IMG/VR virus record: IMGVR_UViG_3300010938_000066
Span: 1-44,891 of that record
Direction: 5' to 3' (one strand)
From: a virus
DNA: 44,891 nt
Both the position numbers and the translations under genes were made by a program. Under the pieces are notes generated by a model. It made no database searches and was not told where the DNA came from. It saw only the letters and a list, made by a program, of their open reading frames with translations. This document shows positions 1 through 44,891 of this stretch, in pieces (the first letter of the stretch is position 1; each line of letters opens with the position of its first letter).

Positions 1-51
<51 letters not shown>

Positions 52-64
52 GCCTAGGAGAAGG

Positions 65-250
65 CTACAGATTCTCCACCCGATAACTCCACCAGTGAGA
101 GAGTAAACCCTCTCTCTCTGCTTGACCAATACCCTCTAGTACCCTCTGCCAACAGGCCTTGCACAAAACCTCCTCAACGTCAAAACCTCTTGCACCTAGC
201 CAAGTACTACGAATGCGAAGGGTAGCCACTTCACCACAAGTGCACTTCAT
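65..250 (-). CDS. Small zinc-ribbon-like protein (61 aa)
   Basis: Family not recognised. The protein has two cysteine pairs, C3/C5 (CTC) and C30/C33 (CKAC), 25 residues apart, as expected of a small zinc-binding knuckle. The rest is helical and charged. The ATG at 250 is chosen because a GAGGGGG stretch lies about 10 nt upstream. A GTG at 289 in the same frame would overlap the stop of the preceding gene (286-696) and give 74 aa. It is the last gene of the transcript predicted from P1 and resembles several other cysteine-paired microproteins in this region. Confidence 0.6.
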   Translation of the reverse strand: MKCTCGEVATLRIRSTWLGARGFDVEEVLCKACWQRVLEGIGQAEREGLLSHWWSYRVENL

Positions 251-285
251 CGGTTTTGCACCCCCTCTAACCCCTCCCCTAGTCT

Positions 286-696
286 TCACTTTCTCTTGGG
301 CTTTCCTGCGGGGTTGGGGTTGGCAGGATCGGAATTGTCCAATTCTGCCAAGATGGAGAAAAGGGTTTTCTCCGCGTCAAGAATCCTTCCCTTCTCTCTC
401 GCCAAAGTGCTGTAGGCAGACCCCATTGCCACCATCAAACTTGGGGTTGTCTCTATGGGCAGATAAAACGTGGAGTAGGGTTCATTTCCCTTACACTTGG
501 CAAATTCTAATGCCAAGTCACCGGTGCGAACCCTACGCACAATGGCGATGGAGAGAGTACTCTGGTCTGTCAAACTGGCGGTGGCAAGTACGTTTACAAT
601 CTGTGCTACCTCTTCCCGCCAGTTTAGACGCTTCTTCTTTCTGTCCTGCTTTGTAGCCTTATCCTGAACAGCCCTACTCCATGCATACGTCCACAT
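286..696 (-). CDS. Hypothetical protein (136 aa)
   Basis: Family not recognised. The protein is soluble, with a basic N-terminus (KATKQDRKKKR) followed by an alpha-helical body and a Pro/Asn/Lys tail; no signal peptide or membrane segment is seen. The start at 696 is supported by GGGGAGG about 8 nt upstream. It is the first gene after promoter P1 (817-845), with a leader of roughly 110 nt that contains a strong hairpin (718-749). The next gene begins at its stop codon, so the two are probably translationally coupled. Confidence 0.65.
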   Translation of the reverse strand: MWTYAWSRAVQDKATKQDRKKKRLNWREEVAQIVNVLATASLTDQSTLSIAIVRRVRTGDLALEFAKCKGNEPYSTFYLPIETTPSLMVAMGSAYSTLAREKGRILDAEKTLFSILAELDNSDPANPNPAGKPKRK

Positions 697-717
697 AGCA
701 ATATCCTCCCCTAGTGT

Positions 718-749
718 GGGAACGTCGGAACCCCTGGGTTGACGTTCCC
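718..749 (-). promoter_or_regulatory. Nested inverted repeat in the P1 leader
   Basis: GGGAACGTC (718-726) is the exact reverse complement of GACGTTCCC (741-749). Between them AACCC (729-733) pairs with GGGTT (736-740), leaving a CT loop and a two-base GG bulge, for 14 bp in total. It sits between the predicted P1 start near 810 and the ribosome binding site of the gene at 286-696. It could be an mRNA leader hairpin or a protein-binding dyad. No T-run follows, so it is not a classical terminator. Confidence 0.6.
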
Positions 750-816
750 CATATGGTAGTAATGTTCCCCTTCTCCTCCTCCCCTCCCTTCTCCCTAGGT
801 ATGGGGTTCCCGTCCA

Positions 817-845
817 ACCCTAGCACAGACCATTCCCATTGTCAA
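817..845 (-). promoter_or_regulatory. Promoter P1, leftward
   Basis: On the minus strand a perfect -35 TTGACA (840-845) is followed by a 17-nt spacer and -10 TAGGGT (817-822) preceded by TGC, an extended -10 element. The spacer carries GGTCTGTGC, shared with P2. A 14-bp operator-like dyad lies 3 bp upstream of the -35. It would transcribe 286-696 and 65-250. Confidence 0.75.
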
Positions 846-848
846 CAC

Positions 849-862
849 CGAACGTCTGTTCG
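849..862. promoter_or_regulatory. LexA-box-like operator O1
   Basis: CGAACGTCTGTTCG has GAAC/GTTC arms with a 4-bp centre. Read on the minus strand it fits the Gram-positive SOS box CGAACRNRYGTTYG at every position. It lies 3 bp upstream of the P1 -35, the same spacing as O2 to P2. The position allows activation or repression; the binding protein (host LexA or a phage regulator) is not known. Confidence 0.7.
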
Positions 863-935
863 GCGTTTGATTCATGGATAAGATCTGTGCTAGCATCTTT
901 CCTCGACAGATAATTAGCAACTAGTCAGCCCCTTT

Positions 936-1103
936 TCAGATAATATCATCCAAAACATCAAGGAAAGCCAGTAATGCTAAGGATGCCCCGGTGGCAATTG
1001 CTAGCCAAAAGATAATGGCGAATTCATCGCCACTACCCATAGACGCTTTGGCCAAGATGATGATCTGCAGAAATGCCAAGATCAACAAAGTTAGGGGACG
1101 CAT
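936..1103 (-). CDS. Small two-helix membrane protein (55 aa)
   Basis: A 55-codon frame starts at 1103 with GGGGGAGG about 7 nt upstream, an excellent ribosome binding site, and ends TGA at 936. Two hydrophobic segments are evident: residues about 4-18 (LTLLILAFLQIIILA) and about 28-49 (FAIIFWLAIATGASLALLAF), separated by a short polar loop (SMGSGDE). The start overlaps the end of the preceding gene (1091-1321) by 13 nt. It is the last gene of the P2 transcript. Function unknown; a membrane-acting early protein or small holin-like peptide is possible but unproven. Confidence 0.6.
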   Translation of the reverse strand: MRPLTLLILAFLQIIILAKASMGSGDEFAIIFWLAIATGASLALLAFLDVLDDII

Positions 1104-1321
1104 GTTTCTTCCTCCCCCAACATGGCCTCGGCGATGTAGATAGCCAAGATAGTGTCTAACTTATCCACGAACGGGGGAATGCTCTCTTTGGCAACTGTCA
1201 AGCGGAAATCATACCCGCTTTCACTACCCGTGGGACGATAGTAGGGGCATTTACAAAACGCACAATCGCCCCTACCATCATAGTGGGCTACCGCCGTATG
1301 TCCACATCGGCACCAAATCAT
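1091..1321 (-). CDS. Small zinc-binding protein (76 aa)
   Basis: The N-terminal 25 residues hold a dense set of metal ligands: C4, C6, H8, H13, C20, C23 and C25 (MIWCRCGHTA, then GDCAFCKC). This is typical of a zinc ribbon or treble clef. The remainder is a helical tail. GGGAGG precedes the ATG at 1321. It lies in the P2 operon between two other short genes. The exact family is not recognised; protein or nucleic-acid binding is the usual role of such folds. Confidence 0.7.
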   Translation of the reverse strand: MIWCRCGHTAVAHYDGRGDCAFCKCPYYRPTGSESGYDFRLTVAKESIPPFVDKLDTILAIYIAEAMLGEEETCVP

Positions 1322-1351
1322 CGCAAGTTCCCTCCCGTTTTACTTTTGCTC

Positions 1352-1546
1352 CTAATTGAGGGAAACATTGGGCAAGGAATCTACAAGATTGCCCAACTTA
1401 CTAGCACAACTTGGGCATAGCGGGATCAGATCGAATTGGCAAATTAGCGGAAAGTCTAAAACCGTTTCCTTGCTTCCTTCTAGATCTTGAGGGAAGAACA
1501 CCATCTTATCCGCGTAAACCTTGCCGCACTCTGCACAAATTCCCAT
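1352..1546 (-). CDS. Small zinc-ribbon protein (64 aa)
   Basis: Cysteines C4/C7 (CAEC) and C44/C47 (CPSC), plus C36, form a classic two-knuckle zinc ribbon with an interposed acidic loop. AGGGAGAGGAC precedes the ATG at 1546. Family not recognised. It is second in the P2 operon (1568-1804, 1352-1546, 1091-1321, 936-1103). Confidence 0.7.
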   Translation of the reverse strand: MGICAECGKVYADKMVFFPQDLEGSKETVLDFPLICQFDLIPLCPSCASKLGNLVDSLPNVSLN

Positions 1547-1567
1547 GTTGTCCTCTCCCTATTTTCT

Positions 1568-1804
1568 CTATTGGCCTCCTTCTGGACTTCTCCAAAGAGA
1601 CCTACTCTGCTTGATGAGGTCGTCCCTCTCCTTTAGATATTTCAAGGTCCCTTCAATGAACGCCTGAGCGTGCTCTTTATCTCCGTCGGATAGTTCATCA
1701 TACAAAGCAGTAATAGCCGTGAGGAAAATAGAAACACCCCCTAAAAGGGATGTGCTATCTGTAAACCACCCCGCAATCTTTTTGGCCCTTTCTCTGGCCC
1801 CCAT
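1568..1804 (-). CDS. Hypothetical protein (78 aa)
   Basis: First gene after promoter P2. AAAGGAGGG lies about 7 nt before the ATG at 1804. The sequence has a basic N-terminus, a moderately hydrophobic stretch at about residues 19-33 (SLLGGVSIFLTAITA), then a charged helical part. This is compatible with a single weak membrane segment or an amphipathic helix. Family not recognised. Confidence 0.65.
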   Translation of the reverse strand: MGARERAKKIAGWFTDSTSLLGGVSIFLTAITALYDELSDGDKEHAQAFIEGTLKYLKERDDLIKQSRSLWRSPEGGQ

Positions 1805-1839
1805 ATCTTATCCCTCCTTTTAGCGAACGGTTTGGCCAC

Positions 1840-1868
1840 AGGCTAGCACAGACCGGCCGGTCTGTCAA
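1840..1868 (-). promoter_or_regulatory. Promoter P2, leftward
   Basis: The minus strand shows -35 TTGACA (1863-1868), a 17-nt spacer and -10 TAGCCT (1840-1845) preceded by TGC (extended -10). The layout is identical to P1: same -35, same spacer length, the same GGTCTGTGC block, and the same 14-bp operator 3 bp upstream. An 18-bp palindrome covers the spacer and overlaps the -35. It transcribes the four genes from 1804 down to 936. Confidence 0.75.
1848..1865. promoter_or_regulatory. 18-bp perfect palindrome inside P2
   Basis: ACAGACCGGCCGGTCTGT is a perfect dyad filling the P2 spacer and touching the -35. A protein bound here would block RNA polymerase, so a repressor site is the natural reading. 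Only the GGTCTG half-site is found in P1 and P3. Confidence 0.55.
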
Positions 1869-1871
1869 GGC

Positions 1872-1885
1872 CGAACGTCTGTTCG
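1872..1885. promoter_or_regulatory. LexA-box-like operator O2
   Basis: The 14-mer CGAACGTCTGTTCG is identical to O1 at 849-862 and again lies 3 bp upstream of a -35 box. The exact duplication with conserved spacing argues for a real regulatory site. Confidence 0.7.
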
Positions 1886-1892
1886 CCTTTCC

Positions 1893-2270
1893 CTAAAACT
1901 TAGTATCTACAGGTTTGATTTGATAAAGTGAGAATTTTATGGGGTCGGGCAAACCATGCTTATATAGACAGGACAAATATGCCTGGCGACCCCAAGAATT
2001 AATCGGGGGTTTACATATTTCAAGGGCTAAGCCCTTTTTTGTTTTTATTTTAGAATCTCTTAGGAGAAGTTCATCACAAGCACCACATGGGGTAAGGCTT
2101 GTAGAAAACAAGAAGATGATCAGAATTATCAAGATCAAAATGGGGGGCAAGTGTTTGCTGACCCAAGCAAAAGCCTTTTGGGGGAGGATCAAAAGGCCGG
2201 TCATTTGGGCAAACGGCAAGGGAGGGGACCCAAGATGACCCACTTGCCCCCCAGCATTATTTATCCCCAT
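1893..2270 (-). CDS. Hypothetical membrane-anchored protein (up to 125 aa)
   Basis: An open frame with one clear membrane segment (PPILILIILIIFLFS, residues about 41-55) followed by a cysteine-containing, probably exported domain with basic tail motifs. Start uncertain: 2270 has only a weak GGGG upstream, and an ATG at 2204 gives 103 aa. It ends just before operator O2, consistent with being the last gene of the P3 transcript. A short hairpin with a T-run on the opposite strand lies within it. Family not recognised; coding status moderately supported. Confidence 0.45.
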   Translation of the reverse strand: MGINNAGGQVGHLGSPPLPFAQMTGLLILPQKAFAWVSKHLPPILILIILIIFLFSTSLTPCGACDELLLRDSKIKTKKGLALEICKPPINSWGRQAYLSCLYKHGLPDPIKFSLYQIKPVDTKF

Positions 2271-2284
2271 GATTGGCCCCAGCG

Positions 2285-2446
2285 TTATGGCTCCCCTAGA
2301 ACTGCCCGTATCATATTCGCCAATTTATTCCCCGTTATAGGAAGCCCAAGTTCTCCACAACATGGGCAATAGTCGTTATCATCTTCGGACCAGCAAGTGC
2401 ACAACATAATTTTGGTGCTCTGAATCGGTAGTTCTTGTTCTGTCAT
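2285..2446 (-). CDS. Small cysteine-rich zinc-ribbon protein (53 aa)
   Basis: A 53-codon frame begins with an ATG that overlaps the stop of the preceding gene (ATGA at 2443-2446) and ends TAA at 2285. The metal ligands are C16, C18, C27, C29 and C30 (CTC and CPCCGE), with an acidic loop between. The overlap start and knuckle pattern match its neighbours, supporting a real gene. Family not recognised. Confidence 0.6.
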   Translation of the reverse strand: MTEQELPIQSTKIMLCTCWSEDDNDYCPCCGELGLPITGNKLANMIRAVLGEP

Positions 2447-2643
2447 TTTTGACTCTCCCATTGCAAAGTAACCTCCTCATATTCGGGACCTTTTTTCTCT
2501 TTTCTAATAACTAATTCTGAATATGTAGATACCGGAATCATGGGCTTTTTGTGACAGTGTGGTGGCTTTCCCGATGTATAAATGACTTTGTTACATCCAC
2601 TAGTGGCACAAACATACTTCACCAAGCCCCCGTTACCTTTCAT
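2443..2643 (-). CDS. Small Cys/His protein (66 aa)
   Basis: The start at 2643 is chosen because GGAGG lies 7 nt upstream; a longer frame to 2724 lacks such a site. Residues C12, C17, H30, C31 and H32 (VCATSGC, then PPHCHKK) look like zinc ligands. The C-terminal half is beta-rich and charged. It overlaps the preceding gene by 11 nt and the following one by an ATGA junction. Function unknown. Confidence 0.6.
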   Translation of the reverse strand: MKGNGGLVKYVCATSGCNKVIYTSGKPPHCHKKPMIPVSTYSELVIRKEKKGPEYEEVTLQWESQK

Positions 2644-2806
2644 GATTGGTCCTCCATAGAATTTTTCTAAGATGTTCAGGGAAGTTTTCTGGCCTGAGTT
2701 CTTTCTGCAATACATCCTCAACAAAATTCCCCTGGGCCAAGATGTACGTACATCCCTCGCTACGATAAATCAGCATGATGGGCCCATAATCTTCAGGGCG
2801 ACACAT
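2633..2806 (-). CDS. Hypothetical protein (57 aa)
   Basis: The start at 2806 is chosen for its strong GGGGAGG site 8 nt upstream; a GTG at 2887 in the same frame lacks one. The sequence begins MCRPEDYGPIMLIYRSEG and reads as a small alpha/beta protein with an amphipathic C-terminal helix. It overlaps the preceding gene by 14 nt. Family not recognised. Confidence 0.55.
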   Translation of the reverse strand: MCRPEDYGPIMLIYRSEGCTYILAQGNFVEDVLQKELRPENFPEHLRKILWRTNHER

Positions 2807-3008
2807 CTTCGTCGCCTCCCCATTCATGAAATCCCCAATCTCGGGGTCTGTCTTCCTCATGATAGCCCAGCAACTTGTCTGACCCACAAGATGGACATTC
2901 GGTCATCTTTTTAGAGATCCCCTCCTCCCCACAAGTCAAGCAATATTTATGGCTAATACCCAATCGGTCTACATGCCTCCAATTTCCGCTACCATGCTCT
3001 CTTGGCAT
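2793..3008 (-). CDS. Zinc-ribbon protein (71 aa)
   Basis: A two-knuckle zinc ribbon is plain: C23/C26 (CLTCGEEG) and C38/C41 (CPSCGS), 12 residues apart. A short basic N-terminus and a very acidic tail (GGDEDVSP) flank it. AAAGGAGG precedes the ATG at 3008, inside the end of the preceding gene. Such ribbons often bind nucleic acid or mediate protein contacts; no specific role can be assigned. Confidence 0.7.
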   Translation of the reverse strand: MPREHGSGNWRHVDRLGISHKYCLTCGEEGISKKMTECPSCGSDKLLGYHEEDRPRDWGFHEWGGDEDVSP

Positions 3009-3219
3009 GACCTTTTACCTCCTTTACTTTGATGATAAGCCCCAAATTCTCGATTTGGGGACCCCGCGAAGTTTTCCTCAAAACCTTCAGATCGCCTTGA
3101 GCACTGATGATAGTGCCTTTCTTCTTTCCCCATTTGAATATCTGATTGTTGTATACTATCCCCAAGACTTTCTTTGTGCGGACTCTATATTTGGGGACCA
3201 ACCTCATTCTTATTCTCAT
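2989..3219 (-). CDS. Small basic protein (76 aa)
   Basis: The ATG at 3219 has GGAGG 7 nt upstream and overlaps the stop of the ATP-grasp gene (ATGA at 3216-3219), so it is probably coupled to it. The protein is strongly basic (MRIRMRLVPKYRVRTKK) with a predicted beta-rich, KOW/SH3-like pattern (WGKKKGTIISAQGDL); that resemblance is only impressionistic. A small basic partner directly after the ligase genes could be a substrate or a nucleic-acid binder. Unproven. Confidence 0.55.
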   Translation of the reverse strand: MRIRMRLVPKYRVRTKKVLGIVYNNQIFKWGKKKGTIISAQGDLKVLRKTSRGPQIENLGLIIKVKEVKGHAKRAW

Positions 3220-3998
3220 TCTGGGTCCTCCGAGTACTCTTCGTCCATTAGGACCGTCCCCTTTAGCAAATGTTTCATACACCTCTTGAAGCAGTTTCGG
3301 TAGAAGTCGAGCGTTGAAGATACTCTTAGTCTGGGCCCCGAATTACACTCCAGGACCAAGAATTGACCATCTACCATGCCAATATCTAGGGCACCAAAGT
3401 CCAGACTAAGGGCGGACAAAGTATCAAGTGCCAGTTTGCCTATCGCTGACCATTCTCCGTGAACTAGAGCCGGATCGGGATATTTGAAAGAAGATCCTAA
3501 GCGGTTATTTCTCTGCCAACCTGGGTTGTCTGGCAGAGGAAACTTTTCCCTGACTATGAAGTCGAATTTGTTACCCACGATTACGGCGTGCACTCGGAAT
3601 TCTCTATCAAAGGGGATATATTTTTGGGCATACAGTTCTGGGGAAAGTACGTTATGTCCGCCGTGATGCTTATCTCTCTTCAGCACTAGTGGGGGCAAAA
3701 TGGTTTCTGGCACCGGGATGTTGTGATCTTTGAGCAGTTGTACCATTTTCACTTTGCTAGCCACATTCTTCACAACTTGAGGAGGATTCAAAGTCACAAC
3801 TTCACAGTATAAGGGAACTCTGTCCATGTGCGGGATAGGCAAAGATGACCCCCAGTTGATAAGCAACACACCGATCTTCTCATCTTGGGCAAGCGGAGTA
3901 CAAGCCGCGTCCTCAAGGAAGTTTTCCCATCTTGATCCTCCCCACACATGAAAAGCACCACCGGCAACTCCCGATCTATACTCCCTGACGAAGATCAT
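3216..3998 (-). CDS. ATP-grasp ligase-like protein (260 aa)
   Basis: This has the hallmarks of the ATP-grasp fold, which activates a carboxylate as an acyl-phosphate and joins it to an amine or thiol. Visible motifs are LVLKRDKHHGGHNV (Lys and flexible loop, residues 105-118), QKYIPFDREFRVHAV (125-139, nucleotide/metal contacts), DFGALDIG (D205) and VLECNSGP (E217, N219), the typical C-terminal Mg-binding pair. The start at 3998 has GGAGG upstream; the frame extends to 4160 without a better site. It overlaps the amidotransferase gene by 23 nt. With its two upstream neighbours it forms an amide-bond-forming cassette like those reported in phiEco32-type phages. Substrate unknown. Confidence 0.8.
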   Translation of the reverse strand: MIFVREYRSGVAGGAFHVWGGSRWENFLEDAACTPLAQDEKIGVLLINWGSSLPIPHMDRVPLYCEVVTLNPPQVVKNVASKVKMVQLLKDHNIPVPETILPPLVLKRDKHHGGHNVLSPELYAQKYIPFDREFRVHAVIVGNKFDFIVREKFPLPDNPGWQRNNRLGSSFKYPDPALVHGEWSAIGKLALDTLSALSLDFGALDIGMVDGQFLVLECNSGPRLRVSSTLDFYRNCFKRCMKHLLKGTVLMDEEYSEDPE

Positions 3999-4845
3999 GG
4001 TATCCCTCCTCTCCCAAAAAGGCGTCATAATGCATTTGGCATAATGCCATTCCCTCGGCGCGCTTAGTTGCTGGCTTGAAACACATATCACATAACTCAA
4101 AATCCGAAGGCGTATACTTTGCGAGAGGAAGGTGATAGTTTGACACAACTGAGTATTCACGATAGGGAGTTTTTCCTAGATCTTTGGCTCCCTTACGGAA
4201 GATTAGGTAACTCTTTCCTGGCTTGACATTTGCAGAGGGACATGTTTCTCGCCAGAGGCTGATATCCCCGAACTTCATAGGAATATATTTTGCCTCCCCA
4301 CATCGCTCCGACACCACTAGCAAGCCGGTACGAATATAGAAAATATCCACTCCGATTGTTCTACTTGCCAATAATAGCCTATCCGGATATTTCAGAGAAA
4401 TGGCCAAGAAGACTCCCGACCAACCTAGATCCTTGAGTCGGGAGATGTCCAATTCACCATCTTCAAGTATGCGGGCAATAGCACGACTATCAACCGCATC
4501 TTCTTCATCAGTGATAATCTCTTTATAACTCGACACACTGCCATTGTGCACCACGATTGCCTTACCTTCGACGATCGGATGGCAATTCCTTACAGAGATA
4601 CTACCAACAGTAGCCATCCGGGTATGTCCCAACACTAAGTTGGCCTCCCCCAAAAGTGGGCGGACTTGATCGGCGACTTTTGAGAAGGCTTTAGTCCAGC
4701 GGTAGATTTTTACTGCATCATCTTTGGCCACTAGGAGGCCGAAGGAATCATCTCCTCGATTTTCAAGGTGCCCCAAGGAGCCCATGATCTGGTCCACTCC
4801 CTCTTCCTTGAGCGGCTTGCCGATATACCCCAAGATTCCGCACAT
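3976..4845 (-). CDS. Class II glutamine amidotransferase (289 aa)
   Basis: Ntn-hydrolase glutaminase that would release ammonia from glutamine. The nucleophile is Cys2 after Met removal (MCGILGYIG). Other family landmarks are GHTRMAT (R76), the oxyanion HNGSV (N101, G102) and D119 in VDSRA. Unlike asparagine synthetase or GlmS it has no synthetase or isomerase domain; instead the tail carries C252, C255, C269 and H272 (CDMC, CQMH), a probable zinc knuckle. GGAGG precedes the ATG at 4845. It sits between the GS-like amidoligase and the ATP-grasp gene, so its ammonia is probably used by one of them. Confidence 0.85.
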   Translation of the reverse strand: MCGILGYIGKPLKEEGVDQIMGSLGHLENRGDDSFGLLVAKDDAVKIYRWTKAFSKVADQVRPLLGEANLVLGHTRMATVGSISVRNCHPIVEGKAIVVHNGSVSSYKEIITDEEDAVDSRAIARILEDGELDISRLKDLGWSGVFLAISLKYPDRLLLASRTIGVDIFYIRTGLLVVSERCGEAKYIPMKFGDISLWRETCPSANVKPGKSYLIFRKGAKDLGKTPYREYSVVSNYHLPLAKYTPSDFELCDMCFKPATKRAEGMALCQMHYDAFLGEEGYHDLRQGV

Positions 4846-4846
4846 G

Positions 4847-5836
4847 TTAAAACCTCCAAGAGAGAACTTTCTCGATCGTGAGGTTGTTTAGGCCCCACAA
4901 CTTGGTGAGCGAATACTCGGGCACCCCATCCTCGCCCTTTGACGTGGGCTTCACGTCTTTCACTAGATTTAGGAATTGTCTAAGTTCAGCGGCTGTTACA
5001 TATCCACCGAAGATTTCTGTCCAAGTGCTAAGAATAGTCTTAGGGTTTCTAAGTTCTTTCTTCTCCCTTTGGTCCAATATGTCCCAAGATAGATACTGCA
5101 TAACTTTTTCTCGCAAATCAGGATGCATGTCTTCTAACCACGCCATCCATGGGTCATCCTCAACATTGGAGACACTTTTTAGTAATTTTGGACTTTGGAC
5201 AAATCGCTCAAACTCACTTTTTATCGCTTTTGAGAAAATGTGAAGGGAACTTTTGGCAATCTGGGGCGTAATTGTCCAAGCAGATGTTGGGTGCCTAATT
5301 TCTAGCCCCCAAGATTGCCATCTGACATCAAATAACCTGCCATATCCTGTCCTTTCCTCGCGCAGAGAAGAGCCTATAGGATCAATTACGTTGAATAATA
5401 GACTAGCCATACAGAAGATAAAGTTTGCCTCCTCAAGAAAATAATTAGCCCCAATTCTGGCCTCTTGCAACATTCTTCTTTCTGTATCTAGGAGAGACAC
5501 ATGGATGTGTCCCCCACAAGCACCCACAATATGATGATACCCAGTGTAAATTATCTCGGGATTGCGACATAGGGGGTCTGCAGTTTGATTTAGAAATCGC
5601 TGAAGACTTACAAGTGTGCACCCGATATTTCGTACTAAAAAGGCAGGCTTGGTATGGGGATTGGGCCGAATTTCTAATGATAAGCCTGACCCATCTCTGC
5701 CAAAGGAACCATATGGGGTCATTCCTTCTGCCATCCGCCGTATCACGGCGTTGGCTAAGATTTTGTTGGGTCTGATAACTTCGTCTTGTTCATACCGTCC
5801 CTCCAAGGCATATTCCGGATCGGCCCCAATTCTCAT
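4847..5836 (-). CDS. GS-like COOH-NH2 amidoligase (329 aa)
   Basis: The N-terminus MRIGADPEYAL is the signature of the phage amidoligase family related to glutamine synthetase (phiEco32-like amidoligase type 2, COOH-NH2 ligase). It is followed by GRDGSGLSLEIRPNP, with the metal-binding Glu, and GACGGHIHVS, the His-containing strand. The family is thought to make an amide bond from a carboxylate and ammonia or an amine using ATP. The start at 5836 has GGGGGAG 5 nt upstream. It is first after promoter P3 and 1 nt from the amidotransferase gene. Iyer and colleagues described the family as linked to GAT-II and ATP-grasp genes. The target (peptide, capsid, cell wall or metabolite) is unknown. Confidence 0.8.
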   Translation of the reverse strand: MRIGADPEYALEGRYEQDEVIRPNKILANAVIRRMAEGMTPYGSFGRDGSGLSLEIRPNPHTKPAFLVRNIGCTLVSLQRFLNQTADPLCRNPEIIYTGYHHIVGACGGHIHVSLLDTERRMLQEARIGANYFLEEANFIFCMASLLFNVIDPIGSSLREERTGYGRLFDVRWQSWGLEIRHPTSAWTITPQIAKSSLHIFSKAIKSEFERFVQSPKLLKSVSNVEDDPWMAWLEDMHPDLREKVMQYLSWDILDQREKKELRNPKTILSTWTEIFGGYVTAAELRQFLNLVKDVKPTSKGEDGVPEYSLTKLWGLNNLTIEKVLSWRF

Positions 5837-5902
5837 GCATCTCCCCCCTTGACAAATTTTGGCATACATGCTATGTTGGGGGCAGGGTGCCCGCCGATCC
5901 GA

Positions 5903-5932
5903 ACCCTACCAGACCAGCCCAGCCCTTGTCAA
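5903..5932 (-). promoter_or_regulatory. Promoter P3, leftward
   Basis: The minus strand has -35 TTGACA (5927-5932), an 18-nt spacer and -10 TAGGGT (5903-5908) preceded by TGG (extended -10). The spacer shares GGTCTG with P1 and P2. No 14-bp operator adjoins the -35. It would start the long transcript from the amidoligase cassette (5836) leftward through the zinc proteins. No convincing rightward promoter was seen in this divergent region. Confidence 0.7.
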
Positions 5933-5974
5933 CCCATGTACCCATAAATCCGATGGAGGAATAGATCATAGTCT

Positions 5975-7132
5975 ATGAATCCCAAGAGCATATTTACGGT
6001 CTCAGCCAAACGTCTGTTTGATCAAAATCCCTTCGCATATTATTTCCGGTACGTACTTGGCTATATGCGCCCCCGCCAGGCCCAAAGTATACCCATCCTA
6101 TTTGGGCATGATTTGCACCAGGCTATAAATCATATCCAGATGGCCATTTTTGATAAACGGGAGGCCCAATTGCCTCCTCAGCCAAATCAGATAATTAGCA
6201 ATTACTTGGACTGGTATTTCAATCGTGGTTATCAAAAAATTATTGTAACTGAATTCCCAGTATTAACCCGTCTAGTTGATTTGGCTGATTTTTGGGGGCT
6301 GTCTTTCCCAAAGGAACTTCTGAATTGTCAAGATGAACTCTATTATGGCGGAGTTATTGATGCTGTTATCGAAGAAGATAATTGTTTTTGGGTTAAGGAT
6401 TATAAAACTTTTCGATCTTATGCCAAGGATCAGCCTAATGTTTTATATGATTTGGATCAATTGGGAATGTACTTGGCGGCCATGAGACAAATCTCCAAAA
6501 CTCCAGAAAAATTTGTAGGTTTCCTGTTGGAGAAAATCTATATTCCTTACCCAGACCCCAATACCAAGACCAATACCAAAACCAATACCAAAACAAAAGA
6601 AAAGACAAAGAATTGGAAAAGAAAAACTAAAGAATTGGGGCCAGAAACCCTTTCCCATCCCCCCAACCCCCCTTCCCTTTCCCGAAAGGGCTCTCAATTT
6701 ACTGCTTGGGATGAACAAGGGAGACTAATCCGGGATTCCTTTACCTTCACAGTCGAGAAAAACAAAAAGAGAATTGGGCGTATCTATCGATATTATTACA
6801 ATCCAACTGATATTGAATTAAGAAATACCGTTAAGGAGTTTCTTGACTTTGTGGCTAAAGCCAAGTCACTAGAAAGTTGCCCATATTATGTGTGCCACAG
6901 ATATTCCGGCCCCCAAGATGAGTTCTATGATCTTGCTCTTGCTATAAGGAGGAGCCAAGAAATCGACAAACTACTTAACGATAATTATCAATCAATAGTG
7001 CCCAACTTAGAGGTCCTGCATGCAATAGAAGAGTGGAGAAATAAGAGCTTCTTTCTTGACAAAGCCCGGGCCCTGGGTGTAGAGTGGGGACCGGCAGGCC
7101 CAATCCAGCTGGAAGGAGGGGCAAACCAGTGA
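5975..7132 (+). CDS. PD-(D/E)XK nuclease, RecB/Cas4-like (385 aa)
   Basis: First gene of the rightward replication region. The core is GGVIDAVIEEDNCFWVKDYKT (residues 125-145): D129 and the D142-x-K144 pair match the PD-(D/E)XK catalytic set. An upstream FGHDLHQAI provides the usual His, and LDQLGMY the conserved Gln. The family comprises RecB-like exonucleases and Cas4-type nucleases used in recombination and DNA processing. Residues about 196-242 are a low-complexity insertion (NTKT repeats, then HPPNPPSLSRKG) that looks acquired. C-terminal cysteines (ESCPYYVCH) could be structural. The start has GGAGG 15 nt upstream, longer than usual. Confidence 0.75.
   Translation: MNPKSIFTVSAKRLFDQNPFAYYFRYVLGYMRPRQAQSIPILFGHDLHQAINHIQMAIFDKREAQLPPQPNQIISNYLDWYFNRGYQKIIVTEFPVLTRLVDLADFWGLSFPKELLNCQDELYYGGVIDAVIEEDNCFWVKDYKTFRSYAKDQPNVLYDLDQLGMYLAAMRQISKTPEKFVGFLLEKIYIPYPDPNTKTNTKTNTKTKEKTKNWKRKTKELGPETLSHPPNPPSLSRKGSQFTAWDEQGRLIRDSFTFTVEKNKKRIGRIYRYYYNPTDIELRNTVKEFLDFVAKAKSLESCPYYVCHRYSGPQDEFYDLALAIRRSQEIDKLLNDNYQSIVPNLEVLHAIEEWRNKSFFLDKARALGVEWGPAGPIQLEGGANQ
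6007..6020. promoter_or_regulatory. Third LexA-like dyad, within the nuclease gene
   Basis: CAAACGTCTGTTTG is a dyad with the same centre (ACGTCTGT) as O1 and O2 but AAAC/GTTT arms. It lies 33 bp after the nuclease start codon and about 75 bp upstream of the P3 -35, so it could act on P3 or as a roadblock for rightward transcription. It is coding sequence, so chance is possible. Confidence 0.35.
6560..6700 (+). repeat. In-frame low-complexity insertion in the nuclease
   Basis: About 140 bp of unusual composition. First comes a 12-bp tandem motif (variants of ACCAATACCAAA, about 6560-6595), then a purine-rich lysine stretch, then a C-rich stretch ending in the palindrome CCCTTTC/GAAAGGG (6675-6690). 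The translation HPPNPPSLSRKG is of a kind seen when short palindromic repeats of bacterial genomes are read through. It keeps the reading frame and interrupts no catalytic motif. Confidence 0.5.
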
Positions 7133-7545
7133 AGTGGAGAGAGACAGTAGGCGATGCCCTGTGGCTCCTTATAGAAGTCTTTAGGGACCTAGCTCGATCG
7201 CCTGAGAAGGACAGCCATCTAGCAGTTAACCTAAGCCAAGCTATCGAGCAGCTAGAGAGGTTGTATACTAGTCCCACGAGTCGAGCAGAAAAAATGGCAG
7301 CTTTTAGTGAGATGATCGCCGACGAGCTGTATGACCGGCTAACTGACCTCAATACTTGGCTTAGGCAAATAGCTAACAGGCTGCAATTCAGCTTTCCAAA
7401 AGAGAATGAGACTGATTGGGAACTAGTCAAAGATAATATGGTGGCTGCCTACGAAGATATTCTAGATGCAGCAGATCACGTGTCTTCATTACTAGATGAC
7501 CTTTCTTGGTACGTCGTAAGTGATGAGGAGAACAATGACCAATAA
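7129..7545 (+). CDS. Hypothetical helical protein (138 aa)
   Basis: The GTG at 7129 overlaps the stop of the nuclease gene (GTGA) and has GGAGG about 9 nt upstream; it is preferred over the ATG at 7084, which has no site. The protein is almost entirely predicted alpha-helical and acidic (e.g. NLSQAIEQLERLYTS, ILDAADHVSSLLDDL). Family not recognised. It overlaps the next gene by 11 nt. Confidence 0.6.
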   Translation: MKWRETVGDALWLLIEVFRDLARSPEKDSHLAVNLSQAIEQLERLYTSPTSRAEKMAAFSEMIADELYDRLTDLNTWLRQIANRLQFSFPKENETDWELVKDNMVAAYEDILDAADHVSSLLDDLSWYVVSDEENNDQ

Positions 7546-7714
7546 CGAGGAGCCGGCAGAGAACCTTACTGACTTCGCCATTGCCCTGATGTTGACTAGG
7601 ATCTTTCTAGGAGGTGAAGACAAAGAGGCAGCCCGGAATTTGTTGGAAATAGCTTATCTCCATAAGCACAGTGGTTGGTATCAGCTAAGAATCAAAAGGA
7701 AAAGGAGCGGATAA
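7535..7714 (+). CDS. Hypothetical protein (59 aa)
   Basis: Starts MTNNEEPAEN at 7535 with GAGGAG 5 nt upstream, inside the end of the preceding gene. One helix-rich domain and a very basic tail (RIKRKRSG). Ends 2 nt before the next start, as expected for coupled operon genes. Family not recognised. Confidence 0.55.
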   Translation: MTNNEEPAENLTDFAIALMLTRIFLGGEDKEAARNLLEIAYLHKHSGWYQLRIKRKRSG

Positions 7715-7716
7715 TC

Positions 7717-8271
7717 ATGGCTGAGAGAAAGAGGCGTGTAGCGGTTAGCGAGTCAGTTCAGGCCCAGGATACTGTCAAAGATGCTCCACAGTATAAACCG
7801 TTCACAGAGGGGCTATGGTTGGTCAAGTTGGAAGAGGCCCAATGGGATGACAGTAGCCATTGTTGGATCTGCAGGCTGACCGTGGAGACTGGACCTGATA
7901 AAGGGCGATCACTTCGGTGCCGAATCTTTAAGGACACTGCGGCCTACAAGACCTTTGATGCCTTTAAGAGCTCAGCTGAAAAGAATGTTGCTTGGGCCCT
8001 GATCCGTAACCGAGAGCGTCGAGATGGAAAAGGAGTCTTTGCGGTTGTGGAGCAGTTTGCGCCAGTTGAAGTGAAGCCTGCTGTCGAGTCTACTGATAAC
8101 GTACAGGCTGCTGCATCTACAGCCGGGGAGGCTCTAGAAAATGCGCGGATAGCTTTTGTGGCTTTGTGCGAAGGGCTAAATACAATAGAAAACCGCCTCG
8201 ATGGAATTATAGAAGCCTTGAACGAGGCGTTTTCCTACGCACAGACGGTACGCAATAATCTCAACTGGTGA
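7717..8271 (+). CDS. Possible OB-fold DNA-binding protein (184 aa)
   Basis: The ATG at 7717 has AAGGAG about 9 nt upstream. Residues about 25-120 form a beta-rich domain (GLWLVKLEEAQWDDSSHCW, then LTVETGPDKGRSLRC) whose pattern recalls the DUF669-like phage proteins and single-strand-binding OB folds near phage recombination nucleases. The C-terminal 60 residues are helical and probably coiled coil. Its position in the replication operon fits an accessory DNA-binding role, but this rests on weak pattern similarity. Confidence 0.55.
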   Translation: MAERKRRVAVSESVQAQDTVKDAPQYKPFTEGLWLVKLEEAQWDDSSHCWICRLTVETGPDKGRSLRCRIFKDTAAYKTFDAFKSSAEKNVAWALIRNRERRDGKGVFAVVEQFAPVEVKPAVESTDNVQAAASTAGEALENARIAFVALCEGLNTIENRLDGIIEALNEAFSYAQTVRNNLNW

Positions 8272-8287
8272 AAAGGGGGAAACTAAA

Positions 8288-8617
8288 ATGGAAGCCAATC
8301 CTCAGACAACTGAAAAATCTATCTCCTTGATCATTATCACTCCCAACTTGCAAATGCGGAGACTCCTAAGAGAATTCGCCATGTATACTAGCGACTCTAC
8401 AGTGAGATTGGTTGCCGATGAAATACCGGAAGGCTCTGACTACGGAGTATTTATCATCTCCGATTTGGGAGTCTTCGTCTTGCGCGATAATAACATTTCA
8501 TTTGACCCGCTCAGCCATATTCGGAGAATAATTATGGATGCTTTGCCACTGCAGACGGAGGTTGAGTCACTCTTGCAATCCCTTGCCGAGAGAGAAAAGA
8601 CGGACACAATACAGTGA
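8288..8617 (+). CDS. Hypothetical protein (109 aa)
   Basis: AAAGGGGGAAAC precedes the ATG at 8288. Alternating strands and helices (SISLIIITPN, YGVFIISDLGVFVL) suggest a small alpha/beta domain. No catalytic motif or membrane segment is seen. Family not recognised. It lies in the rightward operon, 16 nt after the previous gene. Confidence 0.6.
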   Translation: MEANPQTTEKSISLIIITPNLQMRRLLREFAMYTSDSTVRLVADEIPEGSDYGVFIISDLGVFVLRDNNISFDPLSHIRRIIMDALPLQTEVESLLQSLAEREKTDTIQ

Positions 8618-8654
8618 GATAGCCGTTTGGGAGCCGAGGAGAGGAGGCTAATAT

Positions 8655-8981
8655 ATGAAAGTACTGGTATTTCAGGGAAGGAGCAATGCCCCACTGCACT
8701 TACCTGGCGGGTTTACTCTGAAGACAGGCCGATGGAGCTTCACCTTGGAAGGGCCGGAATGGGATTTGTGGTCTACAGCAGATGCCGCCTACACAGAACA
8801 CAATAACTGCTTTGTGGCTGTTGGAGAAAAGGGGAGATGCTCTTCGGTCCCCGCACCTGATGAGATATGGCCAAGGGGACGACAATACCTGGAGAATGAA
8901 GGTATCTTTTACGGGGCGGATTGGTACACTTGGACTTGGGACCCCGAAAGGCGATTATGGGTAAAGGGAGAGAGGGTTTAG
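8655..8981 (+). CDS. Hypothetical Trp-rich beta protein (108 aa)
   Basis: GAGGAGAGGAGG precedes the ATG at 8655. The protein is rich in tryptophan, glycine and beta-strand-forming residues (WSFTLEGPEWDLW, GADWYTWTWDPERRLW). Family not recognised. It is the last protein gene before the tRNA cluster, ending 13 nt before tRNA-Gln. Confidence 0.6.
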   Translation: MKVLVFQGRSNAPLHLPGGFTLKTGRWSFTLEGPEWDLWSTADAAYTEHNNCFVAVGEKGRCSSVPAPDEIWPRGRQYLENEGIFYGADWYTWTWDPERRLWVKGERV

Positions 8982-8994
8982 GAAAGCCGACTTA

Positions 8995-9068
8995 TGCGGG
9001 GTCGTCTAATGGTAGGACGGGAGCCTTTGGAGCTCCATATCTGGGTTCGAATCCTAGCCCCGCAGCCA
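8995..9068 (+). tRNA. tRNA-Gln (anticodon UUG)
   Basis: A full cloverleaf can be drawn: acceptor TGCGGGG/CCCCGCA, a D-arm with GTC/GAC stem, anticodon stem GGAGC/GCTCC with loop CTTTGGA (anticodon TTG at 9027-9029), and T-arm CTGGG/CCTAG with loop TTCGAAT. The discriminator is G and CCA is encoded. The first base U and discriminator G fit glutamine identity. It reads CAA codons. Confidence 0.93.
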
Positions 9069-9085
9069 AATGGCAAGTCTTTTCT

Positions 9086-9172
9086 GGAGGGTCTGTCTGA
9101 GGGCGGTAGTGGCAGGGAGCCTACCCACGGGTAGTAGCATGCCTAGGGGCATGGTGTAAGGGCAGACCCTCT
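9086..9172 (+). ncRNA. Structured RNA between the two tRNAs
   Basis: About 87 nt closed by a perfect 9-bp stem, GAGGGTCTG (9087-9095) with CAGACCCTC (9163-9171). Inside are hairpins CTACC/GGTAG (9121-9125/9130-9134) and CATGCC/GGCATG (9138-9143/9148-9153, loop TAGG). GGTAG at 9105-9109 can pair with the same CTACC, so two folds compete. There is no TTCGAAT-type T-loop, so it is not a normal tRNA. No open frame of note covers it. It is probably co-transcribed with both tRNAs. Confidence 0.6.
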
Positions 9173-9181
9173 CGTGATCTT

Positions 9182-9257
9182 AGGCCCGTAGCTCAGCGGT
9201 GAGAGCACCGGTCTTATAAACCGGAGGTCCTTGGTTCGAATCCAAGCGGGCCTACCA
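9182..9257 (+). tRNA. tRNA-Ile (anticodon UAU)
   Basis: The cloverleaf is complete: acceptor AGGCCCG/CGGGCCT, D-arm GCTC/GAGC, anticodon stem CCGGT/ACCGG with loop CTTATAA (anticodon TAT at 9215-9217), variable AGGTC, T-arm CTTGG/CCAAG with loop TTCGAAT, discriminator A and encoded CCA. UAU would read the AUA isoleucine codon directly, which most bacteria read with a CAU anticodon modified to lysidine. Confidence 0.92.
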
Positions 9258-9273
9258 CAAAAGGAGGTCAAGC

Positions 9274-9882
9274 ATGAGGCCTAAGATAGTCGTAGACATT
9301 GACGGAGTTCTGTACGACTGGCACTCTACCGTGCGGTTTCTCATGATGAAATACCGTGGGATCAGCCTGCCGGACTTACCTCAGCTATTTGACTGTTGGG
9401 ATGGACACACCCGGTACCTAAGTCCCGATGACATTGCATGGCTTTGGACAGTTGGAGTAGAGAAGGGGCTGTTCCGGCATGGGCATGTCTTGAAAGGATC
9501 TATACAGGCCCTAGAGCAGCTCAGCGAAGTGGCCGATATTGTCATCGCCACACATCGACCTGCTGGTGCAGCTAATGATACTCTCTCTTGGTTAGCCTTT
9601 CATCGGGTGCCCTGTAAGGAGGTTCATCTACTGTATCATGAGGAACCCAAGTGGGTTATACCAGCAGATGGGATTGTTGATGACAAGCCCGAGAATGTGC
9701 TATCATGGGCTAATGAACGACCAGAAAGGCCCCGCTTGGCTGTTCTTTGGAGGCGTCCTTGGAATGAGTCGGTGACTCAAGACCAATTATCCCAACTCGA
9801 TCCTTGGGTTTTGCACACCAACAATTGGGAAGAGGTGATACGATATGCCAGAACAATCTGGCGGTCGCAAGGGACAGAGTGA
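9274..9882 (+). CDS. 5'(3')-deoxyribonucleotidase-like HAD phosphatase (202 aa)
   Basis: HAD-fold hydrolase: VVDIDGVLYDW (D8, D10) is the nucleophile/acid motif, ATHRP supplies the motif II Thr, and VDDKPENV (about residues 137-144) is the C-terminal metal-binding acidic pair. The length and YDW extension match phage relatives of 5'(3')-deoxyribonucleotidases, which dephosphorylate dNMPs. AAAGGAGG precedes the ATG at 9274, 16 nt after tRNA-Ile. It overlaps the next gene, another nucleotide enzyme, by 38 nt, so a joint role in adjusting dNTP pools is likely. Confidence 0.75.
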   Translation: MRPKIVVDIDGVLYDWHSTVRFLMMKYRGISLPDLPQLFDCWDGHTRYLSPDDIAWLWTVGVEKGLFRHGHVLKGSIQALEQLSEVADIVIATHRPAGAANDTLSWLAFHRVPCKEVHLLYHEEPKWVIPADGIVDDKPENVLSWANERPERPRLAVLWRRPWNESVTQDQLSQLDPWVLHTNNWEEVIRYARTIWRSQGTE

Positions 9883-10177
9883 ATACCGTACCGATCTTCT
9901 CCCGTGGGATGTAATTCTTGAGGATGCCAAACTATATGGGAGGGGGGCACAAAAATACGAGGAGAGAAACTGGGAAAGAGGGTATAAGTGGAGCCTATCT
10001 TTTGCAGCTCTTATCCGACATGCAATCCAGTTTTGGCTTGGCGAGTCCTATGACAAGGAGACAGGATGCCATCATATGGCGGCAGTTCGGTTCCATGCCG
10101 CCGCCCTAGAAAGGTTTGAGCGGGAGCATCCAGAGCTAGATGACAGGCCAAAACTTAAGAATACGGTGATTCCATGA
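9845..10177 (+). CDS. dATP/dGTP diphosphohydrolase-like protein (110 aa)
   Basis: Resembles the phage dATP/dGTP diphosphohydrolase domain (DUF5664, MazG-like all-alpha fold). Landmarks are RTDLLPWDVI near the N-terminus, YGRGAQKYEERNWERGY, ALIRHAIQFWLGE, and YDKETGCHHMAAV, which bears the metal-binding acidic and His residues. The family cleaves purine dNTPs to dNMPs and pyrophosphate. GAGGTGAT lies about 8 nt before the ATG at 9845. The stop overlaps the next start (ATGA at 10174). Confidence 0.7.
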   Translation: MPEQSGGRKGQSEYRTDLLPWDVILEDAKLYGRGAQKYEERNWERGYKWSLSFAALIRHAIQFWLGESYDKETGCHHMAAVRFHAAALERFEREHPELDDRPKLKNTVIP

Positions 10178-10914
10178 GCAAAGTGATCATTTTCGATATC
10201 GAGGCTACAAACCTCGATGCCGACTTCGGCTATGTCCTATGTTTTGGCTATAAGGAATGTCGGCTGACCTCTGACGGACTAATCGAGGGCCCTACCAAAG
10301 TCTTGACAATACATGATTATCCAGGAGAGCGTGTTACCGATGATTCTAAACTAATGGCTAGGGCCCATGAAGTTATATCTGAGGCCGACGTGCTGGTAAC
10401 GTATTACGGTAAAGAGTTTGACCTTAAATTCTTAAACACTCGTATGATTTTATCTGGCCTACCGCCCTTGCCGCCTTTAGGAGAATCACACCTTGACCTG
10501 TATTACACAGTCAGAAACAACTTCACTCTGCACAGCAAGCGGTTGGGCAATGTAGCGGAGTATCTCCGATGTCCTATAGAGAAGACTCAGGTCAAAGGCA
10601 ATTACTGGGTCGAGGCCATGGCCGGAGACCCCAAAGCCCTTGAGTATATCAAGGACCACTGCTACAAGGATGTCGAGATTCTCTATTGGCTATTTCTTAC
10701 CTTGAGGCCATATATTCGCAAGTTCCCGAGGGTATGGCCAATAGATCAAGAGAAGTGTGCCTCGTGTGGGCATCCAATGCAGCGTAGAGGCAGGCATGTT
10801 CGTGGGGCCAGCCTATATCATCGACTATGGTGTCCAAAATGTGGAAGATGGGACTACTTGCCGCTAAGCAAGGAAGAGAAACGCGCCTTACTCGGCGCGA
10901 CCGGCGGGAATTAA
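10174..10914 (+). CDS. DnaQ/RNase H-like 3'-5' exonuclease with zinc ribbon (246 aa)
   Basis: The N-terminal domain has the DEDD exonuclease order: IIFDIEATNLD (D8, E10; Exo I), TYYGKEFDLKFLNTR (Exo II) and HCYKDVEILYWLF (Exo III acid). It is most like the predicted RNase_H_2/YprB-type single-strand exonucleases. The C-terminus adds a two-knuckle zinc ribbon (CASCGH, then CPKCGRW). The start overlaps the preceding stop. Since the polymerase gene has its own proofreading domain, this is a separate repair or RNA-processing nuclease. Confidence 0.75.
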   Translation: MSKVIIFDIEATNLDADFGYVLCFGYKECRLTSDGLIEGPTKVLTIHDYPGERVTDDSKLMARAHEVISEADVLVTYYGKEFDLKFLNTRMILSGLPPLPPLGESHLDLYYTVRNNFTLHSKRLGNVAEYLRCPIEKTQVKGNYWVEAMAGDPKALEYIKDHCYKDVEILYWLFLTLRPYIRKFPRVWPIDQEKCASCGHPMQRRGRHVRGASLYHRLWCPKCGRWDYLPLSKEEKRALLGATGGN

Positions 10915-11528
10915 GGAAGGCATTACTTAAAGTTTTGTCCCGCATCTTGGTGGTGCCATATGAGCTCAGGCATCGGAAAATCCGCGATGTCAATGTATGG
11001 GTTCCAGTGGTCATCTTTGACTTCGAGGAGCAGGGGTTCTTCTATGGCCCACTTAAGAATGCAGTAGGCCGTACAGTCTTTCCCTTGCTAGATCCAACAG
11101 AGGAATATCCTTTGCCTATAATATGCATTGACTCTCGGCTGCCCAAGGGCTACCAAGAATGGGTTATCAGGCACGAGGTAGTTCATGCGGAAGATTGGTT
11201 TAGAGTCTGTGCGCAAATCTCTGGAGAGATAGATCGCCAAGCTCTGGTACAAAAACTTAAGTTAGGGGATATATGGGATGAGATGAAGGCTGAGTTGCTG
11301 GCTCTTCGTGACTTCGATCCCGGCCTATTCCGGACTGATCAGTTGCCTTGGCAATCTTGGGAGAGTCATGTAGATCTTCTACTTCCCCTAAAACGGTACA
11401 TGCGCGCTAGAGATGGCAGAGAGCAGGCCGAGCGTCTAATTCACTTTCTGAGGGAGGAGATCGAGAATGCCCGCAAAGAAAGGAAATCTAAGGGATCTGC
11501 TCCAGTTTCTGAATCTCCCATTTCGTGA
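10827..11528 (+). CDS. HEXXH-motif protein, zincin-like (up to 233 aa)
   Basis: The central RHEVVHAEDWF is an HEXXH zinc-hydrolase motif in a helix context, preceded by a beta strand (PLPIICIDSRLP) and followed by long helices. The order resembles small IrrE/ImmA or SprT-type zincins, but the family is not firmly recognised. The start is uncertain: ATGs at 10827 and 10848 lie deep in the preceding gene without ribosome binding sites, and a TTG at 10935 with AAGGAAGG 14 nt upstream would give 197 aa. It overlaps the primase gene by about 60 nt. Confidence 0.6.
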   Translation: MVSKMWKMGLLAAKQGRETRLTRRDRRELRKALLKVLSRILVVPYELRHRKIRDVNVWVPVVIFDFEEQGFFYGPLKNAVGRTVFPLLDPTEEYPLPIICIDSRLPKGYQEWVIRHEVVHAEDWFRVCAQISGEIDRQALVQKLKLGDIWDEMKAELLALRDFDPGLFRTDQLPWQSWESHVDLLLPLKRYMRARDGREQAERLIHFLREEIENARKERKSKGSAPVSESPIS

Positions 11529-13071
11529 GGTCTCAGAGGGAAAAGAGCTATGTCTCACCTGTCTCTGGTGTGGTAAAAAGGATCATCTGTATGTAGAAGC
11601 CGACAAGGGGTATTACTTCTGCCATCGATGCCAAGAGTCAGGAGCTAACTTTGAATCTAAAGTAATAGAGATGCTCGTAGAAATCGCCTCTGGCCATCAG
11701 GAGGGTCAACGGTTTGCTGCAGAACGGGGGCTTTATAATGAGGACTTGAGACGGGACCTAGTGGCCTTTCGGCTGGGATTCTATGAGCCATTGGGACGCT
11801 ATGTCATACCTGTCGTCCAAAACGACCAAATAGTAAATCTAGCCTTTAGGGCAGCACAGAACACCCAAGAACCAAAGTACATCAAGCTACCGGGACGAAG
11901 CTCCACCTATTTCTTAGATATGGGCCACCCTCGCCGCACCTTTCTAGTTGAAGGCGAGCTTGACGCCTTGAGTCTTTTTCGGATGCTTTCGCTGTTCCAA
12001 CCCACGGATGAAGGTGCTAGAATAATTGCCACATCTGCCTCGACCCTGCCTAAGGACTTGCAGGAATTGGCTAGGGGACCGATAACAGCGATCTTCGACA
12101 CGGACAAGGCAGGCGACTTAGCTAGAAAGAGGGCCAGCAAGCAGGGACTTCAGTTGGCTAAAGTGCCTGATCCTTTCAATGACATTAATGAATTTCTAGT
12201 CCAAGGAACTCGCGAGCAGATGATAGCTTGGGTGAGTACCTTGCTGGCTTCGGCCCCCAAGGCTCCTTCGGCCCTAGAATTAGTGCCTTCTGGCGATCAG
12301 TTTGTCACTCAAGTTAGACAAGAGAGGCCCTGGCTTATTGAGCAGGTGTGGTACTCCGATGGTCTTGGATTTATTGTAGGGCTGCCTAAGTCCCTAAAGT
12401 CAACTTTGGCTATTGCCATGGCTTATAGTGTGGCCAATGGGAAACCTTTCTTAGGGTTTACTACGGGTGAGCCCAAGAGAGTACTAATGGTGCAAGAAGA
12501 GGATGCCGACTTTATCATTAGGGAGCGGCTAATCGGTGTTTCTGGGGGCAATTTAGAGACACTCAGAAATATCTTCGTTAGGACCCCCGGCACAGCCGGA
12601 AGCTCTATCAACCTAACCGATGATCAATCTATTGAACACTTGCGGGAGCTTATTGAGGCGTTGGAGCCAAGCTTGCTAATTTTGGACCCCTTCGCTAACC
12701 TTGCTTTGGTGGATGAGAACCATGCTAATGAGATCAACTCGGTGTTAGAAGTGCTACGGAAGATACGGAATGACTACAAGTTGGCCATCGCAGTGGTACA
12801 CCATATGAGGAAGGCTGTGCCTGAAGGCGGTGGCTCGCCCGGCCTACGAATCAGAGGCTCCTCGGCTTTCTGGGCAAAGCTAGAGTGTGCCATTTACTTA
12901 GAGGCCTATGATGGATTTCTAAACATGACTATCGAATCCAAGACTATACCAAGATCAATGCACACCCTGAAATATTTGGGCGACTGTCGATTTGAGCTAT
13001 TGGCACCGCCTAAGGCCGAAATCGCGCGAATGGTGCCCAAACTCCTGAACGAGAAGCTGCCATGGTCTTAA
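11467..13071 (+). CDS. Primase-helicase, zinc finger/TOPRIM/RecA-like (534 aa)
   Basis: Domains in order: a zinc finger (C29, C32, C35, C52, C55; CLTCLWC, then FCHRC); a DnaG-type TOPRIM with FLVEGELDAL (E162) and AIFDTDKAG (D211, D213); and a RecA-like ATPase of the RepA/AAA_25 kind with Walker A GLPKSLKST (305-313) and Walker B LLILDPF (403-409). This is the T7 gp4-like architecture that unwinds DNA and lays down primers. GGGAGGAG precedes the ATG at 11467. It lies upstream of the resolvase, chaperonin and polymerase genes in the same operon. Confidence 0.88.
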   Translation: MPAKKGNLRDLLQFLNLPFREVSEGKELCLTCLWCGKKDHLYVEADKGYYFCHRCQESGANFESKVIEMLVEIASGHQEGQRFAAERGLYNEDLRRDLVAFRLGFYEPLGRYVIPVVQNDQIVNLAFRAAQNTQEPKYIKLPGRSSTYFLDMGHPRRTFLVEGELDALSLFRMLSLFQPTDEGARIIATSASTLPKDLQELARGPITAIFDTDKAGDLARKRASKQGLQLAKVPDPFNDINEFLVQGTREQMIAWVSTLLASAPKAPSALELVPSGDQFVTQVRQERPWLIEQVWYSDGLGFIVGLPKSLKSTLAIAMAYSVANGKPFLGFTTGEPKRVLMVQEEDADFIIRERLIGVSGGNLETLRNIFVRTPGTAGSSINLTDDQSIEHLRELIEALEPSLLILDPFANLALVDENHANEINSVLEVLRKIRNDYKLAIAVVHHMRKAVPEGGGSPGLRIRGSSAFWAKLECAIYLEAYDGFLNMTIESKTIPRSMHTLKYLGDCRFELLAPPKAEIARMVPKLLNEKLPWS

Positions 13072-13385
13072 AGCATCCACGCGCTAAAGGACGCCGCTTC
13101 GAGCGGGAGATCGTAGAAATCCTCAGCCAAGCGGGATATCGAGCCAAGCGGGTACCCCTGTCAGGCGGGGCAGAGGGCTTCCCTGGAGATATCCACTGGG
13201 AAATGGTCCCGGGCTATGCTATAATAATAGAGGCGAAGAACCGGAAGTCTGCCCCCATAAAAAAGTTGCAAAAGTGGCTAGGCCATAAGGATATGCTAGT
13301 GCTCAAGACTGGAGGTGAGATATGGGCATTTCTCCCATTAGAACGACTGTTGGAATGGCTACGCAAATTACGTAAGGAGGGATGA
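13062..13385 (+). CDS. Holliday-junction-resolvase-like nuclease (107 aa)
   Basis: Small PD-(D/E)XK protein resembling archaeal-type resolvases (Hjc): KGRRFEREIVEIL (E14/E16), VPLSGGAEGFPGDI (the Ser-Gly-Gly loop and D43) and IIIEAKNR (E57-x-K59), followed by a Lys-rich helix ending KWL. These enzymes resolve four-way junctions or debranch phage DNA before packaging. It overlaps the primase-helicase gene by 10 nt. The length fits the family. Confidence 0.75.
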   Translation: MVLKHPRAKGRRFEREIVEILSQAGYRAKRVPLSGGAEGFPGDIHWEMVPGYAIIIEAKNRKSAPIKKLQKWLGHKDMLVLKTGGEIWAFLPLERLLEWLRKLRKEG

Positions 13386-13389
13386 AGAG

Positions 13390-13953
13390 ATGATTTGGGA
13401 AGTGCTATTGGAGCTGGCTAGGCGATTCCTGCCTACTCCACAGGATCGCCAAGAGTTTGAGAAATTGATCATGGAAGCCAAGGCCCAAGAGGCCGAGGCT
13501 AGGGCCAAAGAGCGGGAGCAGATGACACGGGAATTCATCACATTGTTGGAGACTACTCAACCCACTCCCGATCGAGTTTATGTCTGGGCCAATACCCTTA
13601 TTGCTCTTGTCAGGCCTACAGTTACTCTGCTGATCATTGGCTCTGTGATTTGGCTGCCAGAGCGGTTGAAAGAGTTTCTGTCAGCGGCCAGTGCCAGCCC
13701 GACTGGGTTTTACCTAATCATGGCCCCGGTCCTATGGTGGTTCTTTGGGCGAGACATCAATAAATTCTTGGGCCGGGATGGCCTTGGGGTTATCGGGGGC
13801 GTCATTTATAGGAATGGTAATGGCAATGGATCGGGAAAGGGCGTAATTGAAAACGTGCGCCCTACTACAGCTAAGCCGCTCCCGCCAAAGCCTTCTGCTC
13901 TGCCATCTAATCCCGAAGGCGAGTATCGCGAGAGAGGGGGTCGTATGCCATGA
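13390..13953 (+). CDS. Putative holin-like membrane protein (187 aa)
   Basis: A charged coiled-coil N-terminus (AKAQEAEARAKEREQ) precedes two hydrophobic segments, about residues 64-92 (ALVRPTVTLLIIGSVIW) and 104-118 (FYLIMAPVLWWFFGRD), then a Gly/Asn- and Pro-rich basic tail. The RP in the first segment and the layout recall the three-TM holins of gene-transfer agents, though only two clear segments are visible. AAGGAGG precedes the ATG at 13390. A holin inside an early operon would be unusual; another membrane role is possible. Confidence 0.5.
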   Translation: MIWEVLLELARRFLPTPQDRQEFEKLIMEAKAQEAEARAKEREQMTREFITLLETTQPTPDRVYVWANTLIALVRPTVTLLIIGSVIWLPERLKEFLSAASASPTGFYLIMAPVLWWFFGRDINKFLGRDGLGVIGGVIYRNGNGNGSGKGVIENVRPTTAKPLPPKPSALPSNPEGEYRERGGRMP

Positions 13954-14291
13954 CTGAAGAGGTAAAGCTAAGTCCGCCTGAGCTGAGGCTTCCTGAGTCC
14001 TTTGAAGTCATGCCTTTAGGGGATCGGGTTATAGTTAAGCCCGCCGAGGCCCGAGAGAAGACTAAGGGTGGAATCTACTTGCCTGAGGATGCTCGCCGCC
14101 GGCCCCAATTTGGGAAGGTAGTGCGAGTTGGAGAGCAAGTTAAGAGCACTAATATTCGAGAGGGACAGTTGGTCTTCTTCCCCCAATACGTCGGTTTGGA
14201 GGTGAAGTTGCCTGATCCGGAAACAGGCGAGGAAGAGGTCTTTCTGCTAATGGAGGAAAAGAACATACTAGGCTACCTAAGGGAGAAGTAA
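13950..14291 (+). CDS. GroES-like co-chaperonin (113 aa)
   Basis: Cpn10 family: MPLGDRVIVKPAEAREKTKGGIYLP is the conserved first strand and mobile-loop region, followed by GKVVRVGE and GQLVFF. Length is slightly above the typical 95-100 aa. It would cap host GroEL as T4 gp31 does, to fold the capsid protein or another phage protein. No GroEL gene is present in the window. The ATGA overlap at 13950 couples it to the preceding gene. Confidence 0.9.
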   Translation: MTEEVKLSPPELRLPESFEVMPLGDRVIVKPAEAREKTKGGIYLPEDARRRPQFGKVVRVGEQVKSTNIREGQLVFFPQYVGLEVKLPDPETGEEEVFLLMEEKNILGYLREK

Positions 14292-14293
14292 AA

Positions 14294-16459
14294 ATGAACT
14301 GGTGGAACAAGCTACCCTTGCCAGTCCCACCAGCTGGAAAAAAGATCGCCATTGGGGACCCCCCTGACCATACGGGGGGTCTCCTAATAATTGGCGAGGC
14401 CCCTGGAAGACAAGAGGAAATAGCCGGTAAACCCTTTGTAGGGGAGGCAGGCAAGGTTTTAAGGGAGGCCCTTAAAGAGGCCGGCGTGGAACAACACTTC
14501 TTTATCAATGTCTGCCTCTGGAGGCCCGGACATGGCTATACTGATGTACCCCCATCAGCAGCTGATATCAGGGCTTGTGAGCCATGGGTAAAGCTTTTCA
14601 TAGCTAACTACTCGCCCCAAAGAATCTTGGTAGTTGGAGCTACTGCAGCCCATGCCTTGTGGCCCAAAGGGCCATATACCCGGGGCACCGTTCGTACCTT
14701 GCATATGTTTGGCAAGGATTACAGGTGTTGGTTGACTCACCATCCGGCTCGTACTATTTACGAACCTGACACCTACCCTGACTTCGTATGGGACGTTGAG
14801 CGTTTTGTGAAAGGCTTAGAACCAGATGATAGCCCTACTCAGCTCATTGACTCTTGGCCGCCACAAATTGAGCTCGCGGCCTTAGATACGGAGTTAAACG
14901 ATCTGTCTCTGACTCATAGCCGAATACTTTGTGCGGCTGTCTCGCCATTTCCAGGTAAGGCCCGAGTGTTGCGCGACTTTGGAATCCAAGACTTGCCCTC
15001 TGTTCCCTTAGTTGGACATAACTCACTTGTCGATGAGGTAGTTTTGCGGCTCAATGGAATTCCGGTTCAGTTTAGCGAGGACACTTTGCTGTATCACTAC
15101 GCCCATGATGAAAGAAAGGGCACGCATAGCCTCAAATCGCTCGCTCCAACTTTGGCCAATGTTACTACAGCCGAGGATCTAGTGTGGAATTATATCCATG
15201 GCGAGGCCGAGGATGGAAAGTCGGTCTTTGAGGGAATCCCACAAGAAAGGCTTGAGTACTATTGTGCCCGAGATGCAGATGTCACTTTGAGGCTGTGGTA
15301 TGCGCTAAAGGAGCGATTCCGAGATCATCGCTTAGCTCTTTACAGGTTCCTCATGGATGCTCGTGGCATGCTAGTTGAGTCAACGATTCGTGGGCTTTTT
15401 GTGGATTCTCAGCTTTTGACCAAGTCCATTTCTGATCAACAGAATCGAGTCGAGAATAAGCGCAAAGAATTTGGAGAAGTGAACCCTAATTCTCCGCAGC
15501 AAGTTCTGCATTGGCTCAGGAAAAACGGGTATCAAGTCGATAATACCAGTGAGGCCACGCTAAGAGAGCTAGAAGGACCCATACCTAAGCTGCTTTTGGA
15601 ATATCGTGAAGAAAACAAAATTCTAACAGCCTTCTTGTTGCCCATGCAAGAAATGATAGCCTCGGGAGATCCCATCATCCGTCCATTATACAAACTGCAT
15701 GGGACTGAGACTGGTCGTCTATCTTGTGAGAATCCCAATATCCAGCAATTCCCTGAATCTCTTAAATCGCTTATTGTAGCCCGTGAAGGTCACACCTTGG
15801 TGGGTTGGGACTATAGCCAGCTGGAAGTGAGAGTGCAAGCTTGGCTATGTGAAGACCCTCTCATGGTCTCCATGCTGGAGTCTGGTGTGGATTTCCATGC
15901 TGAGACCGGGAAGTTATTGGGGTTGGACCGTAGAGATGCTAAGAGACTGAACTTCTTGATTCAGTATGGCGGCGGTGCCGCTAAGGCGGCCCGAACATTG
16001 GGCATTTCCCAATCTGCTGCCCAGAAACTCATTACAGAGTATTATAAGAGGTTTGCTGGCCTTGCGCAGTGGAAAGAGAAGATTAGAGAGAAGATAATAA
16101 AAGAAGGCGTCGTTGAGACGCCCTTTGGCCGTGCTCGCCATTTTGACTTTATCACAGACCGTCTGTTGCCTAACCTGCATCGGGAGGCATGCAACTTTGT
16201 GCCACAGTCAGTGGCCTCTGATCTTAACCTTTGGACAGCTTTGGCAGTCTATAAGCGCACGGGAATCCCAGCCTGCCTTCTGGTTCATGACTTTGCGGCG
16301 TTTGAGGTTCCCAATAAACAGATAGAAGACTTTCTTCAGGTAATCAAGGAAGAATTGCAAAAACTGCCCGAACCTATGCAGATTAAGAATAGCCCTATTG
16401 CCTTTGAGGCTAAAGTTAAGATCGGCCCGAGTTGGGGGGAGATGAAAGAGGTTGATTGA
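14294..16459 (+). CDS. UDG-exonuclease-DNA polymerase A fusion (721 aa)
   Basis: Three domains. Residues 1-170 resemble family 4/5 uracil-DNA glycosylase (GEAPGRQEE 34-42, KPFVG 46-50, HHPA 149-152). Only two of the family's four Fe-S cysteines are evident (C74, C95), so the cluster may be lost. Residues 190-345 are a DnaQ-like 3'-5' exonuclease (LDTE D198/E200, GHNSLVDE, YCARD D327). Residues 360-721 are the family A polymerase: motif A DYSQLEVR (D506), motif B RRDAKRLNFLIQYG (R547, K550, F554, Y558) and motif C VHDF (D666), where the usual Glu after Asp is Phe667. SPO1-type phages have a related fusion. Last gene of the rightward operon. Confidence 0.9.
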   Translation: MNWWNKLPLPVPPAGKKIAIGDPPDHTGGLLIIGEAPGRQEEIAGKPFVGEAGKVLREALKEAGVEQHFFINVCLWRPGHGYTDVPPSAADIRACEPWVKLFIANYSPQRILVVGATAAHALWPKGPYTRGTVRTLHMFGKDYRCWLTHHPARTIYEPDTYPDFVWDVERFVKGLEPDDSPTQLIDSWPPQIELAALDTELNDLSLTHSRILCAAVSPFPGKARVLRDFGIQDLPSVPLVGHNSLVDEVVLRLNGIPVQFSEDTLLYHYAHDERKGTHSLKSLAPTLANVTTAEDLVWNYIHGEAEDGKSVFEGIPQERLEYYCARDADVTLRLWYALKERFRDHRLALYRFLMDARGMLVESTIRGLFVDSQLLTKSISDQQNRVENKRKEFGEVNPNSPQQVLHWLRKNGYQVDNTSEATLRELEGPIPKLLLEYREENKILTAFLLPMQEMIASGDPIIRPLYKLHGTETGRLSCENPNIQQFPESLKSLIVAREGHTLVGWDYSQLEVRVQAWLCEDPLMVSMLESGVDFHAETGKLLGLDRRDAKRLNFLIQYGGGAAKAARTLGISQSAAQKLITEYYKRFAGLAQWKEKIREKIIKEGVVETPFGRARHFDFITDRLLPNLHREACNFVPQSVASDLNLWTALAVYKRTGIPACLLVHDFAAFEVPNKQIEDFLQVIKEELQKLPEPMQIKNSPIAFEAKVKIGPSWGEMKEVD

Positions 16460-16691
16460 CCAACAGCCGCTGAGCCAATAACTCTAAAATAGTCGATTGC
16501 TTAGCGAGGGTGTGGGCAATTTGATCTTCCAGCTCAACGATACGGCTGAGATGATTCTCCCATATTTCGCGGTCTTTACCGCGCTCATGCTGCATAGAGG
16601 AGAGAAACAACTTTACCACTACGATGACCGCAACAGCTGCTCCCCATTCCGGCAGAGTTTTAAGCAAGGTTAATATTAGTGAAAGGTCCAT
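16416..16691 (-). CDS. Small membrane protein with coiled coil (91 aa)
   Basis: One N-terminal membrane helix (about residues 13-30, PEWGAAVAVIVVVKLFL) is followed by a coiled coil with a heptad pattern (IVELEDQIAHTLAKQSTILELL). The layout suits a holin, spanin-like or membrane-anchored accessory protein. It is the last gene of the late leftward operon and its 3' end overlaps the convergent polymerase gene by 44 nt. Family not recognised. Confidence 0.6.
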   Translation of the reverse strand: MDLSLILTLLKTLPEWGAAVAVIVVVKLFLSSMQHERGKDREIWENHLSRIVELEDQIAHTLAKQSTILELLAQRLLVNQPLSSPPNSGRS

Positions 16692-16692
16692 T

Positions 16693-19600
16693 TTATCTCC
16701 CCTCTATCCAAGCGTCGATTTGTGAAGGCTCAGGAATGTCCCCCAAGTCTTCATACATTTTCCGTAGCCAGTATTCCATGGCCGCCATATCCTTTCTAGA
16801 TGCCGCCCTCTTAATAAGCCGAATATAATGTAGTCTCTGACTCTGCGGGGTCATGGCGTGGAAATGGCTCCGGAGCACTGGGCCTAGTCCGGCTACTGTA
16901 CCCATTGCGCCTCCGCCGGCGCGAATCCATTCCTTCTTCCATTCTTCCATAAATTGCTTGCCCAGTTTTTCCTCGGCCGGAGCAGTGGCCCAATTGTAGA
17001 GACCAATAAGTGGGCTTCCCACGGCGAAGGCTGTCTCCAGAGTTGTAGAGGCGGGTACACCAACGAGAGCTTGTAGACCTCCCATGGCTCGGAAAGGTGT
17101 AGGAGCTGAGCCAATCCGCTCGACAGTATCGCTGACAATGCCCCAAGCTCCTACGGCCCCCAAGGTATCCAAGACCGTGGCAGCCATGCTCAAAGGAGAG
17201 CGGTCCCCCCGAACCAATCGTGCCTCAACCAGTCGCCTAATGTCTTCCCAGTCCTTGATTTTGGGCTGTACCGGCTTTCCGGTTACAGTCTTGATTCCGG
17301 TGGCCACAGCCTCCCCAATCAAAGCAGGTATGAGGGTGCGAAGGGTAAGAACTACCGCACCCCAAGGCAGGCCAGCAGCCAAGAATCGTACTAAGGGACC
17401 AATAGAGCCTTCTTTGCCTCCAGTTTTCCCCCATCTGGCAGCCTCTCCCAAAAGGTATCGGTTGACAAAGGCCGCCTGCCGGTAGGAGAATCCCCGTATG
17501 GCCAAGACAAATTTCCCAAGAGCAGAGTTGGCCCACAAAGGCCGATCCAAGAGACCGCCCCTGAATTGACTTTCATTGGCCATGAAATAGCCAAACTCAT
17601 CTCGCAGCTCTTTGAGTGGTGTGATTTGGTTGACCAAATTCTCCAATTGTCTGCTATCGGCCACGGCCAAGGCTCTTTTTACTTCGGGGTTTAGTTTGGA
17701 AACGGCTACCTCTATATCTTTATCCATAGACTCTCTGAATAGTCGGGACCAGTTCTTGGCAAAGCTGTTGTTGGGGTCACGGGCCAAGGCCTGCACTACA
17801 TCATCAAATTGATATTTGCCGGCATTGTAGGCTACGGACCGAAGCCAACGGTCCATAGGCAAGAAGCCAGTGGTAGTCAAGAATCTCTCCGAAATTACCG
17901 ACTCCAAGGAGGCCTCTTTGAGAATGTTAGTAGGAGATAGTATGGCCCCCGCCCGATAGGCATCCACATAGCCAAACTTGCTCTGGGCCCGGAGGGCCTT
18001 GGCCAAGTTTTTGGCCCCGGCCAAGGAGTAAATATGCACCATCTGCCCTGTCTGTGAAATTGACGATAGCGTCATTTTTACCAAGACTGTGCCAGACATG
18101 AGCCGGTTTAGGATAGGGCTGTAAGGCTCCCAAGCATCTGCCTTACCAAAGGCCCATCGCAAGGTATTCTCTACGAACTCCCGGTTTATGCCCTCAGTGC
18201 TGGCCAAGGTCTGATAAGCGGCCTTGATAACTTCTCCACCAGGGCCCAAATGCTTCTGGTAGGCCAAGACAGTCCCTAATTCATGCCAATACTGCAACCA
18301 TGACTGCATAGCAGGAAGCATGTATTCCTTGGGCAGCTGAGGTAGCGTTCGAGGATACTGGAAGTGCATCAATGGCCGACGGACGTTCGGTGTAATAAAG
18401 GGCACTGAGTCAAAGAAGCTCTCTAAGGCGTTTCGTAGCATGACATCCGCCTGTTGTGGGTCAAAGGCTTGTTTGGACTGCACAAGGTAACGCACAAGAT
18501 AATTCCATTCCTTGAGCTTACCTGCTTTAGCATCCCGATAGGCTTGCTGCAACTTTACCCAGTTGTATCGGCGGGCGAAGTAATCGGGTTGGAAAACCTT
18601 GACCCATTCCTCGGCCGGAAGCTGCACGAACTTATGTACTCTGACCACCCGCTGCTCTATGTTGTCCCAAGCTTCGACCTCGAAAATGTCCTCAATCTTT
18701 TTAGGATCGATTCCGTATCTCTCGATATAGTCCTTCAGACGATTGACCGGAATATAGCCCGGAATTCGGTTCTGTAGAATTATTTGGCGAGCGTCCTGAT
18801 TGAGACTCTCCAAGAGTGCTTGGTGAAGAGCTGCCACTCGCGGAGAAATTGGCTTGGCCCCTTCCCAAATGATAGCATCCAAGTTTTTCCATTCAGCCTC
18901 GGAGAGCCTGGGGAATTCTTTAAGACCCATCTTTGTAATGACCTTGGCCACTTGCTCCCCAACAGTTCGTTGAGTATCTTTGATGGCATTCTGCAAAGTT
19001 ATGCGTATAGTATGGCCAGCAGGCCCCATCCGATCCAAGGCTGCCTCTACTCGGGAAAGAAGAGCCAGATTTTCCTTAGAGACAAGGCGTTCGGCAATCC
19101 GCCCCCAAGTAGAACCTGGAGGAGGGGTAGGAATAGGAGTGGGCCAACCTATTGGCTCAAGCTCGGTTGTAGCCAAAGGCTTCGGCTCCGTAGCGACTGC
19201 CGATCTCGTAACATCATCGAGCAGTGAAGTAGTGGACTTGAGTCTCAAGTTTAAGTCAGCAATCTCTGCAGCATGAGAAGTAGTAGGCCGAACAATATCA
19301 ATAAGAGGACCATTGACCTTGACATCAACGGGAGCAGGCAATGCCTTAGGATGCAGTGGCATGACCCACACACTGACCGTCTCAGTCGGCATGTCCGGGG
19401 TGAAGGCCTCTGGAGCCATTGTCCGGCTTACTGGAGAGGGAGCTTGGGTCATATAGAGGGTCCGCGGCTGATGAATGTCATAGGGCTTATCGGCGGGCCC
19501 GCCTCTCCATAGGGGTTTTTCGATAAAGAACTGGTGCCCAGTTATGGCTCTTTGGAATCGGCCCCCAGGTCCTCTAACAGTCGGAAAAGAAGGAACGGGT

Positions 19601-20856
19601 ATAGTAGGTTCTCCCAAAAGAGGAGGAGTCGCTATGCCCTCTGGAGTAACTGTTATGGGGGCCTCTGGCGTCGAGACTGCCGGAATAGCGGGTCTGCCTC
19701 GTAAGGCCTGCTCAATTCTAGCCTGCTTGAAGGCTTCTTCAAGATCTCGAATAACGGTTGAGGGGATTTCTTCGGCTTTGGGTAAAGTAGCCGCAACCTC
19801 AGGAGTAACCTTGGGGGCTATGCGAAAGAAGTTAGCCAAAGGGCCCAGTCGGCTCAAGAGCATGGAAGGCAGCCGAGCCCAAAAAGTGAAGAGTAGGGGG
19901 TCAGTGGCCAATTGAAGGGCGAAGACAATGTGGCTCTTGGCTAACTTACGGGCTTCCTCCTCGGTTAGCTGCTTGGGAGGGACAGCTCTACCAACTTGAG
20001 GCTTCTCTGTAACTTGGAGGTTGAGTTGTTGGTAAATGGGGGCCAATCGGCTAACCAGGGTATCCACCCAAGGAGCCTGCTCAAAGTTGCTTTGGCCCGT
20101 AATGGTTTGCTCGATAAGTTTCTGTGGAATGCCGAAGAGGCCCAGAGTCCTCAGGAGTCCTTCCCGAAGAGAGGGCCAACCTTCAGTAGGAGTAGGAGAA
20201 GTAAGCCATTGCCAATGAGTGGTGAATGCTCCAGTCTTGGTAGGCGAAATGGAAACGGGTAGTGTGGCCACAGGCTCGGGCTGAGGAGTTTCAAAGCCAG
20301 TAGGAGGCCGTTCGGCTCCGGGTACTGTCGTAACTGTGTCCAGAGGCTTTAGATAGTCTAGAGCAAAGAGACCAGGCCCTCCGGCCTCCCCAAAGAATTC
20401 CTTGTATTTCATGCCCGAGAGCTCAGGCTTAATAGACCTTTGCCCAACTTGACTCATATAAGTGGCTAGGTCTGGCCCTTGCAAGCCCTTCTGCAGGCCT
20501 TCTTGGTAGGCCCGCCCCAAGTAAGTTTCCCAAGCAAATCTAATGGCCAGGTCCCAACGATCAATGGCTGTCTTCTTAGCCACTTCGAGGGGCTGGCCCA
20601 ACCACTTGGCAAAGTTTTGGAGCTCTCCTGCAATATGAAATTGTAGAGGACCAAAGGATCGGCCCCTATCTCCGACCTGCGAAGTTAGGCCCTCGCGGGT
20701 AGCTATAGCAGTCAGGACACGGGCGGCCTCTTCATCTCCAGTTATTTCCTTGGCGAGATTATAAAAGAATTTAGTATTTTGGGTCTGAAACTGGTAAGAG
20801 AGAGGCTCGGAAATGGAAGCTTCATCGAGTGGCAAGAGATAAGAAGGCAGTGCCAT
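16693..20856 (-). CDS. Large internal virion protein with transglycosylase-like N-terminus (1387 aa)
   Basis: Residues about 30-85 resemble a lytic transglycosylase: ATREGLTSQ carries the catalytic-type Glu (E55) and RSFGPLQFHIAGE the Ser-x-Gly-x-x-Gln motif. A Pro-rich linker (about 200-620) and long helical regions follow, with a hydrophobic stretch near the C-terminus (LPWGAVVLTLRTLIPALI). Size, position and domain order match T7 gp16 (about 1,300 aa), which is ejected into the cell and digests peptidoglycan. The start at 20856 has GGGGGAG upstream and lies 4 nt after the preceding gene; a longer frame to 20976 overlaps it without a better site. Confidence 0.75.
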   Translation of the reverse strand: MALPSYLLPLDEASISEPLSYQFQTQNTKFFYNLAKEITGDEEAARVLTAIATREGLTSQVGDRGRSFGPLQFHIAGELQNFAKWLGQPLEVAKKTAIDRWDLAIRFAWETYLGRAYQEGLQKGLQGPDLATYMSQVGQRSIKPELSGMKYKEFFGEAGGPGLFALDYLKPLDTVTTVPGAERPPTGFETPQPEPVATLPVSISPTKTGAFTTHWQWLTSPTPTEGWPSLREGLLRTLGLFGIPQKLIEQTITGQSNFEQAPWVDTLVSRLAPIYQQLNLQVTEKPQVGRAVPPKQLTEEEARKLAKSHIVFALQLATDPLLFTFWARLPSMLLSRLGPLANFFRIAPKVTPEVAATLPKAEEIPSTVIRDLEEAFKQARIEQALRGRPAIPAVSTPEAPITVTPEGIATPPLLGEPTIPVPSFPTVRGPGGRFQRAITGHQFFIEKPLWRGGPADKPYDIHQPRTLYMTQAPSPVSRTMAPEAFTPDMPTETVSVWVMPLHPKALPAPVDVKVNGPLIDIVRPTTSHAAEIADLNLRLKSTTSLLDDVTRSAVATEPKPLATTELEPIGWPTPIPTPPPGSTWGRIAERLVSKENLALLSRVEAALDRMGPAGHTIRITLQNAIKDTQRTVGEQVAKVITKMGLKEFPRLSEAEWKNLDAIIWEGAKPISPRVAALHQALLESLNQDARQIILQNRIPGYIPVNRLKDYIERYGIDPKKIEDIFEVEAWDNIEQRVVRVHKFVQLPAEEWVKVFQPDYFARRYNWVKLQQAYRDAKAGKLKEWNYLVRYLVQSKQAFDPQQADVMLRNALESFFDSVPFITPNVRRPLMHFQYPRTLPQLPKEYMLPAMQSWLQYWHELGTVLAYQKHLGPGGEVIKAAYQTLASTEGINREFVENTLRWAFGKADAWEPYSPILNRLMSGTVLVKMTLSSISQTGQMVHIYSLAGAKNLAKALRAQSKFGYVDAYRAGAILSPTNILKEASLESVISERFLTTTGFLPMDRWLRSVAYNAGKYQFDDVVQALARDPNNSFAKNWSRLFRESMDKDIEVAVSKLNPEVKRALAVADSRQLENLVNQITPLKELRDEFGYFMANESQFRGGLLDRPLWANSALGKFVLAIRGFSYRQAAFVNRYLLGEAARWGKTGGKEGSIGPLVRFLAAGLPWGAVVLTLRTLIPALIGEAVATGIKTVTGKPVQPKIKDWEDIRRLVEARLVRGDRSPLSMAATVLDTLGAVGAWGIVSDTVERIGSAPTPFRAMGGLQALVGVPASTTLETAFAVGSPLIGLYNWATAPAEEKLGKQFMEEWKKEWIRAGGGAMGTVAGLGPVLRSHFHAMTPQSQRLHYIRLIKRAASRKDMAAMEYWLRKMYEDLGDIPEPSQIDAWIEGR

Positions 20857-20860
20857 TGCT

Positions 20861-22342
20861 TTATCTCCCCCGAGTGTAACGAGTGCCAGGAGGAAGAACA
20901 CCCTTAGACTGCAGATACCAACGACCTTCCGGCGAAAGTAAAGCCCAGAGTTGTGCATTGTCAAAGGGTCTCCCACTATACTGATTAATAATGGCCTCTA
21001 AATCGACCCAATAATGCTTGTCGCCAATCGTGACAACCTCCTTTTGTCTAATAAGTTCAATCATTTCCGCCTGTTTGGCCGTTAGCTGCCGCCGCAAGTC
21101 CATAAGTCTCTTTTGATTTTCAGCTGGGCTCACAAGCATGCCTGGTTGTGGGGGCTGCTGTATGATTTGTTCGAGATGCTGGATTTGGGCCTGCAGAGCG
21201 GCAGCCTCAGTCTTAGCCTTTTGGAAAACCTTAACAGCTTCTTGAGCACGATTCCAAGCCAATTCTCCGGGACTCTTTTCGCCCTTGCCATCTCCCAATA
21301 GCATCCGACGGACTTCAGGTGGCTGAGACTCGATCCAAGCCCGGAATACGGGGTCTACCAGATAATATTTCTTGGCGTCCCCAATGTCTTTGATTTGATA
21401 TTGCCTTCCCCCAATAACATAAAGATCGCTCTCAGCTTGGTAGGGATCTTTGCCATTAAAGATCAGCATTCTCTGTTCCGGAGTGCTCTTACCCGTGAGG
21501 AAACCCAATATAGCATCGGTCTTAAGGGCCACTTGTACATCTTCAGGCTTGACGGTTCCCGGCTGGCGAAGCTCCCGAATCATAGACTCAATTTCAGGCT
21601 GGGTGATGGACGGGAAGTAGGCCATTGCCTCTTCATCCGAGAGCCCCATCTCTTTGGCCCTGGCCCGAGCTTGTTGGACCAGCGTATTATAGCGGTTAGC
21701 CATGCTCCAGATTTGCTGAGCATTGACTACCCCAGTTTTGGCCATAGACTGTATGATATTATTAAGCCGAGTAGCCTCAGTCTGGAGCAGCTTCTGCTGT
21801 GTATCAATGAACTTCTGCTGGGCGGCTATGTCTTGTGGGGTCGGGGCCAAAGGGCGAGGGACTTCCTCTTCCCTAGTTACAACTTCCGTAACAGCCTGTT
21901 CGGTTGGGGACAAATACCGAGAGAGACCCCCCTCTTCTCTCCTTTGCATGGGAACAGTCTTAGTGATAGTCTCTTGAATCTTACGAACAACCGTAGGGGC
22001 GACCCCATAAACATCTCTGTAAATCTGCCCCAACTCAGGATCTTGAGCGAAAAGCTTGGATGCCTCATCCGCTCCAAAGGCCTGCTTGATGCTCTCCAAG
22101 AAGTCCTTCTTCTTAGTCCACTCAGCTATTTCGGTCTGAGTCTTGAGAGCTTTAACTCGGGCTTCTTGGAGTTCTTTCTCCAGGCTCAGCATCTCCCGGT
22201 CTTTTTGAGCTTGGAAGTAAGCCCCAATAATAGCCGGGATGGCCTCAATGCCGGCCATAGGAGGCCCAAAGACTCCAGGAGCAGGAGCTGGAGCAGGAGA
22301 GATATTGACTGGGACTGGTGTAGGTGCTGGAAGATTAGCCAT
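20861..22342 (-). CDS. Internal virion protein candidate (493 aa)
   Basis: Pro-rich N-terminus (PAPTPVPVNISPAPAPAP), then mostly helical sequence with coiled-coil stretches (KAKTEAAALQAQIQHLEQII, LRRQLTAKQAEMIELI). No enzymatic motif is seen. It occupies the place of T7 gp15, between the gp14-like and gp16-like genes, so an ejection-complex role is inferred from order. The start shares the A of the preceding stop (TAATG at 22342). Confidence 0.6.
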   Translation of the reverse strand: MANLPAPTPVPVNISPAPAPAPGVFGPPMAGIEAIPAIIGAYFQAQKDREMLSLEKELQEARVKALKTQTEIAEWTKKKDFLESIKQAFGADEASKLFAQDPELGQIYRDVYGVAPTVVRKIQETITKTVPMQRREEGGLSRYLSPTEQAVTEVVTREEEVPRPLAPTPQDIAAQQKFIDTQQKLLQTEATRLNNIIQSMAKTGVVNAQQIWSMANRYNTLVQQARARAKEMGLSDEEAMAYFPSITQPEIESMIRELRQPGTVKPEDVQVALKTDAILGFLTGKSTPEQRMLIFNGKDPYQAESDLYVIGGRQYQIKDIGDAKKYYLVDPVFRAWIESQPPEVRRMLLGDGKGEKSPGELAWNRAQEAVKVFQKAKTEAAALQAQIQHLEQIIQQPPQPGMLVSPAENQKRLMDLRRQLTAKQAEMIELIRQKEVVTIGDKHYWVDLEAIINQYSGRPFDNAQLWALLSPEGRWYLQSKGVLPPGTRYTRGR

Positions 22343-22839
22343 TAGTACCAACCCCACCCTTTTAGCAATCTGAGAACATCCTGCAGGTCTCGCATGTGAA
22401 ATTCCACCTGTTGTCTAAGTGATTTAAAGTCGGTGTTTTCCAATGCTCCTTCCACTTGGAAGGGGGGCACTTCAAGAGGCTCCCCATCTTCGCCGGAAAG
22501 GCTATTTACATAAAGTCTCTTATTGGCCCTGGAGATAAAAATCTCAGCGTATACTCGTCCTTTGGGAATCCGGTAATGAATCATCTCCTTACCCAAAGGC
22601 GCGTATAGTTGTTGCATATACCGCTTAGAAGGCGATACAAATCTTAAAATGAGCGGCCCACTCGCTGCTGAGATTTGTATAGGGTAAATGAATTGTGTTC
22701 CGTCCCAGTAGGCCAAAGTAAGCAGATGAAGACCTCGAATCTCGTCAGTCGAGTCTCTGAGTTTGAGGCCTGACATGACGATAAGGGCTCGCGAGAATTC
22801 GGGATTGTTTAGCCAGTGTATTGTTGGAGTAGCAGCCAT
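22342..22839 (-). CDS. Virion-associated protein (165 aa)
   Basis: Beta-rich N-terminal two thirds (GTQFIYPIQISAASGPLILRF) and a helical C-terminus (DFKSLRQQVEFHMRDLQDVL). Family not recognised. Its place among internal virion genes suggests a structural or assembly role. TAATG coupling links it to the next gene. Confidence 0.6.
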   Translation of the reverse strand: MAATPTIHWLNNPEFSRALIVMSGLKLRDSTDEIRGLHLLTLAYWDGTQFIYPIQISAASGPLILRFVSPSKRYMQQLYAPLGKEMIHYRIPKGRVYAEIFISRANKRLYVNSLSGEDGEPLEVPPFQVEGALENTDFKSLRQQVEFHMRDLQDVLRLLKGWGWY

Positions 22840-22842
22840 ACT

Positions 22843-23601
22843 CTAAACAGGCCTATATGAACCGGTGCCTCCACCACTATATGAAACCCCAGGCATGGGC
22901 TGATAAGTCTGTGGTTGCGTATAGTATGAATAGACCATGCTTGGTATTTGAGAGGCCAGTGCGGCCCAAGGCTGTTGGGCGGCTTGAGCAGCCTGCCCAT
23001 ACATACCCATCAGGTTCTGAAGTCCCGTCATGGCCCCAGGCAGCATAGCTCGCCCAGAGGAGGCTGTCTGCAGGCCCTGCCCCAAAAGGGTATTAGCAAT
23101 ATCGAAAGCCTTACCCATATTGGCTAACGTCTGCTCAGCCTCTGTCGCCATAACTTGAGAGAGCACCCCATACTTACCAGTCAGGCCCCTTTCCCGTAGA
23201 TCCCTAATCATAGCCTCAGCGGCTGGCCCTTCAATACCTCGACGGGCAAGATCCCTTCTTAGCCGGTCCTCTTCAACATCAGTCTGCTGCTGAACACCCA
23301 AGAGGGCCCGAGTAACCAATTCAGGGGGCATTTGGAAAGGCCCCATAAGCTGCTGCAAAGTCCCGAGAGTGATTTCCTCAATGGGTATCTGTCCCAGAAG
23401 ACCTGCTTGTCTACTAACCAAGGCCTGCTCGTAGGGAGCATAAAGGGACTTGTATTGCCCCAATAGGGCATTGATAACATCAGTATAAGCCTTGGCAGTT
23501 TTTGCTTGAGCTTGTTGGGCAGGTCGGGCAGCAGCCTGGCCAATAGCACTGGAAGCTACACTACCCAGAATACTTCCTAGAATGGGAAGAAGTATGCCCA
23601 T
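22843..23601 (-). CDS. Ala/Gln-rich ejection protein candidate, gp14-like (252 aa)
   Basis: The N-terminus is a Gly/Ser-rich hydrophobic helix (GILLPILGSILGSVASSAIG), then long Ala/Gln-rich helices, ending in a Tyr/Gln/Gly-rich tail. This composition and the position next to two large internal proteins resemble T7 gp14, which inserts into the outer membrane during DNA ejection. The assignment is by context and composition. Confidence 0.55.
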   Translation of the reverse strand: MGILLPILGSILGSVASSAIGQAAARPAQQAQAKTAKAYTDVINALLGQYKSLYAPYEQALVSRQAGLLGQIPIEEITLGTLQQLMGPFQMPPELVTRALLGVQQQTDVEEDRLRRDLARRGIEGPAAEAMIRDLRERGLTGKYGVLSQVMATEAEQTLANMGKAFDIANTLLGQGLQTASSGRAMLPGAMTGLQNLMGMYGQAAQAAQQPWAALASQIPSMVYSYYTQPQTYQPMPGVSYSGGGTGSYRPV

Positions 23602-23604
23602 AGC

Positions 23605-24285
23605 TTAAAACCCCCTGAATTCACGGCTCAAGGTTTCGCGCCGCTCTTGAGGTGATAATATATCCCGCTCAACCGCGCGTGAAGGAAGAGGAGGAGCAGT
23701 TCCGGGAACCGGTTGGGGAAGAGGTAGACCCATACCCGAAAATTCTCTCATCTGTCCGGGCCACCCCAAGAATCCAAAGGGACCTCCCATACGGCCATAG
23801 AGCGACCCTAGCATTCCTCTTGCTACATCTAGGAGATTGCCCGGGGGTCGCCCCAAATTCTGAAACTGTTCAACAGCACGAGCCATATCAGCTGGATTCA
23901 TTGTGCGGCCAAGGCCCTGGAATTCAGGATTGAAGAGAGCTTGATGAATTAACTGAGCGATATCAAGGCCCGGCGGCTTTCCTAAAAAGGTCTCAGCGGG
24001 ATTAGGTCCTGCTCTCTCTGAGAGGATACGACGAATTTCGTCGAGTGATGGTGGTGTTCCTATATGCATCGTGCTATCGCCCCAGTTGGGGTTGCCCCAA
24101 TAAAGGCCGGGTGGTAGAGGAAGATTAGAGCCGGACGTAATAGCTGGCCTAAAATAGCCTTCGGGAAGATTGGGCAAAGCATAGCCGGGCATAACAGCTG
24201 TCCCAACATAGCCTCCTGTAGGGCGTTTTACCATATCATATGCACGTTTCATCATATCTAAGTTTAAAGCAGCAAAGACACTCAT
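23605..24285 (-). CDS. Virion protein of unknown role (226 aa)
   Basis: The start at 24285 (MSVFAALNLDMM) is chosen for GGGGGG about 6 nt upstream; an in-frame start at 24333 lies inside the previous gene without a site. The protein is Pro/Gly-rich, with many short turns (PEGYFRPAITSGSNLPLPPG) and few long helices. Family not recognised. It lies between the nozzle-like and gp14-like genes. Confidence 0.55.
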   Translation of the reverse strand: MSVFAALNLDMMKRAYDMVKRPTGGYVGTAVMPGYALPNLPEGYFRPAITSGSNLPLPPGLYWGNPNWGDSTMHIGTPPSLDEIRRILSERAGPNPAETFLGKPPGLDIAQLIHQALFNPEFQGLGRTMNPADMARAVEQFQNLGRPPGNLLDVARGMLGSLYGRMGGPFGFLGWPGQMREFSGMGLPLPQPVPGTAPPLPSRAVERDILSPQERRETLSREFRGF

Positions 24286-24296
24286 AGTAATCCCCC

Positions 24297-26141
24297 CTAG
24301 TTCTTGCCGTAAGGCCTTTCCAAGTAGCCCCAAATGATAAATCCATGTAGCTCAACAGCTTGGGTGCCAGAAATTCTTATTTTAAGAGTTTTTCCTACCA
24401 ATCCAGGCGGAAGTCTTATACTTTTTGGTGCATCTGATAAATCTATAAAAGTAACGTAGCTTTTTCCACTACCAAAAGCTGGAAGTGGATTGGCATCTGG
24501 AGGTACTAGGGGCGTTCGCCATCCGGCTAAAGCTTTGGGTCCACTATCTCCATCGACAACAAGATTCACAAAAATGGAAGCAGCTTGAGGAGGAGCGATA
24601 ATCTCCAATTCTCTAAATCGTTTAATGGCTTTTATAAATCCAGGTCCCCGAGGCGTTGCTACTGTATAACCAGAAATTAAGTCCTTTTCCAAATACCAGT
24701 ATGGCGGACTGTCTATATCAGTATAGCCATTACCGGGCCAAGTTGCCAACCGCGAATTGTTGGGGCTTCTGTTAAGTATAAACCTATTAATTCCTCCTTC
24801 ATCAAAAGCACTAATTATGAAATCAGATGACCAAGAATATATTTCCCATTTGGTAGTAACTAGATCATAGGCCAATGTCAAGTGGTTGGGGAGAGAGAGT
24901 AGGTATCTGCCCCCTCCAAAGGCCGCTACGGCCTGTCTTTTTGTTTCTAGGGGAAGTGAGTCAAGAATTCCACGTATTTCATTACCAATGTATTCAATCT
25001 TCCGACCATCAAACATACGTACTCCATCATCTGCTAACCAAAAGACAACACCCTCAACCGATATTACTGAATCTGGGGCAATTGTCCCTTTCTTGGCTAT
25101 AGGGAGCAATGTAAAATCTATGGCACTTTCCCCAAGAAGTATATAGGCCTCCGTATCCTTTAAGATCAAGAGTATGCTGCCGGTACTGGCGATCGCTTGG
25201 ATCTTACCTGAGCCCCCTACAATTATTACGTTCTTGGCATCCCAACCCTCTGGCTCTTGAAAATTACTGAATAACAACTCGTTACCATCGAACCCAAAGA
25301 GCCGTTGCTTATGCTCAACTATACCTTGTAAGGTTGCTCGGGGCGGGTCACGATCGAAACCTAAAGATTCTCCTAAAGCGGAGTCAGCCACATTATCGGT
25401 AAAAGTAGTCGTGGTATTATCGTTAATTTGGCCTACAAATCTCCATTCAGAGACAACGCCACCTATCCGATAAATATTTCTTTTTATTACCTGAGGATCG
25501 GTACTAATAGGTATGTTTGTAAGGTTAGCCTGCTGGTTGGTTAAGGTTAACTGAGCACTAATAGGACCGGGGGAACTTTCGTGGGTAGCACTCTCAAATG
25601 TCACTCGCCACTGATACGAGCCGCTTAGATTACCAGAAGGCCCCGCAGACACAGTAGGTGCCGTACTAGGAGAGGTAATCCCGACCTTTGTTGCAATACT
25701 GAGATTATCTTTGCGGAGCTTAATGGGGGCTGTTTGTCCATTGACTCCAATAATCAGATTTTTCTGTGAAACAGTAGCAAAACGAGTTTTAGCGGCTGCC
25801 CAAGCATAAGGCAAGGTAACAGTACTAACTACACCCGAATCATCAATTACCTTCCAGCTGACTGGGGACTCATTTAAAACCACAACAGTCCTAGGGCCAG
25901 TAGAGGTAGCATTGGAAAACCGACCTAATCCTAGAATAGCTCCTGATAGCGCGGGCCCTAAGAAGTCTCTACCCTTACTGAGGAATACAGCACCAGAGAT
26001 CTTTCGCCAATCCAGGTTACGAATATCCGTTAATACGCCTGGATTTATAATGAAGGGAGAAGTCCAAGTATCAAGGCCCTCCAAAGGAAGGGCGATAATC
26101 AAAGGCTCAAGATCCGCTGAACGAGAGATTTCCCTAGTCAT
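24297..26141 (-). CDS. Tail nozzle / tubular-B-like protein (614 aa)
   Basis: Long beta-rich protein with propeller-like repeating strands (EHKQRLFGFDGNELLFS, LIILKDTEAY-type, GVVFWLADDGVRMFDGRKI). This order of motifs is typical of podovirus tail nozzle proteins (T7 gp12 type) and related stabilisation proteins. It follows the adaptor gene, as in podoviruses. The start at 26141 shares the A of the preceding stop (TAATG). Confidence 0.65.
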   Translation of the reverse strand: MTREISRSADLEPLIIALPLEGLDTWTSPFIINPGVLTDIRNLDWRKISGAVFLSKGRDFLGPALSGAILGLGRFSNATSTGPRTVVVLNESPVSWKVIDDSGVVSTVTLPYAWAAAKTRFATVSQKNLIIGVNGQTAPIKLRKDNLSIATKVGITSPSTAPTVSAGPSGNLSGSYQWRVTFESATHESSPGPISAQLTLTNQQANLTNIPISTDPQVIKRNIYRIGGVVSEWRFVGQINDNTTTTFTDNVADSALGESLGFDRDPPRATLQGIVEHKQRLFGFDGNELLFSNFQEPEGWDAKNVIIVGGSGKIQAIASTGSILLILKDTEAYILLGESAIDFTLLPIAKKGTIAPDSVISVEGVVFWLADDGVRMFDGRKIEYIGNEIRGILDSLPLETKRQAVAAFGGGRYLLSLPNHLTLAYDLVTTKWEIYSWSSDFIISAFDEGGINRFILNRSPNNSRLATWPGNGYTDIDSPPYWYLEKDLISGYTVATPRGPGFIKAIKRFRELEIIAPPQAASIFVNLVVDGDSGPKALAGWRTPLVPPDANPLPAFGSGKSYVTFIDLSDAPKSIRLPPGLVGKTLKIRISGTQAVELHGFIIWGYLERPYGKN

Positions 26142-26914
26142 TACCGACCCCAATATCCTCGGTAGTCATAAGGTTGCACTACCTGCTGTAGGTCTCTTTG
26201 CAGGCTTCGCCTCCATTTTTTAGCTAGGGCCAAAGCATTTTCGTGTAAAGTATTTAGAGAAGCAGCTAATTCAGGTTTATCATCCGAAATTAGGGTTAGC
26301 ATGGCCACTCCAGCTGCAAGACCTTCTTCAAATTGCTTGGGAAAAACCAAGTCTGCGGTGTCATTAGCCGGTGTATCAGGTATAGCAAAGCCCTCGATAC
26401 GAATGGGATAGGCTGCCGCCGGAGGCGGCACGAGCCCCAATTGTCCTCCACGAACAAAGTAGAGCATTCTCTTGCCTCTTTGGAAAGGCCCAGCGGTAAT
26501 CGGTAAGCCTCCCGTAGGCATTCTCGTAGTAGCATCGGGTAGAGTTATGGAAGGAAGCCTTCTCCATGTTTCATCAAAAATTCGCCTAGCCTCTCCCTCC
26601 AACAAGGCAATAGTTGTAGGAGCTACTCGATTGCCATTCACGTAGACCCGAAAAATACTGCCCAGATCACCTGGAAGAGAATATAGGTCTTGATCGGCTA
26701 CTGTAGTGTCCTCCCAAGCAGCCTCGGGCCATTGAAGATCAATTGCCCATCGATCCCGATATACAGAGAGAAAGAAGCTATTAAGATCCGTGGTGTCATA
26801 GGAATCCCCAGTTTTTTCCCGAAGCTTTGAGCGGGCAAGAGCGATGACATTGCCCCTAGTAGCTGCATTACCTGTGACAAATGTATAAAGTGTTCTAGTC
26901 CAAGTCATAGTCAT
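26141..26914 (-). CDS. Head-tail adaptor-like protein (257 aa)
   Basis: Reads like the podovirus tubular-A/adaptor family: helical N-terminus (VIALARSKLREKTGD, TDLNSFFLSVYRDRW), a characteristic DQDLYSLPGDLGSIFRVYVNG strand pair, then a beta domain and a C-terminal helix. Such proteins dock under the portal and hold the nozzle, which is the next gene. The start at 26914 is not backed by a strong ribosome binding site; MTW two codons later is possible. Confidence 0.65.
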   Translation of the reverse strand: MTMTWTRTLYTFVTGNAATRGNVIALARSKLREKTGDSYDTTDLNSFFLSVYRDRWAIDLQWPEAAWEDTTVADQDLYSLPGDLGSIFRVYVNGNRVAPTTIALLEGEARRIFDETWRRLPSITLPDATTRMPTGGLPITAGPFQRGKRMLYFVRGGQLGLVPPPAAAYPIRIEGFAIPDTPANDTADLVFPKQFEEGLAAGVAMLTLISDDKPELAASLNTLHENALALAKKWRRSLQRDLQQVVQPYDYRGYWGR

Positions 26915-26917
26915 CCC

Positions 26918-27688
26918 TTATACTAGTTGTAGTCCACCGCCTCCACTGCCCTGATATCCTCCAGGTTCTGTTCCCGTACCTCCTCCTTGATCTACTCCAG
27001 CTCCTTCGCGCTCTCTGCCAGAAGCGGGAGCACTTATTTCTGCAGTACTAACAAGATCCAAGGAGGGCGCCTCATTGACCTCATGACTGAACATTCGAAT
27101 CATCCCTATACGAGTGAAAAGAACTGGAACATCTCGATTCCAATAGCCGTCACCCACACCCATATCAATATCATACTCTAGCCGTAACTTAAGATTAGTA
27201 TAAGTATGTATTCCGGGACTGGCTGGCCCAGTTAGATAATCATAAGAGGCGGCGATACCTCCGTTGAGAGAGGCAAATAATTGTTTATTTCGCAGAAAAA
27301 CTCCGGTAGTAGTGACATCGCCTAGGCCAGCAGACCGAAATCGAAACGAAGCAAATGTTAAAACAAACTCCCATGATATAATTCTCCCTCTAGGAACTTG
27401 AATAGACCCAAAGGGAAATATTTCATCAATAGTAACTCGATAAGTCGTAGGTGCCTGCAACGTGCCCGTTCCCGCAGGGTTCCAAGAGAGTGTTAATGTA
27501 CCAAAGTGAGCATAAAATACGGTAGTATAGGCCTTGAGCCAGGCCCCCTCTCTTTTAGCCCAAAAGCCATAAGTATTCTCCGGTAAAACCTCGCCAGAAC
27601 CCCCCCACTCAAGCCCGCTAATATCTCCAAACCGGGCTACAAGATTGCCATCTTGATCATAAACATGAAAGCCCCAACGATTAGGCAT
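26918..27688 (-). CDS. Beta-rich virion protein (256 aa)
   Basis: The body is beta-sandwich-like (WGFHVYDQDGNLVARFGDISG, TYRVTIDEIFPFG) with a Gly/Glu-rich low-complexity tail (GGGTGTEPGGYQGSGGGG). It is probably a tail or fibre-associated protein by position. TAATG junction with the preceding gene at 27688. Family not recognised. Confidence 0.6.
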   Translation of the reverse strand: MPNRWGFHVYDQDGNLVARFGDISGLEWGGSGEVLPENTYGFWAKREGAWLKAYTTVFYAHFGTLTLSWNPAGTGTLQAPTTYRVTIDEIFPFGSIQVPRGRIISWEFVLTFASFRFRSAGLGDVTTTGVFLRNKQLFASLNGGIAASYDYLTGPASPGIHTYTNLKLRLEYDIDMGVGDGYWNRDVPVLFTRIGMIRMFSHEVNEAPSLDLVSTAEISAPASGREREGAGVDQGGGTGTEPGGYQGSGGGGLQLV

Positions 27689-27957
27689 TAGGTGTCCTCC
27701 CTACCCATACTAACTCGCCGGTTTCCATTGCTGTCTTTAATTACTATGCGCCTATTTACTCCATCCAATTCAATGGCAGGTTGGTCTCCCTGGCCCAAGC
27801 CTACAAGAACTGTTATATTACCGGCACTAAGTTTATCGGCTATTAGGCTTACTATTTTCTTATCGGTTGCAGAGGCGGGATAAGGGTTAACTCCTTCACC
27901 GTAATAAAAATCTAGAATACCTATTCTGCCATAGGGTTCGCCAACTTTTGAAATCAT
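27688..27957 (-). CDS. Short tail-fibre-like protein (89 aa)
   Basis: Contains an LDGVNRRIVIKDSNGNRRVSMG stretch of the kind found where phage fibre heads or connectors present strands. GGAGG precedes the ATG at 27957 at a long spacing (13 nt). The following gene overlaps its stop. About 110 nt upstream (27958-28069) hold no gene or clear signal. Family not recognised. Confidence 0.55.
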   Translation of the reverse strand: MISKVGEPYGRIGILDFYYGEGVNPYPASATDKKIVSLIADKLSAGNITVLVGLGQGDQPAIELDGVNRRIVIKDSNGNRRVSMGREDT

Positions 27958-28069
27958 CTTGTTTTAAAACCCTCCTACGGAGCCAAATATATTAGGTAAA
28001 ACACGCTACCAGCCCCACGGCGTCGATCGTGCGCTGTTCGGTCCTGGGCATCTCGCTTCCCGCCCTTTC

Positions 28070-29542
28070 CTACTCTATGTCATCCCGATACCCTACCACC
28101 ATAAGGGTCCAGGTCCCCCCGGCTAGGGTGCCCATCTTCAGGTCAACCTGCTGCGAGGCGTTGGCCTCCACGGTGAATGGTATCAGGCCTCCACCTCCCG
28201 CTGTGCCCGTCGCGTACCCGGCAACCCTCTTGCCCGTCGTATAGGTGGTTCCCGTGGGGCGGTAAAACAGGAACGCCTGTCCAGCAGTCGTCGTGTTCGC
28301 GCCCCTAACGGCGATGTCTACGAAGCGGGAAGTGGGGGGCACGAACGAGGCGAGAGAATAGGTCGCAAAATTGGCGGTCACGTTGCTTACGTCCAGGTCT
28401 CCGTCTGGGATGTATATCAGCTGGCTCCCGCGCTGCACAAAAGGTATGAAGTTGCTCGACCCGTCATTCCTCACCGCCCCCACGCGACGCTTGAACGTGT
28501 AACCCTCGGGCATCGTCGGGTCCGTCGAAGACGCTGACAACAGGGCGGCAACGGTGGCGGTTGTCGGGTTGTAGATGACCCAGACGAAGTACCAGGTGTT
28601 CGCCGCTTCGGTTCCGGTGTCCAGCCCGTTGGCGCCCGAAACGGTGATGTCCGCTGTCACAGATACATTCTTCAGGAGTTTCGAATTATCCGACGAGTCG
28701 AATACAATGATGAACGTTGCAGAAACATCCACTTTAGATGCTGGTGTGGTGTTGTTTGTTTTGACTAGGAGTTGATAATACGAAGGCCAAACAGCAGCAG
28801 CATTATCAACGTATTGTTTAGTAGCAGCCTGAAGAGCGGCTGTAGGATCTGACGCCAGTGTCACTGTTTCAGTAAATGTTGTAGTCCCAGCGCGGAGGTT
28901 CTGTGCGCGCAGGACTTCTGTGCCGCCGGGGTCGGTTCCGATGATGGCCGAAGGTGCAGTCAGTGTTGACGTACTAGCTAAAGACCCTGTGCGAAAGCTC
29001 TGTGCACGCAGAACTTCAGTTCCCCCTGGATCGGCTCCAACTACGGCAGATGGTACGGCTAGTTTTCCAGTGCTATCTTGTCGTAAGAATTCAGTCCAAG
29101 AGATGGGATTTGCACCAGCATCTGTCCGCAAAAACCTAAGGTAATCATTAATTGAATTCAGCTCTAGGGCCCAAGCAGATTTAGTAGTATCGATTCTATT
29201 GTATTGTCCAGTCCTTCGATTATAAAAAGCATTAGAGAGCTGAACCACTTGAGCATCAGAAACCCCAAACCCTCCTCTTTTGACATCAACAATTGTGACA
29301 TCTTGTATAAGATATGGAGAAACACCACTTCCCTCAACTTTTACAACATAATCTCCATCAGGAGCATAAAAGCTAAACCGGCCTTGGGCATCACCTGAGA
29401 AAGGATTGTCTTTAATAGTAACACCTTCATCACTATAAATAGTGGCAAGGGTGGCCCCATCATCATGATAAACAGTTATAGTTGGATTAGGGATTGGCAG
29501 CCCTGTGGAAGAGTTAATAGCCACATTCTCAAACTTTCTCAT
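28070..29542 (-). CDS. Tail fibre protein (490 aa)
   Basis: N-terminal residues about 1-75 form a carboxypeptidase-regulatory/BppU-like beta domain (GLPIPNPTITVYHDDG, DGDYVVKVEG) common at the anchoring end of phage fibres. A shaft follows with two near-identical repeats, PSAVVGADPGGTEVLRAQ and PSAIIGTDPGGTEVLRAQ. The C-terminal part (from about residue 270) is a beta-rich domain, probably receptor binding. DNA for this part (28070 to about 28720) is visibly richer in G+C than the 5' part, suggesting an exchanged tip. AAGGAGG precedes the ATG. Confidence 0.75.
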   Translation of the reverse strand: MRKFENVAINSSTGLPIPNPTITVYHDDGATLATIYSDEGVTIKDNPFSGDAQGRFSFYAPDGDYVVKVEGSGVSPYLIQDVTIVDVKRGGFGVSDAQVVQLSNAFYNRRTGQYNRIDTTKSAWALELNSINDYLRFLRTDAGANPISWTEFLRQDSTGKLAVPSAVVGADPGGTEVLRAQSFRTGSLASTSTLTAPSAIIGTDPGGTEVLRAQNLRAGTTTFTETVTLASDPTAALQAATKQYVDNAAAVWPSYYQLLVKTNNTTPASKVDVSATFIIVFDSSDNSKLLKNVSVTADITVSGANGLDTGTEAANTWYFVWVIYNPTTATVAALLSASSTDPTMPEGYTFKRRVGAVRNDGSSNFIPFVQRGSQLIYIPDGDLDVSNVTANFATYSLASFVPPTSRFVDIAVRGANTTTAGQAFLFYRPTGTTYTTGKRVAGYATGTAGGGGLIPFTVEANASQQVDLKMGTLAGGTWTLMVVGYRDDIE

Positions 29543-29557
29543 ACTTGTATTTCCTCC

Positions 29558-30976
29558 TTAAGCTAGATAAATAAAGGCTTTTGGTGAAGTGCCCGACAAC
29601 TCAGCATATAGGCCCTCTCCTGAATGCAATATACCTATAGACCGTTCTCTGCCAATAAGTTTATAGCCAATGCTTTCATCTACAGGAGCCGTGCCCTCAA
29701 AAATCTGCTTTTCAGGAATGCCTTGATTTCCAGCATACAACTTCAGAGTTCCACTGACAACTATTATTGCAGAGATTCTAACTAGTCCTGAAAGTATAAT
29801 AGCTGTTCCAACACCACTTAGTGCTATAACATTCCGCACTTGCCAAATTGAAATACCTGCGCCACTAACATCAGGAATTTGAAACTCTGTCCAAGAAATC
29901 CTGCCTCTAGCGGTTAAAGCCGGTATTTCAAGTTCAAACCAAGAAGCACGTCCCTTGGTCGGAGCTATCGGGGTTTCTAGCTCAACCCACGAAAGACGAC
30001 CGCGGGTTGGTGATATGGGAGTCTCGAATTCAACCCATGAGAAGCGTCCTCGGGTAGCCGTTAATGGTACTTCTAACTCTGCGAATGAAAGCTGTCCTTG
30101 TGTTGGTGAAGCTAAGCTGGGAACTTCAAGTTCTAACCAAGATGTTCTCCCGCGTGTCGGTGCAACAGGAGCCTCAAACTCAACCCAAGAAAAACGTCCA
30201 TGAGTGGGGCTGAATGGTGTTTCAAATTCAACAAAAGAAATTCGCCCTTGAGTTGCCTGAAATGGAACCTCAAGTTCAATCCATGATAATCGGCCTTTGG
30301 TCGGTACGAATGGCGTTTCAAATTCAGACCAAGAAATCCTACCTTTCGTTGGAGACGCAGCAAATGTTAATATGGCCGGGCTTTCGAGATACGACGCGGC
30401 ATCGGCGGTCGTTGTGTCGGTAACATCTGTTGTGCCGTTAAAGAACAGTGTGTTTGTGTATGAGGCCGCCATGCCCTGAACGGCGTGTGCCCAAAATTCC
30501 AGCACAAGCACGTCGCCCGCTTGGACGGCGATTGACGATCCACTAAACGTAAGAACTTGCCCATCTTCCGTTGTAGCCCATTCAACACCTAATGCCGTAT
30601 CCGAGTCATAGATATATCCAACAACAGACGACGTACCGGGGCGCCATACATAAAGAGATACAATGGTGAACGTGTTGGCGTTTGTGTTTGATTCAGACGT
30701 GGCGACGGCCAGCGTCCATGTTTGGGCCGGAATTGTTTGGGCGGCTAGAGGGCCTGACGTGAAGCGCGCAATATATAAATCCTGGTGAGCCGTCTGGGCT
30801 AGCGAAGTAATAGCCTTGCTAACCTGCGCGGTTCCTTTCGTTGTTAAAAGTGAGAGATCTTCAAAACCCGCGCCGGAATTGCCTTTGAATGTTCCGGCAG
30901 GAAGGGCAGCAGATTTTTCTCCCGCTGTTGGAGTATTTGCTGCGGTAACATTACGGAGGTAAAGTCGAGTCGGCAC
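29558..30976 (-). CDS. Repeat-containing fibre protein (472 aa)
   Basis: Starts at GTG (GGAG 7 nt upstream). Residues 1-207 form a beta-rich domain (TWTLAVATSESNTNA, GDVLVLEFWAHAVQG) like viral jelly-roll fibre heads. Residues 209-370 are ten tandem repeats of 16 aa (one of 18) with consensus PTxGRxSWxExExP. Residues about 380-472 are a beta domain homologous to the separate gene at 33004-33318, both ending KAFIY-x-A. The build (head, repeat shaft, shared end module) suits a trimeric fibre or a capsid decoration. I know of no named family. Confidence 0.7.
   Translation of the reverse strand: MPTRLYLRNVTAANTPTAGEKSAALPAGTFKGNSGAGFEDLSLLTTKGTAQVSKAITSLAQTAHQDLYIARFTSGPLAAQTIPAQTWTLAVATSESNTNANTFTIVSLYVWRPGTSSVVGYIYDSDTALGVEWATTEDGQVLTFSGSSIAVQAGDVLVLEFWAHAVQGMAASYTNTLFFNGTTDVTDTTTADAASYLESPAILTFAASPTKGRISWSEFETPFVPTKGRLSWIELEVPFQATQGRISFVEFETPFSPTHGRFSWVEFEAPVAPTRGRTSWLELEVPSLASPTQGQLSFAELEVPLTATRGRFSWVEFETPISPTRGRLSWVELETPIAPTKGRASWFELEIPALTARGRISWTEFQIPDVSGAGISIWQVRNVIALSGVGTAIILSGLVRISAIIVVSGTLKLYAGNQGIPEKQIFEGTAPVDESIGYKLIGRERSIGILHSGEGLYAELSGTSPKAFIYLA
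29867..30352 (-). repeat. Ten 48-bp coding tandem repeats
   Basis: Ten units encode PTKGRISWSEFETPFV-type 16-mers; the fifth has two extra residues. Positions G-R, S-W/F, E and E-x-P are conserved while flanking residues alternate in hydrophobicity (F/L, I/V), as in beta-solenoid or beta-strand stacks. The units differ in DNA, so they are old or under protein-level selection. Confidence 0.85.
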
Positions 30977-31271
30977 GATCTAGCTCCACATATGTAAACG
31001 GGCAACAATCCCGAAATTCGGGCGTCACGGGAACATCGAGTTCGCTATCGATGCGTTCTCTACCCAGAAGATGTTTCAATTCTTCTAGATGTTGGGAGTC
31101 GCGGATCTGAATGGGACCATCAGGGGTAGAAATAACAGCACCTATTAAACAGAGTCCCCAGCGATAGCAGACTCCCCAGACTTCCCACCGACGACCATCT
31201 CGTCGGCGGTAGCGGACATATCCATTTCGTCGTTCTTCAATCCACGTATCTGGATCTGCGGTGGGAAGCAT
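30951..31271 (-). CDS. Hypothetical protein in the fibre cluster (106 aa)
   Basis: An aromatic and Arg-rich N-terminal part (RRNGYVRYRRRDGRRWEVWG) precedes a small alpha/beta stretch. It overlaps the next gene by 26 nt and starts 4 nt after the previous one; no clear ribosome binding site is seen, so coupling is likely. Family not recognised. Confidence 0.55.
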   Translation of the reverse strand: MLPTADPDTWIEERRNGYVRYRRRDGRRWEVWGVCYRWGLCLIGAVISTPDGPIQIRDSQHLEELKHLLGRERIDSELDVPVTPEFRDCCPFTYVELDRADSTLPP

Positions 31272-31274
31272 TTA

Positions 31275-31721
31275 TTAAGGTCGATTGACAATAAACCGAA
31301 AATAGAGTGCTGTATAGTCTGTAATGGAATCCGCCTCAGCCGCTGAAAGCGTGTACTCACTAGTTGTCCAAGTTGTGCTTGTCACCCCAGTTCTAGACTG
31401 GCTGGCAATTAGCGTCCCTTGGGAAGCCTCAGAAACATAACCTTGGCGGAGCTGTTGCGTGAAATCGATAGCTTCTTGGTTATTCAAGTCTACCGAAGTC
31501 CGCATCCGAATAATATGCCCTACCGAAGAGTTCGGATCGACAAGGTTAGAGATTTGTGTCACATACACGGCATTTGTCGGTGAGGCCGGGCTTTTAATAT
31601 AGTCATTATCGTCCGGTGTTACCTCATCAATCGCCGTATAGATATTAGTCGAGCCGCCCGCTTGATCAGTAAATCCACCGGGGTTGTTAGTATCTGCGGA
31701 GGGTCGCCCAAACTGTGGCAT
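31275..31721 (-). CDS. Phage structural protein, beta-sandwich-like (148 aa)
   Basis: Pattern common in phage virion gene clusters: Gly-rich N-terminus with TAIDEVTPDDNDYI, then SVGHIIRMRTSVD and, near the C-terminus, YTLSAAEADSITDYTALYFRF. This suggests a jelly-roll/lectin-like domain on a fibre or capsid. AGGTGATGG precedes the ATG at 31721. Exact role unknown. Confidence 0.6.
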   Translation of the reverse strand: MPQFGRPSADTNNPGGFTDQAGGSTNIYTAIDEVTPDDNDYIKSPASPTNAVYVTQISNLVDPNSSVGHIIRMRTSVDLNNQEAIDFTQQLRQGYVSEASQGTLIASQSRTGVTSTTWTTSEYTLSAAEADSITDYTALYFRFIVNRP

Positions 31722-31731
31722 GTACCATCAC

Positions 31732-31950
31732 CTACCTAAATTTTCGCCTACTACCCCAGGCATGGGTTCTCTCCCAAGCGTTTCTGGGGTGTCTCTTAAA
31801 CAGCTCTACTCCACCTACAACACTTACAGCTATTCGACGTTTCCCAAAGCATATCCCAAAACCTGGATTGGGATAAAACCGAATATACGTATCTCGACCA
31901 ATAGCAATAACTCGATTTAGGCTATTTTTCAAATCGGTCCAAAGACTCAT
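31732..31950 (-). CDS. Hypothetical protein (72 aa)
   Basis: Starts MSLWTDLKNSLNRV at 31950 with AGGTGAG about 4 nt upstream. An amphipathic helix is followed by an aromatic, basic beta region (FYPNPGFGICFGKRR). Family not recognised. Coding status is supported by operon position and spacing, not by homology. Confidence 0.5.
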   Translation of the reverse strand: MSLWTDLKNSLNRVIAIGRDTYIRFYPNPGFGICFGKRRIAVSVVGGVELFKRHPRNAWERTHAWGSRRKFR

Positions 31951-31961
31951 AACTCACCTCA

Positions 31962-31994
31962 CTAGGCGGCATAAATAAAGGTTGATACTCCACC
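31962..31994 (-). pseudogene. Possible remnant of a third end module
   Basis: Directly after the stop at 31996, in another frame, the minus strand reads GGVSTFIYAA then a stop. This matches the last residues of the two intact modules (KAFIYLA, KAFIYTA). With no start or upstream homology visible, it looks like a leftover of a lost copy, but ten residues could be chance. Confidence 0.35.
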
Positions 31995-31995
31995 T

Positions 31996-32214
31996 TTAGA
32001 CTATTACAGTACGGCCTTTCCCCTCGGCCTTGATGCGCACCTGGCCAGTGGCAGGATCGAGAATCACGTTTTCATCCCGCTTGTCAGGACGTTCTCGCGT
32101 TGCACCCGTCGCAGGGTCTACTACCACCGGCGGGCAAACGTGGAAATAGAGCGCCCCGTCAGCCTGGATGTCACCGTACTCACCACTACAGGTGTTGCAG
32201 CGATATCGGCTCAT
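31996..32214 (-). CDS. Small zinc-knuckle protein (72 aa)
   Basis: N-terminal CNTC (C6, C9) and HVC (H25?/C27) residues suggest a zinc knuckle. A second half repeats VDPATGATRERPDKRDENVI / LDPATGQVRIKAEGKGRTVI, a short internal duplication. The ATG at 32214 overlaps the preceding stop (ATGA). Family not recognised. Confidence 0.6.
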   Translation of the reverse strand: MSRYRCNTCSGEYGDIQADGALYFHVCPPVVVDPATGATRERPDKRDENVILDPATGQVRIKAEGKGRTVIV

Positions 32215-32987
32215 ACGTCGATCCACTCCTCGACCACCATCTGGGGCGCAGACCAGTCATCGCCTGTTTGGAATGACCCTACCGAAGTCCGAATCCGGTA
32301 GTTTGCCCTCAACGAAAGATCTGGAAGTGGTTGCCCAAACTCACCAGAGCGGTTGGGGTGCTCAACACCGATAATGGCGAAGTTGTAGCGGCGGATTGCG
32401 CTAGCCGGGACTGTCTCAGGAGTGAACCAAACCCAAAATAGATTCGCTCCATCGTCAAAGAGTAGAGTGGGGTTGTTTCGTGTAACCGCTGTAGCGTCTG
32501 TTGTCAGTGTTGCCCGCCACGCTAACAATCGCCACCGTGCATTTGTTGGCACTACTTCAACACTTTGTGCCCCCGGCGCAGGATCTGTCCCCGTGATATT
32601 CCTAATCGCTCCCGGCCCCTCAGTGGGGCTACTGATCCTCCCTCCAGGCCAGGCCAGAGGAGCGGCGACGGTGACGTAATCCTGGGCCAGCACAGCTCGC
32701 TGGGTGCCGGCGGAGTCCACGATAGCAATCCGCACGAATGTCTGCCCGCGCTGAGTGGCAACGGCTGTGCTAACAACTACGGAAATAGGAACTTTTTCCC
32801 CTAGTGCAATATTTGCAATGGAAGCCAACCGGTCGGAAGTAGGATTCAATGTTGAAGAAAAATCACTACCGTCAGCGAATCGCCCAGAGACAGTTAAAGA
32901 TTGAGCTGTAAGAGAATTCCAGGTGGTCACTCGCAAAATATCGCCCGACTTGATTAAAGCTGAATTCGCTTGGATTCTACTTTCCAT
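32211..32987 (-). CDS. Beta-rich virion protein (258 aa)
   Basis: Almost all-beta, with Ser/Thr/Ala-rich strands (LTAQSLTVSGRFADGSDF, ISVVVSTAVATQRG) and a C-terminal region with Trp-containing strands (ANLFWVWFTPETVP). Probably a fibre, decoration or tail accessory protein by position between the capsid and fibre genes. Family not recognised. Confidence 0.6.
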   Translation of the reverse strand: MESRIQANSALIKSGDILRVTTWNSLTAQSLTVSGRFADGSDFSSTLNPTSDRLASIANIALGEKVPISVVVSTAVATQRGQTFVRIAIVDSAGTQRAVLAQDYVTVAAPLAWPGGRISSPTEGPGAIRNITGTDPAPGAQSVEVVPTNARWRLLAWRATLTTDATAVTRNNPTLLFDDGANLFWVWFTPETVPASAIRRYNFAIIGVEHPNRSGEFGQPLPDLSLRANYRIRTSVGSFQTGDDWSAPQMVVEEWIDV

Positions 32988-33003
32988 GATTTGCTATTCT
33001 CTC

Positions 33004-33318
33004 CTAGGCTGTGTAAATAAATGCCTTGGCTCCTGTTCCAGTTAATTCAACATATAACCCATCGTCTGAGTGAAAGATTCCTGGAGTATCCTCCGAACCC
33101 AATAGAGCATAGCCCCGAGACTCTCCAATGGGTGCAGTACCCTCAAAGATTTGCTTAGCCGCCACCGCCGATTGAGTTGCATAAATCTTGAGGTTAGCCG
33201 CAGCAGCGCCGCCCACAACTACAACAGCGGATATGCGGACAAAGGCTCTATCAGGGATAGCCACACCAGTGTCAGGAGCATCAATGTAAATCACATTTCG
33301 GATCTTGTTGATAGCCAT
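33004..33318 (-). CDS. Stand-alone copy of the fibre end module (104 aa)
   Basis: Aligns throughout with the last ~90 residues of the repeat fibre protein (29558-30976): both have RNVI, RISA-VVV, LK-YA, KQIFEGTAP-ES-GY, HS-GLY-EL-GT and end KAFIY-x-A. It is probably a small beta-barrel domain used as a capsid/tail decoration or trimerisation unit. It lies directly after the major capsid gene, a usual place for decoration proteins. Confidence 0.65.
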   Translation of the reverse strand: MAINKIRNVIYIDAPDTGVAIPDRAFVRISAVVVVGGAAAANLKIYATQSAVAAKQIFEGTAPIGESRGYALLGSEDTPGIFHSDDGLYVELTGTGAKAFIYTA

Positions 33319-33350
33319 CTCAATTTTTTCCTCCTTAATTTGGAGAAGGG

Positions 33351-33380
33351 GAGGGGGCTACCCAGAGAAGTAGCCCCCTC
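33351..33380 (-). terminator. 11-bp hairpin after the capsid gene
   Basis: GAGGGGGCTAC (33351-33361) is exactly complementary to GTAGCCCCCTC (33370-33380), with an 8-nt loop. It lies 6 nt after the capsid stop. On the minus strand a CT-rich stretch, not a T-run, follows, so it may be a partial terminator or an mRNA 3'-end stabiliser for the abundant capsid message. Confidence 0.55.
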
Positions 33381-33386
33381 ATTGGC

Positions 33387-34316
33387 TTAGGCTCCTTGAG
33401 AGCCAATCACGGCCCGCCAATCGTCCCAACCATAAGTGAACCGGAAGTCAAGCGAGTTCTTGATGGACTTCGTGTCAAAGTCCTTCTCTTGCTCGAAGAC
33501 ATCCTTCCACTTCCAATAGACGTTCAGGCAGTGGTGATCTCCCTCACCCTCGCCCTTGTTGCCAAGTACAAACCAAGCAGTGGTCGAGGTTAGGTAACGG
33601 CTAACCACAACCTGCAATCGGTCATAGTGGATGTTGACCGCGTTGGCCGCGACACCGGAAGTTTCCACTGTGTAGGCGGACTTAATGATCTCCAAGGCCG
33701 TTTTCTCCAGCTGGGGAGGAACAACCAAGAATTTCGCAGTCCGCACTATAGGCAGACCCCGGTCATCAACCAATAGGTCAAACCCATTGATAATGGCCGA
33801 CTGTAGGGCAGTAGGAGAGAGGGCTGTGGCACCCAGGTTGTTATCGTATGTGCCGCCTCCCTTTAGAGGATGATCATCGGCGCACAGAGGCTTACCATCA
33901 CCACCCACCACGTTTGAGTCAAAAGCGAGGTTGAGAATATCCCAAACTCGCAACTCAACTGTCTGGCGAGCAGCATAAGCAAGGGCCTGAGGAAGCCGAG
34001 GAATAACCCCCATAGCATCCTCTGCCATCATTTCCTTGCTCACACGGTAACCACCAGCATACGTCACGTAGACGTACCGAGTAACGAACCCCTCGAAGGC
34101 GTCATCATACGTCAGGGCCTCGCCCTGCCTCTTCTCCGACAAGGTACCAAACCCTGCCAGAGTCATGACATCAACGAATGGGCGCGGGTTGCCCTTACCT
34201 TCATCTATGACATTGAAGACCGTCGGGTAGAACTCCGGGATCTTCTGCGCCGTAGTGAAGAAGGCAATCCGCAGCGTTCGGGAGAGAGCGTTGATATAAG
34301 TATTCGTAATCAACAT
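33387..34316 (-). CDS. Major capsid protein (309 aa)
   Basis: Reads like the HK97-fold capsid group related to Mu gpT-type major head subunits: YDDAFEGFVTRYVYVTYAGGYRVSKEMMAED, a long central region with FLVVPPQLEKTALEII (spine helix area), and DFDTKSIKNSLDFRFTYGWDDWR near the end. Strong AAGGAGG precedes the ATG at 34316. Next to a decoration-type gene upstream and a hairpin downstream, as usual for highly expressed capsid genes. A GroES is encoded elsewhere that might assist its folding. Confidence 0.8.
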   Translation of the reverse strand: MLITNTYINALSRTLRIAFFTTAQKIPEFYPTVFNVIDEGKGNPRPFVDVMTLAGFGTLSEKRQGEALTYDDAFEGFVTRYVYVTYAGGYRVSKEMMAEDAMGVIPRLPQALAYAARQTVELRVWDILNLAFDSNVVGGDGKPLCADDHPLKGGGTYDNNLGATALSPTALQSAIINGFDLLVDDRGLPIVRTAKFLVVPPQLEKTALEIIKSAYTVETSGVAANAVNIHYDRLQVVVSRYLTSTTAWFVLGNKGEGEGDHHCLNVYWKWKDVFEQEKDFDTKSIKNSLDFRFTYGWDDWRAVIGSQGA

Positions 34317-34337
34317 GGCTGCTATACCTCCTTCACG

Positions 34338-34913
34338 TTAGTTCAGCAGATAGACCGAGCTCAGGAATCGAATGAATACCCGCGCGTTAGTATCCCCAGG
34401 AACCCCATCGTTAGGGCCTCTGGGGTATCCAACGACAACTGCCACCTTATTAACCTGGCCGGCGTCGGCCTTCCAGAAACCAGAAGCATCCTCAACCAAC
34501 CCGACCTGAGCCCCAATCTGAGAAAGAGAGAAGGTCCCAGAGAGGTTGATTTCGAAGATGTTATCCGGGTCAGCTGCCAAAATATGGACTCCGACACCTT
34601 CGATAGACCTTAGGAGGTTGTTAGACCCCATGAAGGTCCCACCGAAGGTACCACCAAAGTCCCCACCAGTCTGGCCAGCCCCCAGTAGCCAAGGAGTGCC
34701 TTCCTTAGTGTCGTGAAGGGCAAAGCCTAGAAGTTTCTTTGTGGCAACCGCCGGAGAGGTGGCCTTAGCGGCCAGTCCATTCGTGTCTTCATCAGACACC
34801 AAGTCACCGCCCTGAATAACAGCGGCAGTCTCAAGCGGGTAAACGATCACCCTGAACTGGTTACCCGAAATGGTACCCGCCGGGTTGACTTTACGAATAG
34901 GAATAGTTGCCAT
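34338..34913 (-). CDS. Capsid decoration/stabilisation protein candidate (191 aa)
   Basis: Beta-rich, Gly/Ala-rich sequence (ETAAVIQGGDLVSDEDTNGL, LLGFALHDTKEG) with a Gly/Phe/Thr repeat (GGDFGGTFGGTFMG). Placement just upstream of the major capsid gene is typical of head decoration proteins in such phages. GGGGTGA precedes the ATG. Confidence 0.6.
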   Translation of the reverse strand: MATIPIRKVNPAGTISGNQFRVIVYPLETAAVIQGGDLVSDEDTNGLAAKATSPAVATKKLLGFALHDTKEGTPWLLGAGQTGGDFGGTFGGTFMGSNNLLRSIEGVGVHILAADPDNIFEINLSGTFSLSQIGAQVGLVEDASGFWKADAGQVNKVAVVVGYPRGPNDGVPGDTNARVFIRFLSSVYLLN

Positions 34914-34932
34914 ATCCAGTCACCCCTAGCGT

Positions 34933-35412
34933 TTATCGCCTGCGGCGAGATTCAGTCTTAACAGTAATGTCCTCCTGAGAGAATGGGGTAGCATCTGATC
35001 CCGGCGAAATAGCTCGGGCGGTATTCTGAACAGCCTCTTCATAGCCCCTGCGAAGAGCTTGGTGCCGACGGAGAGATAGAGCCACATAGGCCTTTTGAAT
35101 CTGGTCGTAACGCTCTTTAGGCATACGCACCAGAATCAGCTCCCGCACGTGCACATAGCCATCTTCGGAAGAGGTATGGTAAGGAACTTTCATGCCGCCC
35201 AAGTCATCTGCGCGGACAGGCTCCCATACTCCCTTTCGGATTTTGTAAGCAGTGTTTGGGTCGCTTGTGTCAAGCCACCCGTAGACATACTTCGGATCAG
35301 TATCCTCAAGCCGAAGCAAGTCAACCGGAGCGATTACCTCACGAAGATCGATCTTCTCATACTCGGAAAGATCAATCTCGGCACCGAACGGACCACGAAA
35401 CTTTTCACCCAT
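34933..35412 (-). CDS. Hypothetical head-region protein (159 aa)
   Basis: The ATG at 35412 has AGGGGTGA about 6 nt upstream. It contains KYVYGWLDTSDPNTAYKIRKGVWEPV, a pattern often found in small proteins between scaffold and capsid genes, then a helical RRHQALRRGYEEA region and an Arg-rich end. Role unknown; possibly a capsid assembly factor. Confidence 0.6.
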   Translation of the reverse strand: MGEKFRGPFGAEIDLSEYEKIDLREVIAPVDLLRLEDTDPKYVYGWLDTSDPNTAYKIRKGVWEPVRADDLGGMKVPYHTSSEDGYVHVRELILVRMPKERYDQIQKAYVALSLRRHQALRRGYEEAVQNTARAISPGSDATPFSQEDITVKTESRRRR

Positions 35413-35424
35413 GTTCACTCACCC

Positions 35425-36351
35425 CTATCGGCTAAATGGACTCGGGCCTTCCTCCTCTTCAGCCATGAGCTGTTCGAGAGGGATGCCGTACCGCTCTGAA
35501 ATGATGATTTCCTCGCGCGTGGGCGTGCGCTTGGGTTTAGCCCTTGTGCTCTCGCTGGGCGTCGGCGAGGCGGTCACTTCGGCAGCCGCAGTGGGTTTTT
35601 CGCGGGGCAGAGTCTTCTGGCCTTTGGCGGCCATAATCTTCTGCCTCTGCGTATCAGCCCACATACCGAAAGCCATTGCCTTAGCCCGTGAAAGCACTAG
35701 ATCGGGATTCTGCTCGATGAGGCTCGGATCGGTCTGCGACAGAACACTGTCAAAGACTTTCTCATAGTGAGCAAACAAGGGGTCTTCCTCCTTGGCCGCT
35801 CTCTTAAAGTCTCTAACCAATGTTTGCACAGCAGTCCGACGAACCGGAGCAATGGCCGGAACGACAGCCTGTTGAATCTGTTCGGCTACAGCAGCACGAA
35901 CTAGATCCGCAAGGCCCCCGACCGGGTCTTCCTCCAAGCGTTTAGCCCAGTAAGCTCGGATTTCCTCAGCAGAGGGCTGTCGAGTAGCCGGGGCGGCTTC
36001 TTGTTCCTGAGTCCGTCCAGCGACTCGCTCCATGATGACCCGACGAGCAGCATTCGGATCTTTGTCAAAAAGCTCGATGATAGGGGCCCACGACTCATAC
36101 AGCTTAGCCTTCTCGTAGACCTCATCGAACCGACTCTTGGGAACGGCTTGCTCCTTTTGAGCAACCTGGGGGACTTTCTCAGTCTGCTCTTCCTGAGTTT
36201 GTCCCGCTTCCCTAGGAGTTTCTTTAGCCGCGGATGATTCGGCCCTGGGAGTCTCCTCTTCTCCCTCCGGCAGTCCCAAAGAAAGCTGACCAAAGATGCT
36301 GGCCAAATCTTCCTCAGGAGCCGCCGTTACATCCGGCTTCTCATCTGCCAT
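35425..36351 (-). CDS. Scaffolding-like protein (308 aa)
   Basis: Charged, low-complexity N-terminus rich in E, P, A and Q, a long helical central region (AVAEQIQQAVVPAIAPVRR, RDFKRAAKEEDPL) and a basic Pro/Thr/Lys linker before an acidic C-terminal helix (PLEQLMAEEEE). This composition and position between portal and capsid are typical of phage scaffolds; no protease motif is seen. GAGGGTTGAG precedes the ATG at 36351. Confidence 0.7.
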   Translation of the reverse strand: MADEKPDVTAAPEEDLASIFGQLSLGLPEGEEETPRAESSAAKETPREAGQTQEEQTEKVPQVAQKEQAVPKSRFDEVYEKAKLYESWAPIIELFDKDPNAARRVIMERVAGRTQEQEAAPATRQPSAEEIRAYWAKRLEEDPVGGLADLVRAAVAEQIQQAVVPAIAPVRRTAVQTLVRDFKRAAKEEDPLFAHYEKVFDSVLSQTDPSLIEQNPDLVLSRAKAMAFGMWADTQRQKIMAAKGQKTLPREKPTAAAEVTASPTPSESTRAKPKRTPTREEIIISERYGIPLEQLMAEEEEGPSPFSR

Positions 36352-36364
36352 GCTCAACCCTCCT

Positions 36365-36571
36365 TTATTGGGTTATTGATCTCTCTACGATAGCCACAAA
36401 TTCTTCCAATGCTTTCAGCCGCGCCATTTTCTCGATACGGGTACGATCTTCCAAATGCACATGAGACAGCTCATAAGTCAGGGCGTTAATCTCGTCCTGA
36501 TAATGCTGTATGAGCGTCTTATATGCGGGATTAGCTAGCAGCTCTAGTGCGGCGCGTCTTTCTAGGCGCAT
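36365..36571 (-). CDS. Small helical protein (68 aa)
   Basis: Entirely helical (ALELLANPAYKTLIQHYQDEI, RIEKMARLKALEEFVAIVER). Its start lies inside the portal gene (41-nt overlap) with AAGG about 9 nt upstream. Family not recognised; a chaperone-like or head-assembly accessory role is possible from its place between portal and scaffold. Confidence 0.6.
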   Translation of the reverse strand: MRLERRAALELLANPAYKTLIQHYQDEINALTYELSHVHLEDRTRIEKMARLKALEEFVAIVERSITQ

Positions 36572-38486
36572 TCGCGGAGCCTTCCTCGAGAGGAGGCTGC
36601 TGTTGCTGTTGCTGCTGCATAGCCTGCTGAAGCTGCAGAGCCTCTTCCTTGGTGCCTATAATTGACTCAATGTCTCGGCGGTCCCAAGCCTCAAGCAAAA
36701 CCTTCGCTAAGTTCCACTGGTGCAGCAAGCTGGCTTGCACCAATGGATGGCCCATAAGAGCCTGATAGAGGAAGTAAGCTTCTTGTCGGGCCTGCTCTCG
36801 ATCAGTAATTGGAAGATCCCCGTTGGCCCGAAACTCAATATTAGCTTGGGCCAATTCGGCGCGAGTGATCGCCACCCGTTGCGGAATGTCCCCAGTAGTC
36901 GCTGGAACCGGGACCTCAAATATCTCTTGCTCCGGCATATATTGGATCTTTAGGGCGTGGACCATCTCAAAGAGATCCACAATAGACCGCCGGATATTTT
37001 TCATCATGAGATCAAAGCGAATAAGGCTCTCTTGCTGAATAGCTCCGATCTCCGCCTGAGTGCGTCTGGCACCGGTTCCCCTTGGCGTATTAATGTCATA
37101 AAACCCAACAACCCGTTCAGCCTCTTGTCGGAGGATATTCTCTTCCGTCCAAGCTGATGGATTAATCTCCGGCATCCGCACGGGGGCAATATCCTCGGGG
37201 CTGTCAACCTCCAATCGGGCCCCTGGACCCCAGCTAACTTGGCCACCCTCTCGGATGGCTGACCCCCGGTTCACCAAGATAGGAGGAGCCAAGTTGATAG
37301 TTATAGCGTCGACCCGCTGATTTCGTATCGTGTTTAATTCACGCTGGAGGGACTCCAACCGCTCAGGGATTGCAAACCCATAAAATCGCCTGGGTCGAGG
37401 CCACGGGATGAAGGCGATGAAAGGTCGCTTTTGATGCCAATAGGGGAAGATCGTGGCTTCCAAAAGAATTCCCCATTTAAAGGCGATCGTGAACTTGCAC
37501 TCTTCCTCATAGCCATCGCCATTGAGATCCCAAGACATATAAACTTCAAATAGCTCAAATTCCTTATCGGCCCTAACTTCGCCTTGGGGACTTTCCACCA
37601 CAAATGGCTGGGTTATGGCTACTTTGCCCCCTAAGATTACGTCCTCATCGGGAGTCCGCTCGGTGGCGGCATTGTTTCGGAGATATTCCACAGCCTCTTG
37701 CTTATATTGACCGGCGTCTGCTCGCCGTTTAATCTCATCCCATCGCAGCCATATCCTGTGAGCTACGCCCTTCGCGGCCCCGCTACCAAACCGGTCAATG
37801 CTATAGGCATGAGCTGGGATGAGGTAGAAGTCCTTGAGCTCAACCGGGACGACACGCACATCATCATACTCTACCAAATCAAGTGTTTCGATGGTCTCTT
37901 GGCGAACCGGTTCTCCGTTAAGGGGATCGATAACTGGTGTGCCGTCCTCATTGAGCAGCGGGACATACTTTCGGACTCTAACTCTCCGTTTTCGTACTTC
38001 CCACCCTACTTTTAGGAGCCCGACCCCATCTCGAAGGGCTAATAGAATGGCTGTTGAAATTTCCTTATCCACCTGAGCCTTTCTAGCCCAGGCATCATAA
38101 TACCTCTCAGCTTTGGCTGCAATCTCAACGCTACCAGAATCTTTCGGGACGACAAGAACTAGCGGGTTCGCCAAAGCCGCTTTAGCGGCACGAGCATGGG
38201 TAGCATCTAGTAGCTCTTGGGTAAGAGGTACATGCAGGTTACTAGCCCCTGCCCATGGCCAATCTTTGCCCTCAGGGGTCTTGCCCTCATATAGTTTATT
38301 ATAAACTTCTAGGTCTCGATCAAGGCCCGTTCTCGACAAGACGGAGAGCCGGAGGGCATCCCACAGCCGCCCTTGAATATAGTCCCAAGTCTCATCATCA
38401 AGCCGGGGGGAAACTATCTCAACCCCCGTCCCTCGAATTTCGGGTGTTTCGGTTACAGTATCAACAGACTTTTTAGGCCTAGGCAT
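36531..38486 (-). CDS. Portal protein (651 aa)
   Basis: Recognisable portal: N-terminal WPWAGASNLHVPLTQ motif of the P22/T7-like portal group, central wing with many charged strands (RKRRVRVRKYVPLL), RFYGFAIPERLESLQRELNTIRNQR and NTPRGTGARRTQAEIG, a stem and helical region usual for portals. The C-terminus is a poly-Gln helix (QQAMQQQQQQQP). GGTGAT precedes the ATG at 38486. The dodecameric ring is the DNA entry gate and contacts the terminase. Confidence 0.88.
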   Translation of the reverse strand: MPRPKKSVDTVTETPEIRGTGVEIVSPRLDDETWDYIQGRLWDALRLSVLSRTGLDRDLEVYNKLYEGKTPEGKDWPWAGASNLHVPLTQELLDATHARAAKAALANPLVLVVPKDSGSVEIAAKAERYYDAWARKAQVDKEISTAILLALRDGVGLLKVGWEVRKRRVRVRKYVPLLNEDGTPVIDPLNGEPVRQETIETLDLVEYDDVRVVPVELKDFYLIPAHAYSIDRFGSGAAKGVAHRIWLRWDEIKRRADAGQYKQEAVEYLRNNAATERTPDEDVILGGKVAITQPFVVESPQGEVRADKEFELFEVYMSWDLNGDGYEEECKFTIAFKWGILLEATIFPYWHQKRPFIAFIPWPRPRRFYGFAIPERLESLQRELNTIRNQRVDAITINLAPPILVNRGSAIREGGQVSWGPGARLEVDSPEDIAPVRMPEINPSAWTEENILRQEAERVVGFYDINTPRGTGARRTQAEIGAIQQESLIRFDLMMKNIRRSIVDLFEMVHALKIQYMPEQEIFEVPVPATTGDIPQRVAITRAELAQANIEFRANGDLPITDREQARQEAYFLYQALMGHPLVQASLLHQWNLAKVLLEAWDRRDIESIIGTKEEALQLQQAMQQQQQQQPPLEEGSANAPRKTRRTRAAS

Positions 38487-38706
38487 TGGCAGTGATCACC
38501 GATGGAACAATAACATTTTTACCTAAAGCGGCAGGCGGCACAGGCATAAGGGCCGAAAGGATAATACTACAACCCTCAAGATTCTGTGTGCTCCATTTAG
38601 CTTGCACCTTTTTCATAGCCTCCTCGGGCCCGCTTGCTATAACATAGATAACGTCTTTGACATCACCACTCTCTTGGTGAATGAGTGCGGCGAGAACGAG
38701 AAACAT
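38479..38706 (-). CDS. Hypothetical protein (75 aa)
   Basis: Small alpha/beta protein (DVIYVIASGPEEAMKKVQAKW). It overlaps the portal start by 8 nt and the preceding small gene by 44 nt. Starts at ATG 38706 with GAGAGG about 8 nt upstream. Family not recognised. Confidence 0.55.
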   Translation of the reverse strand: MFLVLAALIHQESGDVKDVIYVIASGPEEAMKKVQAKWSTQNLEGCSIILSALMPVPPAALGKNVIVPSVITANA

Positions 38707-38842
38707 CTCTCTGTAGCCTCTCTAGGTCAAAGGTTGAACGGCCGGACACACGCATACTGTAACGCCGCTTGCGTAACTTGCGGTCGCGCTCGAAGGCGTG
38801 TCTATCAAAGATTTCCGAATCCTGTGGATGCGGTCTTGCCAC
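38663..38842 (-). CDS. Small basic protein (59 aa)
   Basis: A frame starting at GTG 38842 reads VARPHPQDSEIFDRHAF, then ERDRKLRKRRYSMRVSGRS, and stops TGA at 38663. The highly basic, amphipathic pattern recalls small proteins found next to portals in many phages. No good ribosome binding site is seen at the GTG; overlap with the preceding gene (38 nt) suggests coupling. It is less certain than its neighbours. Confidence 0.45.
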   Translation of the reverse strand: MARPHPQDSEIFDRHAFERDRKLRKRRYSMRVSGRSTFDLERLQRDVSRSRRTHSPREW

Positions 38843-39035
38843 GGCGTCGCTTGCGATATTTAGCCTTCACGGTCGTCCAGTAAGCCTTTCCTGCCACGGC
38901 TTTCGGATTGCGATAGCCCCTAGCAGCAGCCTTACGGACAATGCGCTCAAAGGTACTCGGGCGCATGATAGCCCCAGCTCGCTGACGCTCGCGCCATTCT
39001 AACAAGGCTTTAGGCATCTTCCTCCGTTTAACCAT
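38805..39035 (-). CDS. Basic small protein (76 aa), TGFGNL tail
   Basis: Very basic (MVKRRKMPKALLEWRERQR, YRKRRRGKTAS), predicted helical, probably nucleic-acid-binding. It ends STGFGNL, nearly the same tail as the adjacent gene at 39048-39215 (DTGFGSL). Family not recognised; position between terminase and portal genes suggests packaging or head assembly. Confidence 0.65.
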   Translation of the reverse strand: MVKRRKMPKALLEWRERQRAGAIMRPSTFERIVRKAAARGYRNPKAVAGKAYWTTVKAKYRKRRRGKTASTGFGNL

Positions 39036-39047
39036 AAAGTCACCCCT

Positions 39048-39215
39048 TTACAGAGAGCCAAAACCAGTATCCTTCTTTTTCTTCTTTTTATGCTTGAAGA
39101 ATTCAATCTGGCGAAGCCTCTTTTGGGCCTGCACTTTGGAACGATAGACTCGGCTCAACCTCTTACCCGTCCTTTCGGAGACAACCACATAACCCCCAGA
39201 AACTTTCCTAATCAC
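39048..39215 (-). CDS. Small basic protein (55 aa), TGFGSL tail
   Basis: A 55-codon frame starting at GTG 39215, whose first bases overlap the preceding stop (GTGA), ending TAA at 39048. It reads IRKVSGGYVVVSERTGKRLS, then QAQKRLRQIEFF and KKKKKK, a pattern of small KOW-like basic proteins common near phage portal genes. The C-terminus DTGFGSL matches its neighbour. Confidence 0.6.
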   Translation of the reverse strand: MIRKVSGGYVVVSERTGKRLSRVYRSKVQAQKRLRQIEFFKHKKKKKKDTGFGSL

Positions 39216-39412
39216 GAGCGGCCGAACTTCTTGGACCGGTTCCCGATCTTAATATAATCCGGAGAAATGGTGTAGCCGGGACCCGGGACTTCCCTGCGCT
39301 GCTTGTCGGGGGGAAGTTCTATATCGGTAGTCTGGGGAGTTGTCGTAGGGTTATGCCTCCGAATAGGGCCGCCCTGACCATAACTCTTTCCCGTCGAAAT
39401 GTGCTCAGGCAT
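39212..39412 (-). CDS. Hypothetical Pro/Thr-rich protein (66 aa)
   Basis: The ATG at 39412 has AGGTGAT about 4 nt upstream, preferred over 39421. Flexible, Pro/Thr/Gly-rich (HNPTTTPQTTDIELPP, EVPGPGYTISP) with a basic end. Probably disordered. Family not recognised. Confidence 0.55.
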   Translation of the reverse strand: MPEHISTGKSYGQGGPIRRHNPTTTPQTTDIELPPDKQRREVPGPGYTISPDYIKIGNRSKKFGRS

Positions 39413-39421
39413 GGTTATCAC

Positions 39422-39610
39422 CTAGTTCTTAGAAGTTTTGTAATCAGATCTAGGAGTTGACTTCGCTGGAAGCTTGGTGGGTCTCACTTCGGGGTCATAG
39501 TCCACATAGGGCTTATTAGCGTCCACAGCCCGCACGGCCTTGGCCCCTTTACCCTGAGGAGTCCGAGTGCCCCCAGCCTTAGCATATGGTGCCGGATATG
39601 TTGGCTTCAT
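39422..39610 (-). CDS. Hypothetical Lys/Pro-rich protein (62 aa)
   Basis: AGGAGG precedes the ATG at 39610. Low-complexity and basic (GGTRTPQGKGAKAVRAVD, PTKLPAKSTPRSDYKTSKN), probably disordered. First gene after the terminase nuclease. Family not recognised. Confidence 0.55.
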   Translation of the reverse strand: MKPTYPAPYAKAGGTRTPQGKGAKAVRAVDANKPYVDYDPEVRPTKLPAKSTPRSDYKTSKN

Positions 39611-39623
39611 ATAGATCCTCCTT

Positions 39624-40499
39624 TTAGTAACCCGTCATCGGGTCTCTTGATTCTTCACCTTCATCCCAACGTTTTCGATACTTCTTTCGTTCTTCTGGTG
39701 GCAAATCATGGATATCAACAATTGGAGTAGGGACTCCAGTAGGAGGCGCAGGTTTGCTTAGAGTCAGTTGGTGCGAGAGGGCATCGATAAGGTCATCATG
39801 CCCTAGTTCTGCCCCCGGCATCCACTCCTTTAGCTCCCGCTCCAATTCAGGGTCTATGCCTTTGCACAGGAAAATCCGACCTTCGGCAAAGAGAGGTACT
39901 AAGCCTTCTATACGAGCTCTTTTACTTCGACCGGACCCTGACTTTAGCTCGACCAAGCGAGTTCCAACTATCCCCTCATTGGCAAAAACATTCCGGAGGA
40001 TATCCTTGAGGACCACTTGGAAGGCTACAGCTTCAACACCCACCGTTACAGGTTTGAGGCGGCGGACCTCTTCAACTACAGCTTGAGTAATGTTGTCTAC
40101 GCCCCCCTTCACTCGTCGTGCCCCTAAAACATACCATATTCCTTGGGTTGTAGTCCCAACTGTCACAATGCCCGTATAGTCCGATTTCTTCTTATCTGAA
40201 ATGGCCGGGTCTATGGCCATTGTGACCCATACATGATATTCTCGGCCTGTGCCCTTATCTACAATTCTTGTATAGTCATCGGCCTTGAAGAGGACATCTG
40301 CGTAACGAATCCACTCAGGCCTGAATCGTTGTTCCTCGGGAGGTATAGGCTCATTTAGATAAGAACACGAAAAGAAATATGGGTCTCGCTCTCGTTGGAC
40401 CTCAAGGAATTCGCGGCTTAGCCTTTGCGGAAACCATAATTCCCCGCCTGGCAATATGGCAGGTCGGATCATGACCTTCCATGTGTGCTCGGAGGTCAT
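39624..40499 (-). CDS. Terminase large subunit, nuclease part (291 aa)
   Basis: RNase H-like packaging nuclease: MAIDPAISDKKKSDYTGIV (D97), VGVEAVAFQ (E156) and GHDDLIDAL (D235/D236/D239) form the acidic metal site that cuts concatemers. The N-terminus (WKVMIRPAILPGGELWFP, then RERDPYFFSCSYLNEP) is the part that normally joins ATPase and nuclease in a single TerL. Here it starts at an ATG overlapping the ATPase gene stop (ATGA, 40496-40499). No ribosome binding site is seen, so reinitiation or a frameshift is implied. Confidence 0.85.
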   Translation of the reverse strand: MTSEHTWKVMIRPAILPGGELWFPQRLSREFLEVQRERDPYFFSCSYLNEPIPPEEQRFRPEWIRYADVLFKADDYTRIVDKGTGREYHVWVTMAIDPAISDKKKSDYTGIVTVGTTTQGIWYVLGARRVKGGVDNITQAVVEEVRRLKPVTVGVEAVAFQVVLKDILRNVFANEGIVGTRLVELKSGSGRSKRARIEGLVPLFAEGRIFLCKGIDPELERELKEWMPGAELGHDDLIDALSHQLTLSKPAPPTGVPTPIVDIHDLPPEERKKYRKRWDEGEESRDPMTGY

Positions 40500-41170
40500 A
40501 GGTATTCACAGGGCTCATGGTCCATGATATACTTGTAGACATCTTCTGTATGCCAGCGGGTCCCTACTATAATGAGCTCGCCATCCGGCTCCAGGATGGG
40601 ATGAAGCGTCTTATAATGTAGGATCACCCGCTGGCGCATCAAGTCAGTCGTAATATTCTTTTCATCGTGCAAGTCGTCGGCGATGATGATGTCGTAGTGG
40701 CCGCCCGTCCGGGGGGAATCTACTCCGCCCGTAGCAATAGATGGCTCCTTGAGTGGCCGTGTCCTCTGCGGTATGGTCACCGCATCTTCCTGCCACCCAG
40801 GGATATTTTTCCATTCCCCGTATATTTCCTTGAAACGATCGTTGTACTCGATGTGCCATTTTATCTCCGAGAGTATCATCTTCGCTCGATCGAGCGTTTT
40901 GCTATCAAGCAGGATTCTCAAATCAGGCTCATAAGCTAGCCGCCACAGCGGATAACCTATCGAGACAATGCTGGTTTTAAAGCTCCCTCGGGGCAATAGA
41001 AACATTTTGTAACGGGAGGAGCGGTCTGTCAGCAGCTTAACGATAGGCCCGTGTACGCCCTCCACAATATCCACATAACCCAAGACATCCTTAAGGAAGC
41101 TTAAAAAATCCTCACTGTATTTGAGTCTTTCCAGCTTGGCTCTCTGCTGTATGAGACTGTAGACTCCCAT
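40496..41170 (-). CDS. Terminase large subunit, ATPase part (224 aa)
   Basis: Packaging motor ATPase: Walker A-like LLPRGSFKTS (residues 58-67), Walker B IIIADDLHDE (161-170, with the catalytic Glu/Asp) and coupling motif VGTRWHTEDVY (202-212). The frame stops just after the point where the linker to the nuclease begins. Typical TerL is one protein of 450-550 aa; ATPase plus nuclease here total 515 aa. It overlaps the small-subunit gene by 59 nt. Confidence 0.85.
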   Translation of the reverse strand: MGVYSLIQQRAKLERLKYSEDFLSFLKDVLGYVDIVEGVHGPIVKLLTDRSSRYKMFLLPRGSFKTSIVSIGYPLWRLAYEPDLRILLDSKTLDRAKMILSEIKWHIEYNDRFKEIYGEWKNIPGWQEDAVTIPQRTRPLKEPSIATGGVDSPRTGGHYDIIIADDLHDEKNITTDLMRQRVILHYKTLHPILEPDGELIIVGTRWHTEDVYKYIMDHEPCEYL

Positions 41171-41645
41171 GTGCCTTCAGGGCTCTCAATCGCTCCAATT
41201 CTTTTTCGTGAATCTCTATCAGTTCATCAGTCGTAAGCTCTTCAGTGACATCTTGAATCTCAGCCTGCTTCTTGACATTCAGCCCCAGTACTCCGGCAGC
41301 GATCTTGGTGTACTCCAAGGCCATGCGGATTGCCCGATGAATATCTCGATTCTCCACATCTTCCCGTTGGAGAAGCTCTTGGAGCCTGAGCAAGGATTGA
41401 TTTAGAATGTCGGCTATAAGGGCTTCTTTATCCGTGAAGTGCTTGGCGAGCTCCCCTTGTACTCTCGGATCATTAAGGAGTCGACTAGCCAACGTTCTTG
41501 CTGAGCGAGGTGAATAACCTGCTCGTATAGCTGCTCGGGTGGCATTGGACGGATCAAGCACATAATGCTTGATAAACTTCCTCGCCCTAGCCGACATTTT
41601 GGCCCGCTTTCTTGCATGTTCAAGAAGTTCCTCTTTTCGGCTCAT
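41112..41645 (-). CDS. terS: Terminase small subunit (177 aa)
   Basis: XtmA/Terminase_2-like: an N-terminal helix-turn-helix DNA-binding region (FIKHYVLDPSNATRAAIRAGYS, SARTLASRLLNDPRVQ) and a helical oligomerisation region (IADILNQSLLRLQELLQRED). It recognises the packaging start and recruits the large subunit. The start at 41645 overlaps the preceding stop (ATGA) with AGAGG about 6 nt upstream. Confidence 0.8.
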   Translation of the reverse strand: MSRKEELLEHARKRAKMSARARKFIKHYVLDPSNATRAAIRAGYSPRSARTLASRLLNDPRVQGELAKHFTDKEALIADILNQSLLRLQELLQREDVENRDIHRAIRMALEYTKIAAGVLGLNVKKQAEIQDVTEELTTDELIEIHEKELERLRALKAHGSLQSHTAESQAGKTQIQ

Positions 41646-42745
41646 TTTAGGCCTCTTAATAGCGTCTTTTGCAGAAGCGAAACAAGCCAAGGCTGTAGCG
41701 GCCGCTGTGGTTTTAATAGCTCTTCCGTTATTTCCGATATTGGCTTTCCCGATAGAGTGCTCAAATCTCTCGGCCCAAGTCTAAACATGATACTCGGCAG
41801 CTCTCTCAATGCCCGACCCAAGCGAGCCGCCTCTTGAGCAAATTTGACTGGGGCTTGGGCCGCCTCAACAAATGCCCCCAGCATTCCTGGGCGACTGGTA
41901 AGGCCCTCAATATAGCCTCCCATAGGCAACCCCCGAAATGCGCGCGAGACATCTTCAAACCAACGCTGTAGAATACTGGGATTTTCCGCTACTTGAGCCA
42001 AGATTGGAGCACCCGCTATCTCGTCAAAGGCTGGTGGTGCAGATTTAAACAAGGCTTCAATGGGACGCCCGCCCGCTCTTGGTTCCCACCATTTCTTTAA
42101 AAGATCTAGGGCGGCCCTACTAGTCGCTTGCACATCTTCGCGTTTGCTCTTTTGTCCTCTAGAAACAGCCCCCAATAAGGCCCCTATGTAAGAACCAAAA
42201 CCTGCTCTAGCGGCTTCTTCTGGAGAATAGAGCCCAGCACGTATGGCAGGAGCCCAAGCACTGGCCTCTTCTAATACAGTATAGAGTCCTACTCGCTCAG
42301 CCCCTGGCTCATGTATCAGCCCTCGCGGCATCCAATAAGGGGCTATAATTTTCTGTAGGGTGTGAGTCGCCTCGTGCGCAACCGTAGCCTCGGGCCTTGC
42401 TTCTCTTCCTTTTTCAAGTACGTGAATAATGGCATGATGCATAGGCCCTCTACCAAGATTAGAGCGCACCGGAAACATTTGGCCCCCAGTCCCAAAAGGT
42501 GGAACCAGTGGGGGGTGCTGTTTAGCTTCTCGAAGTGCCCCCTCTAGGACTTTTTGGGCTAGCTCAGGGTTATTGGTTATGTATAGGGTTCCTAGGGTGG
42601 GCAAAAGCCAAGGGACAGTTGCCAGAATCTTTTCGGCTCTACTTTGTGGCTCGGCTGCTCCGAGGCCGACAGCAAGGCCCCGGATCAGCTCATCGAGCCA
42701 TGAACCTGGAGTTGGGGGGAGTTCACTAACCTTTCGAGTTGGCAT
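41642..42745 (-). CDS. HEATH-motif protein (367 aa)
   Basis: Contains TVAHEATHTLQ (H124-E-A-T-H128), a zincin-type HEXXH motif, followed about 30 residues later by a conserved-looking Glu pair (VLEEASAW, E159/E160) that could be the third ligand. The rest is helical and Ala/Gly-rich. It has no signal peptide. No ribosome binding site; it overlaps the endolysin gene by 20 nt. A packaged or structural protease is possible, but the fold is not certain. Confidence 0.6.
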   Translation of the reverse strand: MPTRKVSELPPTPGSWLDELIRGLAVGLGAAEPQSRAEKILATVPWLLPTLGTLYITNNPELAQKVLEGALREAKQHPPLVPPFGTGGQMFPVRSNLGRGPMHHAIIHVLEKGREARPEATVAHEATHTLQKIIAPYWMPRGLIHEPGAERVGLYTVLEEASAWAPAIRAGLYSPEEAARAGFGSYIGALLGAVSRGQKSKREDVQATSRAALDLLKKWWEPRAGGRPIEALFKSAPPAFDEIAGAPILAQVAENPSILQRWFEDVSRAFRGLPMGGYIEGLTSRPGMLGAFVEAAQAPVKFAQEAARLGRALRELPSIMFRLGPRDLSTLSGKPISEITEELLKPQRPLQPWLVSLLQKTLLRGLK

Positions 42746-43160
42746 CGGGGACAGTGTATACCCACATGCGGTAACCGTCGATGTCGACGTGGATGCGATC
42801 AGGATATAGGCCTAGGCCCCGGATAACCCGTTTCTTGTGCAGAGCCCGGGCAGTTTCATGTAGTTGCGGCGTGGGTACACGAGGGGACCAGATGTCCGCG
42901 GCCGATGCCGTCAGATGCGCGCTGGTCGGAACTCCCCCCACGGCTCGATTATGCTCGGGACATCGATACCATGAATTGACAATGACGGGAACATCACCAA
43001 GGGCCTCTCTAACCTTCTCCAAGACTTCCGCTAGTTTTATAGCATTCTCGGCATATTTCCTCGGGAAGATGCAGCCACAGCGGCAGTAGACCTCTTTCCA
43101 CGTAAAGTGGGCTGAGATCTTATCTTCTGGATGATAAGGCTGTGTCTCCTTCTCGGCCAT
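42726..43160 (-). CDS. M15 peptidase, endolysin candidate (144 aa)
   Basis: Peptidase_M15_3 type D,D- or L,D-peptidase: HFTWKEVYCRCGC near the N-terminus, NSWYRCPEHNRAVGG, SAHLTASAADI (H82, D89) and DRIHVDI (H124), giving the H-D-H zinc site. It would cut peptidoglycan peptides for lysis. No signal peptide, so release would need a holin. AAGGTGA precedes the ATG at 43160. It follows the secreted protease gene in the late operon. Confidence 0.8.
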   Translation of the reverse strand: MAEKETQPYHPEDKISAHFTWKEVYCRCGCIFPRKYAENAIKLAEVLEKVREALGDVPVIVNSWYRCPEHNRAVGGVPTSAHLTASAADIWSPRVPTPQLHETARALHKKRVIRGLGLYPDRIHVDIDGYRMWVYTVPDANSKG

Positions 43161-43163
43161 GTC

Positions 43164-43895
43164 TTAGTTCACCTTTACCAGCCCTCGTAGGCGGTCTATG
43201 GGAACAGCATACGCCACTTTATCCCGCTCATAGAGACCAAACATTATCTGAATTCCTGTCCGAGGAGCTTTGAGCTTATGAGCACGAATTACACCAACAA
43301 CTTTGCCTTCGTAATTGAAGACTGGTGCTCCGGACTGTCCCGGATTGATAAACATACCAATCTCAAGTTCTCCTTCAGAATACTTATCCTGAGAATAGCC
43401 CAAGAAGGGGCCGGTTACGACATTGAGAACACGGTTACCGTAACCGACTGTAGAAAGATTCTCTCCGACTGAAGGAGTATAGTCCCAAGCGATCTTTAGG
43501 ACAGGCAGCTTCCAGAGAGACCAAAACTTGAAGACCATGAGATCATAACCTTCATCGCCCCTCGACATCCCAATTACCCAAGAGGCAATGAACTGACGGG
43601 GATACCAATAGGCTCCCCACATTCTCAGGGCGCGAGATTCGAAGGTTATGTTTTGGCTGTAGCAGTGCCCAGCGGAGACCCCAGTATTCACATAGGCAGG
43701 TTCTTCTCTCCCATACCTGCCGGTCACGAAGACTTCCTCGGATCTAATCAAGAAGGCCGTGCACAGGTGGTCGCCATCAAGATGAAGTTTACCGATGGCC
43801 CCTATGTCCCAGTCCCATTGGCTCGCAGGGCCCGACCCCGCCCCCAATAGGACCAAGGCTAGCAGTACTAGAAGGACCTTCCAATGTCTTTCCAT
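43164..43895 (-). CDS. Secreted trypsin-like serine protease (243 aa)
   Basis: S1-type protease: VSAGHC (H77), GDEGYDLMVFK (D118) and NPGQSGAPVF (S188) supply the catalytic triad, in the usual order, with GEGPVVG-type strands after the Ser. A hydrophobic N-terminus (LLVLLALVLLGAGSG) is a likely signal peptide, so it should act outside the cytoplasm, e.g. on cell-surface proteins. First gene of the late operon. The start at 43895 lies only 7 nt after the -10 of P4, so the mRNA would be leaderless; no ribosome binding site is present. Phage-encoded secreted S1 proteases are uncommon. Confidence 0.75.
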   Translation of the reverse strand: MERHWKVLLVLLALVLLGAGSGPASQWDWDIGAIGKLHLDGDHLCTAFLIRSEEVFVTGRYGREEPAYVNTGVSAGHCYSQNITFESRALRMWGAYWYPRQFIASWVIGMSRGDEGYDLMVFKFWSLWKLPVLKIAWDYTPSVGENLSTVGYGNRVLNVVTGPFLGYSQDKYSEGELEIGMFINPGQSGAPVFNYEGKVVGVIRAHKLKAPRTGIQIMFGLYERDKVAYAVPIDRLRGLVKVN

Positions 43896-43902
43896 GGCCC
43901 AT

Positions 43903-43931
43903 ATTATACCATATTTTTGCCCATTTGTCAA
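43903..43931 (-). promoter_or_regulatory. Promoter P4, leftward, late operon
   Basis: Perfect consensus on the minus strand: TTGACA (43926-43931), 17-nt spacer, TATAAT (43903-43908), preceded by TGG (extended -10). The -10 is 7 nt before the first codon of the protease gene, placing the transcription start at the ATG. It is the only promoter found for the 27-kb late operon. Confidence 0.85.
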
Positions 43932-43966
43932 GGGGGTAAGACAAAAAATTTTTAGGAGGAGGGGAC

Positions 43967-43995
43967 TTGACAAAAGCCCAGAAATGTGGTATAAT
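43967..43995 (+). promoter_or_regulatory. Promoter P5, rightward
   Basis: Perfect consensus on the plus strand: TTGACA (43967-43972), 17-nt spacer, TATAAT (43990-43995), preceded by TGG. The predicted start is near 44002. No open frame follows; the transcript would be the hairpin-rich region to the right. P4 and P5 are divergent, 35 bp apart. Confidence 0.85.
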
Positions 43996-44001
43996 ATGAG
44001 T

Positions 44002-44512
44002 CGACTGGCGTAGAAGATACGTCAGCAGGATTCCTCCCCGGTGTTGTGGATTAGATCCCAACATCGGGCCCATTGCCTCATCCTCCTGCTAAGAGGGTAG
44101 CCTTGGACCGGTACGAGCGGTAGGTGGGTCGCCCGGTCATTCCTCAGTTACATACATCTTCCGTATGTAAGTGAGGAAGCTGGGGATAGGTTCCTAAGAG
44201 ATGGAGTTACCGAGTCCGGTCAGGCGGTAATATATATTGGGGGAACTATTCCCAAAAACAGGTCAACATTAGTCAACACTGGGGAAGACTGACTGAGGTC
44301 AGGCTTCCCCCCAAACTTCAATAAACCCAAATCTCAACCACAAATCATCTTGACTATCAACCCATGGTTGCTCAAAAGAGCAACCCCGTGTCAACAGTTC
44401 TTCAACCAAGAATCAACTCTCCAAAAGTCTAGAATATAATATTATGGCTTGGTGGTTGAAGAACTGTTGACTTTTGTTAACCTTGGGTTCCTTACTGGGG
44501 GCGAAGCCCCCC
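44002..44512 (+). ncRNA. Candidate large structured RNA downstream of P5
   Basis: About 500 nt without a sizeable open frame but with a chain of strong hairpins: CTGGCGTA/TACGTCAG (44005-44025); GCAGGA/TCCTGC (44025-44030/44084-44089) enclosing a 14-bp hairpin (44037-44068); GACCGG/CCGGTC (44106-44138); a 15-bp hairpin with one mismatch (44140-44178); TACCG/CGGTA (44208-44229); a 12-bp nested stem GGGGAAG/CTTCCCC (44281-44310); GGTTGCTC/GAGCAACC with AAAA loop (44366-44385); a 19-bp inverted repeat (44390-44471); and GGGGGC/GCCCCC with GAA loop (44497-44511). It begins at a consensus promoter. The family is not recognised; an ornate large phage RNA, a packaging RNA or an origin are possibilities. 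Confidence 0.65.
44390..44471. repeat. 19-bp perfect inverted repeat
   Basis: GTCAACAGTTCTTCAACCA (44390-44408) is the exact reverse complement of 44453-44471, with a 44-nt AT-rich loop. GTCAACA also occurs at 44262 and 44273 nearby. It could be an RNA stem, a replication origin feature or a resolution site. Confidence 0.85.
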
Positions 44513-44564
44513 TAGCTGGAACCCCCAAAGCATATCCCAATCATACACAGGTTAGTCAAGGGTT
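44513..44564. other. Spacer without recognised element
   Basis: Between the last hairpin and the first repeat copy there is AT-rich sequence with no open frame or clear signal. Confidence 0.4.
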
Positions 44565-44666
44565 TAAGTTTCTCAAATCGTGCCCTAGGGTTTTTCCCCT
44601 GCCCCCTGGGTAAAGATATCTAGGATCTAGATATCCTGCCCATAATGATATTATATCCTAGGGATA
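44565..44666. repeat. 102-nt direct repeat, copy 1
   Basis: Starts TAAGTTTCTCAAATCG and ends TATCCTAGGGATA. It contains CCCTAGGG and the interrupted palindrome GATATCTAG/CTAGATATC (44615-44623/44627-44635). Nearly identical to copy 2, one base shorter. Between the copies lie CTTTAGTG twice in tandem (44686-44701) and ACTAAAG. AT-rich with dyads, like a replication origin or regulatory array. Confidence 0.8.
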
Positions 44667-44788
44667 AATCCTGGGAATGGGCTTACTTTAGTGCTTTAGT
44701 GAACTAAAGAACCCATTATATCGGGCATATCATGGGCATAATAGAGAAAAAATCTTGGGTTTGGGCAGGAAATGGGGTCTGTTCCTGA

Positions 44789-44891
44789 TAAGTTTCTCAA
44801 ATCGTGCCCTAGGGTTTTTCCCCTGCCCCCTGGGTAAAAGATATCTAGGATCTAGATATCCTGCCCATAATGATATTATATCCTAGGGATA
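44789..44891. repeat. 102-nt direct repeat, copy 2, at the window end
   Basis: Matches copy 1 with one extra A (AAAAG versus AAAG before the palindrome) and runs to the last base of the window, 224 bp downstream. A repeat ending exactly at the contig edge suggests the assembly stopped in a longer array or at a circularisation overlap. Confidence 0.8.

Follow-up and report, generated by a model that had tools for sequence, protein, structure and literature searches.

The window, that is, the whole stretch of viral DNA analyzed here (44,891 bases, 49.7% G+C), encodes an SU10/P22-like portal, a Terminase_6C protein, a terminase small subunit, a phiEco32-like ligase, a PolA-type DNA polymerase, and a primase/helicase. 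Judging by this gene content, the virus is a short-tailed phage. The minus strand carries the late genes, which run leftward between 43.9 and 16.7 kb. The replication genes lie between 6.0 and 16.5 kb on the plus strand, and tRNAs lie at 8995-9257, about 35 kb on the record from the region described below. The terminase large subunit is seemingly encoded in two overlapping minus-strand frames (39624-41170), either a real split or a frameshift: the frame at 39624-40499 carries an RNase H-like domain and that at 40496-41170 has no Pfam match. A Cpn10 chaperonin is encoded at 13950-14291 on the plus strand; its nearest genome relatives, about 43% identical, belong to the Chloroflexales (Roseiflexus), a similarity that gives a weak hint of the host but does not suffice to identify it. 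At the left end, positions 1-51 consist of A11, G13, and C27 homopolymers, which are probably an artifact of sequencing or assembly at the contig end. A second ORF-poor, strongly folding stretch lies nearby (697-1093; minus-strand z of -5.6 at 801), and a 48-nt repeat at 820-867 is copied ca. 1 kb away at 1843-1890.

Near the right end, a perfect sigma70 promoter on the plus strand (43967-43995) comprises TTGACA at 43967-43972, a 17-nt spacer, and TATAAT at 43990-43995, with a TG upstream of the -10 box and a predicted start at ca. 44000-44003. It faces a noncoding region, as the first-pass annotation had described. That annotation, however, took it for the best promoter of the phage spent alone on noncoding DNA, and this does not hold: it belongs to a symmetric divergent pair, whose second member, a mirror-image perfect sigma70 promoter on the minus strand (43903-43931, read from 43931 to 43903), starts the late, packaging-side operon. 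The mirror promoter, which links the putative RNA to that operon, had been overlooked. These two are the perfect promoters of the whole window, against 0.05 expected by chance, and their 33-nt units form an inverted repeat, 85% alike. An A6T5 tract (43943-43953) is centered within 1 bp of the midpoint (43949) between the two -35 boxes, a position where the distal UP subsite of either promoter could sit; it may possibly serve both promoters as a shared UP element. On the minus side, the first gene of the packaging-side run (43164-43895, minus strand) encodes a trypsin-like protein of 243 aa with an apparent signal peptide (Pfam Trypsin_2, E value of 2.9e-10), and M15 peptidase and terminase genes come after it. 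Its ATG lies 7 nt past the -10 box, and since the minus transcript would begin at or beside this codon, the mRNA is apparently leaderless.

On the plus side, the longest frame wholly within 44003-44480 has 29 aa on the plus strand and 36 aa on the minus strand, in agreement with the earlier description of a region without open frames; a 54-aa TTG frame (44449-44613) overlaps just its end. The predicted minimum free energy of 44003-44480 was -180.8 kcal/mol, compared to -135.4 ± 6.5 for shuffled sequences (z of -6.9), and none of 100 shuffles was as stable. A slightly longer segment, 44001-44520, gave a z of -6.2, and the 200-nt plus-strand windows at 44001 (z of -5.85) and 44351 (z of -7.43) exceeded all 438 background windows (lowest, -5.63). 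Relative to shuffles, the plus strand was weakly favored over its complement (2/60 for the whole region and 17/200 for the 5' domain). The putative RNA would begin with a compact multistem 5' domain (44003-44256, plus strand; MFE of -107.1, z of -4.15) that opens with an 8-bp hairpin. The predicted fold includes a 10+4-bp stem, a 7+8-bp stem with one mismatch (44139-44175), and a stem built on GGGGAUAGGUUCC/GGAACUAUUCCC, among others. A G-poor, C/A-rich linker follows (44311-44363, one G in 53 nt), and then a 19-bp perfect stem with arms at 44390-44408 and 44453-44471 and 44 nt between them. This stem and the CTTTTGTT after it (44390-44480, plus strand), which received no terminator score in the scan, may mark the 3' end. 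The strong stems noted at first are thus present, the 19-bp one exactly as claimed and further ones within the fold, whose stability is beyond chance. A plain terminator array, named beforehand as one result that would speak against a functional RNA, is not what we found, as the scan detected no plus-strand terminator-like site in the region and Rfam gave no match.

The Rfam covariance search that had been suggested left the region an orphan. No family matched it at gathering or at permissive thresholds (E ≤ 5), where just chance microRNA-type hairpins and rliH appeared; the covariance models of GOLLD, ROOL, and pRNA gave no match, as the first reading had anticipated. Nor did we detect a DNA homologue among phages and plasmids (distant blastn), viral contigs (exact 18- to 23-mers), or genome contigs (20-mer), and 400 genomes from the phylum of the Cpn10-matched Chloroflexota (Roseiflexus) MAG yielded matches in six genomes at E ≤ 0.01, about what chance would give. 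Relatives sought through the terminase, portal, polymerase, and trypsin-like proteins comprised one fragment of 98 to 99% identity (L003), which stops short of the region; all others showed ca. 20 to 32% identity or nothing. The locus L007 has iterons (GTCAACCGTTACATAACCGTTACA and similar repeats) and long hairpins at 530-1250 (fold z of -13.7), upstream of a Cpn10-like gene and packaging genes. In the unannotated record of Mastigocladus phage CHP58 (L040), the long stretch at 8554-11239, upstream of the terminase, is poor in genes and contains repeated palindromes of the GCCGCGGCT type.

The same stretch carries signals at the DNA level. Nine copies of TCAAC/GTTGA, partly spaced by 10 to 11 bp, form an array at 44257-44480 that takes in the G-poor linker. 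There are nine copies in 230 bp, compared to 100 in the whole record, and no other local k-mer cluster in the record is as strong, end homopolymers aside (4e-9 per test, with roughly 1e5 tests for 5-mers). The cluster loses weight because the inverted repeat forces two of the nine copies and because so many k-mers were tested. Downstream, an ORF-free tract (44565-44891) contains AT-rich palindromes, and a direct repeat of 103 nt occurs in it twice (44565-44666 and 44789-44891). The record ends within the second copy; IMG/VR classes it as "linear," and its last base need not be the end of the genome. Because the phased array, the palindromes, and the repeats lie in the same region as the putative RNA, this region is likewise a candidate for an origin or for a packaging or control site.

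To look for the same architecture elsewhere, we searched viral contigs for back-to-back perfect promoters 20 to 50 bp apart. At least 120 contigs had this geometry, a count that is silent on the frequency of imperfect pairs. Of these loci, 80 were fetched, and 25 of the 80 have a near-leaderless terS-like gene, of one protein family, starting at one promoter half and an ORF-poor arm in front of the other. Two of three tested members of the terS-like family matched terminase PHROGs, and the 13 GenBank phage records with a match were without exception HMO-2011/HTVC103P-like, most of them annotated as terminase small subunit. The arms opposite this gene are conserved between loci (blastn) and had a mean fold z of -4.3 (23 arms long enough to fold, together with that of the window), versus -1.4 for the gene arms. 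Rfam gave no match in 17 of these loci. Two pelagiphage isolates, HTVC103P and HTVC115P, show this layout as well: it lies at the right end of each deposited genome, and the arm carries no annotation in either. In HTVC103P, one of the two promoters scores 11/12. The twin promoters lie between terS and the unannotated ORF-poor arm at 4239-4820 of the HTVC115P locus (L212) and at 3310-4104 of that of HTVC103P (L213), and further such loci include L096, L103, L112, L121, L142, L146, and L157, among others. Two other families of small genes that look leaderless (48 to 82 aa; e.g., L099, L107, L109, L113, L128, and L156) also begin at such twin promoters, and one member weakly matched a D5-like transcriptional regulator. 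We found no paper on the marine arm or on a noncoding RNA in HTVC103P-type pelagiphages, and a pelagiphage transcriptome paper deals with other phage types and makes no mention of noncoding or intergenic RNA.

Four hairpins are preserved in six related marine arms, with compensatory changes in the stems. In their alignment, 82.9% of the cells in predicted stems were paired, versus 73.2% after shuffling, and 17 versus 6.7 had changed on both sides; none of 500 shuffles reached either figure, although the kinship of the six sequences inflates these counts, the structure came from this very alignment, and DNA palindromes would yield like values. These arms share a conserved core, CTGGTTAACACT..AAAATGTAT..TTAGTATATATA..GGGGG. 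A common RNA structure for the core was considered and rejected, with three pairs only: it is conserved as DNA without RNA pairs. Homology between the arm of the window and the marine arms was likewise rejected, as nhmmer searches with the core and blastn and nhmmer searches with the arm gave no hit there. From these comparisons, the window and the HTVC103P-type phages have an architecture in common but not its sequence. When examined for that architecture, the window showed all of its elements: the twin promoters, a leaderless-looking packaging-side gene, and an ORF-poor arm. Both groups have a consensus sigma70 pair, a leaderless or near-leaderless packaging gene in a minus-strand late module, and a hairpin-rich arm. 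However, the marine arms are AT-richer and carry the conserved DNA core, which a profile search misses in the window, and the first gene is terS in the HTVC103P-type phages and trypsin-like in the window. The window does contain TATATATTGGGGG (44231-44243, plus strand), the sole TATATA-N0-5-GGGGG of the record, which lies 235 nt past the -10 box on the transcribed strand and resembles an element found at ca. 110 to 260 nt in the marine arms, a resemblance chosen after the fact.

Given the promoter, the absence of open frames, and the fold, rightward transcription into a structured untranslated RNA is likely, and 44003-44480 probably specifies a new orphan structured RNA. The functional RNA proposed by the first-pass annotation therefore stands in one part, the structured untranslated transcript being well supported by sequence, and falls in the other, the argument from a lone promoter. 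As for its role, our tentative preference, short of an even chance, is that this RNA of about 480 nt works mainly in cis at an origin-like region. In ColE1 RNA II and the transcription-dependent origins of T7 and T4, a strong promoter sends a folded transcript of ca. 500 nt into an AT-rich palindromic region; in T7 the DNA polymerase is of the PolA type and a phage RNA polymerase does the transcription. The window likewise has a strong promoter directed into an AT-rich, repeat-bearing region, but no test of sequence relation was positive, and the transcribing enzyme would be that of the host, in contrast to the phage enzyme of T7. We favor the cis-acting RNA because two perfect promoters, divergent and inverted, adjoin an ORF-free stretch with a fold excess and the TCAAC cluster, and also because a PolA-type polymerase and a primase/helicase are encoded and the HTVC103P-type phages show the same architecture and retained pairing. 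The promoter pair, the lack of frames, the fold excess, the sequence arrays, and the PolA-type polymerase gene were computed directly. The TATATA-GGGGG element counts for little here, since it was chosen post hoc and the marine-core profile misses the region.

A trans-acting large RNA of the ICP1/GOLLD/ROOL kind is rather unlikely: an abundant and stable particle, perhaps oligomeric, that would act on host or phage factors. The most abundant transcript of phage ICP1 is a noncoding RNA of ca. 800 nt in ORF-less space (PMC7567579), and the strong promoter, the size, the compact hairpin-first 5' domain, and the fold excess of the window all fit this precedent. Both would be large noncoding phage RNAs from an ORF-less intergenic space; that of ICP1 was seen by RNA-seq, whereas the one of the window, at about 480 nt, is predicted from its sequence. 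GOLLD and ROOL are large, highly structured, phage-encoded RNAs of unknown function, GOLLD often lying near tRNA genes and many of its members exceeding 800 nt (PMC12286853). The putative RNA resembles them in being large, structured, and phage-encoded, but it is smaller, matches neither covariance model, and lies ca. 35 kb from the tRNAs at 8995-9257; this, together with the absence of any Rfam match or detectable relative, argues against such a role. The pRNA of phi29 is, like the putative RNA, noncoding and close to packaging genes and the record end, but no Rfam model matched the window, and its RNA would be about 480 nt long. Phi29-type pRNAs measure 120 to 174 nt. A phi29-type packaging motor was rejected, the window having a Terminase_6C nuclease domain (RNase H-like) and a Terminase_2 small subunit.

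About equally unlikely is a DNA element alone, in which the palindromes and repeats are an origin, a packaging site, or a regulator-binding site and the rightward transcript is incidental. The spacing of the TCAAC array at 10 to 11 bp, the downstream palindromes and repeats, and the conservation of the marine core as DNA without RNA pairs point in this direction, as do the distant relatives L007, CHP58, and vir526, in which the corresponding position is taken by dissimilar ORF-free regions rich in palindromes or iterons. However, a perfect promoter faces a domain whose plus strand outfolds its complement relative to shuffles, and the marine arms keep their pairing through compensatory changes, although palindromes in DNA would give the same counts. 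A structured 5' leader (attenuator or antitermination) of an operon past the record end is improbable: the record does stop 890 nt downstream, in a repeat, but those 890 nt hold no plus-strand gene, and the left end of the record, next on a circular map, has minus-strand genes. An antisense regulator of phage mRNAs is very improbable, since despite the many hairpin loops and the known antisense phage RNAs (discussed in PMC7567579), the longest part of 44003-44480 that is complementary to other parts of the record spans 13 nt, compared to 11 to 13 for control segments.

If the RNA acts in cis, host RNA polymerase with its main sigma factor would start in both directions from the symmetric twin promoter. 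Leftward transcription would give an apparently leaderless mRNA for the late, packaging-side genes, and rightward transcription an untranslated RNA from ca. 44003 to 44480, with a folded 5' domain, the G-poor linker, and the 19-bp 3' hairpin. This RNA would act on the control region through which it is transcribed: transcription over the TATATA-GGGGG element, the phased TCAAC array, and the AT-rich palindromes may open or prime a replication origin, the folded RNA may protect it or time its opening in the manner of ColE1 RNA II or the T7/T4 origins, and the PolA-type DNA polymerase of the phage would extend the RNA primer. In this scheme we infer transcription itself, both RNA ends, the stability and role of the RNA, and any link to replication.

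On a broader and more speculative level, podoviruses that depend on host RNA polymerase might share a control module in which a symmetric sigma70 promoter starts a leaderless packaging-side gene and a structured RNA that starts or licenses replication or packaging, the window and the HTVC103P-type phages carrying independent versions of it; we consider this rather unlikely. If true, it would be a previously undescribed control module of podoviruses. Large noncoding RNAs of phages are mostly without an understood function. Here the promoter of the putative RNA is physically tied to that of the packaging-side operon, and a similar layout recurs in phages of cultured SAR11 bacteria, so that a long-standing question becomes testable, namely, whether the rightward RNA exists and has a part in replication or packaging.
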